Below are positions 1 through 59,868 of a stretch of 59,868 bases of DNA, piece after piece. Under the pieces are notes generated by a model. That model was given only the letters and a program-made list of their open reading frames with translations. It was not told the origin of the DNA and ran no database searches. Positions within the stretch are counted from its first letter, which is position 1; every line of letters begins with the position of its first letter. The position numbers were made by a program, and so were the translations under genes. The stretch is from Defluviitaleaceae bacterium (GTDB lineage Bacteria > Bacillota > Clostridia > Lachnospirales > UBA5962), in NCBI GenBank assembly GCA_009787355.1, contig WRGD01000149.1, positions 1-59,868 of the forward strand, read 5' to 3'.

Positions 1-518
1 CTACATATGAAATTTTTACTGCCCCAAATAGAAATGAAGTAAATGGAATAGTATATTCAACTAAACCATTAGTCTACATGGGAAATATCATAGACAAATT
101 CTGGTTTAGATTTGAAAAAGGCAGAGTAATAGAATACAAAGCCGAAGTAGGAAATGAATTTTTAGAAAAAATGCTAACTCTGCATCCAAATGCAGATTTC
201 CTAGGAGAAGTTGCACTTGTACCTCATTCAAGCCCTATCTCAAAATCTGGATTGTTGTGGTATAACACTCTTTACGATGAGAATGCTAGTTGTCATCTAG
301 CTTTGGGTAGCGGTTATTCATTCACAGTATCGGGAATGGATAGCCTATCCGAAGAAGAGAAAATAGAAAAAGGCTTAAATCAAAGTTTAAGCCACCATGA
401 CTTTATGGTTGGTTCTGAGTGTTTAGATATAATAGGAAAAACTCAGGATGGAGAAGAAGTCCAAATTTTCAAAAAAGGCGAATGGGCTATGTTAATGACG
501 CACCTGAAAGAAGTGTAA
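1..518 (+). CDS. M29 family aminopeptidase (AmpS/PepS-like), 3' part only
   Basis: This is the C-terminal part of a metal-dependent M29 aminopeptidase, which removes N-terminal residues from peptides in the cytoplasm. The frame is open from the first bases of the window, so the start lies outside. About 170 residues are visible, against roughly 410 in the family. They contain the family signatures GEVALVP (metal-ligand Glu), SCHLALGSGY (ligand His and Tyr) and SHHDFMVGS (ligand His and Asp). The family normally ends soon after a segment like IFKKGEW; here about ten further residues follow before the stop. Assignment is firm; substrate preference cannot be read from the sequence. Confidence 0.9.
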   Translation, partial: TYEIFTAPNRNEVNGIVYSTKPLVYMGNIIDKFWFRFEKGRVIEYKAEVGNEFLEKMLTLHPNADFLGEVALVPHSSPISKSGLLWYNTLYDENASCHLALGSGYSFTVSGMDSLSEEEKIEKGLNQSLSHHDFMVGSECLDIIGKTQDGEEVQIFKKGEWAMLMTHLKEV

Positions 519-641
519 GAAATAGTGCAAATAATGTTATTAATGGAGGACATGATGAAAACCTTAGTCCTTTTTAGCAATATTAATTATTTTTTACAAT
601 AATATAAAGTAATGGTCGAGTACAACATTCACTTATATAAT

Positions 642-668
642 AAAAGACTGGCATTTCGCCAGTCTTTT
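642..668. terminator. Bidirectional intrinsic terminator
   Basis: An 11-bp perfect stem (642-652 with 658-668, core GACTGGC) surrounds a 5-nt loop and is flanked by A and T runs. It separates the aminopeptidase on the plus strand from the convergent small ORF on the minus strand and can serve both. Confidence 0.85.
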
Positions 669-766
669 ATTATGATATTATCTTAGGTCGTATGGTGATG
701 GATTTGGAGTATACGGTGGAGAAATGCTTGCAATTGTTATTATAAGACTTTCATTAATTTCAATTG

Positions 767-1024
767 CTAATGTGGCAAATTCAAACCTATATGAAACAAA
801 ATAACCACCTTCTCCCATTTTTCAATTATACCAAAAAAATCTGGTTCTCCTAGTATATCTATGATTTGTTGAATATGAGTTTTTCCTATTTCTATTCCAA
901 AAAAATTTCCTTCAAAGTATGAAGACACTGTTCTTAATATGTTTGTTGGATTAAATGTATTGTTATTATAATCATCAATAAGTAAAATAAGGTTACTATT
1001 TTCTTCATCTTTCAATCTATTCAT
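767..1024 (-). CDS. Small hypothetical protein, possibly truncated
   Basis: I do not recognise this 85-residue protein. It has no signal peptide or membrane segment. A mid-protein stretch, IGKTHIQQIIDILGEPD, resembles the helix-plus-GEP turn found in many small bacterial proteins that use the pattern 'GMTKxxVxxLLGEP', but this is too short to assign a family. The sequence ends abruptly after a hydrophobic strand, which fits a truncated gene. It stands alone, converging on the aminopeptidase across a terminator. An immunity-type protein is one possibility but is unsupported. Confidence 0.4.
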   Translation of the reverse strand: MNRLKDEENSNLILLIDDYNNNTFNPTNILRTVSSYFEGNFFGIEIGKTHIQQIIDILGEPDFFGIIEKWEKVVILFHIGLNLPH

Positions 1025-1181
1025 TCTGGATTGAAGAAAGATTGTATCTCAACACTTGTTGATACGCAACTAAAAATTATATAAAAATTTTAAACTAAAA
1101 ATCCAAGAAAAATTACAGTGTTTTTAAAAATTCTTAAAGCTTAAAATATATGTTATTGAAAATTTTAAGTTATAGTTTTTA

Positions 1182-1210
1182 TTTCAATTTATATATATGT
1201 ATGCTACAAT
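1182..1210 (+). promoter_or_regulatory. Candidate sigma-A promoter for dapB
   Basis: TTTCAA (1182-1187) and TACAAT (1205-1210) are 17 bp apart and lie about 30 bp ahead of the dapB start. The -35 is only a partial match to TTGACA. Confidence 0.45.
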
Positions 1211-1242
1211 TATATAAATTTTTCGTTTAGGAAGGAAATCAA

Positions 1243-1962
1243 ATGAATATTTTAATAATTGGAAAAGGTTCAATGGGAAATGTACTTGCAAAAGAAGTTG
1301 AAATGCTCGGTTATAATTCCATAATTAGTAGAGATTTACAAGATATATATTTAAAAGAAAACAAGAAATTTGATGTAATAATAGATTTTTCACATACTAG
1401 CAATTTGGATAATATTTTTGAATATTCAAAATTGAATAAAACGCCAGTTGTTATTGCAACAACTGGTTTTAATAATTTACAGTTTAATAAAATAAAAGAA
1501 CTTACCAAGTATATACCAGTATTATATAGTGCAAATTATAGTATGGGTATTATTTTGTTAAATCAAGTATCTAAACAAGTATCTAAAGTTTTAAAAGATT
1601 TCGATATAGAAATAATAGAAAAACATCATAAATATAAAATAGATTCACCATCTGGAACAACAAAAATGTTACTTAATTCTATTTGTGAAAATAACGAATA
1701 TAAAATATCAAATGGAAGAGTAGGAGAAAAAAAGAGAACAAAAGAAGAAATAGGAGTACATTCTATTAGAGGAGGTTCTATAGTAGGTGAGCACGAGATA
1801 CTTTTTATAGGAGAAGAAGAGATATTTTCTATAAAACATGAGGCATCTTCCAAATCCATTTTTGCAAAAGGAGCTATTATAGCTGCAAAATGGCTAATAG
1901 GAAAAGAAAACAAATTGTACAACATGGTAGATGTTTTAGAAAACCTTAAAATAAGAGATTAA
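1243..1962 (+). CDS. dapB: 4-hydroxy-tetrahydrodipicolinate reductase
   Basis: DapB reduces 4-hydroxy-tetrahydrodipicolinate with NAD(P)H in the lysine/diaminopimelate pathway, which feeds peptidoglycan. The N-terminus carries the dinucleotide-binding motif GKGSMG (residues 7-12). The catalytic region EIIEKHHKYKIDSPSGTTK (about 122-140) has the His pair and the substrate-binding SGT. RGGSIVGEHEI follows in the C-terminal domain. At 239 residues it is slightly shorter than most (about 250-270), as is common in Clostridia. A GGAAGGA ribosome binding site precedes the ATG. It is monocistronic, with a candidate promoter upstream and a terminator downstream; no other lysine gene is nearby. Confidence 0.95.
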   Translation: MNILIIGKGSMGNVLAKEVEMLGYNSIISRDLQDIYLKENKKFDVIIDFSHTSNLDNIFEYSKLNKTPVVIATTGFNNLQFNKIKELTKYIPVLYSANYSMGIILLNQVSKQVSKVLKDFDIEIIEKHHKYKIDSPSGTTKMLLNSICENNEYKISNGRVGEKKRTKEEIGVHSIRGGSIVGEHEILFIGEEEIFSIKHEASSKSIFAKGAIIAAKWLIGKENKLYNMVDVLENLKIRD

Positions 1963-2047
1963 AAAATTATAGATAAAATTTCTAAATATTAAAACATTGA
2001 TTATACACACCTTAATTGATATAATGTGATTATTATTTTAGTGATTT

Positions 2048-2085
2048 AAAAACTTGACTGTTAATAAAAACTGTCAAGTTTTTTT
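2048..2085 (+). terminator. dapB terminator, abutting the ribF ribosome binding site
   Basis: A stem of about 11 bp (2048-2058 with 2073-2083, core ACTTGAC/GTCAAGT) ends in a T run. The ribF Shine-Dalgarno (GAGGAG) follows within a few bases, so the hairpin may also act as an attenuator in front of ribF. Confidence 0.75.
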
Positions 2086-2094
2086 GAGGAGCTT

Positions 2095-3024
2095 ATGATA
2101 CATATAACTAACGAGAAAATAGAACAAAAAGAACAAACAGCAATAACAATAGGAAATTTTGATGGAATTCATAAAGGTCATATAAAATTAATAGAATCTA
2201 CTATAAAATATGCAAAAGAAAAAAAATTAAAATCTCTTGTATTTTCATTTTATCCTAATCCAAGAGAAGTTATAAAAAATACAAATTTAAATTATATTTT
2301 AACACGTGAAGAAAAGAAAAAATTAATAAAAGATTTAGGAGTAGATGTTTTTGTAGAATATCCATTCGATAAAGAGCTTGCTATTAAAAGTCCAGAATAT
2401 TTTTTAAACGATATTTTAAAAAATAAGTTAAATACAAAAGCAATATTTATAGGTGAAAATTATAGGTTTGGAAATTTGGGAAAAGGTGATTGTAGCACTA
2501 TTTTAAATTTTGGAGATGAAAACGGAATATATGTATCAATAGAAAATTTATTAAACATATCGAGTGAAAAAATAGATTCAACAACTATTAGAAAATATAT
2601 ATTAAGTGGGAATGTAATTAAGGCAAATTTAATGTTAGGTCGTTCATTTTCTTTAAAAGGTGTAGTTTCCATTGGAAATCAAAGGGGTAGAACTTTGGGT
2701 TTTCCTACAGCTAATATTATTCCAAATGATTACAAAAAAATATTACCACAAAAAGGAGTATATATAACTTCTACATTTTTATTTGATATAAACAAAATAT
2801 TCCCAAGTATTACTAATGTTGGACATAACCCGACTTTTGATGATAAATCACTAGTAATAGAAACATTTATATTCAATTTTTCTGAAAATATTTATAATCA
2901 AATAATCGAAATTAATTTTTTTGATAAAATAAGGAATGAGAAGAAATTTAACAATATTGAAGAATTAAAAGAGCAAATTACAAATGATGTTATTTTGGCA
3001 AAAAAATTTCATAAAATATATTAA
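2095..3024 (+). CDS. ribF: Bifunctional riboflavin kinase / FMN adenylyltransferase
   Basis: RibF phosphorylates riboflavin to FMN and adenylates FMN to FAD. The N-terminal nucleotidyltransferase domain (about 15-170) starts with TIGNFDGIHKGH, the HxGH-type motif. The C-terminal riboflavin kinase domain (about 180-305) has GRTLGFPTANI and KGVYIT. Length (309) is normal for the family. The start has a good GAGGA site 4-9 bases upstream. The gene follows dapB after a terminator and is followed by a convergent terminator, so it appears to stand alone. There is no sign of an FMN riboswitch in the short leader. Confidence 0.95.
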   Translation: MIHITNEKIEQKEQTAITIGNFDGIHKGHIKLIESTIKYAKEKKLKSLVFSFYPNPREVIKNTNLNYILTREEKKKLIKDLGVDVFVEYPFDKELAIKSPEYFLNDILKNKLNTKAIFIGENYRFGNLGKGDCSTILNFGDENGIYVSIENLLNISSEKIDSTTIRKYILSGNVIKANLMLGRSFSLKGVVSIGNQRGRTLGFPTANIIPNDYKKILPQKGVYITSTFLFDINKIFPSITNVGHNPTFDDKSLVIETFIFNFSENIYNQIIEINFFDKIRNEKKFNNIEELKEQITNDVILAKKFHKIY

Positions 3025-3054
3025 AAAAATTGCTTATAATCTAAATAAATTTAA

Positions 3055-3105
3055 TTATTTAATCTGTAAGAATATTATTAGGGCGTATTCCTACAGATTA
3101 AATAA
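3055..3105. terminator. Strong inverted repeat between convergent ribF and livF
   Basis: Arms 3055-3074 and 3086-3105 pair over 20 positions with one mismatch around an 11-nt loop. It lies between the ends of two convergent genes, so it probably stops transcription from both sides. Confidence 0.8.
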
Positions 3106-3125
3106 TGGTAATACTCGTTTATTTT

Positions 3126-3827
3126 TTATCCTCCTAAATAAGCTGTTTTTATTATATTGTCTTGTAATAATGATTTTGAATCTCCAGAACTTATTATTTT
3201 TCCAGTTTCTAAAACATATGCCTTGTTAGAAATATTAAGTGCCATCTTTGCATTTTGTTCTACCAATAGTATTGTTATTCCTTTTTTATTCAAATCTTTT
3301 ATTATATCAAATATTTGATGTATAAGCATTGGAGCAAGTCCCATGGATGGTTCATCTAGCATAAGTAGTTTGGGCATAACCATAAGTGCCCTACCAATTG
3401 CAAGCATTTGTTGTTCCCCACCAGACAATGTGCCAGCCGGTTGTTTTCTACGCTCTTTTAACCTTGGAAATTTTGTATAGACAAATTCCAAACGTTCTTT
3501 AAAAGTAGATTTTGGTTGTGTATAATGACCCATTTCCAAGTTTTCATAAACACTCTGACCCAAAAATACACGTCTTCCTTCTGGCACATGAGAAAGACCA
3601 TTTCTTACAATTTTATATGGTTCTGTATTTTCTATATTTTCATTTTTAAATAATATTTTGCCAGATTTACTACGCATAATACCAGATATTGTTTTTAATA
3701 TTGTACTTTTTCCGGCACCATTTGCTCCTATTAGAGATACTATATTCCCTTCTTCGACAGTAAAACTAACATTTTTTACAGAATGTATATTTCCATAATA
3801 TATATTTATGTCTTCAACACTAAGCAA
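3126..3827 (-). CDS. livF: Branched-chain amino acid ABC transporter, ATPase LivF
   Basis: This is one of two cytoplasmic ATPases that energise branched-chain amino acid uptake. Walker A is GANGAGKST, the signature is LSGGEQQ, and Walker B is LLMLDEPSMGLAP, the LivF-type ending. I place the start at a TTG at 3827, seven bases after AAAGGAG, which gives a LivF-sized protein (about 233 residues). The frame can be opened at another TTG at 3845, but that one lacks a site. The chosen start overlaps the livG stop by 8 nt, implying translational coupling. It is the last gene of the livKHMGF operon. Confidence 0.95.
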   Translation of the reverse strand: MLSVEDINIYYGNIHSVKNVSFTVEEGNIVSLIGANGAGKSTILKTISGIMRSKSGKILFKNENIENTEPYKIVRNGLSHVPEGRRVFLGQSVYENLEMGHYTQPKSTFKERLEFVYTKFPRLKERRKQPAGTLSGGEQQMLAIGRALMVMPKLLMLDEPSMGLAPMLIHQIFDIIKDLNKKGITILLVEQNAKMALNISNKAYVLETGKIISSGDSKSLLQDNIIKTAYLGG

Positions 3828-4599
3828 TTTCTTCTCCTTTACCAAGATAGGCTTCTATTACTTTTTGATTGTTTTGTATTTCTATAGGCAAACCATTTGC
3901 GATTATTTTTCCATAATTTAGAACTGTTATTTCACTACATATACCCATTACAAGTTTCATATCATGCTCTATCAATAATATTGCAATTTTAAAATCGTTT
4001 TGAATTTTTTTTATTGTTTCCATCAAATCTTCTGTTTCTTTTGGATTCATTCCTGCTGCTGGTTCGTCTAATAATAATATTTTCGGAGAAGTTGCCAAAG
4101 CTCTTGTTATTTCTAATTTTCTCTGCGTTCCATAAGATAGGTTCCCAGCATTTTCTTTATATATATCTTTCATATCAAAAATCTCTAGTAGATTTAATGC
4201 TATTTCTTTAGCTTTTTTTTCACTTCTAAAATATGTTGGTAATCTTAAAATTGAAGACACTAGATTACAATTTGTTCTATTGTGTAATCCTACCAAAACA
4301 TTTTCAAGAACAGTCATCTTGTTAAATAGCCTTATATTTTGAAATGTACGAGCAACACCAGCCTTGTTTATAGACGTTATAGACATATTTTTCGTATCAT
4401 TACCATTAAACAATATACTTCCCCGTGTTGGTTTATAAACCTTTGTAAGCAAATTGAATATAGTTGTTTTACCTGCCCCATTCGGACCTATAAGCCCACT
4501 TATTTGAGATGATTTTATAGATTTATTAAAATTATCTACAGCAGTAAGTCCTCCAAAATCTATACCTAAATTTTTACATTCTATTACAATGTTAGACAT
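3820..4599 (-). CDS. livG: Branched-chain amino acid ABC transporter, ATPase LivG
   Basis: LivG is the second ATPase of the branched-chain amino acid importer and pairs with LivF. Walker A is GPNGAGKTT, the signature region LSYGTQRKLEI, and Walker B ILLLDEPAAGMNP; the long insert and the GMNP ending are typical of LivG. The start at 4599 (MSNIVIECKN) is preceded by AAAGGAGAG and overlaps the livM stop by 8 nt. The frame is open for 19 codons further upstream, but these lie within livM and lack a site. Length about 259 residues is normal. Confidence 0.95.
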   Translation of the reverse strand: MSNIVIECKNLGIDFGGLTAVDNFNKSIKSSQISGLIGPNGAGKTTIFNLLTKVYKPTRGSILFNGNDTKNMSITSINKAGVARTFQNIRLFNKMTVLENVLVGLHNRTNCNLVSSILRLPTYFRSEKKAKEIALNLLEIFDMKDIYKENAGNLSYGTQRKLEITRALATSPKILLLDEPAAGMNPKETEDLMETIKKIQNDFKIAILLIEHDMKLVMGICSEITVLNYGKIIANGLPIEIQNNQKVIEAYLGKGEEIA

Positions 4600-5575
4600 T
4601 TTCTTCTCTCCTTTTAATTCCGATTTTTTCAAGAAAATACGTAAGTGAAAATTCATAACTACCCATAAGACCAGTAGGTTTAAAAATCATTACTACTATA
4701 AGTAGAAGTGAATATATTATCATTCTATATTCATTTAAAGGTTGTAAAAAAACAGGTAAGCTAATAAGAACTATAGAAGATATTACAGAGCCGAACATAG
4801 ACCCCATACCACCCAAAACAACTATCATTAAAATGTTTACACTTGTCATAAAATCAAAATTATTAGGTACTAATATACCTTGATTTCCTGCCATTAATGC
4901 ACCTGCTATTCCTGCAAAAAATGCAGATACCGCAAATGTAAATACTTTGTAATATATTACATTTACTCCACAACTTCTTGCTGCTATTTCATTATCACGT
5001 ATTGCTATAATTGCTCTACCATGTTTACTTTTCATGATAAGATGTATAACCATTATTGTAATAATTACACATATGTATACAAGTGTAAAAGTAGAATATC
5101 TCGGTATATTTAAAAGTCCTCTTGCTCCATATGTTATATTATCTAAATTGTTAATAACAACACGAATTATTTCTCCAAATCCTAGTGTAATGATAGACAA
5201 ATAATCACCTTTTAATCTAAGTGCAGGTACTCCTATAATAATACCAAAAATAGCGGCTGTAATCCCAGATATAATTAAACCAACAATTATATTTGAAAAT
5301 GATGGTAAAATTCCGAGTCTCCAAAAAAGAGATGCCGAGTAAGCACCAACAGCCATAAAACCAGCATGTCCAAGTGGAAGTTGCCCTAAGTAACCAGCTA
5401 CCATATTTAAAGATACAGAAAGTATAATATAAAATCCTATTTGTATAATAAGAGTATTATGTGCTCTTCCTAAAATATTACTATTTGTAATAAAAAAACC
5501 TATAAAAAGGAAGCTAGTAAGTAAAATAGCAGTTACTATATATCTTATATAAAGTGGTATATTTGTTTCTCGCAT
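4592..5575 (-). CDS. livM: Branched-chain amino acid ABC transporter permease LivM
   Basis: This inner-membrane permease forms the translocation path with LivH. It has about nine to ten hydrophobic segments and the family block LSLNMVAGYLGQLPLGHAGF (about residues 53-72). The C-terminal part carries the EAA-like coupling region ending GGMGSMFGSVI. Length 327 is usual. GGAGG lies 5 bases before the ATG. It sits 8 nt after livH and overlaps livG, so the three are translated together. Confidence 0.94.
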   Translation of the reverse strand: MRETNIPLYIRYIVTAILLTSFLFIGFFITNSNILGRAHNTLIIQIGFYIILSVSLNMVAGYLGQLPLGHAGFMAVGAYSASLFWRLGILPSFSNIIVGLIISGITAAIFGIIIGVPALRLKGDYLSIITLGFGEIIRVVINNLDNITYGARGLLNIPRYSTFTLVYICVIITIMVIHLIMKSKHGRAIIAIRDNEIAARSCGVNVIYYKVFTFAVSAFFAGIAGALMAGNQGILVPNNFDFMTSVNILMIVVLGGMGSMFGSVISSIVLISLPVFLQPLNEYRMIIYSLLLIVVMIFKPTGLMGSYEFSLTYFLEKIGIKRREENV

Positions 5576-5583
5576 AAATCCTC

Positions 5584-6462
5584 CTATACTTTTTCTGCTA
5601 TATTTTTACCCATAATTCCTGTTGGTTTAAACATAAGAACTATTATTAAAAGTAAAAATACAACACCGTCTGTCCATCCAGATAAACCAAAAGTAATAAC
5701 TAAAACTTCCAAGATTCCTATTGTATACCCTCCTATCATAGCCCCAGGTATAGAACCTATACCACCAACAATAGCAGCAACAAATGCTTTTAAACCCAGT
5801 ATACCACCAATATTTGGACTTATTAAAGGAAACCTTAAAGCATATAAAATAGAACCAATACCTGCAAGTGAAGCTCCTACAGCAAAAGTAAAAGTTACTA
5901 CATTATTTACATTTACTCCCATAAGTCTTGCAGCATCTAAATCTTGGCTTACAGCACGCATAGCCTTACCAAGTCTAGTTCGTTTAACAATAAATGTAAG
6001 TACAATCATACTTACTATAGTTACAATAATAGTTATAATAGAATTATTGTTTATATTAATACCAAAAAAGTTAAATACAGTAGGCTCTAAAAGCAAATGA
6101 ACTGGAAACGGTCTTCCACTAGCACCAAAAAAGAATTGAGATAAATTTTGAAGTAAGATAGATACGCCTATAGCAGTAATAAGTACAGATAGTCTTGGTG
6201 CATTTCTAAGGGGTGTATATGTAACTTTTTCTATTATTATAGCAAGTAATGTAGAAGTTATTATTGTAAGAGTAATAACTAACCAAGGGTCGAAACTAGC
6301 AGTAAGAGAAAACAAAGCAACATATGCACCTACCATTAAAATATCTCCATGTGCAAAATTAAGTAATCTTATTATTCCATAAACCATACTATAACCAAGA
6401 GCGATTAAAGCATATATTGAACCTAATTGCAAACCATTTATAAGTTGAGAAAAAAACAACAT
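5584..6462 (-). CDS. livH: Branched-chain amino acid ABC transporter permease LivH
   Basis: LivH is the partner permease of LivM. The N-terminus has the family motif LIALGYSMVYGIIRLLNFAHGD (about 18-39), given here as a family landmark. The C-terminal half has the coupling region VGGIGSIPGAMIGG. Length 292 is normal and there are eight or so hydrophobic helices. AAAGGAGA precedes the ATG. It is separated from livK by about 117 nt containing a GC-rich hairpin, which probably sets a lower permease level than binding-protein level. Confidence 0.94.
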   Translation of the reverse strand: MLFFSQLINGLQLGSIYALIALGYSMVYGIIRLLNFAHGDILMVGAYVALFSLTASFDPWLVITLTIITSTLLAIIIEKVTYTPLRNAPRLSVLITAIGVSILLQNLSQFFFGASGRPFPVHLLLEPTVFNFFGININNNSIITIIVTIVSMIVLTFIVKRTRLGKAMRAVSQDLDAARLMGVNVNNVVTFTFAVGASLAGIGSILYALRFPLISPNIGGILGLKAFVAAIVGGIGSIPGAMIGGYTIGILEVLVITFGLSGWTDGVVFLLLIIVLMFKPTGIMGKNIAEKV

Positions 6463-6506
6463 TATTGTCTCCTTTTAAAATTAGAAAATTAAATAATATA
6501 AAATAG

Positions 6507-6525
6507 GGGCAGCCATAAGCTGCCC
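6507..6525 (-). terminator. Hairpin between livK and livH (attenuator or mRNA stabiliser)
   Basis: A 7-bp GC-rich stem, GGGCAGC/GCTGCCC, closes a 5-nt loop. In the direction of livK transcription it is followed by only a weak U-rich stretch, so partial termination or protection of the livK mRNA end is more likely than full termination. Confidence 0.6.
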
Positions 6526-6579
6526 ATTTTTTTATTTGAATAACCAAAAAACTTAAAAAATAATTTTAGTTATTAAGTC

Positions 6580-7746
6580 TTAGAAGTTACCCCAAAAAAC
6601 TTCTTCTCCATTAACTATTTGAATAATAAATGCAGTTTTTTGTGGATTGTTATAGTTATCAAAAACAATATGACCTGTAACAGCATCTATATCTGTATTT
6701 GCCATATTTGCTATCACAGCATTTCTAAAATTATTATTAGATGGAGAATATCCATCATTTACTGCCTGTTCTATAGCATATATTAATATTTTGGCTGCGT
6801 CGTATGCCTGTGCTGCAAACATATTTGGAACAGTTTCAAATCTCAACTGGTAATTTGCAACAAAATCCTGTACTATAGGTGTTGTACTTTGTGCATAAAA
6901 TCCAGATAAGAAAAACGCTCCTTCTATAGGACTAGGGTCTCCAATGTAAGATAAAGCACCATCCCAACCATCAGCCCCGAGCATAACTGTATTTATACCA
7001 GCAAGAGCACTTTGTGGACCTATTAATGCTATATCTTGATGATAAGCAGGTATAAAAAAAACATCTGGATTTGTAGTAGCTATATTTGTTAATTGACCTA
7101 GAAAATCTACAGTATCATTTCCAAAAGATTCTTCTGCAACTATTGTTATTCCTAATTCTGTAGCTCTTTGTGAAAATGCATCACGTAAACCAATAGAATA
7201 ATCTGTTTCACTATTAAATAGTATAGCTGCTGTATTTGCACCAATTATTTCTCTCGCAAATTCTGCCATTTTTTCGCCCTGAAAGGGGTCTATAAAACTT
7301 GCTCTAAAAACATTTCCCCAAGGTTCTTCTGTCGCTGTATTTATTGTTACATTTCTGTGAGTAGATGTAGCAGAAATCATTGGCATATTATCTTCATTTG
7401 CAAAAGGAGCAACGGCAAGAGTAGCTCCACTTGTAACACTACCAAGTATTGCAGCTACATTTTGGTCCATAAGCCAGTTATAACCTACTACAGCTTCTGT
7501 AGGGGTACCTTGCTCATCAAAAATTACATATGATATTTGTAGTCCTCCACGTGCGTTGTATTCATCTATAAAAAGTCTTAATCCTTCGTAAACAGAAACA
7601 CCAAAATGTGCAACAGAACCAGTTAGAGGAGCTAATATACCAATAGTAACTTCGTTTGTATTATTTTGATTGTTTTCTGCAGAGCCACAACTTGCAAAAA
7701 ATAATATAATAAAATTAACATTTAAAAATTTCAATATTTTTTTCAT
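6580..7746 (-). CDS. livK: Branched-chain amino acid binding lipoprotein
   Basis: This is the extracellular substrate-binding protein of the LIV importer, a type I periplasmic-binding fold. A signal peptide (about 1-19) ends at the lipobox FASC, so the mature protein should be lipid-anchored at Cys20. The segment IGILAPLTGSVAHFGVS (about 35-51) is the typical first strand and ligand loop. Length 388 is normal. It is the first gene of the operon behind a near-consensus promoter, with a strong G-rich site before the ATG. Ligand could be Leu/Ile/Val or related compounds; the sequence does not decide. Confidence 0.94.
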   Translation of the reverse strand: MKKILKFLNVNFIILFFASCGSAENNQNNTNEVTIGILAPLTGSVAHFGVSVYEGLRLFIDEYNARGGLQISYVIFDEQGTPTEAVVGYNWLMDQNVAAILGSVTSGATLAVAPFANEDNMPMISATSTHRNVTINTATEEPWGNVFRASFIDPFQGEKMAEFAREIIGANTAAILFNSETDYSIGLRDAFSQRATELGITIVAEESFGNDTVDFLGQLTNIATTNPDVFFIPAYHQDIALIGPQSALAGINTVMLGADGWDGALSYIGDPSPIEGAFFLSGFYAQSTTPIVQDFVANYQLRFETVPNMFAAQAYDAAKILIYAIEQAVNDGYSPSNNNFRNAVIANMANTDIDAVTGHIVFDNYNNPQKTAFIIQIVNGEEVFWGNF

Positions 7747-7795
7747 TATTTACCCCCGTATATGTATCTTGTTAAAAAAAAATTAAAGTTTATAT

Positions 7796-7824
7796 ACTAT
7801 ACATTTTTTACCCATGCATGTCAA
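7796..7824 (-). promoter_or_regulatory. Sigma-A promoter of the livKHMGF operon
   Basis: On the minus strand TTGACA (7824-7819) and TATAGT (7801-7796) are 17 bp apart, about 50 bp before the livK start. This is close to consensus and fits strong expression of the binding protein. Confidence 0.8.
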
Positions 7825-7872
7825 TAGTGGTTTTTACAATCTAATTTTCTCTATTTAGATATGACCTAAATT

Positions 7873-7901
7873 TTGCAACTATTTTTTAAGTATGCTAGAA
7901 T
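7873..7901 (+). promoter_or_regulatory. Candidate sigma-A promoter for the 7957 membrane protein
   Basis: TTGCAA (7873-7878) and TAGAAT (7896-7901) are 17 bp apart, about 55 bp before the ATG. It is divergent from the livK promoter. Confidence 0.6.
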
Positions 7902-7956
7902 AAATATGTTAAAAGATAAGCAAAATTATAAACAACAATATTAAATAGGGAATAAA

Positions 7957-8388
7957 ATGAATAATAAAAAAACCAAAATACTTCTAACTATACTAATGTT
8001 TCTATCTTTAGCTACTACAATCTACTTTGTTGCTATATATAGAAATATCAATCTTCATATATTATTTGGAATTATAACATCTACTTTACTTACAGTAATA
8101 TTTTTCATGCAAAGGCAGTGGTTATCACACGCTTCAAAGTCATTTAGAAGTGGTAAAATAGGAGAAAATAATAAAAAAATATTTTTGATAAACATACTTT
8201 TATTTAAAATATGGTTTTTTGCAATAATGTCAGGGATAATATCTACTCTTGTATATTTCAATATAATAAGTTTTTTTGAAGATGTCTATACTCTACATGG
8301 TCTTACTGCATACTTTGGAAGTTTACTTTTAATAATATATCTGGGATTTAATATATATTTAAAATATTTAACAAAAACAAAAAAGTAA
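7957..8388 (+). CDS. Four-helix membrane protein (DUF4405-like)
   Basis: This 143-residue protein has four hydrophobic segments (about 7-27, 33-52, 81-103 and 113-137). Histidines lie at or near helix ends in the pattern NLHILFGI and TLHGLTAYFG, reminiscent of small DUF4405/cytochrome b-like membrane proteins, but heme binding is only a guess. The start has a weak purine-rich site. It is transcribed alone from its own promoter, divergent from the liv operon and upstream of rpmB. Function unknown. Confidence 0.6.
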   Translation: MNNKKTKILLTILMFLSLATTIYFVAIYRNINLHILFGIITSTLLTVIFFMQRQWLSHASKSFRSGKIGENNKKIFLINILLFKIWFFAIMSGIISTLVYFNIISFFEDVYTLHGLTAYFGSLLLIIYLGFNIYLKYLTKTKK

Positions 8389-8402
8389 ATAAAAACTTTG
8401 AC

Positions 8403-8431
8403 TTGCATAGTACGCAATAATTTGGTATCAT
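8403..8431 (+). promoter_or_regulatory. rpmB promoter (extended -10)
   Basis: TTGCAT (8403-8408) and TATCAT (8426-8431) are 17 bp apart, with TG one base ahead of the -10. It lies about 70 bp before the rpmB start. Confidence 0.65.
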
Positions 8432-8499
8432 GTGAGAAGCTGTGGCATTTTGAAAAATTAAAAAATAAGCAATACTGCAAAATTTAGGAGGTACAAAAA

Positions 8500-8706
8500 A
8501 TGGCAAATAGATGTAATATATGTGATAAAGGCACAACAACAGGACATAGAATTAGTATAACACGTAGTCAGGTAAGTAGGCGTGCAAATAGAACTTGGAA
8601 ACCAAATTTAAAAAAAATAAAAGTTGTGTTACCAAACGGAACTGTAACAACTTCAAAAGTTTGTACAGCTTGCATAAGGTCAGGCAAAATAAAACGTGCT
8701 TCTTAG
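8500..8706 (+). CDS. rpmB: Large subunit ribosomal protein L28
   Basis: L28 is a small 50S ribosomal protein. The 68 residues include CNIC near the N-terminus and CTAC near the C-terminus, the four-cysteine zinc-ribbon form of L28. The motifs GHRISITRSQVSRRANRTW and VCTACIRSGKI are typical. AGGAGG lies seven bases ahead of the ATG. It is monocistronic, flanked by its own promoter and a terminator, as is usual in Clostridia. Confidence 0.97.
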   Translation: MANRCNICDKGTTTGHRISITRSQVSRRANRTWKPNLKKIKVVLPNGTVTTSKVCTACIRSGKIKRAS

Positions 8707-8720
8707 TTACAAGTTTATAA

Positions 8721-8796
8721 AAACCAAAGCATAGTTACACTAGTGGTTAATTCGAATTACTTCTAAAAACTACTTACTGTTTGCTTTGGTTTTTTT
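8721..8796 (+). terminator. rpmB terminator
   Basis: A 10-bp stem (8721-8730 with 8783-8792, core ACCAAAGC/GCTTTGGT) encloses a loop of about 50 nt and ends in a T run. The loop contains a perfect 12-bp palindrome with TTCGAA at its centre, so the structure is a stacked double hairpin. Confidence 0.7.
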
Positions 8797-8845
8797 TATA
8801 TTTGCACAAAGTTACCTTTAAAAATTATCTAATGAAAGGAACTAT

Positions 8846-10069
8846 ATGCATACAACAAAAGAACAAATGGAAAAAGTAATATTAATCGGGTTTTCAGAAT
8901 TATCAGAGCTATCAGAACTTGCAAAAACAGCTAACTTAAATGTAATAGGTGAACTAATACAACCAAGAGAAATGCCTCACCCCAAAAGCTATTTTGGTAA
9001 AGGCAAATTAGAAGAACTAAAACTATACGCTACAGAGTTAAATGCTACAATGGTAATAGCAGATGATGAGCTATCAAGCAATCAAATAAAGCATATGAGC
9101 GAAGTTTTAGAAATAAAAGTAATAGATAGAACAATGCTCATTTTAGATATTTTTGCAAGTAATGCAAAAAGTGCAGAAGCTATAGCACAAGTAGAAATAG
9201 CACAACAACGCTATAATCTAGCAAGACTAACAGGTTTCGGTATAAATATGTCTAGGTTAGGTGCAGGTATTGGTACTAAAGGGCCTGGAGAAAAAAAACT
9301 AGAGACTGATAGAAGGGCAATAAGAGCTAGGATAGACGAACTTTCAAAAGAACTAGAAAACTTAGAAAACCACAGAGCTACACTTCGTAAATCTAGAATG
9401 AAAAACAGTGAAATTATATTATCTTTAGTTGGATATACAAATGCTGGAAAATCCACTCTTATGAATTATCTTACAAATGCAAATATTCTTTCAGAAAATA
9501 AACTTTTCTCTACACTAGATACAACAACTAGAAAAATGCAGGTCGATTCCCGTGAAATACTTATTACAGACACAGTAGGTTTTATAAAAAAACTTCCCCA
9601 TACTCTTATAAAAGCATTTAGGTCTACACTCGAAGAATTAAAATACGCAACTATTATATTACACATTGTAGATGTATCAAACAAAAACCACAAAGAACAT
9701 ATGGATGTTGTGTACGAAACATTAGAGCATTTAGAATGTAATAATATTCCTATTATAACTGTTTTCAATAAAATAGATAATACAAGCAAGATAGATATTT
9801 TTACGAACGACGAAAAAGCAAGTAATATAGTAGGAATTAGTGCAAAAACAGGTGAAAACATAGATGAATTACTAAAAATAATAGAAAAAACTTTAGGAAA
9901 CCTTACAACAAATCTAGAGCTATTAATACCATATAGTCAAGGAGATGTTTTAAGTTCTCTACACAAAGATGAATTGATAATAGAAAAAGAATATCAAAAT
10001 GACGGAATTTTTGTAAAAGCAAATGTAGACAATAAAAATATTCAGAAATATAAAAATTTCTGTGTGTAG
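8846..10069 (+). CDS. hflX: Ribosome-associated GTPase HflX
   Basis: HflX is a translational GTPase that binds the 50S subunit and splits stalled ribosomes. The N-terminal HflX domain has YFGKGKLEEL and GPGEKKLETDRR. The G domain begins near residue 195 with GYTNAGKS (G1), followed by DTVGFIKKLPHTLI (G3 and switch II) and FNKID (G4). Length 407 is in the usual range. GAAAGGA precedes the ATG. It is monocistronic with a terminator about 50 nt after the stop. Confidence 0.95.
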   Translation: MHTTKEQMEKVILIGFSELSELSELAKTANLNVIGELIQPREMPHPKSYFGKGKLEELKLYATELNATMVIADDELSSNQIKHMSEVLEIKVIDRTMLILDIFASNAKSAEAIAQVEIAQQRYNLARLTGFGINMSRLGAGIGTKGPGEKKLETDRRAIRARIDELSKELENLENHRATLRKSRMKNSEIILSLVGYTNAGKSTLMNYLTNANILSENKLFSTLDTTTRKMQVDSREILITDTVGFIKKLPHTLIKAFRSTLEELKYATIILHIVDVSNKNHKEHMDVVYETLEHLECNNIPIITVFNKIDNTSKIDIFTNDEKASNIVGISAKTGENIDELLKIIEKTLGNLTTNLELLIPYSQGDVLSSLHKDELIIEKEYQNDGIFVKANVDNKNIQKYKNFCV

Positions 10070-10120
10070 CATAAAATAAACAAATCTACACAATAATATA
10101 ATATCCTAAAATATTTAAAT

Positions 10121-10174
10121 AAAAGTGAGCAATTTCAAAATGATTTTATAACATTTAGAAAATGCTTACTTTTT
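10121..10174 (+). terminator. hflX terminator
   Basis: The arms AAAAGTGAGCA and TGCTTACTTTT pair through 11 positions (one G-U) around a loop of about 30 nt and run into a T stretch. Confidence 0.7.
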
Positions 10175-10609
10175 TATTTTAAAATACTTCTCGAACAAAA
10201 AAATTTTACCGAAAATTGATTTTTTAATTGATAAATCATAAAAAAAATGTCCAAATATTGATTTAAATTTTTGTTAAATTTGAAAGATTAAAATAAGGTA
10301 TATATATAATTTATAAAAAAATTCACTAAATTTTCAGTTTATACAAATAAATTTTTAGCGATTTTTAACAAAATATTAAACAAAATAATGAATTTTAATT
10401 TCAACACTGTCATTTTTTAGACAGTGCAATAGTCATCGTTCGACAAGAAAACGGACTTTTTTCATCATATATGTCGAAATGTTTTTGTTGAATAAATGGG
10501 GTATGTCAATTATTATATTAATGTGCTTGAGAAACGGCACAAAAAAAATCAGTATGATTTGAAAATTAACAAAAAAAATAAAAAAATAATTTTTTAGGAG
10601 ACCAGGGAT
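10175..10609 (+). promoter_or_regulatory. Long AT-rich leader upstream of the DUF6514-like gene
   Basis: This 435-nt stretch holds no convincing gene. A candidate promoter, TTGAAA (10280-10285) with TATAAT (10305-10310) at 19 bp, would give a leader of about 290 nt. The leader has a 7-bp hairpin, CACTGTC/GACAGTG (10405-10411 with 10420-10426), and a spaced inverted pair TTCGACA/TGTCGAA (10439-10445 with 10472-10478). A regulatory RNA element is possible but I do not recognise a known riboswitch. Confidence 0.4.
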
Positions 10610-11014
10610 ATGGTAGAGAAATTTTTGCAAGAATCAATATTAGTAAGAACGGAAGACAACAAGGTATTAAAATTAAATTACTATGTAACAAAGAACAAAT
10701 CATCTGTGTATGGAATTGCTATTAATAAATACCAAAAATTAGACAGAGATATTGTAGAACCAAAAAAATCAAAATTGATATATGATTTGTCTAAAGATTA
10801 TTTATCTTTTGAAAGTAAAAACGATGAAAACTTTGCTTTAGTAGAAAGTGCAGAAACTGTAGGAATTACATATTCTAGAACTGAAGCTTTCCGAATATGT
10901 AATTTACTTGCAACACGTAGTGTAATGCCTTGTACAGTTGATGAAATAATAGAAGACTTAGAAATATATTCTGGTAGTGTATTAGACTCAGATAATTCAA
11001 AATTGTTGGGTTAA
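10610..11014 (+). CDS. DUF6514-like protein
   Basis: This 134-residue cytoplasmic protein has the layout of DUF6514 proteins of Clostridia. There is an N-terminal strand pair, LNYYVTKNKSSVYGIAI. The C-terminal part, TYSRTEAFRICNLLATRSV followed by MPCTVDEIIED, matches the family's usual '..LLARNTVTPxxLxDVVED' pattern. The middle (about 45-75) is longer than usual. No catalytic residues are known for the family and its role is unknown. TAGGAGA lies nine bases before the ATG. It is monocistronic, with a long structured leader and a terminator. The family call rests on pattern memory. Confidence 0.6.
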   Translation: MVEKFLQESILVRTEDNKVLKLNYYVTKNKSSVYGIAINKYQKLDRDIVEPKKSKLIYDLSKDYLSFESKNDENFALVESAETVGITYSRTEAFRICNLLATRSVMPCTVDEIIEDLEIYSGSVLDSDNSKLLG

Positions 11015-11020
11015 TTAAAT

Positions 11021-11052
11021 AGAGGAATAGCCCTTATGGGGGCTACTCCTCT
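11021..11052 (+). terminator. Terminator-like hairpin after the DUF6514-like gene
   Basis: The 13-position arms 11021-11033 and 11040-11052 (AGAGGA.TAGCCC type, one mismatch) enclose a short loop six bases after the stop codon. A T-rich stretch follows about 15 nt later. Confidence 0.65.
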
Positions 11053-11097
11053 AAAATTAATAATATTTTTTATTTGAAAACGAAATACATAAAAGTG

Positions 11098-11126
11098 TTG
11101 ACAAAATAATATATAATTCGTATAAT
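11098..11126 (+). promoter_or_regulatory. Perfect consensus sigma-A promoter
   Basis: TTGACA (11098-11103), exactly 17 bp, then TATAAT (11121-11126). It drives a transcript with about 225 nt of leader before the TPR/HTH regulator at 11358. The leader contains a possible 23-codon ORF. Confidence 0.85.
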
Positions 11127-11230
11127 AATTATATGCTATTTATTTCAATCGGTAGCACATAATAGTTCTAATATGATATTATTTCAAACAAATTTAAAAA
11201 ACGATAATATGAAAGATAGGTGTTTAGACT

Positions 11231-11302
11231 ATGGCATTGTTTTTGTGCTTATTAAGTATGGGATACATAATTCTTCCTTTAGGAGAAATTTTTTCATATT
11301 AA
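11231..11302 (+). CDS. Possible short hydrophobic peptide in the leader of the HTH regulator
   Basis: This 23-codon ATG ORF (MALFLCLLSMGYIILPLGEI then FSY) lies between a perfect promoter and the regulator gene. An AGGTG element about nine bases upstream could serve as its ribosome binding site. The product is almost entirely hydrophobic and contains no Lys or Asn, unlike what random translation of this AT-rich DNA gives. It could be a small membrane peptide, a pheromone precursor partnered with the regulator, or a chance ORF. No homology was recognised. Confidence 0.35.
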   Translation: MALFLCLLSMGYIILPLGEIFSY

Positions 11303-11357
11303 ATTAATTGTGTAATTATGATATTTAAAAAAATTAAAAAATAAGGAGGTCAAAATA

Positions 11358-12443
11358 TTGACTAAAGAAAATGAAAATGAAAATGAAACAGAAGTTGAAA
11401 TATTAAATAAAGAATATTTAATAAATTCATTTTTTTATCTAGGTGGCAATAGCAACCCTGAAAGAACTGCAGAACTTCAAGAAAAATTAGAAAAATATAT
11501 AAAAATAAATGGTTCCGACAAACAAATTGAAGATATTTTACGTTTAATTGAAATGTATAATTTGGAAGCCGAATTTAATGATTTTGAAAAATCTTGTGAA
11601 ATTGTAGCACCAATAATTGAAAGAGCTAATGCTCAAGATGAATTTGATTTATTCGATATTAGAATTATTACAGTTGCTGTTGGTCATACAAAAAATTATG
11701 CACAATCTTGGTTGATTGGTGAAAAATTGTTGAGAGATTTAGAAAAATATAAAAATCATCATAGATATTCTAAGATAAAAATGGCTATACATTCAAATGT
11801 TGCTTATAGACCAAAGCGTGCAAAATATTATGAAAATGTATCAGATTACGAAGAGTTAAAAAAACAATTTTCGATACATATAGAAGAGGCTATTAGATTA
11901 TGTAAAAAGGAGGACCTTCAAGCTGCTCTTGGTACAAATTTTGTTAGAAAAGGAATCTTCGTAGGCGATCTTGATATTATTGAAAAAGGTTTAAGTTTAA
12001 TTAAAGAAAATGGAACTGAGAAAAGTTATGAAATGGCATTGAACGATATAAATGAACATAAATCGTTTATTAAATTTCCTGTAACAACACTACAATTAAA
12101 ATCTATAATTGGTAAAAACATTAAAATACACAGAAAAGTAAACAGAATTAGATGCGAAGAATTGGCAGATATGTTGGGTATTAGTGGTTCTAATTTAAGG
12201 CACATAGAAAGAGGATACAAGGCTCCTAGTTTAAGTATTTTATTTAAATTATCTGGATTTTTGAAAGTTTCTATAGATACCCTTTTCCATGATACAAGCA
12301 AAGAAACACCACTTAGAGACAAAAATGCATTAGAATTGAACGAGATTAGTACAATTGCATCAAAACTAACCGATAAAGAGTTAAAATCTGCGGTAATTAT
12401 GCTTAGACAAATTTTACATCTAAGAGAAGATAATCAAATATAA
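11358..12443 (+). CDS. Transcriptional regulator with TPR-like N-terminus and C-terminal XRE-type HTH
   Basis: The 361-residue protein starts at a TTG eight bases after AAGGAGG. Residues about 20-235 are helical and resemble TPR-like repeats. Residues about 246-310 form a clear XRE/Cro-type helix-turn-helix (EELADMLGISGSNLRHIERG, then YKAPSLSILFKLSGFLKVS). A helical tail follows. RRNPP-type peptide-responsive regulators have the same two parts in the opposite order, so peptide sensing is only a suggestion. It has its own consensus promoter and terminator. No neighbouring target gene is obvious. Confidence 0.75.
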   Translation: MTKENENENETEVEILNKEYLINSFFYLGGNSNPERTAELQEKLEKYIKINGSDKQIEDILRLIEMYNLEAEFNDFEKSCEIVAPIIERANAQDEFDLFDIRIITVAVGHTKNYAQSWLIGEKLLRDLEKYKNHHRYSKIKMAIHSNVAYRPKRAKYYENVSDYEELKKQFSIHIEEAIRLCKKEDLQAALGTNFVRKGIFVGDLDIIEKGLSLIKENGTEKSYEMALNDINEHKSFIKFPVTTLQLKSIIGKNIKIHRKVNRIRCEELADMLGISGSNLRHIERGYKAPSLSILFKLSGFLKVSIDTLFHDTSKETPLRDKNALELNEISTIASKLTDKELKSAVIMLRQILHLREDNQI

Positions 12444-12461
12444 TTATTTTATCTGAAATTG

Positions 12462-12495
12462 AAAGCCCACAATTTAAATATTGTGGGCTTTTGTT
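12462..12495 (+). terminator. Terminator after the HTH regulator
   Basis: A perfect 12-bp stem (12462-12473 with 12480-12491, core GCCCACAAT) with a 6-nt loop, followed by T residues. Confidence 0.9.
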
Positions 12496-12654
12496 AGATA
12501 AAGAATTTTTTATAACAAAGCTACTAAAATAAAAAGCAAAACATAATTTTATTGCTGTACTTTAAATGTAAAATATGATAACATTGTTTTAATAATATAA
12601 AAGAATCGAAAAAAAGTGAGGTGAAAAATACAGTTAAAATTTAGCTGATAACAT

Positions 12655-14073
12655 ATGCACAAATTGGTACAAGAAGCAATAACATTTGACGATGTTCTTA
12701 TAGTTCCTAGAAAAATAAAAGAAAATAATTTAAAAACCGATTTAAAAACAAAACTAACAAAAAAATTATATATAAACTCACCACTTGTAAGTTCCCCTAT
12801 GGATACAGTTACAGAGGCAAGAGTAGCAATATATATGGCAAGATACGGTGGAATAGGTATTATACACCGTAATATGTCTATAGAAGCTCAGGTTGCAGAA
12901 GTAGAAAAAGTAAAACGTAGCGAATTTGGAATTATAAAAAATCCATTTTCATTAGGTCCAAATGCTTATTTATACGAAGCTGAAGATTTAATGAAAAAAT
13001 ATCGTGTTTCTGGGCTTCCCATAACAGAATATGACAAACTTATAGGTATTATTACAAATAGAGATTTACGCTTTGAAACAGATTATTCAAAAAAAATCTA
13101 TGAAGTAATGACAAGAGAAAATTTAGTAACAGCAAAAGAAGGTACATCTCTATCAGAGGCAAAAGCAATACTCGACAAACACAAAATAGAAAAATTGCCT
13201 ATAATAGATGAAAACGGGGATTTAAAAGGTCTTATAACAACGAAAGATATAATGAAAGCAATACAATACCCAAATTCTGCAAGAGATTCTACTGGTTGTC
13301 TTTTGGTTGGTGCTGCTGTTGGAATAACAGATAATTATATGGATAGAGTTTCATTACTTGCAGAAAAATTAGTAGATGTAATTGTAATAGATACTCCTCA
13401 TGGGCATTCGGAAAAAGTAGCAAATGTAATATACGAAATAAAAACAAAATATCCAAATATAGAAGTAATAGCGGGAAATGTTGCAACAGAAGAAGCTACG
13501 AAATATCTGATAGATTCTGGGGCAGACGCAATACGTGTAGGAATAGGTCCGGGTTCTGTATGTACTACTGGTATTGCATCTGGAGTTGGTATGCCTCAAA
13601 TTACAGCTATTTACAACTGTGCAAATGTCGCATCTAAATTTGGAGTGCCAATAATAGCTGATGGAGGTATAAAAGTAATAGGAGATGTTACAAAAGCAAT
13701 TATAGCAGGTGCCAACTCTGTTATGATGGGATATATGTTTGCTGGTTGCGAGGAATCTCCTGGAGAAATAGAAATTTTTCAAGGAAGAAAATATAAGAAA
13801 TATCGAAGTTTTCATTTAAATAGAGAAAATCAAATTAATAACATTGGGCTTATGTTACCAGATGGTGTAGAAGGTCGTATAGAATATAAAGGCTCTATAA
13901 AAGAGGTACTTAAAAATATTTTAAGAGGAATTAAAGATAGTATGTATTACTGTGGTTCTTTTACAATAGATGATTTGATAAAAAATGGTGAATTTGTGAA
14001 AATAACAACTGCAGGTTATAGGGAGAGTCTCCCTCATAGTATCGAAGTTACAAAAGAAGCACAATATAAATAA
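12655..14073 (+). CDS. guaB: IMP dehydrogenase
   Basis: GuaB oxidises IMP to XMP with NAD+, the first step toward GMP. The TIM barrel is interrupted by a CBS-domain pair (about 92-205). The catalytic loop GPGSVCTTG carries the active-site Cys near residue 302. DGGIK and the flap-region residues follow. Length 472 is slightly below the usual 480-490. The ATG lacks a clear ribosome binding site, and an in-frame TAA two codons upstream excludes an earlier start. A candidate promoter (TTGCTG, 16 bp, TATGAT at 12552-12579) lies about 75 bp upstream. Confidence 0.95.
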
Positions 14074-14126
14074 AAAATTTTAGAAAAATAAAGAGATTTT
14101 TAGAAAAAATAAGGAAATTTTGAAAA

Positions 14127-15035
14127 ATGTTAGATATATCTCTTTTAGGTACTGGAGGCATGGTTCCTTTACCGAATCGCTTTCTATCATCTATGATAAT
14201 GAGATACAAAAAAACGACAATATTAGTAGATTGTGGTGAGGGAACGCAGGTTACTTTAAAAATGCTTGGATGGGGTTTCAAAAATATAGATATTATATGT
14301 CTTACTCATTTTCATGCAGACCATGTTGCTGGATTACCAGGGTTTTTACACACTATGGCTAACTCTGGTAGAAAAGAAGATGTAGTTATTATTGGTCCTA
14401 CTGGACTTATAGAAGTTGTACAGAGTTTACTTGTTATTGCCAGAATATTACCATTTAAAATAATTTTTAAAGAAATCAACAAAGATACTTTATTAAATTT
14501 TGGTGAAATAGATATAAACACAACTTTTTTAGAACATAGAATAATATGTATTGCTTATTCGTTTGAAATTAAAAGAAATGGGAAATTTCATATAGAAAAA
14601 GCAAAACAATTAAATATACCACATAATTTATACAATACATTACAAAATGGTAACGACGTAGAATATATGGGTAAAATACTACGCAGTACAGATTTTGTGG
14701 GTGAACTAAGAAAAGGATTTAAAATAACATATTGTACAGATAGTAGACCTGTAGAAAGTCTTGTGAGTTTTGCAAAAGATTCCGATTTGTTTATTTGCGA
14801 AGGAATATATGCAGACGATAAAAAAATAAACAAAGCGAAAGAATACAAGCATATGCTTTTTAGCGAAGCTGCTACGCTTGCAAAAAATTCAAATTCTAAA
14901 GAACTTTGGCTTACTCATTTTAGCCCATCACTCAAAAATCCAGAAGAATTTATAGACGTAGCAAAATTTATATTTGAAAATTCCTACGTAGGCTATGACA
15001 GAATTACAAAAACATTTAAGTACAGGGAAGATTAA
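14127..15035 (+). CDS. rnz: Ribonuclease Z (tRNA 3' endonuclease)
   Basis: RNase Z cuts the 3' trailer from tRNA precursors that lack an encoded CCA. The metallo-beta-lactamase motif THFHADH lies at about residues 60-66. The exosite/adjacent block PGFLHTMANSGR and the later metal-ligand regions CTDSRP and LWLTHFSP are typical of the ElaC form. Length 302 is normal. AAGGA lies about ten bases upstream. The stop codon abuts the tsaD ATG, so the two tRNA-related genes are likely co-translated. Confidence 0.93.
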   Translation: MLDISLLGTGGMVPLPNRFLSSMIMRYKKTTILVDCGEGTQVTLKMLGWGFKNIDIICLTHFHADHVAGLPGFLHTMANSGRKEDVVIIGPTGLIEVVQSLLVIARILPFKIIFKEINKDTLLNFGEIDINTTFLEHRIICIAYSFEIKRNGKFHIEKAKQLNIPHNLYNTLQNGNDVEYMGKILRSTDFVGELRKGFKITYCTDSRPVESLVSFAKDSDLFICEGIYADDKKINKAKEYKHMLFSEAATLAKNSNSKELWLTHFSPSLKNPEEFIDVAKFIFENSYVGYDRITKTFKYRED

Positions 15036-16088
15036 ATGCTAGAAAACATAGAAATAAATATTAAAGAAGATAAAGAAGATAAAGAAAATATTAAAATACT
15101 AGGAATAGAAACTTCTTGTGATGAAACAGCAGCATCTGTCGTAATAAATGGTAGAATTGTAAAATCAAATGTTATATCTTCTTCTAGTGAATATCAATCT
15201 ATTTTTGGAGGTGTTGTTCCAGAGGTTGCTTCTAGAAAACATATAGAAAATATAGGTAAAGTAGTAGATAAGTCTTTAAAAGATGCTAAAATTACTTTAA
15301 AAGAAATAAATGCTATAGCAGTTACAAATTCTCCAGGACTTATCGGCTCTTTACTCGTAGGTCTTAACTTTGCAAAAGCACTCTCCTATGCATCTAATAT
15401 TCCTTTTATAGCTGTTAATCATCTACACGGTCATATTTCATCTTGCTATTTGGAAAGTAATATTAAACCGCCTTTCATGTGCTTGATTGTTAGTGGAGGT
15501 CATACACTTCTAGTCCATGTAAAGGATTATTTAAAAAACGAAATTTTAGGAACAACAACAGATGATGCAGTAGGAGAGGCTTATGATAAAATTGCAAGAA
15601 TTTTAGACTTACCTTATCCGGGTGGTCCAAAGCTTGATAATTTAGCTAGTATCGGAAAAAAAAATATAGATTTTCCTATGTCTTTTGCAAATGATGGTCT
15701 TAACTTTAGCTATAGTGGTTTAAAATCTTCCGTTATCAATTATATAAATACACAAAAAATGAAAAACTCTGAAATAATAAAAGAAGATATAGCTGCAAGT
15801 TTTCAAAAAGCTGCAATAGATATATTAATAATAAAAATAAAAAGAGCACTAGAAAACACAAAGCTAAACACTGTTGCTATTTGTGGTGGTGTTGCTTGTA
15901 ATTCTTATCTTAGATATAGTGTTTCTAAACTAGCAAAAGAAGAAAATGTAAATATTCATATTCCAAAAACAATATATTGTACAGATAATGGTGCAATGAT
16001 TGCATCTGCTGGATTTTATAAATTTTTAAATAAAGAATTTTCAGATTTAGCTACGAATGCTTATTCAACAAACCCCCATATTATATAG
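15036..16088 (+). CDS. tsaD: tRNA N6-adenosine threonylcarbamoyltransferase TsaD
   Basis: TsaD transfers threonylcarbamoyl from TC-AMP to A37 of ANN-decoding tRNAs, working with TsaB and TsaE. The ASKHA-fold protein begins with a variable, acidic 20-residue extension, then ILGIETSCDETAAS. The metal-binding HLHGH lies near residue 129. SYSGLKSSV and CGGVACNSYLR are further family motifs. Length 350 is normal for a protein with this extension. The ATG directly follows the rnz stop. The stop codon lies within a terminator hairpin shared with the convergent downstream gene. Confidence 0.96.
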   Translation: MLENIEINIKEDKEDKENIKILGIETSCDETAASVVINGRIVKSNVISSSSEYQSIFGGVVPEVASRKHIENIGKVVDKSLKDAKITLKEINAIAVTNSPGLIGSLLVGLNFAKALSYASNIPFIAVNHLHGHISSCYLESNIKPPFMCLIVSGGHTLLVHVKDYLKNEILGTTTDDAVGEAYDKIARILDLPYPGGPKLDNLASIGKKNIDFPMSFANDGLNFSYSGLKSSVINYINTQKMKNSEIIKEDIAASFQKAAIDILIIKIKRALENTKLNTVAICGGVACNSYLRYSVSKLAKEENVNIHIPKTIYCTDNGAMIASAGFYKFLNKEFSDLATNAYSTNPHII

Positions 16089-16096
16089 ATGGGGGT
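16072..16096. terminator. Hairpin spanning the stop codons of two convergent genes
   Basis: ACCCCCAT and ATGGGGGT (16072-16079 with 16089-16096) form an 8-bp stem. The stop codons of tsaD (plus) and the 119-residue orphan (minus) both fall in the loop, so the two genes overlap by a few bases and share the terminator. Confidence 0.7.
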
Positions 16097-16440
16097 ATTA
16101 TGTCATCTAGCTGTATTTCTATTCTATCACTAAATATTTCTTTTATTATAAATACTTCAATAATCGCTCTAAGCAGTCTAAATCTACTAAAACTACCTTG
16201 CTCGTCTTCCAAAATTATTTCTTCTATATCATTTAAATTATTTTTTGCAATTTCCACAACTTGTTCTATAAGTTGATGTAAATATTCTTTTGTTATAAAA
16301 TCTTCATAAATAGGACTTCCTATATATTCGTTTTTATTTAAAACATCTATTACAAAAGAATATATTTTTTTATTTATTGTGCCAAAAATTTTTTTTTGAT
16401 ATTCGTTTAAAATATCATTGGTGTCCAAAAAATTATTCAT
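16081..16440 (-). CDS. Conserved-looking hypothetical protein
   Basis: This 119-residue protein has no signal peptide or membrane segment and is rich in helical, acidic segments (for example YEDFITKEYLHQLIEQVVEI). I do not recognise a family. AGGTGATAT precedes the ATG directly. It is convergent with tsaD, with which it overlaps at the stop codon, and divergent from the SurA_N-like gene. Size, codon use and a good ribosome binding site support a real gene. Function unknown. Confidence 0.65.
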   Translation of the reverse strand: MNNFLDTNDILNEYQKKIFGTINKKIYSFVIDVLNKNEYIGSPIYEDFITKEYLHQLIEQVVEIAKNNLNDIEEIILEDEQGSFSRFRLLRAIIEVFIIKEIFSDRIEIQLDDIIPPSI

Positions 16441-16625
16441 ATATCACCTATTTTCATAATAATAAATTTTAAAATTTTTGATATTTGTTATTTTCTTTTT
16501 ATGATACATATATATGAAAATTTTTTGATATTTGACTTCGTAATATTACAATAATATTTCAATTGCTTACGATATTTGAAAAAGTAGAGTATAATAAACT
16601 ATGTATTTTTTTAAAGAGGTTAGAA

Positions 16626-17246
16626 ATGAAAAAAATAATATCAATATCGAGTATCTTAATTTTGGTAGTACTAATTACTTTTGCTTTATTGCATTTTTTC
16701 GAAAAACAAAATATAGAGCAAAATGATATAGAATACATAGTAACCATAAATGGTATAAGAATTCCTATAGATTACTACAAACTATATTTAAGAACAAACA
16801 TATACCATTTTGAAAACATCGGTGTAGAAACAGGGGAAGATGTATGGCGAATTTCTGTTTCGGGAATATCGGCTTATGAAACTGCTAAAAATCATGCTTT
16901 AGAATCTATAATTTTAGTTTCACTTACAAATATGCAAGCTAACATAGAGCTAAATGAATCTCAAATAGAAATGGCAAGAATAGAAGCACAAAATATATTC
17001 GACTCTTTCAATAATAGTGAAAAAGAAATATTTTCTTTTGAAACGGTGTTAGATGTGAAAAAAAATATTATACTATACAATGCAACTAAAGAGTATTTAA
17101 CAAGAAACTATATAGAAAATGAAAGGGATGAAATTTTTAATAATATGTTTAGAGTCTGGCGTGAAAATGCTGTAATAGAAAGAAATATTTATGTTTGGAA
17201 TAGTATAGACGTAGTAGAATTTAAAAATAAAATTTTGGAAAACTAA
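16626..17246 (+). CDS. Membrane-anchored SurA_N-like protein
   Basis: About 206 residues. The ATG at 16626 follows AAGAGGTTAGAA. An N-terminal membrane segment (about 4-23) is followed by an extracytoplasmic region starting IVTINGIRIPIDYYKLYLRT, which resembles the N-terminal chaperone domain of SurA/PrsA foldases ('VNGxxIxxxEFxxYL'). No PPIase domain follows, so it is either a chaperone-only variant or a distant relative. The stop codon abuts the radA start. The frame is open 21 codons further upstream but without a ribosome binding site. Confidence 0.65.
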   Translation: MKKIISISSILILVVLITFALLHFFEKQNIEQNDIEYIVTINGIRIPIDYYKLYLRTNIYHFENIGVETGEDVWRISVSGISAYETAKNHALESIILVSLTNMQANIELNESQIEMARIEAQNIFDSFNNSEKEIFSFETVLDVKKNIILYNATKEYLTRNYIENERDEIFNNMFRVWRENAVIERNIYVWNSIDVVEFKNKILEN

Positions 17247-18572
17247 ATGTATAGATGTACAGAATGTGAAAATAAATCACGAAAATGGATAGGAAAATGT
17301 CCAGTATGTAATAAATTTAACACAATGGAAGAGTTTTCAGAAAAAGAAACAAATAAAAAGACAAATGTAAAAGCTGTAACACTTAAAAATATTCACAGTG
17401 ATGAAGAAGAAAGAATACCCACAAATATAAATGAACTAGATAGAGTTTTGAGCGGTGGAATAGTTTCGGGGTCTCTTACTCTTATAGGAGGAGAACCCGG
17501 TGTTGGAAAATCTACTTTGCTACTTCAAATTTGTCAAAGTATGAAAGAAAAACAAATCCTATATATCTCTGGAGAAGAAAGTACATCTCAAATTGTGCTT
17601 AGAGCTAAAAGACTTGGTCTTACTTGTGAAAATTTACTAATAATGTCAAATAACAATGTAGAAGTGATAGAAGCTACGTTAGAAAAAATAAACCCAACTT
17701 TGCTTATAATAGATTCTATTCAAACAATGTATACTTCTAATATAAATAGTACAGCTGGTAGTGTTTCTATGGTTCGTGAATGCTGTACACGATTTATAAA
17801 TATTAGTAAAACAAAAAATATAGCTACTATTTTAGTAGGACACGTTACAAAAGAAGGAAGTATAGCAGGTCCAAAAGTTTTAGAGCATATGGTAGATACT
17901 GTTTTATATTTTGAAGGAGAAAGAAATTTAAGCTACAGAATAATACGAGTAATGAAAAATAGATTCGGAAGCACAAACGAAATAGGTATATTCAAAATGG
18001 AGGAAAAAGGACTTATAGAAATACAAAATCCATCTGAATATATGCTAAGTGGCAGACCGGAAAATGTCTCTGGGTCTATAATAACTTGTACGATAGAGGG
18101 GAGTAGACCAATACTTGCAGAAGTACAAGCTCTTGTTAGTGCAACAAGTTTTGGTATACCAAGAAGAACAGCTACTGGTTGTGATTACAATCGTGTTGTT
18201 ATGTTACTTGCTGTGCTTGAAAAAAAAATGGACTACAAATTATCAAACTACGATAGTTATGTAAACATAGCAGGTGGAATGAAAATAAACGAGCCATCAC
18301 TAGACACAGCACTAATTACAGCTATATGCTCTAGTTATAAAAACATACCCATAAATCCTAAAATAGTAACTTTTGGAGAAGTAGGACTAAGTGGAGAAAT
18401 AAGAGCGGTAAATATGGCTGAAAAACGTATAAAAGAAGCGCAAAAACTAGGATTTGAAATTTGTATTATACCAAAAGCAAACGAATATAAAAAAATAGAC
18501 GGTATGAAGATATTAAATGTAAGTAATATATCTGAACTTTTAAATTTTGCATTTAAAAATACTAGTAAATAA
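17247..18572 (+). CDS. radA: DNA repair protein RadA
   Basis: RadA is a RecA-like branch-migration ATPase (DnaB-type helicase) of recombinational repair. The N-terminal zinc finger is CTEC...CPVC (Cys 4, 7, 19, 22). Walker A GGEPGVGKS lies near residue 82, and the RadA-specific KNRFGS near 235. The C-terminal Lon-like domain is present. It starts about eight residues closer to the zinc finger than many homologues, but the ATG directly abuts the preceding stop and no earlier start is available. Length 441 is near normal. Confidence 0.95.
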   Translation: MYRCTECENKSRKWIGKCPVCNKFNTMEEFSEKETNKKTNVKAVTLKNIHSDEEERIPTNINELDRVLSGGIVSGSLTLIGGEPGVGKSTLLLQICQSMKEKQILYISGEESTSQIVLRAKRLGLTCENLLIMSNNNVEVIEATLEKINPTLLIIDSIQTMYTSNINSTAGSVSMVRECCTRFINISKTKNIATILVGHVTKEGSIAGPKVLEHMVDTVLYFEGERNLSYRIIRVMKNRFGSTNEIGIFKMEEKGLIEIQNPSEYMLSGRPENVSGSIITCTIEGSRPILAEVQALVSATSFGIPRRTATGCDYNRVVMLLAVLEKKMDYKLSNYDSYVNIAGGMKINEPSLDTALITAICSSYKNIPINPKIVTFGEVGLSGEIRAVNMAEKRIKEAQKLGFEICIIPKANEYKKIDGMKILNVSNISELLNFAFKNTSK

Positions 18573-18592
18573 AAATATTGGAGGTTTTGAAT

Positions 18593-19992
18593 ATATTTAA
18601 TTTCGATACAACTTATACAAGTTTACCAGAAAAATTTTTTTCAAAAGAGAATATAAAACCTTTTCCAAATGCCAAAATGCTTATTTTTAATCATGGTTTA
18701 TCAAAAGAGTTAAATATAAAAAGTTCTGAAAATATAGATATATTTTTAAAACAAAATGAGTATGTTGCAATGGCATTGCAGGGCATCAATTTGGTCATTT
18801 TACAATGCTTGGAGATGGTAGAGCTGTTTTAATAGGAGAACATATTAAAGGAAGCCAAAGATATGATATTGTATTAAAAGGTTCTGGTAAAACAGTCTAT
18901 TCACGACGTGGGGATGGTCTAGCTACTATCATGCCAATGCTTAGAGAATATATAATAAGCGAATATATGAATGCCGTTAAAATACCTACAAGTAGGTCTT
19001 TGGCTGTTATTACTACTGGAGATAAAGTTTTAAGAGAAAGAGCATTAGATGGTTCAATTTTGGTAAGAACAGCAGAAAGTCATATAAGAGTAGGTACTTT
19101 TGAATATGCAAAGTCCTTTGGAGAGCTAGAAGATGTTAAAAAGTTAGCAGACTATACGATAAATAGACATTTTCCAAATATAAATAATAATATTTATACA
19201 GAAAATAAATATATTAGTTTTCTATCAACAGTTGTATATTTACAAGCCTGTTTAATAGCAAAATGGCAAGCTATAGGCTTTGTACATGGTGTTATGAACA
19301 CTGACAATATGTTTATATCTGGTGAAACTTTAGACTATGGACCATGTGCTTTTTTAGATAATTACGACCCAAACAGTGTATTTAGTTCTATTGATACAGT
19401 AAAAAGGTATAGCTATAAAAATCAACCGGGTATAGCTGTTTGGAATTTATCTAGATTTGCAGAAACTATCTTACATTTAATACATGAAGATAGAGAAAAA
19501 GCAATAAAAATAGCACAAGAAGAAATTTCGAACTTTTATAATATTTATTTTGAAAAATTTTATAAAGAAATGGCTAGAAAATTGGGTATTATAAAATATG
19601 ATGAACTTAATGAAAATGATAAATTAATAATAAATGATTTTTTGAAACTACTTGAAGAAAATAATCTTGATTACACAAACACATTTAATGAATTAAAAAA
19701 TGAAGCAGGACACTTTTTTGAAATAGAAAATACAAAAGATTGGATAGCTAAATGGAAAAGGCGAATAGAACCATTTAAAGAAGAAGCTATAAAAAAGATA
19801 AAAAGAGCAAATCCATATATCATACCAAGAAACCATATTGTAGATGATGTACTAGAAAATGCAAATAATGGTGATTTAAATACTCTACAGGATTTTTTAA
19901 AAGTTTTAAAAAATCCTTATAATAACTGCGATGATAAATTTAAAAAACCTCCAAAAGAGGGATATAAGTGTGTAACTTTCTGTGGTACTTAA
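18593..19992 (+). pseudogene. selO: Protein adenylyltransferase SelO (YdiU family), frameshifted
   Basis: SelO is a pseudokinase-fold enzyme that transfers AMP to proteins. The N-terminal part (NFDTTYTSLPEKFF) is in one frame up to about 18775. The rest, starting AGHQFGHFTMLGDGRA, is in another frame through to the end. One missing base around 18772-18779 explains the break. The strong GGAGG is placed for a start at 18593, but the codon there is ATA; a TTG six bases earlier is too close. Downstream motifs (LKGSGKTVYSRRGDGLA, SHIRVGTFEYA and the cysteine pair CVTFC at the C-terminus) are intact. Either a recent pseudogene or a sequencing error plus a rare start. Confidence 0.85.
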
Positions 19993-20008
19993 ATAAAATT
20001 AAAAAAAC

Positions 20009-20042
20009 GCAAGTTACCTAATATGGATAACTTGCATTTTTT
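20009..20042. terminator. Terminator between selO and the convergent membrane protein
   Basis: GCAAGTTA and TAACTTGC (20009-20016 with 20028-20035) form a stem with an extra CC/GG pair inside and are followed by a T run on the plus strand and an A/T run on the minus strand. Confidence 0.8.
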
Positions 20043-20047
20043 AAGTA

Positions 20048-20344
20048 TTACATAAAATCAAAAATTGAAATTACTCCAGAAGCTATTAAAATTACTCCAA
20101 TTATCATGGCAAATACTGAAGCAGAACCAAGACAAAGTCCAACTATTCCTTGCCAATTTCTTTTTTCTTTTACCAAAGAGATTATACCAATTATAACTGC
20201 TGAAGGAGATAAAATCATAGAAAAATCCCATAATATCCATGTAGTAATACCTAAACCAAAAGCAATCCAACCGAAAATAGGAGCTTTCTTTTCCATTATA
20301 AAAACCGACTTTCTATATGAGTAATTTTTAAGTTCGTCGTTCAT
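20048..20344 (-). CDS. Small membrane protein, DUF4190-like
   Basis: A 98-residue protein with two to three hydrophobic segments rich in Gly and Ile (about 24-55 and 66-95). A short polar loop (LVKEKRNWQGIVGL) lies between them. This matches the small DUF4190-type membrane proteins ('..GxxxGIxxxxLG..KKRxxxGIxGxxLG'). The first ATG has no good ribosome binding site, and the Met at residue 17 (20296) is an alternative start. It converges on selO. No function is known. Confidence 0.6.
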   Translation of the reverse strand: MNDELKNYSYRKSVFIMEKKAPIFGWIAFGLGITTWILWDFSMILSPSAVIIGIISLVKEKRNWQGIVGLCLGSASVFAMIIGVILIASGVISIFDFM

Positions 20345-20497
20345 TATAACAATATAATTAGAAATTTACAATTAGTATTATAGCTATAATCAAGTTTAAA
20401 AAAAATAAAATATGGATAAAATATAAATATTTAACATATAGTTCCGAAAAACATAGAAAATCACTGATTTATTTTTTACTACTCAAAATAGGATAGT

Positions 20498-20524
20498 TTT
20501 TTTCGAGAAGAAAACTCGAAAAAA
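20498..20524. repeat. AT-rich hairpin just upstream of the GH26-like lipoprotein
   Basis: TTTTTTCGAG and CTCGAAAAAA form a perfect 10-bp stem with a 7-nt loop, ending six bases before the ribosome binding site AGGTG. The same stem with a different 7-nt loop recurs at 31562-31588 in the flagellar operon. Confidence 0.6.
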
Positions 20525-20535
20525 TAGGTGAATAC

Positions 20536-21762
20536 ATGATTATGAAAAAATATTTATTTATCTTTTCCATATTTCTTTTAGGTTGTAGTACACATGCAAT
20601 AGAAACATTTGTATATGACACAGAACATGAATATTTAAACATATTTACAAGAATAGATAATTACAAATTAGCACCTCTAGAGATAAATGGAAGAGTACAT
20701 TCTGGAGTACATTTTTTAATAGATAATAATCTAATTAATAGCCAAATAGAAAACTTTGAACAAAATGTGGGCATATCGCATACCATATACACATCAGAGT
20801 TTACGCTAGGAGATACAATAAATGAAATATGGCTTTTCGAGCTTATTTCAAAATCACGTATACCTAATATAATACTTAACCCAAGAAATACTCTATCTCC
20901 TTTCGACAGAAATGCTATAAATATACTTGCAAATCATCTTGGCAGTCTCAGGATTCCTATATTTATAGATATTTTTCCACAAGCTAGAAATTTCAATTCT
21001 ATAGAGTATGTAAGCTTTTTTAGGTATGCGAGAGAAGTATTTAGAGAAATTGCACCAAATGTCATATTTATATTTTCGATAAACGAAAATGATATTTTGG
21101 ACTTTTGGAGTTTCTATCCCGGACACGAATATGTAGACTGGGTAAAAATAAATCATTATATAAATGCAGATGACAATTTACAAAGATGGATATATAGGCT
21201 TGAAGCATTTTATCACAGTATTAATATGTATAAACCAATAATGGTCAGTTTTGGCATTAGTCATTTTTCTAGTAAAAATCACACGTATTATACATTAACT
21301 ACTGGTCCTAAAATAGTAGAATTTATAGATACAATTTTAAATGATTTTAAAAGAGTTAGAGCGATAATTTACAAAGACATAAATTTTATAGAAAATCCTA
21401 ACGAAAATAATTCTACAGACAATTTTTCTATAAGTGAAAACTCCATTGTTATGGACTATTATATACAAGCTATGTCTTCTGATATTTTTCTAACTGATAT
21501 TAATTTTGAAATAGAAGAAACAGAATCTACACAATTTATACGTTCACCATTTAAGGCGTTAAAAATAGAAAATGAAATTTTTATTCCACATAACTTTTTG
21601 CTCCAAGATTTAAATGCTTCTGAAAGATATTTAAACCAATATCTGTTACCACATAGACAAGAACTACGTGGAAATATATATTATACAACTTATGTACTAA
21701 AAAATTTTGGAATAGAAATAAAATTTTATAATCTCATAAATGGTATAGTAATTTCAAACTAA
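20536..21762 (+). CDS. Lipoprotein with GH26-like TIM-barrel domain
   Basis: A 408-residue exported protein. The signal peptide ends in the lipobox LLGC (Cys near residue 17). The body resembles distant GH26 (mannanase-type) barrels: IWLFELISKSRIPNIILNPR, IFSINENDILDFWSFYPG, then HEYVDWVKINHY. I cannot place both catalytic glutamates with confidence, so it may be a non-catalytic carbohydrate-binding relative. The C-terminal 100 residues look like a separate small domain resembling a copper-amine-oxidase-N or SH3-like module (FKALKIENEIFIPHNFL). It is monocistronic, with AGGTG before the ATG. Confidence 0.6.
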   Translation: MIMKKYLFIFSIFLLGCSTHAIETFVYDTEHEYLNIFTRIDNYKLAPLEINGRVHSGVHFLIDNNLINSQIENFEQNVGISHTIYTSEFTLGDTINEIWLFELISKSRIPNIILNPRNTLSPFDRNAINILANHLGSLRIPIFIDIFPQARNFNSIEYVSFFRYAREVFREIAPNVIFIFSINENDILDFWSFYPGHEYVDWVKINHYINADDNLQRWIYRLEAFYHSINMYKPIMVSFGISHFSSKNHTYYTLTTGPKIVEFIDTILNDFKRVRAIIYKDINFIENPNENNSTDNFSISENSIVMDYYIQAMSSDIFLTDINFEIEETESTQFIRSPFKALKIENEIFIPHNFLLQDLNASERYLNQYLLPHRQELRGNIYYTTYVLKNFGIEIKFYNLINGIVISN

Positions 21763-21778
21763 AAAAACAAAAAAAATT

Positions 21779-21808
21779 AAACTTAGGACTAAAACAAAAC
21801 CTAAGTTT
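21779..21808. terminator. Terminator at the 3' end of the flagellar operon
   Basis: AAACTTAGG and CCTAAGTTT (21779-21787 with 21800-21808) form a 9-bp stem. It overlaps the stop codon of the last minus-strand gene and also serves the GH26-like gene on the plus strand. Confidence 0.8.
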
Positions 21809-22136
21809 AATTTTCTTCTAAACTTGAAACATCGTTTTCATATGAATATTCTACATCTGAATCTCCATAACTTTCTAAATCTTCATTATTTTCTGAAATT
21901 TCTTGTATCTCTATTGATGGTGTTTCTACTGGCAATATATCTTCTTCACCATCTTCTAAAGTTACATTTACATATCCAAGTTCTATAGCTCTTTCTAAAA
22001 TTTGATCATTTGTAAGTTCTACCAAAACCTCTTGTAAAACTACAGGTGGAGTAGAAAATCTGGAAAACAAATAAAATATGCTAGTAACAACAAGTACTCC
22101 AACACCTATACCGAATGTAAAACTTTTTTTGTGCAA
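21807..22136 (-). CDS. Single-TM acidic protein, last gene of the flagellar operon
   Basis: A 109-residue protein starting at a TTG with GAGGGAAG upstream. A TM helix (about 8-26) is followed by LTNDQILERAIELGYV, a motif (D-x-x-I-x-E-R-A-x-x-L-G) seen in short membrane-anchored clostridial proteins sometimes grouped with the YceG/MltG N-terminal region. An acidic tail (Asp/Glu/Ser-rich) follows. It lies 4 nt after the SwrB-like gene and is probably co-translated with it. Its role in motility is inferred only from position. Confidence 0.6.
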   Translation of the reverse strand: MHKKSFTFGIGVGVLVVTSIFYLFSRFSTPPVVLQEVLVELTNDQILERAIELGYVNVTLEDGEEDILPVETPSIEIQEISENNEDLESYGDSDVEYSYENDVSSLEEN

Positions 22137-22140
22137 AACT

Positions 22141-22677
22141 CTACTTCCCTCTTTCCATTTCTAGCACAAGCATAACTTCTCCCTGACCTATATTTAAAGA
22201 TTTAGCAATTTCAGAAATATTCATACCACTATTTTTAAGATTTACTATTTCCTTATATTTAGAATTTGTATAATTCATAACATTACCTTTTATTTCATTT
22301 AAAAAATCTGTATTTTCTATATTTTCTATATTTTTAGCTGCTATTATTTCCATTGTTTTTGCTACTAACATTTCTTTATTTGAGTTACTGTTTAGGTTAA
22401 TTTTATCAGAATTTTGAATTTGTTTTTTTTCTATTATGGAATATAAATAAAGCAGTTCTTTATGCTTAAAATTAATTTCTTCAAATATATTTTGAGATAT
22501 TTTTGAAAATTCTGTAATAGAATTATCGGCATCACTTATTGTATCTTTTAATCTCTCTATACTTTCTTCTACCAAATCGAGTGGCGTAGTTTTTTCCACT
22601 GGCTTAAATTTTATAACAGAATAAACAATAAAACCAACACCTGTACTAAACAGGATAAAAAAAATAAAATTAATCAA
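22141..22677 (-). CDS. SwrB-like membrane-anchored flagellar regulator (DUF6115-type)
   Basis: A TM helix at the N-terminus is followed by a coiled region and a C-terminal helix-turn-helix-like motif, MNISEIAKSLNIGQGEVMLV, the pattern shared by DUF6115 proteins and Bacillus SwrB ('..EIAKxLGxGxGEVxLxL'). In Bacillus, swrB lies directly after sigD in the fla/che operon and helps activate the flagellar export apparatus; here it is two genes after sigD. I place the start at a TTG at 22677, six bases after GAGG and next to the upstream stop. An ATG at 22713 would overlap the previous gene and lacks a site. Confidence 0.65.
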   Translation of the reverse strand: MINFIFFILFSTGVGFIVYSVIKFKPVEKTTPLDLVEESIERLKDTISDADNSITEFSKISQNIFEEINFKHKELLYLYSIIEKKQIQNSDKINLNSNSNKEMLVAKTMEIIAAKNIENIENTDFLNEIKGNVMNYTNSKYKEIVNLKNSGMNISEIAKSLNIGQGEVMLVLEMERGK

Positions 22678-22678
22678 T

Positions 22679-22993
22679 TTAAACCTCAAAATCAAAAATA
22701 GAATTTGTTTCATTTATACGATTTTGTTTTTTATTACTATTTTTCGTATTATGTTTTTTATTGCTATTTTGTTGTTTCTCATTTGAACCATTTCTACCAT
22801 CTTTATTTACAGCATTCTGTTCTGCCTCTGCACTCTTTAAAACCTGTGTTCTTGCTAAATCTGTCCTATTTTCAAACTCATTTGCATAATCTTGAAATTT
22901 TACATCATTTCTCATTGCCATTGCATTATTTGTTTTAACAGCATCTACTGCTTTTGGAAGTATTACTTGCATATCCACTGGTCTTATTGGCAT
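22679..22993 (-). CDS. Small basic protein of the flagellar operon
   Basis: A 104-residue cytoplasmic protein beginning MPIRPVDMQVILPKAVDAVK, a start that recurs in small hypothetical proteins next to sigD in clostridial flagellar operons. The middle is charged. The C-terminal half is a low-complexity Asn/Lys/Gln-rich stretch. A perfect AAGGAGGTGA lies five bases before the ATG. It sits between sigD and the SwrB-like gene. Function unknown. Confidence 0.65.
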   Translation of the reverse strand: MPIRPVDMQVILPKAVDAVKTNNAMAMRNDVKFQDYANEFENRTDLARTQVLKSAEAEQNAVNKDGRNGSNEKQQNSNKKHNTKNSNKKQNRINETNSIFDFEV

Positions 22994-23005
22994 AAAATCA
23001 CCTCC

Positions 23006-23752
23006 TTAAAAATCTAAAATAGATTTATACTTTCCAAGCTTTGTACGTAATTTTATTACAGCTTTAGAATGAATCTGACTGATTCTACTTTCACTAACTC
23101 CCATAATTTTCGATATTTCTTTAAGTGTTAAATCTTCAAAATAATAAAGACTTATTACTTTTTTCTCTTTTTCACTTAATTTATCTATCGTTTCTACTAG
23201 TATATCAGAAATCTCTTTTTTATGATACATTTTTTCTGGGCTATCGTCCGACGCAAAAAAAACATCTTCATGATTTTGTTCTAAATAATCGTCTAAAGAT
23301 ACAACATTTACAACATTTGCTTTTTTCATTAAATCACGAACTTCTACAAGAGACATACCTAGTTTTTTAGCCATTTCTTCTTCTGTAGGTTCTCTTCCTA
23401 TTTCTGCTTCAAGTGCCAAATATGCTGCTTCTAATTGTTTATTTTTCTGCCTTAAATCTCTTGGAACCCAATCTAGCTTTCTAATATTGTCTATTATAGA
23501 ACCACGTATTCGAAGTGAAGCATATGTCTCAAATTTTACACCTTTATCTAAATTAAATTTATCTATAGCATCTATTAAACCAAAAATACCGTAGCTTATA
23601 AGGTCATCGTATTCTACTCTGTGTCCTATATGTACACTAAGTCTACCTGCCAAATATTTTACTAATGGTGCATATTCTAATATTAATTTATCTTTTAATT
23701 CCTTATCTTTAGTTCTTGTATATTCTTCCCAAACTTTTTCGATACTTTCCAT
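23006..23752 (-). CDS. sigD: Flagellar sigma factor (SigD/FliA, WhiG type)
   Basis: This sigma-28 family factor directs late flagellar, chemotaxis and autolysin genes. Region 2 (about 25-95) includes LISYGIFGLIDAIDKF and YASLRIRGSIIDNIRKLDW. Region 3 follows with NKQLEAAYLALEAEIGREPT. Region 4 (about 185-245) ends in the helix-turn-helix LTLKEISKIMGVSESRISQI. Length 248 is typical. GAGG lies five bases before the ATG. No FlgM anti-sigma gene is visible in the window. Its distal place in the operon matches Bacillus, where distance from the promoter tunes SigD level. Confidence 0.95.
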   Translation of the reverse strand: MESIEKVWEEYTRTKDKELKDKLILEYAPLVKYLAGRLSVHIGHRVEYDDLISYGIFGLIDAIDKFNLDKGVKFETYASLRIRGSIIDNIRKLDWVPRDLRQKNKQLEAAYLALEAEIGREPTEEEMAKKLGMSLVEVRDLMKKANVVNVVSLDDYLEQNHEDVFFASDDSPEKMYHKKEISDILVETIDKLSEKEKKVISLYYFEDLTLKEISKIMGVSESRISQIHSKAVIKLRTKLGKYKSILDF

Positions 23753-23772
23753 AAATACCTCTTAAACTTCCA

Positions 23773-24195
23773 TTAATCATTATTCGTATTGTCAAAATTA
23801 CCTGTATTATCATTGAAATTATTATCTGAAAAATTATCATCAAAAAAAGAATCTTGATAATCATCATTTGTAAAATCATTATAATCTTCTGTTTGTTCGA
23901 TATTATTTTGGTTTGATACATTATTAATTATACTAGAATTATCTAAATTTTTTGTAGATGTGTCTTCGCTAATTTCTGTATTTTTTATATTTTCTGTATT
24001 TTCATCTTCTTCAGGTTTAATTATTTTTTTTATATACCATTTTAGAATCTGACCTAAAATATATGAAACTGTACAAACTATCAAAATCCTAAATAAGATT
24101 TGACCTATATTTAGAGGTCTAGTATCTAAAAGTGTTATTATACTTATTACAGCACCTGATATAATTGTAATATAAATTTCTAATTTATTTAGCAT
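23773..24195 (-). CDS. Two-TM protein with Asn/Asp-rich tail
   Basis: A 140-residue protein with two hydrophobic helices (about 7-25 and 30-50), a short basic stretch, and an 80-residue low-complexity cytoplasmic tail dominated by Asn, Asp and Thr. It lies between cheD and sigD. GGAG precedes the ATG. I do not recognise a family; similar-looking small membrane proteins occupy this slot in related operons. A role in motility is inferred only from position. Confidence 0.55.
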   Translation of the reverse strand: MLNKLEIYITIISGAVISIITLLDTRPLNIGQILFRILIVCTVSYILGQILKWYIKKIIKPEEDENTENIKNTEISEDTSTKNLDNSSIINNVSNQNNIEQTEDYNDFTNDDYQDSFFDDNFSDNNFNDNTGNFDNTNND

Positions 24196-24203
24196 TTTTA
24201 CTC

Positions 24204-24689
24204 CTACAATATTTTTATTCCATGACCTATTGTTTTTACAAAAAGTTTTCCATCTATTGTGTGTAATTCTATTGTTCTACCATAATTTTGACCCAAGTCT
24301 TTACCTATTATCGGTATTTTTAATTCTTTCAAAATCTCTAATGTTGCTTCTATATTTCTATCTCCTATTTTCATATTTTCGTTACTTGTTACAATAGAAA
24401 ACATCTGAGCACCACCTGCAATTTTTGCTTTCAAATTTGTAGGTTTTGAACCCATTCTTTTCATTTTGGCTATCAAATCTATTACTGCTGTATCTACAAA
24501 TTTTGCTCTATTACTATTATTTTTTATTTTCTTGCTACTAGGAAGCATAACATGGGCCATACCACCAATCTTTGTAGTTTCATCGTAGAGTGCAATACCT
24601 ACGCAAGAACCAAGACCAATCGTAGTTATTACACATGGAGATTTTGCAGCATTCAAATCTGCCATTCCCACAATAATGCTATTATTCAT
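24204..24689 (-). CDS. cheD: Chemoreceptor glutamine deamidase CheD
   Basis: CheD deamidates glutamines of chemoreceptors and is bound and sequestered by CheC. The catalytic Cys29 lies in GLGSCVGIALYD and His46 in MAHVMLP. Length about 161 is normal. I start it at the ATG at 24689, eight bases after GGGAG; a TTG five codons upstream overlaps the site. It directly follows cheC, its partner. Receptors and CheA/CheW are not in the window. Confidence 0.94.
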   Translation of the reverse strand: MNNSIIVGMADLNAAKSPCVITTIGLGSCVGIALYDETTKIGGMAHVMLPSSKKIKNNSNRAKFVDTAVIDLIAKMKRMGSKPTNLKAKIAGGAQMFSIVTSNENMKIGDRNIEATLEILKELKIPIIGKDLGQNYGRTIELHTIDGKLFVKTIGHGIKIL

Positions 24690-24722
24690 AACGTTTTCTC
24701 CCAAACTTTATTTTAAGACACT

Positions 24723-25334
24723 TTAAACTTTCAAACCCAGCTTTTGAAACATAAATTTAAAAGAATTATTGTCTGGTATAAGAATAAAATAGCCACTTAT
24801 ACCTTTTTCATTTGTGTTAAAAATAGATTCTATAAAAAGTGCATTGTCGGAAACTCTTGCAAACTCTGTAGCTGGTATACTAAGTATAGAACCTGCCATA
24901 TCTATAACAAGCGTGGGAACAGTTATTTCTATTTCTGAATTAAATAGTGTAGATAAAGCACCTGTATATGAACTTATTAATATATTTCCTATTTCATTTA
25001 ATGCAGATTTTCCTATTTCATCTAGTTCATTTATATCTTTGTTCATTAGTATACCTACCAAAGGTAAAGCTTTTTCTATTTCTATTATGAACATTACCAT
25101 ACCTTTTATATCATCGCTCGAGATATTTACAATAACAGCTGCAACAGGCATATCTGCACCACCGAGTGCTGTGCTTGTATCGTTAAAAGAGAGTATCTGT
25201 ACATTAGAAATATCCATGCCTATTTCTTTGCCTATTAACTTTGAAAGAGACGTAATTGCATTGCCAGCACCAATATTTGCAAGTTCTTGTAACATGCTAA
25301 ACTGCAAATTGTCAAACTTAAATTCTTCACCCAT
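24723..25334 (-). CDS. cheC: CheY-P phosphatase CheC
   Basis: CheC dephosphorylates CheY-P and regulates CheD. Two active-site helices are present: LQELANIGAGNAITSLSKLI (about 15-34) and IGKSALNEIGNILISSYTGA (about 107-126). Each contains the E-x-x-N pair needed for phosphatase activity, so both sites look intact. Length 203 is normal. It lies between flhG and cheD. Together with CheD and CheY it makes the adaptation module typical of Firmicutes. Confidence 0.94.
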   Translation of the reverse strand: MGEEFKFDNLQFSMLQELANIGAGNAITSLSKLIGKEIGMDISNVQILSFNDTSTALGGADMPVAAVIVNISSDDIKGMVMFIIEIEKALPLVGILMNKDINELDEIGKSALNEIGNILISSYTGALSTLFNSEIEITVPTLVIDMAGSILSIPATEFARVSDNALFIESIFNTNEKGISGYFILIPDNNSFKFMFQKLGLKV

Positions 25335-25362
25335 GATAGCTCCTTAAAAGTTCATGCTTAAA

Positions 25363-26241
25363 TTATTTTTTAATTTTATTTATAAATTTTTGTATAATCG
25401 AAGCTGAATTATGATTTTGCACTTCTTTATTTTCTTTATTTTCTGCACCTAAAAGCATATTACTCATATAAGATATGTTTTTTGCAGAGCTAGAATTAGG
25501 GAAAATAATGCTTACAGGTTCTTGTTTTTTTACAGCTCTTTTTAATAAATTGTCATCTGGAATATACCCTAAAATTTTTAGCTCTATATTTAAAAACCTA
25601 TTACTCATTCGATTTAACTTAAAAAAAACGTCTTCACCTTCATTTTTATCTTCAACTCTATTTATTGCTATAAACATATCCCTTTTGTTTTGCATGCTTC
25701 TCAAAACTTTTATAGTAGCATATGTATCTGCAACTGCTGTAGGTTCTGGAGTTGTTATCAATATTATTTCTTTTGAAATTTTAACCATACTCAAAACTTT
25801 TTCGGAAAAACCAGCAGAGGTATCTATCAAAATAATATCAAATTTTGAATCTAATAATTTTAAATTTTCTAGTAATTTATCGATATCTGAACTTGCTAAA
25901 TTACTCAAATCTACGATTCCAGAGCCTCCAGATATTATACTTATATCTTTTGGTCCAGAAATCATAATCTCGTCTATTGTATTTTCTCCATTCAACAAAT
26001 TTAAAATAGATTTGTTTGGTGTACTACCACATAAAACTTCTATATTTGCCATTCCAAAATCGGCATCTACAATAGCTACTTTTTTTCCTTTTTCGCTAAA
26101 ATTAATTGCCATATTTAAAGTAAAATTACTTTTTCCAACTCCACCTTTTCCACTTATAACACATATAACTCTACTATGAAAAACAAAATTTTTCTTAGTT
26201 ATTTTTTTCATCAAATTTCTTAATTTATTTGCTTGGTCCAT
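25363..26241 (-). CDS. flhG: MinD-like ATPase FlhG (YlxH)
   Basis: FlhG is a ParA/MinD-family ATPase that works with FlhF to set the number and position of flagella. The deviant Walker A GKGGVGKS lies at about 31-38, DADFGMANI is Walker A', and LIDTSAG is Walker B. The N-terminus has the DQANKLRNLM motif that contacts FlhF (DQAxxLRxL). I start it at 26241, six bases after GAGG; another ATG four codons earlier overlaps that site. It is 23 nt after flhF. Confidence 0.94.
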   Translation of the reverse strand: MDQANKLRNLMKKITKKNFVFHSRVICVISGKGGVGKSNFTLNMAINFSEKGKKVAIVDADFGMANIEVLCGSTPNKSILNLLNGENTIDEIMISGPKDISIISGGSGIVDLSNLASSDIDKLLENLKLLDSKFDIILIDTSAGFSEKVLSMVKISKEIILITTPEPTAVADTYATIKVLRSMQNKRDMFIAINRVEDKNEGEDVFFKLNRMSNRFLNIELKILGYIPDDNLLKRAVKKQEPVSIIFPNSSSAKNISYMSNMLLGAENKENKEVQNHNSASIIQKFINKIKK

Positions 26242-26264
26242 TTTTATCCTCATAAAGTAAAATA

Positions 26265-27494
26265 TTAAATACCAGAATCTAAACCTAAAAGTGCTTTGGC
26301 TATTTTTTCAGGCTGTAATAATTCTATATCATCTGGTACATCTTGACCATTTGTAATATATACAACTTCTATTTCTTTTTTTACACAGACATTAAACATA
26401 CTACCATATCGTACTGTTTCATCGAACTTTGTAAATATTATTTTGAAATTTGATACATCCTTATATGTGTCTATTATTTTTTCTAAATCTTCATATTTTG
26501 TTGTCATACTGAGAACTAGGTATACTTCTTTTGATGTTGGTATATTTAGAATGTCTTTCAATTGTAAAATATTTTCTTTATTTTTATGAGAACGACCTGC
26601 AGTATCTACAAAAACTATATCTTTTTGTTTTGACATTTTTTCAAAACTATTTACAAAATCTTGTTTTTCATAAATTACATCTATATCTAAATTCAAAATA
26701 TCTGCATATGTTTTAAGTTGTTCTACAGCTGATATTCTGTAGGTATCTGCTGTAATAAGACCAATTTTAGAATTTTTATCTAATACAAATTTTGATGCTA
26801 ATTTTGCTATTGTTGTTGTTTTTCCTACACCCGTTGGACCCATAAAAAATATAAAAACATTTTCATTTTTATTTTTTATAGGAGTTGGACTTTTTATTGT
26901 ATCTACTATTTTTTTGTAAACAAATGAAGCAACATATGGAATAGTAATGTTTTCTTTATCTTCAACAGATTCAAAAGCTTCTTTTACTATATTTTCTGCT
27001 ATTTCTTCAAGAACACCCTGATTTATAAGTGCATCGTAAAAAACTTTTAAACTCTCATATTTAGATATTATATTTTCTTCTTCAGATTTTTTGTTATTCT
27101 CTTCTTCAACGAGTTTTAACATTTTTTCTAAATATTCTATACGTTCTTTTTGAAATTTTATTTGTTCTGTAAAATTTTCTAACTCAATTGTTTCTACTTC
27201 GTCTACTTTTCCAGTTACTTTTTCTATTTTTATATCTTCTTGTTCTACAGCTTTTATTTCTTCGGTTTTTGGTTTTTCTTGATTTATTTGTTCATCAATT
27301 GATTTTTTAACAGTCAAATCAACATCGTAAGCTAATGTTGCTACAAAATGTGGTTTTTTAAAAACAGAAAACATATTATTAGATTTTTTATCTATTTTTT
27401 CTACTTTTATAACAGTAGCACCTTCTTCAGTTAATTGTTTTGCTTTTTCTATTATTTCCTTTTCTGTTTTAGCTACAATTTTTTTTATCTTCAT
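26265..27494 (-). CDS. flhF: Flagellar SRP-like GTPase FlhF
   Basis: FlhF recruits early flagellar components to the assembly site. The N-terminal B domain starts MKIKKIVAKTEKEIIEKAKQ. A long charged linker follows, then the N and G domains, with GPTGVGKTTT near residue 220, DTAGRSHKN as G3, and TKFDE as G4. Length 409 is in range. AAGGAA is very close to the ATG, but the N-terminus matches the family. It is followed by its partner flhG. Confidence 0.94.
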   Translation of the reverse strand: MKIKKIVAKTEKEIIEKAKQLTEEGATVIKVEKIDKKSNNMFSVFKKPHFVATLAYDVDLTVKKSIDEQINQEKPKTEEIKAVEQEDIKIEKVTGKVDEVETIELENFTEQIKFQKERIEYLEKMLKLVEEENNKKSEEENIISKYESLKVFYDALINQGVLEEIAENIVKEAFESVEDKENITIPYVASFVYKKIVDTIKSPTPIKNKNENVFIFFMGPTGVGKTTTIAKLASKFVLDKNSKIGLITADTYRISAVEQLKTYADILNLDIDVIYEKQDFVNSFEKMSKQKDIVFVDTAGRSHKNKENILQLKDILNIPTSKEVYLVLSMTTKYEDLEKIIDTYKDVSNFKIIFTKFDETVRYGSMFNVCVKKEIEVVYITNGQDVPDDIELLQPEKIAKALLGLDSGI

Positions 27495-27506
27495 TTCATT
27501 TCCTTG

Positions 27507-29549
27507 CTATATACTTACCATACCAACTGATTGTATATCTACATTCGGCTCTAACTCATTGTAACTAAGTACAACTAAATCTGGAACATTTTGTTCTATT
27601 AGCCTTTTAAAATAAACACGTACAATTGGAGAAGTAAGTATTATTGGTGTTATTCCCATAGAATTTAGTTTTGTAACTTCTCTATTTAAACTTTCAAATA
27701 TTTTCTGTGTTGTAGCAGGGTCTAATGCAATATAGTTACCCTGTTCTGTCTGTTGAATATTTGACATTATTGTTTGTTCTAGTTCTGGATTTAATGTTAT
27801 AACTGTATTCACCTCATTATCGAAGTATCTGCTAGAAATAGAACGTCTTAACGATTGTCTTACATATTCTGTAAGCATATCGGAATCTCTCGTTGTTACA
27901 GCATGGTCTGCAAGAGTTTCTAGTATTGTTACTAAATCTCTTATAGATACATTTTCACGAAGAAGATTACCCAAAACTTTCTGTACTTCACCGACACCCA
28001 TAAGCTTAGGTATCAACTCATCTATAAGAATAGGATGTGTTTGTCTTACATTATCGATAAGGGTTTGTACATCTTGCCTTGTTAACAGCTCTGCTAAATT
28101 ATCTCTTATAACCTCTGTTAAATGAGTTGCAATAATAGCTGGTGCATCTACAACAGTATATCCAAGTGCCTCGGCACGCTCTCTGGATGCCTCATTTATC
28201 CATAATGCTGGTAGACCTAAATATGGCTCTCTTGTTTCTATACCATCTATCTCTTCCTCTACATAACCTGGATTCATCGCCATATAATGGTCAAAAAGAA
28301 TATCTCCACTAGCTACCTCTACACCTTTTATCATTATTTTGTACTGATTTGGTGCAAGTTTTATATCATCACGAAGTCTTATAACAGGAACAATAGCTCC
28401 AAGCTCTATTACTATTTGTCTACGTATCATTACAACTCTATCTAATAAATCTCCCCCTTGATTAGAATCTACCAGTGGTATAAGACCATAACCAAAAAGT
28501 AGTAATATAGAATCTACATTTAATAAAGAAGTAACATTTTCTGGTTTTCTTATTTCTTCTGCCTCTTCATCTCCTACTGCCATTTCTTCTTCTATAGCAG
28601 CTATTTTTTCTCTCTTATTTACAGTATTTGCAAGTACAAAAAGTAAAATACCAAGTGGAACAAACATAAAAGCATTCATAGGAGTAAAAATTCCCATAGC
28701 AATCATAGATGCACCTGCAATTTGCAAAGCTAAAGGCTGACTAAATATTTGCCTACCAAGTGTAGATGTAATATCGCTTCTATCGTTTGCTTTTGTAACA
28801 ATTAATCCAGTTGCAACAGATATAAGAAGTGCTGGTATTTGACCTACTAAACCATCACCAATTGTCATAAGAGAATATATACCGAATGCTTCACCAATAG
28901 GTAATGGTTCACCAGTAGCAACACCCATACTACCCATAGCAGTACCTGCTATAAGGTTTATAAGTGTAATAAGAATACCTGCAATAGCGTCTCCTTTTAC
29001 AAATTTTGTAGCACCATCCATTGCACCATAAAAACTCGCTTCATCTTGAATTTTCTGTCTTCTTGATTTTGCCTCATCTTCTCCTATTAAACCAGAATTT
29101 AAATCGGCATCTATTGCCATCTGTTTACCTGGCATAGCGTCTAATGTAAATCTTGCTGTAACCTCTGAAACTCTTTCACTACCTTTTGTTATTACCATAA
29201 AATTGACAATAACAAGTATTGCAAATATAACCAAACCAACAGCAAGGTTACCACCAGCAACAAAGCCACCAAAAGTTTCTATTACAACTCCTGCATAACC
29301 TTGTCCAAGTATCAATCTTGTCGAAGATATATTTAGAACAACCCTAAACAGAGTCATAATAAGTATAATCGTAGGAAAAACAGACATATCTAGAGGCTCT
29401 TTTGAATATAGAGAATCAAGCAAAATTATAATACTTAACATTATATTAATCATTAAAAGAAAGTCTAGAACACCAGCTGGAGGAGGTATTACTATTACAC
29501 CAATAATAATTATTATAAAAATACCCACAAGGGATTCTTTTGATTTCAC
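27507..29549 (-). CDS. flhA: Flagellar export apparatus protein FlhA
   Basis: FlhA is the large export-gate component of the flagellar type III system. About eight TM helices fill residues 1-310, with the FHIPEP-family block DAMPGKQMAIDADLNSGLI (about 140-158) in the cytoplasmic loop. The C-terminal cytoplasmic domain (about 340-680) docks chaperone-substrate complexes. Length 680 is normal. It starts at GTG with GGAGG upstream. Confidence 0.97.
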   Translation of the reverse strand: MKSKESLVGIFIIIIIGVIVIPPPAGVLDFLLMINIMLSIIILLDSLYSKEPLDMSVFPTIILIMTLFRVVLNISSTRLILGQGYAGVVIETFGGFVAGGNLAVGLVIFAILVIVNFMVITKGSERVSEVTARFTLDAMPGKQMAIDADLNSGLIGEDEAKSRRQKIQDEASFYGAMDGATKFVKGDAIAGILITLINLIAGTAMGSMGVATGEPLPIGEAFGIYSLMTIGDGLVGQIPALLISVATGLIVTKANDRSDITSTLGRQIFSQPLALQIAGASMIAMGIFTPMNAFMFVPLGILLFVLANTVNKREKIAAIEEEMAVGDEEAEEIRKPENVTSLLNVDSILLLFGYGLIPLVDSNQGGDLLDRVVMIRRQIVIELGAIVPVIRLRDDIKLAPNQYKIMIKGVEVASGDILFDHYMAMNPGYVEEEIDGIETREPYLGLPALWINEASRERAEALGYTVVDAPAIIATHLTEVIRDNLAELLTRQDVQTLIDNVRQTHPILIDELIPKLMGVGEVQKVLGNLLRENVSIRDLVTILETLADHAVTTRDSDMLTEYVRQSLRRSISSRYFDNEVNTVITLNPELEQTIMSNIQQTEQGNYIALDPATTQKIFESLNREVTKLNSMGITPIILTSPIVRVYFKRLIEQNVPDLVVLSYNELEPNVDIQSVGMVSI

Positions 29550-29571
29550 TTAGACCTCCAATCTATGTTTT

Positions 29572-30654
29572 TTAAGTTTTATTATTTAATTTGTATACAT
29601 AAGCAAGCACTTCGGCAACTGCTTTATAAAGCTCTTGGGGTATTTCGGCTCCTACATCGACAGTAGCATAAAGAGCTCTAGCCAACTGTACATTTTCAAC
29701 CGATATAATATTATTTTCTTTTGCTATATCTCGTATACGCTTTGCAAGATGGTCTACACCTTTTGCTATTACTTTTGGAGCAGATACGCCTTTTCTGTCA
29801 TATGCAATTGCAACAGCATAATGTGTTGGGTTTGTTATTACTACATCTGCTTTTGGTATATCTTGCATCATTCTTCTTTGGCTTACTTCTCGCATTTTTT
29901 GACGAATACGCCCTTTTATTTGGGGGTTACCTTCAGATTGTTTATATTCATCTTTTACTTCTTGTTTGGACATTTTCAAATCTTTATTATGCTTAAATCT
30001 TTGGTATGCCATATCTATTGCACCGATAAAAATAAACCAAGCACCAACAGTAATACCAAGACGAACTATTAAAGCACCAATATACATAAAACTAGTTATA
30101 ACAGGCATATTCATAAGCATTATAACATTTGCTGCTTCTTCTGTAAGTATGCTGTATATTACAAAACCTATTACAGAAAGTTTTATAAGAGATTTGAAAA
30201 GCTCGAGTATAGCACGCATAGAGAATATTTTTTTAAATCCCGAAATAGGATTTATTTTAGATAACTTTGGCATCATCGGTTTTGTAGTAGGATGCCACCC
30301 AACTTGCACTAAGCTAATAAAAAAACCACTAACAAGTGATATAATAAGAAGAGGTAATGAAATTAAAATAGTACGTGTAAACATATGTGTTATAAAATCT
30401 ACAGCAAAATTGACATCACGTACTGCCGAAAAATTTGGCATAAGGTCGAAAACTTGCAAAAAAACATCCATTATACCATCTAAAAAATATGTTGCAAAAA
30501 GACTAACACCAAAAAAACTAAAAATAAGACTAAAAGCAGTAGAAATTTCTTGACTTATTGCTACTTGTCCTTCGCTTCTTGCATCTTTTTTCTTCTTGGT
30601 TGTTGCGTCTTCTGTTTTTTCTTCGTTGAAAAGTTTTAGATTAATTTTTAACAT
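29572..30654 (-). CDS. flhB: Flagellar export apparatus protein FlhB
   Basis: FlhB sets export specificity and switches from rod/hook to filament substrates after self-cleavage. Four TM helices lie in about residues 30-215. The cytoplasmic domain carries the autocleavage site NPTH at about 274-277, within VVITNPTHYAVAIAYD. Length 360 is normal. A good ribosome binding site is missing close to the ATG; a GGAGA lies about 35 bases upstream. Confidence 0.96.
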   Translation of the reverse strand: MLKINLKLFNEEKTEDATTKKKKDARSEGQVAISQEISTAFSLIFSFFGVSLFATYFLDGIMDVFLQVFDLMPNFSAVRDVNFAVDFITHMFTRTILISLPLLIISLVSGFFISLVQVGWHPTTKPMMPKLSKINPISGFKKIFSMRAILELFKSLIKLSVIGFVIYSILTEEAANVIMLMNMPVITSFMYIGALIVRLGITVGAWFIFIGAIDMAYQRFKHNKDLKMSKQEVKDEYKQSEGNPQIKGRIRQKMREVSQRRMMQDIPKADVVITNPTHYAVAIAYDRKGVSAPKVIAKGVDHLAKRIRDIAKENNIISVENVQLARALYATVDVGAEIPQELYKAVAEVLAYVYKLNNKT

Positions 30655-30707
30655 AATTATTAGTATGCCTGTGCAAATAAATCAGCACTATCTCCTTAAT
30701 CTTTATA

Positions 30708-31517
30708 TTATCCACCTGTACCAAAAATAAATATTATTGTTTCTAATGAAGTAAAAACAATATCGAAAATATTGTTATAAACAGCACCAAAAAATGGCAA
30801 TAATATAAATAATATACCAAGTCCAAGTACAATTTTTAGTGGCAAACCTATTACAAACATATTCATCTGTGGCATACTTTTTAACAACATACCAAGTGCT
30901 AAATCTATTACAAGTATAGAACCCACAATTGGCATCGCTATTTGCAGTCCCATGGTAAAAGTTGCTACTATTACAGATATAACATAAGTTGGTAGTGTCT
31001 CTATAGAAAAAAAAGAAGCAAAACCTATAGGAACAAAATCAAAACTTCTAAAAAAAGCAGCTAATATAAAATTAAGTCCACCTGTAACAATAAGTAATGC
31101 CATAGCAAGCATAAATAGCAAATTTCCCAAAACAGGCACTTGTATTTGTGATGTAGGGTCCATAACACTAACCATACTAAAACCTACAGCAATATCTAAC
31201 ATTTGACCAACAAAATATAGCATAGCAAACAAAACATATACTATGTAAGCCATAACAAAACCTATCAAAAATTCTGTAACAGCCAAAGAAAAGAAACCTA
31301 CTATGTTATCAATAGGTAATATGGTAGATGACTCAGCTATGCCAGATGTATATATAACAAGAGAGAAACCTATAGCAAAAGCAACTCTTATCATAGTTGG
31401 TATACTTGCAGTAGAAAAAATAGGCATTATAACAAAAAAACCTATAACCCTAATGAGTATTAAAAGAAATATGTCTACATTTTCAAATATCTCTAAGATA
31501 TAGTACAGATTATCCAT
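30708..31517 (-). CDS. fliR: Flagellar export apparatus protein FliR
   Basis: FliR is a membrane component of the FliPQR export gate. Six or so hydrophobic helices are present. The N-terminus NVDIFLLILIRVIGFFVIMP and the block PTMIRVAFAIGFSL are typical. Length 269 is normal. The ATG has no recognisable Shine-Dalgarno; the 80 nt upstream are filled by two adjacent hairpins that separate it from fliQ, which may control its translation. Confidence 0.95.
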   Translation of the reverse strand: MDNLYYILEIFENVDIFLLILIRVIGFFVIMPIFSTASIPTMIRVAFAIGFSLVIYTSGIAESSTILPIDNIVGFFSLAVTEFLIGFVMAYIVYVLFAMLYFVGQMLDIAVGFSMVSVMDPTSQIQVPVLGNLLFMLAMALLIVTGGLNFILAAFFRSFDFVPIGFASFFSIETLPTYVISVIVATFTMGLQIAMPIVGSILVIDLALGMLLKSMPQMNMFVIGLPLKIVLGLGILFILLPFFGAVYNNIFDIVFTSLETIIFIFGTGG

Positions 31518-31561
31518 ATCGTTAATAAAATAAAATGAAAACGAAACAATTTCATTTTATC

Positions 31562-31588
31562 TTTTTTCGAGTTAATTTCTCGAAAAAA
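31562..31588. repeat. AT-rich hairpin between fliQ and fliR, same stem as at 20498
   Basis: TTTTTTCGAG and CTCGAAAAAA (31562-31571 with 31579-31588) form a perfect 10-bp stem with a 7-nt loop. A second stem lies beside it, AAAATGAAA type (31530-31540 with 31550-31560). Together they fill the intergenic space before fliR. Confidence 0.65.
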
Positions 31589-31596
31589 TATCCTTT

Positions 31597-31878
31597 CTAA
31601 TTTCTAATTATATCTACTACACTAGGTATTGTGCTTATAAGATTTGAGGTATATTCTATTACAGTGTTTAACATAAAATAGCCAAAAATAATAAGAGAAA
31701 ACAAAACAGCTACAATTTTTGGTACAAATGCCATTGTAGGTTCTTGAATAGATGTTACTGCTTGAAAAATACTAACAATAACACCTACAACAAGACCAAT
31801 TATAAGTGGTGGAGCCGATGCAACAATAGTAACCATTACGGCATTTTGGATTATATCTATTACAAGTTCTTGGGACAT
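31597..31878 (-). CDS. fliQ: Flagellar export apparatus protein FliQ
   Basis: FliQ is a small export-gate subunit (93 residues, normal length) with two TM helices (about 14-38 and 50-75). The loop LVVGVIVSIFQAVTSIQEPT is the family signature. AGGAGA precedes the ATG. It is placed between fliP and fliR as in most operons. Confidence 0.95.
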   Translation of the reverse strand: MSQELVIDIIQNAVMVTIVASAPPLIIGLVVGVIVSIFQAVTSIQEPTMAFVPKIVAVLFSLIIFGYFMLNTVIEYTSNLISTIPSVVDIIRN

Positions 31879-31923
31879 AAAAATCTCCTCTTAAAAATTA
31901 CCTATTAATTCTATGGTGCGGTT

Positions 31924-32790
31924 TCATGATATCATATAAAAAGTTCTAACAAGTATATCTATTACAAGACTCCAACCATCTACCATAATAAAAAGAAGTA
32001 TTTTAAAAGGTGTACTAATCATTGCAGGTGGAAGCATCATCATACCCATTGCCATAAGAATAGAAGATACAACCATATCTATAACTATAAATGGTATAAA
32101 CAAAATAAAACCAAAAACAAAACCAGCTGTAAGCTCTGTAAGTATAAAAGCAGGTATTAAAACACGAAATGGTATATACGGTAAATCTCCCTCGTTTAAT
32201 TCTACATCCATACCAGATAAACTAGAAAAAAGAGCAACATTATCTGGACTTACATTTATTGTCATAAATTCTCTAAAAGGTTCCATACCATATTCTATTA
32301 CTTCAGCTTGTGTAATCTCTCCAAGAGAATAAGGTATCAATGCTTCATTTTGAACCCTATTAAAAACTGGAGACATAATAAAAAAAGTTATAAAAAGAGC
32401 CAAACCAATTAAAACTTGATTTGGTGGCATTTGTTGCGTACCTAAAGCTGAGCGTAAAAAATGCATTACAATTATAGTCCTTGTAAATGATGTAATCATA
32501 ATAAGGAGAGTTGGGGCTAAAGCAAGCAATGTAAATAGAAATATAACCTGCACAGTAGAAGAAGCAACAACAGACTCTCCACCTATGTTTATACCTATAA
32601 CAGCATCTTCCGTATCTCCTGTAAAGAAATTTCCAAAATTACTCATATCTATTAAATCTGGATTGATTATATTTTGGTCTATTAAATCTTGTAAACTTGT
32701 TGCTGATACTGTTTCATACGAAAAAAAAACAACAAACAAAAATAGGGCAAAAAAAGTAAATATTCGAATTTTTTTATTATAAATCATCAT
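31924..32790 (-). CDS. fliP: Flagellar export apparatus protein FliP
   Basis: FliP is the main gate subunit. It has a cleavable signal peptide (about 1-30), then four TM helices. The blocks TSFTRTIIVMHFLRSALGTQ and PPNQVLIGLALFITFFIMSP are characteristic. Length 288 includes a long N-terminal region after the signal peptide. The start overlaps the fliO end by 14 nt, implying coupling. Confidence 0.95.
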   Translation of the reverse strand: MMIYNKKIRIFTFFALFLFVVFFSYETVSATSLQDLIDQNIINPDLIDMSNFGNFFTGDTEDAVIGINIGGESVVASSTVQVIFLFTLLALAPTLLIMITSFTRTIIVMHFLRSALGTQQMPPNQVLIGLALFITFFIMSPVFNRVQNEALIPYSLGEITQAEVIEYGMEPFREFMTINVSPDNVALFSSLSGMDVELNEGDLPYIPFRVLIPAFILTELTAGFVFGFILFIPFIVIDMVVSSILMAMGMMMLPPAMISTPFKILLFIMVDGWSLVIDILVRTFYMIS

Positions 32791-33148
32791 TTTTCTTGTC
32801 CTTTTTGATTATATATTTTTCTAAGTATTTACTAAAAGGCAAATTATTATTTTCTACGTTTTTAAGTTCAATGTCTTCTTCATCAATATTTTGCAAAAAA
32901 ACAATATTTTCTTTTGTAATGCCTATTAAAAAATATTTTGTGCCAATATTAACTATACAAATACTATTTTGACGACCAACACCTATACTATCTATTATTT
33001 TTATATTTTTACCAAAGCTAAATCTTTGTTTTGCAACAAATCTTGTAACAACTATAGCCAAAAATATTACAACTCCAAGAGATATAAAAAGAGAAAAAAA
33101 TCTACCTATCTCTACCATGAAAGGGTTTGATAGTAAAATATTTATCAT
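32777..33148 (-). CDS. fliO: Flagellar biosynthesis protein FliO
   Basis: FliO is a short membrane protein that helps assemble FliP. A single TM helix (about 14-36) is followed by a cytoplasmic beta domain with KIIDSIGVGRQNSICIVNIG and YFLIGITKENI, the pattern of FliO/FliZ. Length 123 is normal. The ATG overlaps the cheY stop by one base, and its own end overlaps fliP. Confidence 0.88.
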   Translation of the reverse strand: MINILLSNPFMVEIGRFFSLFISLGVVIFLAIVVTRFVAKQRFSFGKNIKIIDSIGVGRQNSICIVNIGTKYFLIGITKENIVFLQNIDEEDIELKNVENNNLPFSKYLEKYIIKKDKKNDDL

Positions 33149-33510
33149 TAACCAATAACCTTTTGAACAGCCTCTACAACTCTAGTTTGCTGAAAGGGTT
33201 TTACAATAAAATCACGGGCACCAGCCTGTATACTTTCTACAACCATAGATTGTTGACCCATTGCAGAACACATAATAATAAGTGCATCACTATCTATTGC
33301 TTTTATTCCTCTTGCTGCCTCTATACCATCCATATTCGGCATTGTTATATCAAGTATTGTTAAATCTGGAGAAAGCTCTTTAAATTTTTCTATAGCTTTA
33401 ACTCCATCTTCCGCCTCTCCTATTATGTTATAACCCGCTTTTACAAGTATATCCTTAAGCATCATTCTCATAAAAGCCGCATCATCTACTAAAAGTATAT
33501 TCTTAGACAT
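33148..33510 (-). CDS. cheY: Chemotaxis response regulator CheY
   Basis: CheY, when phosphorylated by CheA, binds the flagellar switch. It is a lone receiver domain of 120 residues. The acidic pair is in LLVDDAAFMR, the phospho-acceptor Asp in LTILDITMPNMDG, and the conserved Lys in FIVKPF. It is embedded between fliY and fliO, as in Bacillus and Clostridia. GGAGG lies about 12 bases before the ATG. CheA is not in the window. Confidence 0.95.
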   Translation of the reverse strand: MSKNILLVDDAAFMRMMLKDILVKAGYNIIGEAEDGVKAIEKFKELSPDLTILDITMPNMDGIEAARGIKAIDSDALIIMCSAMGQQSMVVESIQAGARDFIVKPFQQTRVVEAVQKVIG

Positions 33511-33603
33511 ATATTTTAACTACCTCCAATATTATTAATATCGTTTTATTTATTTTGTATTCTGTATGTCAATGCTTTTCAATTTATAAAAAGCGACTTT
33601 GCC

Positions 33604-33621
33604 ACCGAAATTCTTTTCGGT
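33604..33621. repeat. Small hairpin between fliY and cheY
   Basis: ACCGAAA and TTTCGGT form a 7-bp stem with a 4-nt loop in the 120-nt gap between fliY and cheY. It is too small for a strong terminator; processing or partial attenuation is possible. Confidence 0.5.
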
Positions 33622-33630
33622 ACGAACTAA

Positions 33631-34797
33631 TTAAATTCTGTGTTCTGGGCTGACAATACTTGTTACTCTAATACCAAAATTTTCATCTATAACAACAACT
33701 TCTCCCTTGGCAACATGCTTCCCATTTACAAGTATATCTATTGGCTCACCTGCAAGTTTGTCTAATTCTATAATTGTACCCGGAGAAAATTCTAAAATTT
33801 CTTTTATACGTTTACTTGTTCTTCCAAGTTCTACAGTAACTTCAAGTGGTACATCCATAAGGATATTTATATTTTCTTTTTGCTGTGTTATAGAAGTTTG
33901 ATCAAAATTTTGAAATTGTACAGGTGCTACTCCTATATTTGAATTATAGCTATTTTGTCCCGTATCCATTCTTCCCCCTATATTAATACCACCAGACATT
34001 TGTTGCCCCTGCGGTGAATTTGCCATATTACTAGGCATAGAAAAATTATTATTTTGTCTATTAGGCACAGTTTGATTATTTAAAAAAGAATCAACATTTG
34101 CAGGTCCTAAACTTTCATTTACATCTTTTGTAACATCGTAAAAATCTTCAGCAATACCTTCAACTTCACTAAAATTGGCTTCTAATCTTTGCACAAGAGT
34201 TTGAGCAAATTCTTTAGGAAAAACTTGTATAATACTACTATCTAACAAATCACCAATTTGCATTTTGAAAGTAATTGCAACAACAGGAAATTCTGTAAAA
34301 CCTAACTTTACAGCAAATTCTTCATCGGAAAAATCTATTTGCAGTGCATTTGGTGTGTTTATATCTATTTTTCTCTCATTTACAAAAGAGGTAAGAGAAG
34401 TAGAAGAAGAACCTACCATTTGATTCATAGCCTCACATATAGCACTTAAATCTATTTCTGTAAGACTATCATCTATGTCTGGCTCTAAAATACCACTTCC
34501 ACCAACCATCAAATCAGTTATCATTTTTACGTCTATATTTTTCAAAATAAGAACATTACTACCCTTTAGACCTTTTATATAATCAATTTTAACACCAACA
34601 CAGGGCCTATCGTAGAAAGATGATATTTCTTCCCATGTCATTGTTTTCACAATAGGAGTTGTAATAGAAACTTTCTGATTAAGCAAGGTAGACATTGTTG
34701 TCGCAGCGGTACCCATACTTATATTACCTATTTCTCCAAGAATATCTCTTTGAGTGTCGGTTAAAGGGGGAATCTCTTGATTAAAATTTTCGGACAT
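33631..34797 (-). CDS. fliY: Flagellar switch protein FliY (CheC-like phosphatase plus FliN domain)
   Basis: FliY takes the place of FliN in Firmicutes C-rings and also dephosphorylates CheY-P. The N-terminal two-thirds are CheC-like with [20 protein letters not shown] (about 18-37) and a second active-site helix in [21 protein letters not shown] Gln/Asn/Met-rich linker (about 240-300) leads to a C-terminal SpoA/FliN domain (about 305-385). The N-terminus lacks the [10 protein letters not shown]-type CheY-P-binding peptide present in Bacillus FliY. It starts one base after the fliM stop. Confidence 0.93.
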
Positions 34798-34798
34798 T

Positions 34799-35782
34799 CT
34801 AGTCTTCCTTTCTTATTAACGAAGTTATTTTTATAGCATTTTTCCCCCTACTAACTCCAGGCTTTGCATTGAATTTTAAAAGATTACCTACCATTACACT
34901 TAAATTTGAATTTGCATAAGAATCAAGTTGAATCAAATCTCCAACTTGTAATTTTACAAACTCGCTAACCATAATATTTGTACGACCAACAACAGCTGAT
35001 ATATCTACAAAAGTATTTTCTAGCTTTTCTTCTAACTGTTCTTTATACATATGCATATTATCAGTATCACTGTTGGAAGAGAACCAATTTGTAGAGCTTA
35101 GTTTTTGACTAATTGGTTCTATTACTAAATGAGGTATACAAAAATTTAAAAATCCCTTTGTTTCTCCAACTGTTACAGAAAGATTTACAAGTGCTGTCAT
35201 TTCATTTGGAGGTATTATTTGTGCAAATTGTACATTTGTTTCTGTTTGATTTAGCTTTGGATTAATAGCAGTAACAATTGCCCAAGCTTCAGGCATATAT
35301 GAAAGCATTTGATTAAAAACTCTCTCCAAAAGAACTTTTTCTATATCTGAAATTTCTCTTATTGTCTCTATAGGTACTCCTGCACCACCCAGAACTCTGT
35401 CTATTATAGCATAACCGATATTTGTTGTCATTTCTACTATTATAGACCCTTTAAATGGTTCAAAGTCTACAATAAAAATAATTGTAGGATTTGATAAACT
35501 AATGGAAAAGTCCCTATATGTTATTTGTTCACTATTTACTATTTCTATTTCTATATTTGAGCGTAAATAACCAGTCAAAAAAGATGTAAGTTCTCTTCCA
35601 TAGCTATCAAAAATAACTTCTAAAGTTTTTAGCTGCTCTCTATTAAATTTTGACGGTCTAGAAAAATTATAGTTGGAAGTAGAAGATTTTTTTTCCAAAC
35701 TATTATTTAATGATTGTTCACTTCCTTGATAGTTGTTTAATAACGCATCTATCTCGTCCTGTGATAAGATATCACCACCCAT
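34799..35782 (-). CDS. fliM: Flagellar motor switch protein FliM
   Basis: FliM links the MS ring/FliG to FliY and binds CheY-P. The N-terminal peptide [14 protein letters not shown] (about 5-18) is the CheY-P-binding motif. The CheC-like middle domain (about 50-230) and the C-terminal SpoA domain (about 255-325) follow. Length 327 is normal. AAGGTGAT precedes the ATG. Confidence 0.96.
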
Positions 35783-35825
35783 TATATCACCTTCTTATTT
35801 TAGCATTATTTAATATCTTGCATTT

Positions 35826-36359
35826 TTAATTCATTGTCATTAAATCCATTATATACACATTCGTAATAAGATTAGTTCCAAATTCTTGCTGCAATCTTCT
35901 TAGTATTTCATTGGATATTATCAAATGACCCTCTCTCGAATTTACTTCAAAAGCTGTCATATCACGAATAACACTAAGACCGATATTTCTAATAACAGGT
36001 TCTGCAGAAGATATTATTCTTATCATTTCACCACTATTTTCTGAAGTGTTATTTATACCTATACTAAAAAACAATGTTACAACAGCATCTCTACCATTTG
36101 AATCTGGAAGAAGATTTGTGTTTATAGGATGAGAAATAGGAACGAATGTAATATCATCGATATTTGCAGTTGTTAAAATTATATCTTGAATATTACCACT
36201 ATTACCACCAGCTGCCCCACCATTACCCAAAAAGCCAATTATGTAAATACTGGCAGCTACTACAACAGCTATTAAAACAAGCAAAAGACCAATTATAAGA
36301 CCCATCATTTTTTTATTGTTTTGTGGGGGTACTGCTGCAATTTGCTCTTCGTCGTCCAT
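35826..36359 (-). CDS. fliL: Flagellar basal-body-associated protein FliL
   Basis: FliL is a single-pass membrane protein surrounding the stator. A short cytoplasmic N-terminus, one TM helix (about 18-42) and an extracytoplasmic stomatin-like domain ending in YIMDLMTMN are seen. Length about 177 is normal. I start it at the ATG at 36359, eight bases after GAGGAG; a GTG three codons upstream overlaps that site. It is placed after motB as in Firmicutes operons. Confidence 0.9.
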   Translation of the reverse strand: MDDEEQIAAVPPQNNKKMMGLIIGLLLVLIAVVVAASIYIIGFLGNGGAAGGNSGNIQDIILTTANIDDITFVPISHPINTNLLPDSNGRDAVVTLFFSIGINNTSENSGEMIRIISSAEPVIRNIGLSVIRDMTAFEVNSREGHLIISNEILRRLQQEFGTNLITNVYIMDLMTMN

Positions 36360-36419
36360 AAAATTCACTCCTCTATTTCTATTTTTAAAATCAAATTTTT
36401 ATACAACTTATATATTAAC

Positions 36420-37208
36420 TTAATTTGGAGATATTATTATCTCTACTCTTCTATTTAATGCTCTGCCTTCTGGTGTATCATTTGTAGCTACAGGACTATA
36501 TTCACCAAAAGACTGCGGTCTTATCCTTGCTGGGTTTATATTATGCACATTTGTAAAATGAGACATAACAGAATGAGCTCTTGCAAATCCTAAAAACCAG
36601 TTGTTGGGAAAAAGTGCAGTAGAAATCGGAACATTATCCGTATGACCATGTATATATATATTTAGCATTGGATGGTCATATAATACATTTGCAACATAGT
36701 CTAGCATTTCTAAAGTTTGTGGTATTAAAACAGCACTACCAGATGCAAAAATCATATTGTCTGCAAAAGTAATTATTATTTCATCTTCTACAAGTTCTAC
36801 TTGTACATTTTGAGATAATGGATTTGGACTATTTATAAAATACGTTTCAAAATCCAAAACAACACTTTGAAGCAACTGATTTATTTGACTACCGTCAATA
36901 TCACTTTGCTGTGGCTCGAATCTAGCAGAACCAGTAAAAGGCAACGGCATACTAATAACCCCTCCTGTAAAAGCTCCACTAGACATAGCAGCCCCAGTTG
37001 GTGGTTGTACGACAGCAATAGTAGGCCCAAAATTAGGATTTCCTAGAGCTGCCAAAACTGCTGCAACTGCATCGCTATCTGTTCCAGTCTCTGCAGTAGC
37101 AAAAAGCAAAACGAAAAAAGTAAGTAATAGAGACATAAAATCACTAAACGAAACCATCCACAATGGAGCTCCGGCTTTTACTTCTTCTTGTTTTTGTTTT
37201 TTTGCCAA
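36420..37208 (-). CDS. motB: Flagellar stator protein MotB
   Basis: MotB anchors the stator to peptidoglycan and carries the ion-binding Asp. The TM helix begins WMVSFSDFMSLLLTFFVLLF, with the critical Asp at residue 23. The OmpA-like peptidoglycan-binding domain occupies about 140-260 (IYIHGHTDNVPI, ALNRRVEIIISP). Length 262 is normal. It starts at TTG two bases after the motA stop. Whether the ion is H+ or Na+ cannot be told. Confidence 0.95.
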   Translation of the reverse strand: MAKKQKQEEVKAGAPLWMVSFSDFMSLLLTFFVLLFATAETGTDSDAVAAVLAALGNPNFGPTIAVVQPPTGAAMSSGAFTGGVISMPLPFTGSARFEPQQSDIDGSQINQLLQSVVLDFETYFINSPNPLSQNVQVELVEDEIIITFADNMIFASGSAVLIPQTLEMLDYVANVLYDHPMLNIYIHGHTDNVPISTALFPNNWFLGFARAHSVMSHFTNVHNINPARIRPQSFGEYSPVATNDTPEGRALNRRVEIIISPN

Positions 37209-37210
37209 GA

Positions 37211-38008
37211 TTATTCACCGCCTCCAATTGATTTTATTGTTGTTCTTTGACTTGGAGAAATAAAAGATTTTAGTTTTTCTTCCAATATACGTGGGTTATC
37301 TCCAGCATGGATAGAAAGTATACCTTCCATAAGTAATTCTTTTATTAACATTTCTTCTTCATTGAAGAATTTCAGCTTACTTTCTACTGGTAGTGCAATA
37401 TAGTTTGCTATTACGGCACCATAGAAAGTAGTAATAAGAGCAGTAGCCATACCAGGACCTAGTGCATCTGGGTCATCTAAATTTAGTAGCATTAATATAA
37501 GTCCTATAAAAGTACCAAGCATACCCCATGCAGGAGCTGCACCACCTATAAATCCCCAAACACCACGTAGCCTTGAATGCCTATCACTAATACTATTCAT
37601 TTCTTTTTCCAAAATGTTTTGTACAAGTTCTATATTGGAGCCGTCTACAATAAGCATTATACCTTTTTTCAAAAAAGGGTCGTCTATGTTTTCAGCTCTT
37701 GCTTCTAACGAGAGAATACCTTCTCTACGAGCTTGGCTCGATAACTCTAAAATGTTTTCTATTAAAGTTTGTGGATTTAAGTCTACTGGTTTAAATATGT
37801 TACCAAAAGCTTTAAAAGACGCTATAACAGTTTTGAAAGGATATGCTATAAAAACAGACCCTATAGTACCTCCAAAAACTATTATAACTGAAGTAGCATC
37901 AACGAACGCCTCCACCATAAAGGCAAGACTCCATTCTGCACCAATAAGCATGGATATTATCATAGATAAAAAAGCAACTATAAGCCCTATTAATGAACCT
38001 AGTTCCAA
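37211..38008 (-). CDS. motA: Flagellar stator protein MotA
   Basis: MotA forms the stator channel with MotB. Four TM helices are present, and the third/fourth region contains PAWGMLGTFIGLILMLLNL, the signature with the essential prolines. The cytoplasmic loop (about 60-150) includes SLEARAENIDDPFLKKGIML. Length 265 is normal. It starts at TTG with GAGG upstream and is tightly coupled to motB. Confidence 0.95.
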   Translation of the reverse strand: MELGSLIGLIVAFLSMIISMLIGAEWSLAFMVEAFVDATSVIIVFGGTIGSVFIAYPFKTVIASFKAFGNIFKPVDLNPQTLIENILELSSQARREGILSLEARAENIDDPFLKKGIMLIVDGSNIELVQNILEKEMNSISDRHSRLRGVWGFIGGAAPAWGMLGTFIGLILMLLNLDDPDALGPGMATALITTFYGAVIANYIALPVESKLKFFNEEEMLIKELLMEGILSIHAGDNPRILEEKLKSFISPSQRTTIKSIGGGE

Positions 38009-38108
38009 AATAATCCTCTTTCTTGCAAAAACTCGATTATATAGTCAAGTTTCTACTTTTTATCATATTAAATTATACTATAAAACTCTAAGTATTTACA
38101 ACTAAAAT

Positions 38109-38300
38109 TTATTTAATTTTTGTATATACATCACTCTTAAATTCCATAATTTTATTTACAACATCCTCTATGTCTTCTTTTACAATTATTTTTTTACCTG
38201 TAGTCATACTTATTGTTGTATCAGGTAAAACTTCAATAAACTCTATCAAATCGCTATTTACAACAAATTCTACACCACTAAGTTTTGTAAGTTTTATCAT
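38109..38300 (-). CDS. flbD: Flagellar protein FlbD
   Basis: FlbD (SwrD in Bacillus) is a short protein needed for full stator power. It starts MIKLTKLSGVEFVVNSDLIE, then VLPDTTISMTTGKKIIVKE, the family pattern. The ATG at 38300 lies seven bases after GGAGG; a TTG two codons earlier overlaps the site. Length about 63 is normal. It sits between flgE and motA as in other Firmicutes. Confidence 0.93.
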   Translation of the reverse strand: MIKLTKLSGVEFVVNSDLIEFIEVLPDTTISMTTGKKIIVKEDIEDVVNKIMEFKSDVYTKIK

Positions 38301-38331
38301 AAACAAACCTCCTTTATGTAAAACGATATAA

Positions 38332-38363
38332 TTACAACTGCATGAATAATCATACAGTTGTAA
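38332..38363. repeat. Hairpin between flgE and flbD
   Basis: TTACAACTG and CAGTTGTAA (38332-38340 with 38355-38363) pair, with a further four inner pairs and a 4-nt loop. It lies about 30 bases ahead of the flbD ribosome binding site. No strong U run follows. Confidence 0.6.
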
Positions 38364-38385
38364 CTTTATTAATCTTGAATATGAA

Positions 38386-39786
38386 TTATCTTCTTAGGTT
38401 TACCAATTCTTGAAGCATATCATCGGAGGTCGTAATTGTACGAGAGTTCGCTTGGAAACCACGCTGTGTTACTATCATATCTGTAAATTCTGCAGATAAA
38501 TCAACATTACTCATTTCAAGCACACCACCTTGCATTATACCATCTACACCAACACCATCAAAGTTACCAGAGTTTGCTGTAGCACGGAAAAGACTATTTC
38601 CAAAAGCTTCAAGCCCTGCAGGATTTTGAAACTCTGCTATTGCAACTCTCCAAAGAGGACGAATCTGACCATTTGTATATCTAGCCATAACAGTACCATC
38701 TTGCCCTATAGATAAATCTGTAAGTTGTCCTGCTGGTAATCCATCTTGGTCTTCTATAGCAACTGTTTGTCTAACACTACCAAATTGAGTAAGTGGACCA
38801 AAATCTATTGTAATAGGAGAGAAAACAGCCCCAGGAACAACAGCAGTACCACCTTGAGGAGGTGCTCCTGCAGGTCCGTAATAAAATTGTCGATTTGGTA
38901 AAGATGTAACCCTATTTGCTACAGGTCTTGGTTGTTCATTTGTCGTTGCATGACCATCTTGTACGTCTATCAATCTACCATTTACATCAAATGTTACTCT
39001 AAATTGTGCTTGTGCAGCTGGCTGAACATCTACAAGTGTAACATTCCAAATAGTAGTATCATTTGCACCATGCTCTGTCATTTGCATTGTTACTGGTATT
39101 GTAGTATTATTACCCAAACTGTCATGTACATTCATAGTTAAGTTTACAGGAGCTGCTTGCCATGTAGGCGGAACTGGTGGTGTAGCATTTGGAGCTCCCC
39201 CTACCCATCTACCTTCTGGTACTAAATTACCTGCAAATTGTACTTGAGTTGTTGCCCTTGGAGGTGTACTCCAATGTTCAGGTCTTACTTGTATTCCTTG
39301 TACTGCTGTACGTTGTACTTGCCATCTTTCGGATTCATTTGTCCAGTTAGTAGATTCTGTAACCTCCCAACCCATTAATCTCATACCATTACTTATAAGT
39401 AAGTTACCGTCGTGATCTAATCTAGTTGCACCATTACGTGTAAAATAAGTACCTGTTGCATCTCCAACTATAAAAAATCCACTACCATCTAACATTAAAT
39501 CAAATGCATTGTCTGTACGCTGTGCTGCACCTTGAGTCATTAGCCTATCTACAGAAGCAACATTTACACCCAAACCTATTTGCATTGCATTTTGACCACC
39601 ACGTCCAGTAGCTTCTACATTGGCACCAGCTGCCGAACTTAAAGTTTGGCTAAACACATCGTTGAACAAAGTTCTGCTAGCTTTAAAGCCTACCGTGTTT
39701 ACGTTGGATATATTGTGAGCTATTACATCCATTCTTGTTTGATGTGCACGAAGACCAGAAACCCCAGAAAACATTGATCGCATCAT
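38386..39786 (-). CDS. flgE: Flagellar hook protein FlgE
   Basis: FlgE polymerises into the hook. The N-terminal rod-like motif SGVSGLRAHQTRMDVIAHNI then SNVNTVGFKAS (about 8-38) and the C-terminal MSNVDLSAEFTDMIVTQRGF plus QANSRTI (about 427-453) are the family's helical ends. The variable middle domain (about 150-340) is rich in Thr, Pro and Gly. Length 466 is normal for Firmicutes. GGAGG precedes the ATG pair. Confidence 0.95.
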   Translation of the reverse strand: MMRSMFSGVSGLRAHQTRMDVIAHNISNVNTVGFKASRTLFNDVFSQTLSSAAGANVEATGRGGQNAMQIGLGVNVASVDRLMTQGAAQRTDNAFDLMLDGSGFFIVGDATGTYFTRNGATRLDHDGNLLISNGMRLMGWEVTESTNWTNESERWQVQRTAVQGIQVRPEHWSTPPRATTQVQFAGNLVPEGRWVGGAPNATPPVPPTWQAAPVNLTMNVHDSLGNNTTIPVTMQMTEHGANDTTIWNVTLVDVQPAAQAQFRVTFDVNGRLIDVQDGHATTNEQPRPVANRVTSLPNRQFYYGPAGAPPQGGTAVVPGAVFSPITIDFGPLTQFGSVRQTVAIEDQDGLPAGQLTDLSIGQDGTVMARYTNGQIRPLWRVAIAEFQNPAGLEAFGNSLFRATANSGNFDGVGVDGIMQGGVLEMSNVDLSAEFTDMIVTQRGFQANSRTITTSDDMLQELVNLRR

Positions 39787-39917
39787 AATATTTTTTCCTC
39801 CAAAATTTCAATTTTCTTTATATTTAAATTTTATTTACATTTACTTTCACATCTAATTGCAAATCTCTTCTGTCAGTCCGAGATTATAACTTCTTTTTTT
39901 AAGTCCAGCTATTAGTT

Positions 39918-39950
39918 CTTTTTGTAATACAAATTTTAATATACAAAAAG
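39918..39950. repeat. Hairpin between the small flg operon gene and flgE
   Basis: CTTTTTGTA and TACAAAAAG form a 9-bp stem with a 15-nt loop just after the stop of the 40302 gene. Confidence 0.5.
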
Positions 39951-39954
39951 TGTA

Positions 39955-40302
39955 CTATACAATTACAGCTCCATCTATATTTGTAAATATGTTTCTTTGC
40001 TCTTTGCTTAGAGCTGTTACAACTGTTCTTGTATCTACATTTACAACCAATGCTACGTTATCTATCAAAACTAACGAATCATTTATTCCTTTTGCTTTTG
40101 CACTATCTATTCCATTTGATAGGCGTTTTAGTTGCTCGTTCGATAAATTTATATTTCTATCTGTAAGACGTACATTTGCATGCTTTGAAAATTGTACTCC
40201 ACGAACTTCTTCAAGAATATTTTTAAAATCACTAATTTGATTTATATTAGAGTTTTTATATTGTAGATGTAGATTACCTCCATTGTCTATTTTTTGTATC
40301 AT
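39955..40302 (-). CDS. Flagellar operon protein (TIGR02530 type)
   Basis: This family of small proteins is found between flgD and flgE in Firmicutes. It has the hallmark FSKHANVRLTDRNINLSNEQ in its middle and VLIDNVALVVNVDTRTVVTA toward the end. Its molecular role is not established; position suggests help with hook-cap or hook assembly. I start it at the ATG at 40302, which follows AAAGG; an ATG six codons upstream has no site. Confidence 0.85.
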   Translation of the reverse strand: MIQKIDNGGNLHLQYKNSNINQISDFKNILEEVRGVQFSKHANVRLTDRNINLSNEQLKRLSNGIDSAKAKGINDSLVLIDNVALVVNVDTRTVVTALSKEQRNIFTNIDGAVIV

Positions 40303-40338
40303 AACATAAAACCTTTCCATCCATAGAATAAGTAAATT

Positions 40339-41634
40339 TTACACAGCTTCTGCTGTACTTTGATTTGCAAATAATACAGTTTCGCCACTACTCAATACAA
40401 AATGTGGTTCTCCGTTCAAAAGTCGTATATTTGTAATATTTTCGCCCTCGAAACTTCTACCAACATTACCTATAGCTTGATTAAGCCTAGAAATATCCCT
40501 TACAAATACAGTATGCGAATCATTACCTACAGCAACTGTCAAATTATGTCCACTTTCACCATCTCTTGTAACAGCTGTTATTCTACCATTTATCGGCTCG
40601 GCTGCAGCTGTTGCAGCAAATGATATATTTCTATCTATTAATGAATTTGTACCATCACCACGTGTAAATGCAACAGTTGTTCCATTGTCTAATACAAGTT
40701 GTGGTATACCTGCTCTCATTTCTATAGATGTAACCATTCCTTTATCTGTTCCATTGTCGAAGAATGTACCTACATGACGCATAGCAGATGTTAAATCATT
40801 TATATCAGAAACAAGAACTCTACCTTGGCTAGTTTCTAATATAAAACCACCACCAGTAGCTGTATTTATTGTTATAGCATTTATTGTTGCATTTGTTACA
40901 GTAGTCGGCTGTTCTCCCGGCTCTGCAATTGTAACTCCACTTATTGGATTGCCTATAATCATTTGTCTACTAGATATTTCTAATACTTGAGATGCTGTTA
41001 CTTCTCTACCACCAACTGTTAGTAATAAGCCTCTATCTCTGTCAAAACGTAGAGAATCTATACGTCCCTCTATAAAAGATGTAATATTTCCATCTGCGTC
41101 TTGCTCTACAAATTGAGCATATTGACCAACAATAGACATATTTTGAGATGCTAGAAGTATTGTATTCATATTCGCTAAAAGCTCAGAATCCATATTGTTG
41201 CCAACATATACAACATCTGTCATTGCCACTTTTCTACCTTCAGCAGAACCATTTTCTACTACAACAAAAGCTTGCCCATTCTCTATTACCGCCGAACTTA
41301 CACGCCCTGCAACAAGGTCCATATTGCCAGTTGCTTCGTTTCTTACTTCTGCAACAACTTCACGACCAACCATAGCAAAAGCATGGCTACGAATAGTGTT
41401 ATTGTTTATGTTTTGCATTTGTTCTAATGCAGAAAATTGAGCAAGTTGTGCTACGAAAGCATGGTCTTCCATAGGATTCATAGGGTCTTGAAATTGAAGT
41501 TGCGTAACAAGAAGTCTCAAAAATGCTTCTCTATCAAGTTCATTTTCTGTTGTTCTCTCTGGTGCGTTTGGGTCTCTTATAGAATTTTGCCAATTTGCCC
41601 AATTCATATCATTATTCATTGCACTAAAATCCAT
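40339..41634 (-). CDS. flgD: Hook-assembly scaffold protein FlgD, enlarged form
   Basis: FlgD caps the growing hook. The N-terminal region ending FLRLLVTQLQFQDPMNPMED (about 30-49) and FVAQLAQFSALEQM is diagnostic. The rest is unusual: at 431 residues it is nearly twice the usual 140-250. The extra part is a series of short beta modules of the form 'G-R-(I/V) ... G-x-x-x-x-V ... V-x-x-(D/I)' (around residues 110, 190, 255, 345 and 395). These may be duplicated Tudor/SH3-like segments. AGGAG precedes the ATG; it is 8 nt after fliK. Confidence 0.9.
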   Translation of the reverse strand: MDFSAMNNDMNWANWQNSIRDPNAPERTTENELDREAFLRLLVTQLQFQDPMNPMEDHAFVAQLAQFSALEQMQNINNNTIRSHAFAMVGREVVAEVRNEATGNMDLVAGRVSSAVIENGQAFVVVENGSAEGRKVAMTDVVYVGNNMDSELLANMNTILLASQNMSIVGQYAQFVEQDADGNITSFIEGRIDSLRFDRDRGLLLTVGGREVTASQVLEISSRQMIIGNPISGVTIAEPGEQPTTVTNATINAITINTATGGGFILETSQGRVLVSDINDLTSAMRHVGTFFDNGTDKGMVTSIEMRAGIPQLVLDNGTTVAFTRGDGTNSLIDRNISFAATAAAEPINGRITAVTRDGESGHNLTVAVGNDSHTVFVRDISRLNQAIGNVGRSFEGENITNIRLLNGEPHFVLSSGETVLFANQSTAEAV

Positions 41635-41642
41635 ATATACTC

Positions 41643-43049
41643 CTAAACAGTATAGCTAACTGTAGAACCCGAAATTTGAATCTCTGGCGTAGAATCAACT
41701 TGAATAGTTTCACTTTCAATATTTTTTATAATATTACTAATTCTTTGCCTAGATTTTTCTTGTTCTCTTAAAAAATTATCCAAACTCTTATTTTCTTGTT
41801 TTACAGAAACAGAAAGTTCGCCAACTTCTATTCCTTTGCTACTCATTTCTTCTTTTAATTCATTAAAATTTGCTTCTATTGCTTCTTTTACACGCTGGTT
41901 CTCTGTTTCGAACATTGCTTTTATTATTCCGTTTTGTGTTAAAATACGAAGACTAACTTCTCCAAGTGTTTCTGGAGTTATTATTATCTTCATTTCGGAA
42001 ACAGCTCCACTTAAACTTAGTTTAAACTGACCTTTTATTTGCTCTATTACATCTCTACCAGAGAATGGTATTTGTGTATTTTGTACATTTATTTTTTCTG
42101 GTGTAATTATTTCAGCACTATAATTATTCAAATTTACATTTAATGCTTGTGAATTTTCATCTGTAGTATTTTGATTATTTATATTTTGTGTGTTTTTTTG
42201 TGTATTTTCATTTTCTAAAAAATCATTTTCAGTATTTTCAGTATTTTCACCAAAGCTAGAATCTTGATTAAAATCTTGAGTATTTTCACTTGTATTTACA
42301 GTATTAATTTCATTCGCTTCCCAAGTTTCTCTTGGTACTATTTCTTCAGAAACATCAATGTCTATTTCTTCATTTTGAATATTCAAATTAATAATAGGTG
42401 AAGATATACTCTCATCTGTGTAAACAACATCACCGATTACCTGTGTTATTTCTTTGTTTAAACTTGTAACAATATCTGCAATATTTTCAACATTCAAAAG
42501 CTCTACTGGACTTTCTACATCAAAATGAGTCATCAGAACTTCTGTTTGCTTTTTTACGTCTTGCAAATCTATTGGGTCAATATTTAAATTTTCTAAAATT
42601 TCATTTACTTCTTCTGGGGTTATATCTAAAACTGTAGCAACAGCTTCAAAAACAACTGTAAAATCTTCAAGCAAAATATCTACATTATAATTATCGACAG
42701 GAACATCTAAAGATACATAATCGGTTATTGGCAAAGTAGTATTGTACAAACCAGCATAAGCAGTTAAAGCCAAATCATAATTCTCTTCTATATTTTCATT
42801 TGATATTTGGTTTGGTCTATTTTCAGATTCAACTCTAGATGATTCTCTATTATTAGTTTCATTAGATGAATTAGTAGACTGTACATCGTTTAAAGTAGAT
42901 TCAAAACTATTTGAATTATCGTCTCTAAGGTTCCTATCTGCCGTTTGTCTATTAGAGTCTATAAATGTGTCATTTGTAGAACTTTCTGTTTGTCCTCTTT
43001 GTCTTATTTCTACACTTGGTATTTCTAAAGATAAATTCGCTATTTTCAT
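41643..43049 (-). CDS. fliK: Flagellar hook-length control protein FliK
   Basis: FliK measures hook length and triggers FlhB switching. The N-terminal 300 residues are low-complexity, rich in Asn, Glu and Thr, as expected for the ruler part. The C-terminal Flg_hook domain (about 345-430) has IIITPETLGEVSLRILTQNG and MFETENQRVKEAIEANFNEL. Length 468 is normal. AAGGAGGTGA precedes the ATG. Confidence 0.9.
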   Translation of the reverse strand: MKIANLSLEIPSVEIRQRGQTESSTNDTFIDSNRQTADRNLRDDNSNSFESTLNDVQSTNSSNETNNRESSRVESENRPNQISNENIEENYDLALTAYAGLYNTTLPITDYVSLDVPVDNYNVDILLEDFTVVFEAVATVLDITPEEVNEILENLNIDPIDLQDVKKQTEVLMTHFDVESPVELLNVENIADIVTSLNKEITQVIGDVVYTDESISSPIINLNIQNEEIDIDVSEEIVPRETWEANEINTVNTSENTQDFNQDSSFGENTENTENDFLENENTQKNTQNINNQNTTDENSQALNVNLNNYSAEIITPEKINVQNTQIPFSGRDVIEQIKGQFKLSLSGAVSEMKIIITPETLGEVSLRILTQNGIIKAMFETENQRVKEAIEANFNELKEEMSSKGIEVGELSVSVKQENKSLDNFLREQEKSRQRISNIIKNIESETIQVDSTPEIQISGSTVSYTV

Positions 43050-43075
43050 TATTTTTCACCTCCTTTCAATATTTA

Positions 43076-43831
43076 TTAAAATTCTACACCCTGTGCAAGC
43101 ATAGTTAATACTAATGCTCTATTTTCTACACTCATACTATTAATTAAAGAACCACGTGTATTTTGTGGTAAAGCTTCTAAAATATTTAAAACAAGTTGCG
43201 TATTAGTAGACATCATTTGTTCTAAAGTTTGAGAAGAATTTCTTGCACTCATTTCTGTAAAAGTAGATATATAGTTTTGTACAATAGCGGATGCCTGCTG
43301 ATTACCCACAAGTTCTGTGTATATTCCATGTGCTGTTTCTGGGTTCATGCTTGCAAAAAACTGCATAAAATCTCTTGGAACTTCACCAGCTATCATTCTA
43401 TCAAACTCTTCTCTATTTGAATTAAAAGTAGCTTGCTCTTGCTCAAATGTAGCAATTCTTGCATTTAAACTATTTATTTCTGTAGCTTGTAAAATATTTA
43501 ATTGATTCAAATCATCTCTTTCCATTGTACGTAAATCTATAATTGCCTGCATTTCTAATCTTAGTGCCTCTAATTCAGTATTTGCTACAGGAATAGCTGC
43601 CTCATATTCTGGTAACAAATCTCCAACAAACGGTATATTCGAAATAAGAGGTCTTATGTGCTGCTCTCTTATGTTAAAGATATTAAAAATCAAAACAGAC
43701 GCAAGAAAACCCAAGATAAGCAGTATAATAGAAAACATAATAATAATTTTTAAAAAATTGTTCTTTTTGGAACTAGCTGAAATATCCTGAAATTGTCTTG
43801 ATTTATTCTGATTCAAAGTAGAAGTTGCCAT
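43076..43831 (-). CDS. MotE-like membrane protein (YlxF)
   Basis: A cytoplasmic N-terminus (1-25), one TM helix (about 26-50), a coiled-coil (about 85-135) and a C-terminal MgtE_N-like helical domain (about 150-250: MQFFASMNPETAHGIYTELV, ALVLTMLAQ). This matches MotE/YlxF proteins located between fliJ and fliK, thought to assist stator or export function. Length 251 is normal. GGGGG lies a few bases before the ATG. Confidence 0.8.
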   Translation of the reverse strand: MATSTLNQNKSRQFQDISASSKKNNFLKIIIMFSIILLILGFLASVLIFNIFNIREQHIRPLISNIPFVGDLLPEYEAAIPVANTELEALRLEMQAIIDLRTMERDDLNQLNILQATEINSLNARIATFEQEQATFNSNREEFDRMIAGEVPRDFMQFFASMNPETAHGIYTELVGNQQASAIVQNYISTFTEMSARNSSQTLEQMMSTNTQLVLNILEALPQNTRGSLINSMSVENRALVLTMLAQGVEF

Positions 43832-43927
43832 ATATCCCCCTAACTTTTATTTCACTTTTGAAAAACGATTCTAACGAACTTTTTTACTTTTTGATATAAA
43901 AATATATCGAACCAAAAACAAAAAATC

Positions 43928-44389
43928 TTAAATATTAACTACGGTAATAATTGGTTTAAATCTAAAACTAACGATTTCATCTACAGTTTTCTGTTCTTTT
44001 TTCTTTGTTTCATCTATATATTCTTCAAATTCGTTTTCTTTCAGTTTTTCCATCATTTTCTTTTCTTTTGTAGCCTCTACTAATTCTCGTCTTTTAAATT
44101 CAACAAATTGTTCGGCTTTTTTTATTAATTTTTCTTGATTTACAATTTTCACTTTTGTTGATTCTATATAATTTGAAAGAATTTGAAAATCTATTGGCTT
44201 TAAATTAGAACTTTCCATTTCGCTTTTCAACTGAGATATTGCATTTTTCCTATCAGTATAATAATTTTCCAAAATAGTTTTTTCTTTTGCAAGTGCTTGC
44301 ATAGCTTTACCAAATTCTTGCTCTTTTTGTTCTGCTATACGTTCTTTCAAATTTAGAACGCTTTCCATTTTAAACTTAAATTTAGACAA
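43928..44389 (-). CDS. fliJ: Flagellar export protein FliJ
   Basis: FliJ is the coiled-coil stalk of the export ATPase complex. The whole 153-residue protein is predicted helical and charged, beginning MSKFKFKMESVLNLKERIAE, the standard FliJ start ('F..LE.VL..R'). It starts at TTG with GGAGGGGG upstream. It directly follows fliI. Its C-terminal 15 residues are a non-helical extension. Confidence 0.88.
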   Translation of the reverse strand: MSKFKFKMESVLNLKERIAEQKEQEFGKAMQALAKEKTILENYYTDRKNAISQLKSEMESSNLKPIDFQILSNYIESTKVKIVNQEKLIKKAEQFVEFKRRELVEATKEKKMMEKLKENEFEEYIDETKKKEQKTVDEIVSFRFKPIITVVNI

Positions 44390-44408
44390 TATCCCCCTCC
44401 TGCTTTCT

Positions 44409-45713
44409 TTAATTTACTATATCATCCATAATTTTAAGCGTTTCTTCAAAATGTATCTTTTCTTCTGTAGACTGTGTTAAAAAATCTTTTATAGCTGGAT
44501 TCTTAGAAACTGCCAAATCTATATCTGGATTACTACCTTTTACATATGCACCTATATTTATTAAATCTTCGCTTTCACTATATATTGCCATAGATTTTTT
44601 TATCTCATTTGCTTTTTTCTTATGTTCTGGTGTTACAATATCACTCATAACCCTAGAAACACTAGCCAAAACATCAATAGCTGGATAATGGTTTTTATTT
44701 GCTATTTTTCTGTTTAATACTATATGACCATCTAATATACCACGTGCAGTATCTGTAACAGGTTCTGTTATATCATCTCCATCTACAAGTACGGTGTATA
44801 ACCCTGTAATAGAACCATGGCTATCGTTTCCTGCACGCTCTAATAGCTTTGGCATAACAGCAAAAACAGAAGGTGTATAACCACGAGAAACCGGAGGCTC
44901 TCCAGTTGCAAGACCTATTTCACGCTGTGCCATTGCGTATCTTGTAAGAGAGTCCATAAGTAATAGTACATCTTTACCCTCGGCTCTAAAAAATTCCGCA
45001 ATAGACGTTGCAACTTCAGCAGCTTTTAACCGTACAAGTGCAGATTGGTCGCTTGTTGCTACAACAAGCACACTTCTTTTTAGACCCTCTTCTCCAAGGT
45101 CTTTTTCTATAAACTCTCGTACCTCACGACCTCGTTCACCTATCAGTGCTATTACGTTTATATCTGCTTTCGTGTTTCTTGCAATCATACCCATAAGAGT
45201 AGATTTACCAACACCAGAACCTGCAAAAATACCAACCCTTTGTCCTTTTCCTATTGTTAAAAGTCCATCTATAGCTTTTACCCCTAAAGATAGTGGGTCA
45301 TGTATACGATTACGTTCTAATGGATTAGGTGGTGCGTTCGTTACCGGGAAATCTTTCCCATCGGAAACTTGTGGCTTACCATCTATAGGCCTACCCATTC
45401 CATCCAAAACACGCCCCAAAAGACTCTCACTAATATTTATAGAAATAGGAACATCCGATGCTTCCACAATAGAACCCGGTCTAACTCCACTAATATCGCC
45501 AAGAGGCATGAGTAATATATTATTACCCCTAAAGCCTACAACCTCTGCCATTATATCTCTGTCTATAGATTTTATATAACAAACACTACCTACACTAACA
45601 TTTGGTCCCACAGATTCTATTGTTAGCCCTACTACTTGGCTTACTTTTCCTAGTTTTCGTACATGGCTTTTTTTTATAACTTCTTTATATTTTTTAAAAT
45701 CTACCGAGTTCAT
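44409..45713 (-). CDS. fliI: Flagellum-specific ATPase FliI
   Basis: FliI is the ATPase of the export apparatus. Walker A GSGVGKST lies near residue 165 within VGIFAGSGVGKSTLMG. Walker B is VLLLMDSLTRYAMAQREIGL, and the block GEPPVSRGYTPSVF is typical of the T3SS/F1-beta family. Length 434 is normal. AGGTAATTT precedes the ATG, three bases after the fliH stop. Confidence 0.96.
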   Translation of the reverse strand: MNSVDFKKYKEVIKKSHVRKLGKVSQVVGLTIESVGPNVSVGSVCYIKSIDRDIMAEVVGFRGNNILLMPLGDISGVRPGSIVEASDVPISINISESLLGRVLDGMGRPIDGKPQVSDGKDFPVTNAPPNPLERNRIHDPLSLGVKAIDGLLTIGKGQRVGIFAGSGVGKSTLMGMIARNTKADINVIALIGERGREVREFIEKDLGEEGLKRSVLVVATSDQSALVRLKAAEVATSIAEFFRAEGKDVLLLMDSLTRYAMAQREIGLATGEPPVSRGYTPSVFAVMPKLLERAGNDSHGSITGLYTVLVDGDDITEPVTDTARGILDGHIVLNRKIANKNHYPAIDVLASVSRVMSDIVTPEHKKKANEIKKSMAIYSESEDLINIGAYVKGSNPDIDLAVSKNPAIKDFLTQSTEEKIHFEETLKIMDDIVN

Positions 45714-45716
45714 AAA

Positions 45717-46490
45717 TTACCTATTCTTCAAAACATAATACAAATTTCTACGCAAATTTGTATACTGTGTATCCAAACTACAATCAATATTACCCAGTGG
45801 AGTTTCTATTATACAATCAGTCTTTTTTAACGTAACATCTTTAGAAAATGTTACATCTGCTCTATTTTCTAAACTAGAAAGCACAGCATCTTTGTCTATA
45901 TTATCATAATCTTCTTCAGAAATGTGAACAGTTATATTGTCTACATAACCTGTTTTATTTATTGCATTTTTTACAATTATAGACATAACATTTTTATTTA
46001 TATCTTTTTCAATTCCTATTAAACTATCAAGAGTAGACACTATCATATCTATTATTTCAGGCTCTACTCCTTTTATTAATTCCTCTTTATATATATGTGC
46101 CTCTTTTTTTATATTTTCGGCATCTAATACTATTACTTCAGCTTCTGATTTAGCACTCTCAATGCCTTCATTGTATCCTTTGTTTCTTGCTGATTCTTCT
46201 ATTTCTCCAACTTTCGCATTTGCTTCTTCTATTGCTGTATCTATTATTTTTTTTGCTCTTTCGTTGGCATTTACAAGTACCAGTTTAGCGTCTTCAAGTG
46301 CTTTGTTCTGTGCATCTTCTATTATTTGATTTGCTTTTTGCTTTATTTCTTCAAGATTTATTATTGGTTCTTCATATACTTCTTTTACTTGTTCTTCATC
46401 TTCCACAGGAAAAGTTTCAATTGTGTTATCTACAGTAAAAACATTATTTTCATCTATATAGGTGTTCCAAGATTTTATAATTCTAGACAG
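45717..46490 (-). CDS. fliH: Flagellar assembly protein FliH
   Basis: FliH controls FliI. The N-terminal part is acidic and unstructured, followed by a long coiled-coil rich in Ala/Glu/Lys (about 50-140) and a C-terminal FliH domain (about 145-255). A perfect GGAGGTGA is placed eight bases ahead of a CTG at 46490, giving the start LSRIIKSWN, which reads like the usual clostridial FliH start MSxIIKS. The only other starts are a TTG (46505) and a GTG that overlap the ribosome binding site. Length about 257. Confidence 0.85.
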   Translation of the reverse strand: MSRIIKSWNTYIDENNVFTVDNTIETFPVEDEEQVKEVYEEPIINLEEIKQKANQIIEDAQNKALEDAKLVLVNANERAKKIIDTAIEEANAKVGEIEESARNKGYNEGIESAKSEAEVIVLDAENIKKEAHIYKEELIKGVEPEIIDMIVSTLDSLIGIEKDINKNVMSIIVKNAINKTGYVDNITVHISEEDYDNIDKDAVLSSLENRADVTFSKDVTLKKTDCIIETPLGNIDCSLDTQYTNLRRNLYYVLKNR

Positions 46491-46557
46491 TTCTATCACC
46501 TCCAAATAATTAAGTACAAAAAAACAAGATAAGCCGACAAATACTCATCAAATTAAC

Positions 46558-46591
46558 AAAACAAAACGAAGTATTATCTTCGTTTTGTTTT
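46558..46591 (-). terminator. Perfect 14-bp hairpin between fliG and fliH
   Basis: Arms 46558-46571 and 46578-46591 (core ACAAAACGAAG) pair without mismatch around a 6-nt loop. In the operon direction it continues into a U-rich run, so it should act as a partial terminator or as an RNA-processing end after fliG. Confidence 0.65.
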
Positions 46592-46607
46592 GTGGTTTTC
46601 AGAGTGT

Positions 46608-47624
46608 TTATATAACTACATCATCTCCGCCACCACGAGAAATAATAATTTCGCCTTGCTCTTGTAGCCTACGTATTATAGCAACTATACGTTGTTGTGC
46701 ATCTTCTACATCGGAACGTCTTACTGGTCCCATAAATTCCATATCTTCTCTTATCATTGCACCTAATCTACTAGATACATTGCTAAGTATAAGATTTTGT
46801 AATTCTTGGCTTGCCCCTTTAAGTGCAATTGCAAGTTCTTTATTTTCAATGTCTTCACGCATAATTTTTTGAATATCTTTAGAACCAAGAGAAAGAATGT
46901 CTTCAAATACGAACATTTTCTTACGAATGTCATCAGATAATTCGTAATCTTCTGTTTCCAATGTTTCTAATATATTTTTTTCTGTATTTCTATCTACAGC
47001 TGTTAAAATATCTACAACTGCATCTAATCCACCAACAACCATTTGACCTTCTACCATTAGACTAGATAGTTTTTTCTCAAGTGCTCTTTCCACTTCTTTT
47101 ACTATCTCTGGAGATGTTCTATTCATTTTTGCTATACGCTTTGCAACATCTGCTTGTTTTTCTGCTGGTAAATCTGAAAGTATTTGAGCAGATTGTTGCG
47201 GTTTTAAATAAGATAAAATAAGAGCAATAGTTTGTGGATGTTCGTGCTGTATAAAGTTTAATATTTGATACGCCTCTGCTTTTCGTATAAAATCGAAAGG
47301 ACGAACTTGTAAAGAGCTTGTCATTTTTGATATTATATCGAATGCTTTTTCTTCTCCCAAAGCTTTTTCTAAAATTTGTTTTGCATATCCTATACCACCC
47401 TCTGCAATATAATCTTGTGCTAAACAAACTTGATAAAACTCTTCCAAAACAGCATTTTTCATTTCTGGTAAAACGGCCATTGTATTAGAAATTTCTAAAG
47501 TAACGCTCTCTATTTCCTCTTCTTTAAAATGCTTAAAAATTTCGGAAGATTTTTCAGGACCGAGAGTTATTAATAATATAGCTGCTTTTTCTTTGCCTGT
47601 TAACTCTTCTATCGATGTTTTCAT
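46608..47624 (-). CDS. fliG: Flagellar motor switch protein FliG
   Basis: FliG joins the MS ring to the C ring and contacts MotA. The N, middle and C domains are intact, with the EHPQTIALILSYLKPQQSAQ block (about 122-141) and the C-terminal torque helix region with LGAMIREDMEFMGPVRRSDV. Length 338 is normal. GGGAG precedes the ATG, one base after fliF. Confidence 0.96.
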   Translation of the reverse strand: MKTSIEELTGKEKAAILLITLGPEKSSEIFKHFKEEEIESVTLEISNTMAVLPEMKNAVLEEFYQVCLAQDYIAEGGIGYAKQILEKALGEEKAFDIISKMTSSLQVRPFDFIRKAEAYQILNFIQHEHPQTIALILSYLKPQQSAQILSDLPAEKQADVAKRIAKMNRTSPEIVKEVERALEKKLSSLMVEGQMVVGGLDAVVDILTAVDRNTEKNILETLETEDYELSDDIRKKMFVFEDILSLGSKDIQKIMREDIENKELAIALKGASQELQNLILSNVSSRLGAMIREDMEFMGPVRRSDVEDAQQRIVAIIRRLQEQGEIIISRGGGDDVVI

Positions 47625-47625
47625 A

Positions 47626-49284
47626 TTACTCCCAACCTTCGCTCATCCAGTTTCTTAGTAACTGTGCAACTGCTTCTGGTTTTTCATTAACAAATTTATC
47701 TATTTGTACTTTCACTTCAGAATCTATAGAATAAGCTATTTCTTGAAGTGTTTCTCTATTTTCAAATTGTATTTCTTCTATTTTTGTACTTACAAGTAAA
47801 TCTTCTACAGAAAGTTCTGGCTCTATTTCTAAAACTGCTGTTTCTTCTATTTTATCACGTTTCATCAAAGCATATACAATCATAGCAATAAAAGCTGCTA
47901 AAATACCAGCCAAAACTAGTGTTTGCCAATTTATAGGTGTAGGCATAGATGGAACAAAAACAAAGTCCGAGAAAATCATAAAACTTACATTTTCTACAGG
48001 AATACCCGTTGCATTTGATATTGCAATTAACCATTCCTCACCAGCCTCTATAGGGGCAGGAGATTGATTTGCAGATACTAATGCCTCCCATGTCATACCT
48101 TCTTCAAAAGCTAAGTCTTCAGCTACAACACCATTGTTAAAATTGTCTTGTTCTACTAGTATTGTTCTTGTAGAAATTACAGATATATTACTTTCTGCAA
48201 AGTTTAATGTTCCTGCTGGATTTATTGTTACAGTTTCTTGATGATTAAAAAGGAAATTTTGATTTACTTCTTCTCTTGAAGCAGAAACATCACCTGTCAT
48301 ACCCATGCCAAAAACACCAAAACCTGCATTTGGAGCCGCTCCAGCTTCTGGCAATACAGGAGCTGTACCTTCTGCTTCTTCACTTAAATTATAATTATTT
48401 TGTACAAATCCTTGCCCTGTACCTGCTGGATCTGCGTATTCTCTTGATACTATCGTTTGTTCGCTCATGTCTACAACAACATTTGCATTTACTCGTACAT
48501 GGTCAAATACTCCAGACAAAAGGCTCATAACGCCATGTTCCATTCTTGCACGTTGCTGAAGAGAAATATCTTGTTCGCTACTATTTTGAGCAAAACGGTC
48601 GTTTCCTGTAAGTGTACCGTTAAAAATGTTTCTTAAATGTTGGTCTGTAATAACAACATTATCTATAGTTAAACCTTCTACAGCATTTGCAACTGTAGAT
48701 GCAAGTGTTAAAGCAGATGATTGATCAAATTGTGTAGATGTAGTAAGAACTACAGAAGCTCTAGACTGAGAAATTCCTAAAAACTGTCCTCTTCTATCTG
48801 AGATATGTAAGGTAACATTTGCATCTTCTATACCATTTATCTGTCTTAATGCCGCTGCAATATCACTCTCTTGAGACCTTCTAAACATTTCTGTTCTAGA
48901 ATCTTCAGAAGTACCCATACCAATTTGCTCTAAAGCATCAGGAAAAGAAAAATCTGTATTATTTATAAAAACATCAGAATTACCACGAATCTCAACAGCA
49001 GCTTGATTATAATCTTGTCTTCTTACTTCTATTACACGACCACCTTGCACTAATCTATTTCTTATTCCACGTTCGTTTAAAATTTCTTGTATAGCAGAAG
49101 ATTGACTAAACTCTAAATTTCTGTGTAATACAACCCAATCTGGTCTAACAGTTAAAAATATAACAAATCCAAGTGCCAACAAAACAGCAGAAGAAGCAAA
49201 AATCAAACGTCTTTTTTGAACAGAACCTAAATTTTTCCATTTCGTAGTAGTTGTATTGTAAAAGTTTAATATTCTATCTTTCAT
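47626..49284 (-). CDS. fliF: Flagellar MS-ring protein FliF
   Basis: FliF builds the MS ring. TM helices lie near the two ends (about 25-44 and 445-465). The ring-building motifs VTLHISDRRGQF and VNANVVVDMS are in the periplasmic part. The C-terminal 60 residues bind FliG. Length about 552 is normal. I use the ATG at 49284, eight bases after AGGAGG; a TTG two codons earlier is too close to it. Confidence 0.96.
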   Translation of the reverse strand: MKDRILNFYNTTTTKWKNLGSVQKRRLIFASSAVLLALGFVIFLTVRPDWVVLHRNLEFSQSSAIQEILNERGIRNRLVQGGRVIEVRRQDYNQAAVEIRGNSDVFINNTDFSFPDALEQIGMGTSEDSRTEMFRRSQESDIAAALRQINGIEDANVTLHISDRRGQFLGISQSRASVVLTTSTQFDQSSALTLASTVANAVEGLTIDNVVITDQHLRNIFNGTLTGNDRFAQNSSEQDISLQQRARMEHGVMSLLSGVFDHVRVNANVVVDMSEQTIVSREYADPAGTGQGFVQNNYNLSEEAEGTAPVLPEAGAAPNAGFGVFGMGMTGDVSASREEVNQNFLFNHQETVTINPAGTLNFAESNISVISTRTILVEQDNFNNGVVAEDLAFEEGMTWEALVSANQSPAPIEAGEEWLIAISNATGIPVENVSFMIFSDFVFVPSMPTPINWQTLVLAGILAAFIAMIVYALMKRDKIEETAVLEIEPELSVEDLLVSTKIEEIQFENRETLQEIAYSIDSEVKVQIDKFVNEKPEAVAQLLRNWMSEGWE

Positions 49285-49348
49285 ACCCAAATCCTCCTGA
49301 TAAAAACTTAACTCTTAGTCAATTAATATTAATACTAATAAATACAAA

Positions 49349-49663
49349 TTATATCTGCATATTCATTATTTGTCTATATGCATCCAAAATACGGCTTGTA
49401 AGCTGTGTTGTAAATGTAACAGCTGTATGAGCTCTCTGTTCTGCAAGCATAACTGCTAATAAATCGTCTGTTCTACCCGTTGCGTAATCTATTTGCAAAT
49501 TACTTGCTTCATTCTCAAGTACACTCGCCTCATCGAACATACGTATAGCAGAATCTAAAATATTAGAAAAACTAGAGTTTGTCTCTACTATCTGGTTATT
49601 TGTGTTAAGTATATTATTTAGAACTGGTGAAGCCAAGCCTAAGTTTATACGCTCTATATTCAT
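49349..49663 (-). CDS. fliE: Flagellar hook-basal body protein FliE
   Basis: FliE connects the MS ring and rod. The 104 residues are mainly helical, with the family ending DDLLAVMLAEQRAHTAVTFT, then RILDAYRQIMNMQI. Length is normal. AAGAGG precedes the ATG. It sits in the standard flgB-flgC-fliE-fliF order. Confidence 0.95.
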   Translation of the reverse strand: MNIERINLGLASPVLNNILNTNNQIVETNSSFSNILDSAIRMFDEASVLENEASNLQIDYATGRTDDLLAVMLAEQRAHTAVTFTTQLTSRILDAYRQIMNMQI

Positions 49664-49713
49664 TTTTACCTCTTAATATAATGATGATATTTTTTTTACC
49701 AATTTAAAATATA

Positions 49714-50241
49714 CTATAATGATTGACCAATTTCAAGTGTTCTTGAAATCATAGCTCTTGTAGTGGATAATGCTGTCATATTTGCCTCATAAGACCTACT
49801 AGCACTCATCATATTTACCATTTCGTAAACTATGTTTACATTTGGCATTTCTACATATCCCTCTTCATTTGCATGTGGATGAGATGGGTCGTATACAAGT
49901 GGTCCCGGTGTTTCATCTTCTCTTATTTGTGCTACTCTTACACCACCTGTATTCTCGTGTGAATTAATTACCTCATTATTTCTTGTTACATGAGATGGTA
50001 TCCTATCCGAACCATTAGTACCTTGTGTTAATCTGTTTATCTCTAGTGCATTATCTAAAAAATTACCAAAATTTTGGCTATCTGGTACAGATTGAAGCAC
50101 TACAGATTTACGCCTATACGGACCACCCTCGGCTGTTCTTGTAGTTGTTGCATTTGCAATATTTTGCGATATTACATCCATACGTAAACGTTGTGCAGTT
50201 AGTCCAGATGCATTTACATTCATAGATGCAAAAAATGACAT
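49714..50241 (-). CDS. flgC: Flagellar basal-body rod protein FlgC
   Basis: FlgC is a proximal rod subunit. The N-terminal rod motif MNVNASGLTAQRLRMDVISQ and NIANATTTRT (about 7-36) and the C-terminal helix VNMMSASRSYEANMTALSTT are typical. A short insert (about 70-95, polar) makes it 175 residues, longer than the usual 140-150. AAAGGAG precedes the ATG. Confidence 0.95.
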   Translation of the reverse strand: MSFFASMNVNASGLTAQRLRMDVISQNIANATTTRTAEGGPYRRKSVVLQSVPDSQNFGNFLDNALEINRLTQGTNGSDRIPSHVTRNNEVINSHENTGGVRVAQIREDETPGPLVYDPSHPHANEEGYVEMPNVNIVYEMVNMMSASRSYEANMTALSTTRAMISRTLEIGQSL

Positions 50242-50285
50242 AATTAAACTCCTTTATATTAAAATTTACTACATAAAATTAAAAC

Positions 50286-50669
50286 CTAAATATTACTATT
50301 AAGAACAACATTTATACGTCTATAGTTATTCATAAGACTCATAGACATAACTTCGTATCTTGCAGAGTTCTGGTACAGAGCAACCATTTCCATTTCTATA
50401 TCTACGTTATTGCCATCATTTCTGTGCATTGTGTTTTCGGCAGATATATGTACAACAGGTGATACATTTTTAAGATTTACCCGTCTATTCTCTTCTCTCG
50501 CACTAGTTAGCTCTGTCTCTAAAATATTTTCAAATTCTACAAGGCTACGTCTAAAACCAACTACATCTACATTTGCTATATTGTGGCTTATTACAGTGTT
50601 ACGCAACTGACTAGCCTTTAGAGATTGCCCTAGTATTTCATTATTCAAAAATATATTATTTAAAACCAT
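50286..50669 (-). CDS. flgB: Flagellar basal-body rod protein FlgB
   Basis: FlgB is the first rod subunit and the first gene of the operon. It carries SLKASQLRNTVISHNIANVD (about 15-34), the rod N-terminal motif, and a C-terminal helix with VALYQNSARYEVMSMSL. Length 127 is normal. AAGAGG precedes the ATG. About 330 nt of upstream DNA with direct repeats and a large palindrome separate it from the next gene. Confidence 0.95.
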   Translation of the reverse strand: MVLNNIFLNNEILGQSLKASQLRNTVISHNIANVDVVGFRRSLVEFENILETELTSAREENRRVNLKNVSPVVHISAENTMHRNDGNNVDIEMEMVALYQNSARYEVMSMSLMNNYRRINVVLNSNI

Positions 50670-50900
50670 ATTAAACCTCTTTAAAAATCAATAACAAATT
50701 TATAAATAAATCGCTTATAAATAATAACAAATTTATAAATAATAATCAATTAAAATTTTTGTTTAGACCAAATTTTTTATAACATAAAAATAAGACGCAT
50801 TAACCATTCTTTTATACAATATATATCGTGATTAAACAAATTATAATAAGTATTTTTTTTATGAAAAAAGGTAAAATTTTAGTGAAAAATAGGAGGGATG
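50670..50900 (-). promoter_or_regulatory. Promoter region of the flagellar operon
   Basis: On the minus strand a perfect TATAAT (50845-50840) has a weak TTTTCA (50867-50862) 16 bp upstream. A CACGATAT element (50830-50823) resembles the sigma-D -10 (GCCGATAT), but TAAA is not at the expected distance. Nearer the gene, a 19-bp sequence beginning ATAACAAATTT occurs twice (50691-50709 and 50724-50742), 33 bp apart, in the leader; it could bind a regulator. Confidence 0.4.
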
Positions 50901-50908
50901 AATGTAAT

Positions 50909-50986
50909 CTTACAACTTTAAAAATTTTAGATATTGTAAGCTATCGATTTAATGATTTACTTATCTAAAATTATCAAAGTTGTAAG
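50909..50986. repeat. Large two-part palindrome upstream of the flagellar operon
   Basis: The outer arms CTTACAACTTT/AAAGTTGTAAG (50909-50919 with 50976-50986) and the inner arms TTTTAGATA/TATCTAAAA (50925-50933 with 50962-50970) pair exactly. A further GTAAG/TTTAC pair lies inside. It lies between the stop of the pilin-like gene and the flgB promoter and probably terminates the former. Confidence 0.7.
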
Positions 50987-51000
50987 TAGTATCAAAGTTA

Positions 51001-51627
51001 TTACAGCAATTCATTTAATTTATAAATCCTTGCTAAAATCGGACTATTAAAATGTATAGAAAAAGTGTTTGTTAAATTATGACATATTGTTATATCAATA
51101 TTTAATATTACATATGCCTTTATAGAACTTGTGTGATTGGTATATTCATGCGTAGCTGTAGATATAATTTCAAACATAGAAGTTGTATTGTTGAAAAACG
51201 TATGTACTGTATATCTATAGTTACCATTTGTAAAATTTTGCATATTTGCAATATTTATATAATTTAAAGAAATATTTTTTATCAAATCTATATAAACTGA
51301 TTCTCTATAATATATTTCGTCTAAAATTTCAAAATAATAATAGTCATAAACAAAATAATTTCCTACATTTAATATTATATTTTCCATATTGTTTTGTATA
51401 TCTTTGTTTATAGAAAATATTGTATAGTCTATCCCCTCCATAGCTATAAAAGAAAGATTTGATATCTGCACATTTATAGCAGCTGTTGTGGCATTGTTTA
51501 TATTCACCCTTATAAGTAATATTGCCATACCAATAAGAGTCATTATTAAAAAAGCTGTGTATATATAAATACTACCTTTATTTGATTTTGTAATTCTTAT
51601 ATCGCAATAATTTTTACTATTATTCAT
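51001..51627 (-). CDS. Pilin-like membrane-anchored protein (PilX-type N-terminus)
   Basis: About 208 residues from the ATG at 51627, which follows AAGGTATCT. A short basic N-terminus (KSNKGSIYIYTAFLIMTLIG) and one TM helix, then a polar extracellular domain rich in Asn, Ile and Tyr, match the layout of PilX/minor-pilin-like proteins ('KGSALIxxLIxLxLLxLLG'). No clear prepilin peptidase Glu5 is visible. The frame is open 28 codons further upstream without a site. It is monocistronic and next to the flagellar operon by position only. Function unknown. Confidence 0.5.
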   Translation of the reverse strand: MNNSKNYCDIRITKSNKGSIYIYTAFLIMTLIGMAILLIRVNINNATTAAINVQISNLSFIAMEGIDYTIFSINKDIQNNMENIILNVGNYFVYDYYYFEILDEIYYRESVYIDLIKNISLNYINIANMQNFTNGNYRYTVHTFFNNTTSMFEIISTATHEYTNHTSSIKAYVILNIDITICHNLTNTFSIHFNSPILARIYKLNELL

Positions 51628-51801
51628 AGATACCTTTTTCCAAACTTGTAAATTATAAATTTTTAGAGATTTGTAAAAAAAATTAAATTCAAAAAAATAT
51701 TTTGTTTTCAATGTACTTATTCAACATAATTATTAAATCATCTTAGTACAATGAAAACAATTAATATTTTTAAAAATTTTAAATAAAACATTAAAAACCT
51801 A

Positions 51802-52416
51802 CTATAAGCTAATATATGGATTATGGAGTTTCTCATATCCTATTGTTGTTGATTTTCCATGTCCACTATACACCAATGTTTCATCTGGCAATTTTGTGAG
51901 TTTTGCTAAACTTTTTATTATATTATTATGGTCGCTTGTCGGTAAATCTGTTCTCCCTATGCTTTCTTTAAAAAGTGTATCACCAGAAAATAACAAATTA
52001 TTTACTTTGTCGTATAAACACATACTACCTGCTGTATGACCTGGTGTGTGTATTACTTCAAACTCCACAAAAGGTAATTTTATAAAATCACCTGTTTTTA
52101 TAAAAATATCTGCTTTTGCAATTATTGGAACTTTGCTAGAAAAAGACATATTTAAATTTGGATTTTCCAGTAAATCTTTTTCAGATACATGGGCATATAC
52201 ACTTACATTTGTAAGAGCTACAACATCTTTTAATGAATATATGTGGTCAAAATGACCATGTGTTAATATTATAGCATGTATTTTAAAGTCTACGATATGT
52301 TTTAGTATTTGTTCTTTAGAAAGTCCTGCATCTATCAAAACGGCATCCATATTGTCGTTATGGTATATATAAGTATTTTGACTATACTCATTGATATTGA
52401 ATGTTACTATTTTCAT
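51802..52416 (-). CDS. MBL-fold hydrolase (glyoxalase II-like)
   Basis: A metallo-beta-lactamase-fold enzyme of 204 residues. The metal motif THGHFDH lies at about 52-58, the third ligand in HTPGHTAGSMCLY, the bridging Asp in LLFSGDTLF, and the last His in VYSGHGKST. This is the short hydroxyacylglutathione-hydrolase-like form common next to relA in Clostridia; its substrate is not known. AGAGG precedes the ATG, 3 nt after relA, so the two are co-transcribed. Confidence 0.88.
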   Translation of the reverse strand: MKIVTFNINEYSQNTYIYHNDNMDAVLIDAGLSKEQILKHIVDFKIHAIILTHGHFDHIYSLKDVVALTNVSVYAHVSEKDLLENPNLNMSFSSKVPIIAKADIFIKTGDFIKLPFVEFEVIHTPGHTAGSMCLYDKVNNLLFSGDTLFKESIGRTDLPTSDHNNIIKSLAKLTKLPDETLVYSGHGKSTTIGYEKLHNPYISL

Positions 52417-52419
52417 TTT

Positions 52420-54723
52420 TTACCTCTTAATATTCTGTACTTCTTTAACATTTAAAATACGGTCGCAAAGTTTATCTAATTGTTCTTTAGATTCCACATC
52501 TAATATACAAATAATATATGCAGTTTGCCCATCTGCTTTTATATTTAAATTCTTTATATTTATCCTGTTTTCTGAAATAATACTACTTATAGTAACTAAG
52601 ACACCAGCTCTATCTTCTGCTTCTATGCTAAGTTCTGCACTATATTTTGCATGGTTATTTTTGCTTGTATTCCAAAAAACGCTTTTTATTAGCCTTGGCT
52701 TTTCATTATCTGGCATTGATATAATGTTTTTACAATCTGTACGATGAACACTAACACCTCTACCACGGGTAATAAAACCTACTATATCGTCTCCAGGTAA
52801 TGGACTACAACATTTAGAAAACCTAACGTCTATATCTCCAAGACCCTCTACTATTACACCTGTATCGTTTGTTTTTTTAGTTTTTGATTTTTGTACATTC
52901 GTTGTATTTATAATAGATGATATATCTAAATTTGCATCTGATATATTTAGGTTGTCCAGTTTTTGTTTTCGCTCTTTATCTTCTCTTCTTTCTTTTTCTG
53001 CTAGTAGACGTTTTATTACTTGTACTTCGCTTATAACTTTACGACCTATAGCTGCCAAAAACAAATCCCAAGCTGTATAATTATATCTGCTTAAAATCAT
53101 TTCTTTTGTAGTTTCATTCAAAAGCTCACTCAAATCTTGTTTTAATCTTTTTGCTTCTATTTCAAGCATTTCACGACCAACAGCCTCATATTCTTCTTTT
53201 GTATTTATTTTAAGAGCTGCTCTTATACGGCTTCTCGCTTGACTTGTTTTTACAAAATTTAACCATTCTTCTTTTGGGCCTGTAGAATTTCTACTTGTTA
53301 AAATTTCTACTCTGTCTCCAATAGAAAGTTTATAATCTATAGGAACAATAACAGAATTAACTTTTGCACCTACAAGTGTATTGCCAACAACAGAGTGTAT
53401 TGCATAAGCAAAGTCTATAGGAGTAGAATCTGCTTTTAGTTCTATTACATCGCCTGTTGGAGTGTAGCAGTATATATTACTTTTATAAACATCTAGTTCA
53501 GTTTTTAACTCTTCTAAATATTCTTCGTCGTTGTATTGATTACTTTTCGATAGCTCTGCTTGTAATTCCAAAATTTGTTTCAGAGAATTACCTATTATAC
53601 TTATTTTTGCATCATCGCTATTTCTATCTACTATAGAGTTTGGTTTTTCTTTGTATTTCCAATGTGCTGCTATACCATATTCGGCTATTTCATGCATATC
53701 GGATGTTCTTATTTGTATTTCGAATGGTTCTCCATTTTTCCCTATTATAGTTGTGTGTAAAGATTTATAACCGTTACTTTTTGGAACGGATATATAATCC
53801 TTAAACCTATCTGGTAATGGATGATAATTTTCATGTATAACACCCAAAATACCGTAACACTGCATATCTGTATCCACTATTATACGTAATGCAAAGAGGT
53901 CATAAATTTGCTCGAGAGACATATTTTTTGTTTTCATTTTTTTATAAATACTAAAAAAATGTTTTGGCCTGCCCTGTATATCAAAATTGCAATTATAAAC
54001 TTGCATGAAACTAGAATTAGATATTTTTAATTTTAATTCCTCTATCATATCATTTATAAGATTTTGACGTTCTGTTTGTTTTGTTTTTATTTTAGAAGCT
54101 AAGTTGTAATAAGACTCGGGTTCTAAATATCTAAGAGAAAGGTCTTCTAGTTCGTTTCTTATTTTAGAAATACCAAGTCTCCTTGCAAGAGGTGCATATA
54201 TGTCTAAAGTTTCTTGTGCTTTTTGCCTTTGTTTTTTTTCTGTCATATAATTTAGAGTACGCATATTGTGTAATCTATCTGCCATTTTTATAACTATTAC
54301 ACGTACATCTTCTGTCATTGCTAAAAACATTTTTCTATAATTTTCTGCTTGCAAATTTGGATTTTTTGTACCATCTTTTTTATATTCTATTTGTAAAAGT
54401 TTTGTAACACCATTTACAAGATTTGCAACAGATTTGCCGAAATGATTTTCTATATATTCATAGGTAAATGTTGTATCTTCTATTGTGTCGTGTAGTAAAC
54501 CCGCTACTATAGATTCTGTATCCATACCAAGTTCTAATAAAATAATAGCAACATGGATAGGATGTATGATATAATTTTCTCCCGATTTTCTAAACTGCTC
54601 TTTGTGAGCATTATGTGCCATGTCTAATGCTTTTTTTATTAAATCTGTATCTGAACTTAAACGACTATTTTGAATTTTTTGTATAAATATTTTGTAAACA
54701 TCTGATACATTTTGAACCTGCAT
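52420..54723 (-). CDS. relA: Bifunctional (p)ppGpp synthetase/hydrolase
   Basis: This Rel enzyme makes and degrades (p)ppGpp in the stringent response. The HD hydrolase domain (about 35-190) has LLHDTIEDT with the metal-binding HD near residue 74. The synthetase domain (about 220-370) has FALRIIVDTDMQCYGILG. TGS (about 400-460) and a C-terminal ACT domain (about 690-765) follow. Length 767 is slightly longer than Bacillus Rel. GAAGGAGGAG precedes the ATG. It is first in a two-gene operon with the MBL hydrolase. Confidence 0.96.
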   Translation of the reverse strand: MQVQNVSDVYKIFIQKIQNSRLSSDTDLIKKALDMAHNAHKEQFRKSGENYIIHPIHVAIILLELGMDTESIVAGLLHDTIEDTTFTYEYIENHFGKSVANLVNGVTKLLQIEYKKDGTKNPNLQAENYRKMFLAMTEDVRVIVIKMADRLHNMRTLNYMTEKKQRQKAQETLDIYAPLARRLGISKIRNELEDLSLRYLEPESYYNLASKIKTKQTERQNLINDMIEELKLKISNSSFMQVYNCNFDIQGRPKHFFSIYKKMKTKNMSLEQIYDLFALRIIVDTDMQCYGILGVIHENYHPLPDRFKDYISVPKSNGYKSLHTTIIGKNGEPFEIQIRTSDMHEIAEYGIAAHWKYKEKPNSIVDRNSDDAKISIIGNSLKQILELQAELSKSNQYNDEEYLEELKTELDVYKSNIYCYTPTGDVIELKADSTPIDFAYAIHSVVGNTLVGAKVNSVIVPIDYKLSIGDRVEILTSRNSTGPKEEWLNFVKTSQARSRIRAALKINTKEEYEAVGREMLEIEAKRLKQDLSELLNETTKEMILSRYNYTAWDLFLAAIGRKVISEVQVIKRLLAEKERREDKERKQKLDNLNISDANLDISSIINTTNVQKSKTKKTNDTGVIVEGLGDIDVRFSKCCSPLPGDDIVGFITRGRGVSVHRTDCKNIISMPDNEKPRLIKSVFWNTSKNNHAKYSAELSIEAEDRAGVLVTISSIISENRINIKNLNIKADGQTAYIICILDVESKEQLDKLCDRILNVKEVQNIKR

Positions 54724-54812
54724 AAAACTCCTCCTTCCTTCAAAAGTTCAATAAAAACTTTAGAAACACAATTTTAAATTTTAAAGTGTAACAACTTGGA
54801 TAATGAGCCACT

Positions 54813-54841
54813 ATTATAATAATTATATTGTATGTAGTCAA
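54813..54841 (-). promoter_or_regulatory. Sigma-A promoter of relA
   Basis: On the minus strand TTGACT (54841-54836) and TATAAT (54818-54813) are 17 bp apart, about 90 bp before the relA start. The rest of 54842-54968 is AT-rich and holds no gene I can see. Confidence 0.75.
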
Positions 54842-54968
54842 CTTTTGACAATATATTTTAGGATTTTTGATTTAAAATATTTTTACGAAAAATAAAATGT
54901 TAATTGTTAAATGTTTTATGATATAGTGATATAGTGATAAATAAAGATAAAAATAAAAAAATTAATCA

Positions 54969-55008
54969 AAAAAAACATCAAATCTTTCAAAAGATTTGAT
55001 GTTTTTTT
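54969..55008. terminator. Strong terminator of the peptide/ABC operon
   Basis: A perfect 18-bp stem (54969-54986 with 54991-55008, core AACATCAAATCTT) with a 4-nt loop and A/T runs on each side. It lies downstream of the right-hand minus-strand operon and insulates relA. Confidence 0.92.
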
Positions 55009-55042
55009 GATTTTACTTATGTTAAATAGACAATTTTTCTTT

Positions 55043-55206
55043 TTATAAAAAATCATCAATTTGAAATGATATATACTCTGCTAATTGGTATACGTCATAA
55101 ACAAAGTTTTTTGGCATATTATCAATAAATTTAATTTTATAAATATTTCAGTAATACTATCCTCTACTAATATTTCTATTGTTGGTTTTTCATAAATATT
55201 GTACAT
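55043..55206 (-). pseudogene. Small ORF with a YxxPxI N-terminus, split by a one-base frameshift
   Basis: An ATG at 55206, six bases after GAGG, begins MYNIYEKPTIEILVEDSITE. This frame stops after 41 codons (55081). Re-reading one base in the AAAA run at 55134-55137 (a -1 shift, equal to one missing A) joins it to a good continuation, KIKFIDNMPKNFVYDVYQLA and so on, ending at 55043 for a total of about 54 residues. The N-terminal Y-x-x-P-x-I is like the recognition motif found in several RiPP leaders. It may be a decayed or slippage-decoded small gene, perhaps a second precursor or an immunity peptide. Uncertain. Confidence 0.45.
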
Positions 55207-55225
55207 ATTTTACCTCTATATGATT

Positions 55226-56830
55226 TTACGGTAGTGTAATTAAATTATTTTGTGGAATAGGTTCTTTATCCTGATGAGATATTCTAATAAAATCTACATC
55301 ATATTTTTCTTTTATTCTGGTAATAATAGAGTTAAGTGTATTCGTATCTAAATTTGCCTCTATCTCATCTAATAAAATTATGTTTGGAGAAGTTACTAAT
55401 GCCCTAGCTATGGCTAATCGTATTTTTTCGCCTGATGAAAGATTATTTCCTCTTTCTTCAACTAAAAAGTATCCATTTTTTTCTATATGTGTTACTATCC
55501 TGTCTAATTTGAGAAGTTTCATTAATTCTAAAAGCTCATTATTAGATATATCAACTCTCTCTAAGGATAAATTACCTAATATACTATCTTCGAAAAACAA
55601 AGGAATTTGTGGTACATACCCTATTTTTCTACTAACAGATTGTTTTGTATATGTTTTAATATCGTATCCATTTATTTTTATAGTACCTTTTTGTGGTTCT
55701 ATAATTTGATTTAATAGTTTAAAAAGAGTGCTTTTACCAGAACCATTTACACCTTTAATCCATATATCATTTGGAAATGTCAATTCAAAAGTTTTGTCTA
55801 TAAGTATAGGCTTATCTGAATTGTAATAAAAATAAACATTATCAAACGAAATATTTTTTACATATTCAAGTTTTTTCAAGCTCTCATTAGATAAATCATC
55901 TATTTCTTTAATTTTCATATTTACATTTTTTATACTAATTATTGTTTTTTGAAAATTTGCAATATAGCCTACAATTGATGAAAATAAAAATATTAATCCA
56001 TCAATCATCTGAAATATAAGTAAAAATACACCGAATGTAATATTCCCATAAGTTAAATTAATTGCCCCTATAATGATGACAGCTATATTAAAGCCACCAT
56101 TAAAGCATATATCACTTACTAGCTTAGAAATATTCTGTGTTCTATTTAATTTATTATCTTTTTTAAAAATATCTTCATTAATTTTTTTTGAATGATTAAT
56201 ATTTTGAGAAATAGTACCAAATATTTTTAATAAAGTGAAATTATTTAAAATTTCAACAATATTTTTAATCCTGCTATCGTCAATATTTCTTCGTTCTTTA
56301 GAATATTTGCTAATTTGTTTCGAGAAAAACATATTAGCAAACAAAAAAAAGATACCCAATAATATTAAAATTATCAATATTGTAATTGACCTTGTACCTA
56401 TTACAACCATCGATACTATACCCGAAATAATAGCTTGAAATAATACAATAGTAGACCATCCTATTAAAGATGAAGCTTCTGCAACATCTGTTTTTAAAAT
56501 ATTTATTTCTTTACTTGAGTGATATTCTGAATCTATCCATTTATTAGAATTAATTATATTTTTAAAAACAAGTGTCCCGAGATTCTTCATAAACTTATAT
56601 TGATTTATCTCCATCATATATCCAAATAAAGGGATTAAATAAATAAAATAAATAATCATTCCAAATAAAATAATAATAAAATGTAGCAAATTTTCACTCT
56701 CATTATCGAAAATGTACATTAAACTTAGTCCGATAAAAAGACTATGAAAAACTGCTTGCATTGAATTAAAAATAATTCCTACAGCACCTTTAACTGTTAT
56801 ATTTTTTAATATAATTTTTGCTATATTCAT
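55226..56830 (-). CDS. ABC transporter, fused permease/ATPase (peptide exporter half B)
   Basis: About 534 residues. Six TM helices (about 15-300) precede an ATPase domain with Walker A GVNGSGKST near 360, Q-loop YVPQIPLFFEDS, signature LSSGEKIRLAIARAL, Walker B IILLDEIEANLD and switch His in ISHQD. All ATPase motifs look functional. I take the ATG at 56830, which overlaps the preceding stop as ATGA. No N-terminal C39 peptidase is present. It should pair with the neighbouring half-transporter as a heterodimer exporting the small peptide. Confidence 0.85.
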   Translation of the reverse strand: MNIAKIILKNITVKGAVGIIFNSMQAVFHSLFIGLSLMYIFDNESENLLHFIIILFGMIIYFIYLIPLFGYMMEINQYKFMKNLGTLVFKNIINSNKWIDSEYHSSKEINILKTDVAEASSLIGWSTIVLFQAIISGIVSMVVIGTRSITILIILILLGIFFLFANMFFSKQISKYSKERRNIDDSRIKNIVEILNNFTLLKIFGTISQNINHSKKINEDIFKKDNKLNRTQNISKLVSDICFNGGFNIAVIIIGAINLTYGNITFGVFLLIFQMIDGLIFLFSSIVGYIANFQKTIISIKNVNMKIKEIDDLSNESLKKLEYVKNISFDNVYFYYNSDKPILIDKTFELTFPNDIWIKGVNGSGKSTLFKLLNQIIEPQKGTIKINGYDIKTYTKQSVSRKIGYVPQIPLFFEDSILGNLSLERVDISNNELLELMKLLKLDRIVTHIEKNGYFLVEERGNNLSSGEKIRLAIARALVTSPNIILLDEIEANLDTNTLNSIITRIKEKYDVDFIRISHQDKEPIPQNNLITLP

Positions 56831-58476
56831 TTTGTCCACTCATTAAAATTTAGTATTACTTCACATGAAGCTGCTGTGTTCATATTATGCGTTACCAAAA
56901 TAACTGATTTGTCTGTATGTCTTATAAAATCACTAAATATTTCTTCACTCTCTACATCTAAATGAGACGTTGGTTCATCTAATATAAGTATTTCAGAATC
57001 TTTATATAAAAGTCTGGATAAACATATTTTTAATTTCTGTCCTTCAGAAAGATTCTTTCCAAATTGACCAACAGTATTATATAAAGTATTTTTATTTACA
57101 ATATCAGACATATTTAATGTTTTAGAAATATCTTCTATTCTTTCTAAGTCTTTTTGCTCAAGTAATTCATCAGAAAAAGTAATATTATAGGCTAAAGTAT
57201 TATCTATTAAATTATAGTTTCCATCAAAATAAGATATTTGTTCCCAATTATTTTTCCTTAAAAGATAAGAGTCTCTACCATAGATATTTATACTACCTTT
57301 TGTAGGTTTGTAAATACCCATTATTAATTTTAAAAATGTAGATTTTCCAATTCCTGATTCCCCAATTATAGCTATTTTTTCACCTTTATTTAATTTGAAA
57401 TCTACATTTTCAAATATAGGAGTTGCATTTTCAAATCCAAAAGACATATTTTTAATATCAACAACTATTTTAGATTCTTTCTCTAAATGATTTTCTCTAT
57501 CTTGTTCATAATCTTCTTTATGCTCAAATTTATTATTAATAATATTTAAAGTGCTAAATATTAATTCTCTTACTCCAAAATAATTTACATATGACTGTAA
57601 CATTTTACCAAAAGGTAAAGATACCATATTAACCAAAAGTAATATTGATGTAAATTCTCCATAATTCAATTCATCATAAAAGATGTATGCAAGACCAATA
57701 AGAACAATAGTAGGTAAGTATTCGTTCATCAGGGCAGGTCTATATGATTTTAATTTTTCTTTAGTAAATTTAAAATACAAATCTTCTCTTTTTTCTAATA
57801 ATTCATTATGCTTACGAACTGCATAATTTTGCGTATTACTTGCACTAATATATTCTCTGTTCTCAAGTATATTCTTTTCAAAAGAAGATATATTTTTTTG
57901 TATAGGTATAATTTCACTTATTATATTAGATATATTATTCTTTCTAAAAATACTTACGATAGATGAAATTATTACAATAATTATAATAATAGCGGCTATT
58001 CTAATATTTAAGTAAATAAGAGCTGTAAACGAAAAAATAAACATTAATGGCATGAAAATTATATTTTGTGTGTCATTTTTTAAAAAATTTCTTATCCTAT
58101 CTGAAACGTCTCTATATTTGCTCAAAAATTCATCTTTATATTTTTCAAAACTATCAATTTCTCTATTTTCTAAATGTGATAATAGATGTTTATGCATTTT
58201 ATTACAAAAATTTTCTACTTGAAAATCAAAAAATTGGTTTCTTAAATATGTAAATATTTGTTGTAAAAATATAAATATAATAAACCAAAAAATTAATGAA
58301 ATCTCAATCCTACCAAATTCACCTACTGCTGAATTGATTAGAGGATAAACTATAAGCACTGTTACAATATTAAAAATAGCCGAAAAAATAATAACAATAA
58401 AAAACTTGATTCTCATAGTTATTATATTTTTAAATATCACTTTTATTGGTTCTGTTACTTTAGCTAATTTATTCAT
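56827..58476 (-). CDS. ABC transporter, fused permease/ATPase (peptide exporter half A)
   Basis: 549 residues with six TM helices (about 20-300) and an ATPase domain: Walker A GESGIGKST near 368, signature LSEGQKLKICLSRLL, Walker B ILILDEPTSHLD and switch His in LVTHN. The Q-loop region reads ISYFDGNYNLID, with no Gln at the usual place. This suggests a degenerate site, as in many heterodimeric exporters. There is no C39 peptidase domain, in line with a separate protease gene 9 nt upstream. It overlaps half B by four bases. Confidence 0.85.
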   Translation of the reverse strand: MNKLAKVTEPIKVIFKNIITMRIKFFIVIIFSAIFNIVTVLIVYPLINSAVGEFGRIEISLIFWFIIFIFLQQIFTYLRNQFFDFQVENFCNKMHKHLLSHLENREIDSFEKYKDEFLSKYRDVSDRIRNFLKNDTQNIIFMPLMFIFSFTALIYLNIRIAAIIIIIVIISSIVSIFRKNNISNIISEIIPIQKNISSFEKNILENREYISASNTQNYAVRKHNELLEKREDLYFKFTKEKLKSYRPALMNEYLPTIVLIGLAYIFYDELNYGEFTSILLLVNMVSLPFGKMLQSYVNYFGVRELIFSTLNIINNKFEHKEDYEQDRENHLEKESKIVVDIKNMSFGFENATPIFENVDFKLNKGEKIAIIGESGIGKSTFLKLIMGIYKPTKGSINIYGRDSYLLRKNNWEQISYFDGNYNLIDNTLAYNITFSDELLEQKDLERIEDISKTLNMSDIVNKNTLYNTVGQFGKNLSEGQKLKICLSRLLYKDSEILILDEPTSHLDVESEEIFSDFIRHTDKSVILVTHNMNTAASCEVILNFNEWTK

Positions 58477-58485
58477 TCTATACGT

Positions 58486-59193
58486 CTACTCTCTCTTATT
58501 AATTTTAAAATTAAATTTATTTAAAATATTATAAATACTTTTTAGCATATATTCTTTTGAACTTATTAACTCTTTTATTTCATCGTAGGAACAAGAGCAG
58601 TTGAGTGCTTCAAATAAAAACAAACTTATAATTGAACAAAAAATACTACTTCCGTTTAACCAAATTCGCCTATTTGAATCCCAATAAACATTTAGATATA
58701 TTTTTCTATTAATTATTATTCCATCTTGGTTAATATCAAGTATCTCTTTTAAATCTTCAACACTTACACTTATAACTGTATCGATTTTAGAAGGAAAGAC
58801 ATTCTGTATTTGTTTATCTCTTGCAGCCACTATATAAATTCCTTTTTCATACATTACTCTACAAAGATACTTCATTTCTAAAATATCTTTATTTTCATAT
58901 TCACTAATAAAACCACAACTAATATTTACAACTCTAGCTATAAGTTTATCGGAGATATATTCCAAAATCAAATTAAATTCTTTTATAGATGTCTTATTAT
59001 TTACAGGAAAGAAAATAATCTCACAATCTTTATTTACCGATAAAAAAGCCTCACAAATTGCATTTCCATGACCACGTTGATTAATCATACTATCAGATTT
59101 TATAGACAAAATATTTATTATTGTAATTCTATCTGAATATAAAGATTTAAAATGTTCACTTATTGGACAATCTATTATACAAATAGTATTCAA
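58486..59193 (-). CDS. Minimal subtilase-like (S8) peptidase, probably cytoplasmic leader peptidase
   Basis: 235 residues, starting at TTG five bases after GGAGGG. S8 landmarks are present in order: Asp8 in CIIDCPI, His42 in RGHGNAI, VVNISCGF near 88-95, and Ser183 in NGSSIFCS. At the position of the oxyanion-hole Asn ('AAGN') it reads AARD, so this residue is changed. There is no signal peptide or propeptide, and it is shorter than the usual 270 or more residue catalytic domain. In the operon it most likely cleaves the small peptide before export, or it has lost activity and only binds it. Confidence 0.7.
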   Translation of the reverse strand: MNTICIIDCPISEHFKSLYSDRITIINILSIKSDSMINQRGHGNAICEAFLSVNKDCEIIFFPVNNKTSIKEFNLILEYISDKLIARVVNISCGFISEYENKDILEMKYLCRVMYEKGIYIVAARDKQIQNVFPSKIDTVISVSVEDLKEILDINQDGIIINRKIYLNVYWDSNRRIWLNGSSIFCSIISLFLFEALNCSCSYDEIKELISSKEYMLKSIYNILNKFNFKINKRE

Positions 59194-59229
59194 ATTACCC
59201 TCCTCTAAATGAATTATTTAAAAAATTAT

Positions 59230-59264
59230 AATATAGAAGTTGTTAGCCGCAATACTTCTATATT
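59230..59264 (-). terminator. Attenuator hairpin between the peptide gene and the peptidase gene
   Basis: AATATAGAAGT and ACTTCTATATT (59230-59240 with 59254-59264) form an 11-bp stem with a 13-nt GC-rich loop. In the direction of transcription it is followed by a run of six U residues. Partial read-through would give much more precursor than processing enzymes. Confidence 0.75.
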
Positions 59265-59494
59265 ATTTATTAAATATCATAAATATTTCTGTAATAAACA
59301 AGTGATTATACATTATATCAATTTACTAAATATATCAAAATATACTTTAGATTTTATAGCATTTCTAATTGTTAAAAGTTTAACAAAAAAATGCACCAAA
59401 AACTTAATATTTTTATATACTAAAATTAAAACTGTTTAATACGAGTAAAATCAAGCTGTAACTACATATTTCAAGTTATAAAGAAAATAAGATA

Positions 59495-59668
59495 CTAAAA
59501 TGGGCTTATTGAATTTCCACTACAGTGGCATTGTCCAAAAAACACTAAGCCATCGTCTTTTTTTAGTTCAATTTCCTTGATACCTAATTTATTCATTGCA
59601 TCTTTTCTTTCATTGCTATTTGTTGTTGTATTAACTATTTCTTTTAATTCATTAACTTTGTCTGACAT
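59495..59668 (-). CDS. Putative RiPP/bacteriocin precursor peptide, 57 residues
   Basis: A short ORF with an excellent GGAGG eight bases before its ATG. It begins MSDKVNELKEIVNTTTNSNE, a charged helical leader-like part, continues through RKDAMNKLGIKEIELKKDDG, and ends LVFFGQCHCSGNSISPF. The only two cysteines form C-H-C in the last eleven residues, next to Ser, Gly and Asn, as in modified core peptides. It lies immediately upstream of the subtilase-like protein and a two-part ABC exporter on the same strand. I do not recognise a named precursor family. Core borders and modification are unknown. Confidence 0.7.
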   Translation of the reverse strand: MSDKVNELKEIVNTTTNSNERKDAMNKLGIKEIELKKDDGLVFFGQCHCSGNSISPF

Positions 59669-59772
59669 AATTTTTTCCTCCGTATAGTAGGTTAGTGGTT
59701 AATTACTTAATATTAAAATACATTTATGCGGCTAACATTTTCTTTTAGTCGTTTAAGTCGTGTTGTGTCGAG

Positions 59773-59868
59773 ACTTGTTATTACGACTTGTTATTACGAC
59801 TTGTTATTACGACTTGTTATTACGACTTGTTATTACGACTTGTTATTACGACTTGTTATTACGACTTG
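59773..59868. repeat. 13-bp tandem repeat array running off the window
   Basis: The unit ACTTGTTATTACG is repeated seven times without change from 59773 to 59863, and an eighth copy begins at 59864 and is cut by the window edge. The period is not a multiple of three. The array lies about 105 bp upstream of the peptide gene start. Total length cannot be known from here. Confidence 0.95.

Follow-up and report, generated by a model that had tools for sequence, protein, structure and literature searches.

In the qhp system, the subtilisin-like (S8) peptidase QhpE cuts the leader of QhpC in the cytoplasm, ahead of export via the ABC transporter QhpF, and is reported to act once per molecule (PMC7876137). 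ElxP, a cytoplasmic S8 protease of lanthipeptides, has the motif (Asp/Glu)-(Leu/Val)-X2-Gln and cuts after the Gln (review, PMC10885120). The scheme of a cytoplasmic leader cut followed by ABC export is already known from QhpE/QhpF, and we found it to be recurrent across Clostridia with radical-SAM maturases.

Here we analysed an operon at the right end of contig C149, whose 59,868 bases are the whole stretch of DNA analysed (hereafter, the window), in a 2.25-Mb Clostridia genome assembled in 152 contigs. The original prediction held that its subtilase removes a peptide leader inside the cell and that its ABC pair exports the product, a combination it did not recognise as a class. The mechanism is supported by the predicted fold, the catalytic triad and the relatives in radical-SAM/ABC peptide operons, and the comparison with QhpE that accompanied it is apt. 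The combination itself is not without precedent, since QhpE/QhpF are arranged in this way and such a cassette recurs in Clostridia. We conclude that the operon is genuine and serves to process and export a peptide. Most likely it varies only modestly from the known cut-and-export scheme, its modifying enzyme being encoded off the assembled contig. New are the orphan precursor, a subtilase without the oxyanion-hole Asn (also missing in QhpEs) and a paired exporter without a C39 domain. The operon links an orphan peptide to a little-described group of cytoplasmic subtilases in Clostridia whose genes keep company with those of radical-SAM maturases and exporters.

Gene order and setting of the operon

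The genes lie on the minus strand in the order P57 (the candidate precursor), S8, ABC1, ABC2, small ORF and terminator, as follows.

59772–59868, no strand: 13-bp tandem repeat GACTTGTTATTAC, 7.5 perfect copies (Tandem Repeats Finder), at the assembly break
59495–59668, minus strand: P57, candidate precursor of 57 residues (ORF with ribosome-binding site and coding-like codon use)
59194–59494, minus strand: 301-bp gap from P57 to the S8 gene, its predicted folding somewhat stronger than that of shuffles (z −2.2), no Rfam family
58486–59193, minus strand: predicted cytoplasmic S8 (subtilisin-like) peptidase, 235 aa (sub-cut-off match to NCBIfam QhpE, structural model, fold matches and alignments)
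56827–58476, minus strand: ABC1, fused membrane and ATPase half-transporter, 549 aa, without C39
55226–56830, minus strand: ABC2, fused half-transporter, 534 aa from the ATG at 56830 (537 from the GTG at 56839), without C39
55043–55206, minus strand: small ORF preceded by AGAGGT, with 41 aa up to 55081 and a continuation in a different frame as far as 55043
54969–55008, minus strand: intrinsic terminator with an 18-pair stem, a loop of 4 and a T tail

These parts agree with those first described, namely the peptide, the S8 protein without a signal peptide, the ABC pair overlapping by ATGA, the frameshifted small ORF and the strong terminator, all on the minus strand. No second terminator hairpin was found in the region, the expected number being 0.4, and Rfam returned no matches across 50000–59868. 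The G+C content of the operon is 23.3%, with at least 26.2% in all other 4.6-kb stretches of the window, a difference that points to an accessory origin.

The contig ends at 59868, within the tandem repeat and 200 bp upstream of P57. Two consecutive repeat units occur nowhere else in the whole assembly, so the neighbouring contig cannot be named; a single unit was found once, in the interior of contig C151 and away from its end. Contigs C145 and C102 were considered as the missing upstream part and rejected, as C145 has its own precursor and the repeat is absent from the ends of both.

The stop of ABC1 and the start of ABC2 share the ATGA at 56830–56827, and from this overlap and the tandem arrangement a heterodimer is likely. 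Both proteins matched PF00005, and ABC2 also matched PF00664, for which ABC1 fell 0.1 bit under the cut-off. Matches of either protein to C39-bearing models start at about model position 120 or later, which bears out the claim of an exporter without C39: both begin at the membrane part of the models and lack the N-terminal C39 domain of a PCAT. The two are distant from all compared sequences, and the membrane part of ABC2 weakly matches the ABC transporter of one S8 cluster (in genome G678). The small ORF may be a broken gene, a sequencing error or a short peptide; its reading as the remnant of an acyl-carrier-like protein was rejected at about 2 bits in profile comparison.

The subtilase and its relatives

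The start codon of the S8 gene is a TTG at 59193, preceded by GAGGAGGG at 59205–59198. The protein opens with core strand 1 (MNTICIID), which leaves no space for a signal peptide or prodomain. Pfam gave no matches to the protein, and the NCBIfam QhpE model (NF049966) scored 36.7 bits, far under its curated cut-off of 165, which the control, Brevibacillus QhpE, passed with 167.4. The AlphaFold model (pLDDT 70, pTM 0.76, alignment depth of three sequences) has the strand and helix order of subtilisin. Kumamolisin, PatG and subtilisin-like proteases were on top in a Foldseek search of this model (best E 3e-6), and VIA-align gave Z of 15–17 over about 195 residues against PCSK9, subtilisins, PatG and the lanthipeptide protease 4zoq. 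Asp8, His42 and Ser183 align, in order, with the catalytic triad of the S8 family, whose fold the model also shows.

The oxyanion-hole Asn (Asn155 of subtilisin; usual, not universal) is Lys127 here (AARDK); about 58 of the 62 alignable S8s have Asn in this column by a hand count of the alignment table. The replacement could result in weak or no proteolysis. The QhpEs of Paracoccus, Pseudomonas and Brevibacillus are also without this Asn, and we infer that the one-cut-per-molecule action of QhpE is connected with its absence. Common to QhpE and the window S8, the missing residue suggests a structural reason for single-turnover proteolysis.

Relatives of the S8 are few. A search over 196 relatives returned one weak match besides itself, the class-wide search matched 19 of 391 genomes (the window genome included), mostly weakly, and a profile scan yielded four loci; single-sequence scans of genome and viral contigs detected no relatives of S8 or ABC1. 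A comparison of subtilase neighbourhoods in Clostridia had been proposed along with the original prediction. The readable surroundings of these few relatives were mostly peptide-maturation loci with radical-SAM maturases and ABC exporters, and the best reading is therefore that a cytoplasmic S8 cuts and an ABC transporter exports. The match L085 and several weaker ones were ordinary or secreted subtilases.

Three layouts were distinguished. In the first, two radical-SAM genes, a Cys-rich peptide, S8 and ABC follow one another on the C. difficile plasmid p_TW11, with similar loci in three genomes (G678, G741 and G679) and on a P. sordellii plasmid, which has a third radical-SAM gene. The loci of p_TW11, the P. 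sordellii plasmid, G678 and G741 share with the window the order Cys peptide, S8 and ABC on one strand and an S8 that is 30% identical to the window S8 over 148 residues. They differ in the two or three radical-SAM genes preceding the peptide, in their single ABC gene and in their peptides, which are not homologous to P57.

The second layout combines a radical-SAM enzyme, an acyl-carrier-like protein and an S8, in most cases together with ABC genes (G629, G331, G291, G583 and G056). In the first four of these genomes the radical-SAM enzyme is TIGR04463-like and the S8 accompanies two ABC half-transporters, as in the window, and this S8 group is the nearest in the tree, where the window S8 joined the radical-SAM/acyl-carrier type with moderate support (0.81–0.85) on the longest branch of the group. 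In contrast to the window S8, most S8s in these cassettes are longer, at about 600 aa, and have retained the oxyanion Asn, and their radical-SAM and acyl-carrier-like genes are absent from C149. A relative in G385 also adjoins a radical-SAM maturase and ABC genes.

True qhp operons form the third layout. Like the window operon, they place a small (about 220–235 aa) cytoplasmic S8 without the oxyanion Asn next to an ABC transporter without C39, whereas QhpA–D genes are absent from C149 up to its end, and in the window two ABC genes take the place of one and a 57-aa orphan peptide is the candidate substrate instead of a 110-aa enzyme subunit. The likeness to ElxP and other cytoplasmic LanP proteases lies in the cytoplasmic S8 leader protease itself and in its cut after Gln, which is predicted for the window S8; lanthionine enzymes are absent from C149, and P57 has neither the acidic residue at −5 nor the Leu/Val at −4.

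The candidate precursor and its predicted cut site

The P57 ORF runs from an ATG at 59668 to a stop at 59495 behind a strong ribosome-binding site (GGAGG at 59681–59677). Its codon score, 0.161, falls among those of the long ORFs and is also reached by 5.8% of the non-coding ones; P57 is probably, not certainly, coding. A search for homologues in 391 genomes of the class gave no match better than E 0.02, and its own genome and plasmids gave none. We regard as chance a match in PHROGs (E 0.004) with the end of an uncharacterised 323-aa family. The original prediction would have been refuted by a peptide missing from relatives whose subtilase and ABC genes persist with a different precursor. This was found in part, as P57 is without homologues and the precursors that accompany the S8/ABC relatives are different, Cys-rich ones. 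Rapid precursor turnover is usual for RiPPs, so the orphan status of P57 weakens the claim without refuting it.

In all five peptides from the multi-radical-SAM loci, [DE][LVI]xxQ (EVNGQ, DIKGQ, DVKGQ, EVLSQ and DLEVQ) lies no more than three residues ahead of the following Cys; this is the ElxP motif except for Ile in place of Leu/Val once. In shuffles of the four singly tested peptides the motif with a Cys in reach appeared in 0.3 to 2.2%, the peptides being partly homologous and not independent. P57 reads VFFGQ|CHC at the corresponding position, where the Gly-Gln ahead of Cys is kept, as in three of the relatives' peptides, and the acidic residue is missing. By analogy with the Gln motif, P57 can tentatively be divided into a leader of about 46 residues, MSDKVNELKEIVNTTTNSNERKDAMNKLGIKEIELKKDDGLVFFGQ, and a possible 11-residue core, CHCSGNSISPF. 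The relatives' motif thereby yields a testable prediction of the cut site, namely after Gln46, which would release a linear core with a calculated monoisotopic mass of 1150.45.

From the observed gene order, the triad, the predicted subtilisin fold, the lack of a signal peptide and of C39, and the company of the relatives, we infer a modification, a cut site, an order of steps and a product, and hold with a probability of roughly 0.55 that the operon serves the production and export of a single short ribosomal peptide, its leader cut by the cytoplasmic S8 after probable radical-SAM modification. P57 would be made with its leader, and its Cys-containing tail would probably be modified by a radical-SAM enzyme encoded either past the end of C149 or at another place in the genome. 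The QhpE-like subtilase would then remove the leader, its most plausible cut site being the bond behind the only Gln of P57 (VFFGQ|CHCSGNSISPF). Export of the freed core would fall to ABC1/ABC2, a pair without a built-in peptidase domain, as gene order and relatives suggest. Several observations run against this reading: the contig carries no maturase, P57 is an orphan lacking the acidic residue of the motif, Lys127 stands in place of the oxyanion Asn, and the long branch of the S8 and the broken last ORF would both fit decay.

Modification enzyme and competing readings

Domain searches of C149 detected no radical-SAM, YcaO or LanC-like domain, in agreement with the earlier statement that the window has no radical-SAM enzyme, YcaO or lanthionine synthetase, but this absence is uninformative because the contig breaks so close to P57. 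No modification enzyme can be assigned, and the RiPP status of the operon is thus unproven. Radical-SAM peptide loci are present elsewhere in the genome (C56, C92, C102 and C145), as are LanC-like domains, each beside its own precursors (C46, C68, C124 and C151), and YcaO (C143 and, below cut-off, C38). With so many other RiPP loci of radical-SAM, LanM-like and YcaO types, modification in trans is possible.

Alternatively, P57 may receive no enzymatic modification, in which case the S8 would release a Cys-His-Cys peptide, linear or with a disulfide bond, and the ABC pair would export it as a pheromone or bacteriocin. A contig without a maturase and an operon with its own start region and terminator are consistent with this, but nearly all readable S8 relatives adjoin radical-SAM enzymes and the contig is cut just upstream of P57, and we consider it unlikely.

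Slightly more doubtful still is a RiPP cluster in decay, one that has lost its maturase, retains an S8 of reduced or no activity and has a broken gene in the small ORF. The long branch of the S8 and the broken last ORF are both compatible with decay, as is Lys127 at a column so commonly Asn. However, S8, ABC1 and ABC2 are full-length with open reading frames, the triad and ATPase motifs are intact, true QhpEs dispense with the oxyanion Asn too, and the frameshift in the small ORF may be an assembly error.

It is similarly doubtful that the operon is already whole as it stands, with no maturase gene nearby, in which case an oxyanion-less, perhaps single-turnover S8 would process a new orphan precursor family and hand it to the two-gene exporter, the peptide being unmodified or modified in trans.

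Least probable is that P57 is a chance or unrelated ORF and that S8 and the ABC pair serve another peptide, beyond the contig or elsewhere, as its lack of homologues, its 301-bp distance from the S8 gene and the other precursors in the genome would allow, but its strand, position, strong ribosome-binding site, coding-like codon use and the Gly-Gln directly ahead of its Cys segment argue for P57 as the substrate.

A candidate cleavage site in peptides of multi-radical-SAM loci

Five Clostridia loci that combine radical-SAM genes with a subtilisin-like (S8) peptidase and ABC genes encode the following peptides.

L034, 8727-8906: peptide
L090, 6680-6844: peptide
L092, 5544-5699: peptide
L146, 9385-9555: peptide
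L156 (P. sordellii plasmid), 5439-5597: peptide

All five share an ElxP-like motif, [DE][LVI]xxQ, immediately N-terminal to the Cys-rich part, and this motif is likely the site cut by the cytoplasmic S8 peptidase. The triple radical-SAM/S8/ABC locus of the P. sordellii plasmid has an agr-type pair immediately upstream, which hints at quorum control.

L156, 1991-2720: AgrB-like protein and cyclic-lactone autoinducer peptide

Other genomic contexts of S8 peptidases

In a recurring cassette (L086, L088, L089, L091, and L093), an S8 peptidase occurs together with a TIGR04463-like radical-SAM enzyme and an acyl-carrier-like protein of 82-91 aa; ABC genes are mostly present as well. In one Clostridia family (L148, L149, L151, and L152), a conserved block contains an S8 peptidase of ~395 aa that lacks a signal peptide, along with epimerase-like and dehydrogenase-like genes and three related proteins (MSNDRFLLIK...).

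RiPP-like loci in the same genome and the small ORF

About ten RiPP-like loci (L058-L061 and L110-L115) were detected in the 2.25-Mb assembly, on contigs C56, C92, C102, C145, C46, C68, C124, C151, C143, and C38. Among them are YcaO loci, several radical-SAM clusters, and LanM-like synthetases whose precursors are short and repeated (MYDYQSEVLGLQALE...). On C145, a Clo7bot-like radical-SAM gene and a pair of ABC genes follow immediately downstream of the precursor.

L061 (C145), 6886-6993, minus strand: Cys-rich short precursor, MKILIEANTSQDSSVKVSPRCGPCSHLGGCTNISAS

In the window, the small ORF of the operon is split between frames; the break may reflect a sequencing error, a real frameshift or decay.

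Window, 55043-55206: small ORF in two halves, in different frames

What the first reader, a model, noticed from the sequence alone, without database searches (positions are those of the whole stretch)
59495..59668. Overlooked 57-residue precursor with a C-terminal CHC tail
The ORF is below usual length cut-offs but has an ideal ribosome binding site, a Lys/Glu-rich leader-like half and a tail GQCHCSGNSISPF in which both cysteines are two residues apart. Two close cysteines with Ser and Asn suggest thioether, thiazoline or disulfide chemistry. I could not match it to sactipeptide, lanthipeptide, SCIFF or thiopeptide precursors that I know.
Basis: partly seen in the sequence, partly recalled or inferred. 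Interest (0 to 1): 0.72.

Follow-up and report, generated by a model that had tools for sequence, protein, structure and literature searches.

The report
Orphan exported-peptide precursor with protease, exporter
A tiny gene at the end of a contig most likely encodes a 57-residue peptide that a neighbouring protease trims and a pair of transporters exports; no relative of it was found, and the enzyme that might chemically modify its two cysteines is not in view because the contig breaks off just upstream.

Summary
In detail: 59668..59495 (-) is a 57-codon ORF with GGAGG 8 nt before ATG, a charged 40-residue front and an uncharged tail ending GQCHCSGNSISPF. The ORF with its ribosome site is unlikely by chance (4 of 5000 shuffles). 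It heads an operon with a QhpE-like subtilase (Asp8, His42, Ser183 kept) and two overlapping ABC exporter genes. Best reading: a leader-bearing precursor cut inside the cell and exported. The chemistry is open. No radical-SAM, LanC or YcaO match lies on this contig, but the contig ends 200 nt upstream in a perfect 13-bp tandem array, so the neighbour is lost. Distant subtilase relatives sit beside radical-SAM genes, and two of those loci also hold Cys-containing peptides. The same genome carries about a dozen other RiPP-like clusters. Verdict: a plausible, lineage-restricted precursor of a known general kind; modification unproven.

The parts
59495..59668 (-). 57-aa ORF, proposed precursor peptide; charged leader (1-40), neutral tail (41-57) with Cys47-His-Cys49
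   Evidence: no family match
59677..59681 (-). ribosome-binding site GGAGG, 8 nt before ATG
59220..59266 (-). 13-bp A/U-rich hairpin (arms 59228-59240 / 59254-59266) followed by a U-run, between the peptide gene and the subtilase gene; possible leaky terminator or attenuator
   Evidence: perfect arms; z -3.5; 1 of 200 shuffles as stable; not reported by the consensus scan
58486..59193 (-). QhpE-like subtilase, 235 aa, TTG start, no room for a signal peptide or propeptide before catalytic Asp8
   Evidence: NF049966 E 2.6e-9, below cut-off; Asp8, His42, Ser183 invariant in 5 of 5
56827..58476 (-). ABC exporter half 1 (549 aa), without a peptidase domain
55226..56839 (-). ABC exporter half 2 (537 aa), GTG start, overlaps half 1 by 13 nt
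59772..59868 (.). perfect 13-bp tandem array (GACTTGTTATTAC, 7.5 copies) at which the contig ends; the upstream neighbour is lost here

Best explanation
The ORF is the precursor of a small exported peptide. Shown by sequence: a 57-codon ORF with a strong ribosome site, followed in the same direction by a compact subtilase with an intact catalytic triad and by two overlapping ABC exporter genes without their own peptidase domain. Inferred: the charged N-terminal part (about 40 residues) is a leader; the subtilase, which seems cytoplasmic like QhpE, cuts it off; the two ABC proteins form a heterodimeric exporter for the Cys-x-Cys tail (about 13-17 residues). A hairpin after the peptide gene would lower transcription of the downstream genes and so give more precursor than enzyme. 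A modification of the cysteines is likely (slightly better than even), by an enzyme encoded beyond the array or elsewhere in this RiPP-rich genome, but that step is not shown.
For: ORF with ribosome site beyond chance, 4 of 5000 shuffles. Operon order and spacing: 9 nt between subtilase and ABC 1, 13-nt overlap of ABC 1 and ABC 2. Best family match of the protease is QhpE, which cuts a 28-residue leader inside the cell before export by an ABC transporter (passages of PMC7876137). Cytoplasmic S8 leader proteases are known otherwise too (ElxP; passages of PMC10885120). Of the small subtilase relatives from other genomes found, 4 of 4 lie beside radical-SAM genes (G056, G629, G678, G741) and 3 of 4 beside ABC genes; 2 of 4 (G678, G741) encode a 51-54-aa Cys-containing peptide directly before the protease. 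The same genome holds about a dozen other RiPP-like clusters, most with small precursors.
Against: The 57-mer has no detectable relative and no significant similarity to the two analogous precursors (p 0.26 and 0.22). No modifying enzyme found on the contig. NF049966 at E 1e-8 rings in 134 of 256 genomes of the order, in none over its cut-off, so the QhpE match is close to a superfamily-level signal. Pfam reports no family for the protease, and a single-sequence structure model was too poor to confirm the fold (pLDDT 52.6; no Foldseek match at E 0.001). No promoter-like site was found before the gene.
Confidence: 0.62

Rival explanations
1. Radical-SAM RiPP proper (a special case of the best explanation): the cysteines are joined to other residues by thioether bonds made by a radical-SAM enzyme encoded just beyond the array, as the G678 and G741 loci suggest.
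For: Radical-SAM genes beside 4 of 4 small relatives of the protease; the contig is cut upstream.
Against: In the two loci with a peptide next to the protease, the radical-SAM genes precede the peptide in the same direction; here the 200 nt before the ATG hold no gene, only a short gap and the array. Five of the six other contigs with peptide-type radical-SAM genes in this genome have their own small peptide beside them (C109 is the exception). No Asp or Glu follows the cysteines, unlike the peptides of G678 and G741.
Confidence: 0.3
2. Unmodified or disulfide-bonded exported peptide (signal or bacteriocin): cut by the subtilase, exported, cysteines oxidised outside.
For: No modifying enzyme in the visible operon; the peptide gene seems to be first in the operon; two closely spaced cysteines.
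Against: The dedicated intracellular subtilases that I could document act on modified peptides (QhpE, ElxP); relatives of the protease sit with radical-SAM genes.
Confidence: 0.27
3. The subtilase serves the class III lanthipeptides of the same genome in trans and the 57-mer is a by-stander or a modulator.
For: Three LanKC-sized genes with a LanC-like match in open frames of 855-872 aa, with no small subtilase noticed in the stretches I read; S8 proteases process some class III peptides (AmyP; PMC10885120 passages).
Against: The protease gene lies in one operon with the 57-mer and its own exporter pair; the class III clusters carry their own ABC genes.
Confidence: 0.07
4. The 57-mer is a separately encoded propeptide or inhibitor of the subtilase, which itself lacks a propeptide.
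For: Catalytic Asp is residue 8, so the protease has no propeptide of its own.
Against: Does not explain the neutral Cys-x-Cys tail or the two exporters; the G678 protease also starts directly, yet has a Cys-containing peptide before it.
Confidence: 0.04
5. The ORF is not translated.
For: No relatives; length alone is within chance (272 of 5000); codon preference only moderately gene-like.
Against: Strong ribosome site plus length is rare by chance (4 of 5000); position at the head of an operon.
Confidence: 0.05

Closest known systems
qhp system (quinohemoprotein amine dehydrogenase maturation: QhpC, QhpE, QhpF)
   Same: Small leader-bearing polypeptide, intracellular subtilisin-like protease, ABC exporter; best family match of the protease is QhpE.
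   Different: Protease far below the QhpE cut-off (36.7 against 165 bits); no qhpD on the contig; the substrate is a 57-mer, not an enzyme subunit; two ABC halves.
Clostridial radical-SAM peptide clusters with a small subtilase (G678, G741; PapB/CcpM-like maturases, all below cut-off)
   Same: Order peptide, subtilase, ABC; peptide of 51-57 aa with charged front and cysteines in the rear.
   Different: Those have two radical-SAM genes upstream and a Cys/Asp-containing tail; sequence similarity of the peptides to the 57-mer is at chance level.
Subtilase-processed lanthipeptides (NisP, ElxP, AmyP)
   Same: S8 protease removes the leader; ElxP is cytoplasmic.
   Different: No LanC-like match on the contig; Ser lies after the Cys residues, against the usual order (recalled).

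Membership tests
RiPP with subtilase leader protease | small precursor ORF with ribosome site in the same operon | tested here: met
RiPP with subtilase leader protease | dedicated protease with catalytic triad | tested here: met
   Asp8, His42, Ser183 invariant in 5 of 5 aligned proteases; activity not tested
RiPP with subtilase leader protease | exporter in the operon | tested here: met
   two ABC halves
RiPP with subtilase leader protease | modifying enzyme in the cluster | tested here: inconclusive
   no radical-SAM, LanC or YcaO match on the contig, but the contig ends 200 nt upstream
RiPP with subtilase leader protease | core conserved across relatives | tested here: inconclusive
   no relative found
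qhp system | QhpE over the curated cut-off | tested here: not met
   36.7 against 165 bits
qhp system | QhpD radical-SAM maturase in the genome | tested here: not met
   of the ten candidate maturases scanned the best match to TIGR03906 is 242.7 bits against 453 (C109); the other radical-SAM genes were assigned by eye
SCIFF, CLI_3235-type or other catalogued Cys-rich precursors | match to a precursor model | tested here: not met
   0 families in NCBIfam and Pfam at E 1; PHROGs only 0.0042 to an unknown family
class III lanthipeptide | LanKC gene beside the precursor | tested here: inconclusive
   no LanC-like match on the window's contig, but the upstream side is lost
class III lanthipeptide | L-x-L-Q type leader as in the genome's own class III precursors | tested here: not met
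   motif seen in the C46, C68 and C151 peptides, absent from the 57-mer

The most novel reading that the evidence does not exclude
A new precursor class whose operon carries only a QhpE-like, perhaps single-turnover, subtilase and a heterodimeric exporter, and whose Cys-His-Cys tail is modified in trans by a maturase borrowed from one of the genome's other RiPP clusters, or is exported unmodified as a metal-binding Cys-His-Cys peptide.
Probability: 0.13. Interest if true: 0.65.

Novelty: new variant of a known kind. Interest (0 to 1): 0.4.

Why it matters
If confirmed it adds an unclassified precursor family to the scheme of leader, intracellular subtilase and ABC exporter, in a genome that is dense in small modified-peptide clusters. 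Its practical lesson is that such short ORFs can stay unannotated when they have no relatives and sit at contig ends.

Tried and rejected
Searches that found nothing: precursor in NCBIfam, Pfam, PHROGs (best PHROG E 0.0042, not pursued); in 146 related genomes (at E 10, 26 of 146 ring, only the own genome convincingly, next best E 0.102); in its own genome beyond itself; in genome contigs, viral contigs, phages and plasmids. The subtilase: plasmids, viral contigs, genome contigs. The scans need an exact 8-residue match first and only reach close relatives. Sensitive searches with the subtilase: 5 of 392 genomes of the order, 5 of 391 of the class, 1 of 398 of the phylum, the own genome included each time; the three draws overlap. 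ABC half 1: 1 of 392 (the own genome) at E 1e-50. Three matches and one lie in open frames of 608-619 aa and were set aside as ordinary large subtilases without reading their surroundings.

Of the 30 loci offered, I read four with shorter frames (L116, L123, L124, L126): one has an ABC-like start after the protease (L116), none a clear Cys peptide; L107 of that call is the G056 protease that I had already read as L026/L041; the other 25 were not read.

A visual alignment of the 57-mer with the G678 and G741 peptides (L-x-I-K/E ... GQ-C) looked tempting, but shuffles gave p 0.26 and 0.22, and 0.18 for the sum; rejected as evidence. Pairwise scores against ten other small peptides gave low p for C143 (0.002), C68 (0.005) and C102 (0.032) among ten tests, the first two in the charged front; taken as composition or chance, not as kinship.

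A 17-nt inverted repeat flanks the peptide gene (59235-59251 / 59727-59743); shuffle p 0.0225, too weak to claim an invertible element. The idea that tandem arrays mark RiPP operons was tested with chosen-in-steps contig starts: 0 of 18 (coding repeats and a poly-T not counted) and 4 of 20 (poly-A, dinucleotide and coding repeats not counted) have such arrays, and I saw no RiPP genes beside those four. So arrays are general in this genome, though they look commoner at RiPP contigs (7 of 13 that I counted, where not all ends of those contigs were read). Rfam: nothing at E 1. PDB sequences: nothing. Paper searches were read as listings only, apart from the passages cited; I make no claim that the system is absent from print.

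Full report
What is there. The window is the whole of contig C149 of a 2.25-Mb genome in 152 contigs. On the minus strand, 59668..59495 is a 57-codon ORF, MSDKVNELKEIVNTTTNSNERKDAMNKLGIKEIELKKDDGLVFFGQCHCSGNSISPF. GGAGG stands 8 nt before its ATG. Residues 1-40 carry 17 charged residues, residues 41-57 none.

Is it real. In 5000 dinucleotide shuffles of 59194-59771, 272 hold an ATG ORF of 57 or more codons, but only 4 hold one preceded by a ribosome site. In the whole window, 7 ATG ORFs of 25-109 codons with such a site lie outside longer ORFs; several of the other six are recognisable housekeeping or flagellar genes (my recognition). Codon preference is above most chance ORFs but 10 of 165 exceed it. 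I take translation as very likely.

Neighbours. After a 300-nt gap with a 13-bp hairpin and a U-run (not reported by the consensus scan) come, in the same direction, a 235-aa protease (TTG start, 59193..58486), an ABC exporter half (58476..56827) and a second half that overlaps it by 13 nt (56839..55226). The protease's best family is QhpE at E 2.6e-9, below the curated cut-off; Pfam gives nothing. Aligned with four small subtilases from other genomes it keeps Asp8, His42 and Ser183 (5 of 5). Where two relatives have Asn-Tyr or Asn-Leu in a turn it has Lys, so the oxyanion arrangement may differ (my reading). NF049966 rings in 134 of 256 genomes of the order at E 1e-8 and in none over its cut-off, so the QhpE match is not specific. 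A single-sequence model of the protease was poor (pLDDT 52.6) and matched nothing; the assignment therefore rests on sequence.

The upstream side. The contig ends in a perfect 13-bp array at 59772-59868; a 20-mer of it is found nowhere else in the assembly. Whatever lies upstream is lost. On this contig there is no radical-SAM match among 18 in the genome, no LanC-like match among 6 and no YcaO match among 2.

Relatives. The 57-mer has none that I could find. The protease has distant small relatives, and I read the surroundings of four. G678 and G741: two radical-SAM genes, a 54- or 51-aa Cys-containing peptide, the protease, an ABC gene; the two peptides are clearly related to each other (score 64). 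G629: radical-SAM, acyl-carrier-like protein, a 29-aa peptide with Cys at its end, two ABC genes, protease. G056: radical-SAM, acyl-carrier-like protein, protease at the contig end, no ABC gene or peptide identified. So this kind of small subtilase keeps company with maturases, exporters and, in part, Cys peptides. But the 57-mer is not demonstrably homologous to those peptides (p 0.26 and 0.22).

The genome. It is dense in RiPP-like clusters. C109 has a PapB-type maturase over its cut-off, without a precursor noticed nearby. C145 has a Clo7bot/CefB-like maturase (below cut-off) next to a 36-aa Cys-rich peptide. C92, C56 and C102 have radical-SAM genes with 29-36-aa peptides. C103 has two B12-type radical-SAM genes with two near-identical small peptides. 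C46, C68 and C151 have LanKC-sized genes with class III-like peptides; C124 has a 1402-aa protein with a LanC-like part. C143 has a YcaO protein over the cut-off; C38 has a weak YcaO match below it. This makes both a lost neighbour and modification in trans conceivable.

How it probably works. By analogy with QhpC, QhpE and QhpF (leader cut by a subtilisin-like, single-turnover protease before export by an ABC transporter; passages of PMC7876137), the charged front is a leader, the subtilase removes it and the ABC pair exports the tail. The modification step is open: I give about even odds or slightly better that the cysteines are modified, with a radical-SAM thioether the single most likely chemistry, and about one in four that the peptide leaves unmodified or as a disulfide. 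The confidences of the first two rivals overlap with the best explanation, of which they are two versions.

Verdict. Observation confirmed; precursor reading partly supported; specific chemistry untested; conservation test not possible with the collections at hand. I file it as a new variant of a known kind, because the precursor fits no catalogued family and the visible operon lacks a maturase, with the caveat that the missing flank may turn it into an ordinary new member.

Noticed in passing
L027 (G000:C103) 1578-10999: RiPP-like cluster: two near-identical peptides (59-66 aa) before two B12-type radical-SAM genes, a glycosyltransferase-like gene, a PIG-L-type deacetylase-like gene and two ABC genes (the last labels are my reading).
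   Followed up: partly
L053 (G000:C145) 403-1994: 36-aa Cys-rich peptide MKILIEANTSQDSSVKVSPRCGPCSHLGGCTNISAS directly before a Clo7bot/CefB-like radical-SAM maturase.
   Followed up: partly
L059, L060, L062, L061 (G000:C46, C68, C151, C124): Three LanKC-sized genes with class III-like precursors, and a 1402-aa protein with a LanC-like part and an ABC-like start beside a 39-aa peptide.
   Followed up: partly
window 59772-59868 and the starts of C103, C92, C46, C68, C124, C38 (L027, L045, L059, L060, L061, L064): Perfect tandem arrays of 10-23-bp units at contig ends next to RiPP operons; arrays of 4-15-bp units also at C143, C147, C67, C77 and C106 without a RiPP gene noticed directly beside them. 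C46, C103, C143 and C147 share one 10-bp unit.
   Followed up: partly
window 59235-59251 and 59727-59743: 17-nt inverted repeat (88% complementary) flanking the peptide gene; the inner copy lies largely in the loop of the hairpin before the subtilase gene; shuffle p 0.0225.
   Followed up: partly
L064 (G000:C38) 369-611: 80-aa peptide in a cluster with a weak YcaO match contains SGNVESISPF, close to the 57-mer's end SGNSISPF; whole-peptide shuffle p 0.143, so perhaps chance.
   Followed up: partly
L041 (G056:C53) 2670-3173: Reading frame that looks like a NusG/RfaH-type antitermination protein upstream of the radical-SAM, acyl-carrier-like and subtilase genes (my recognition).
   Followed up: no
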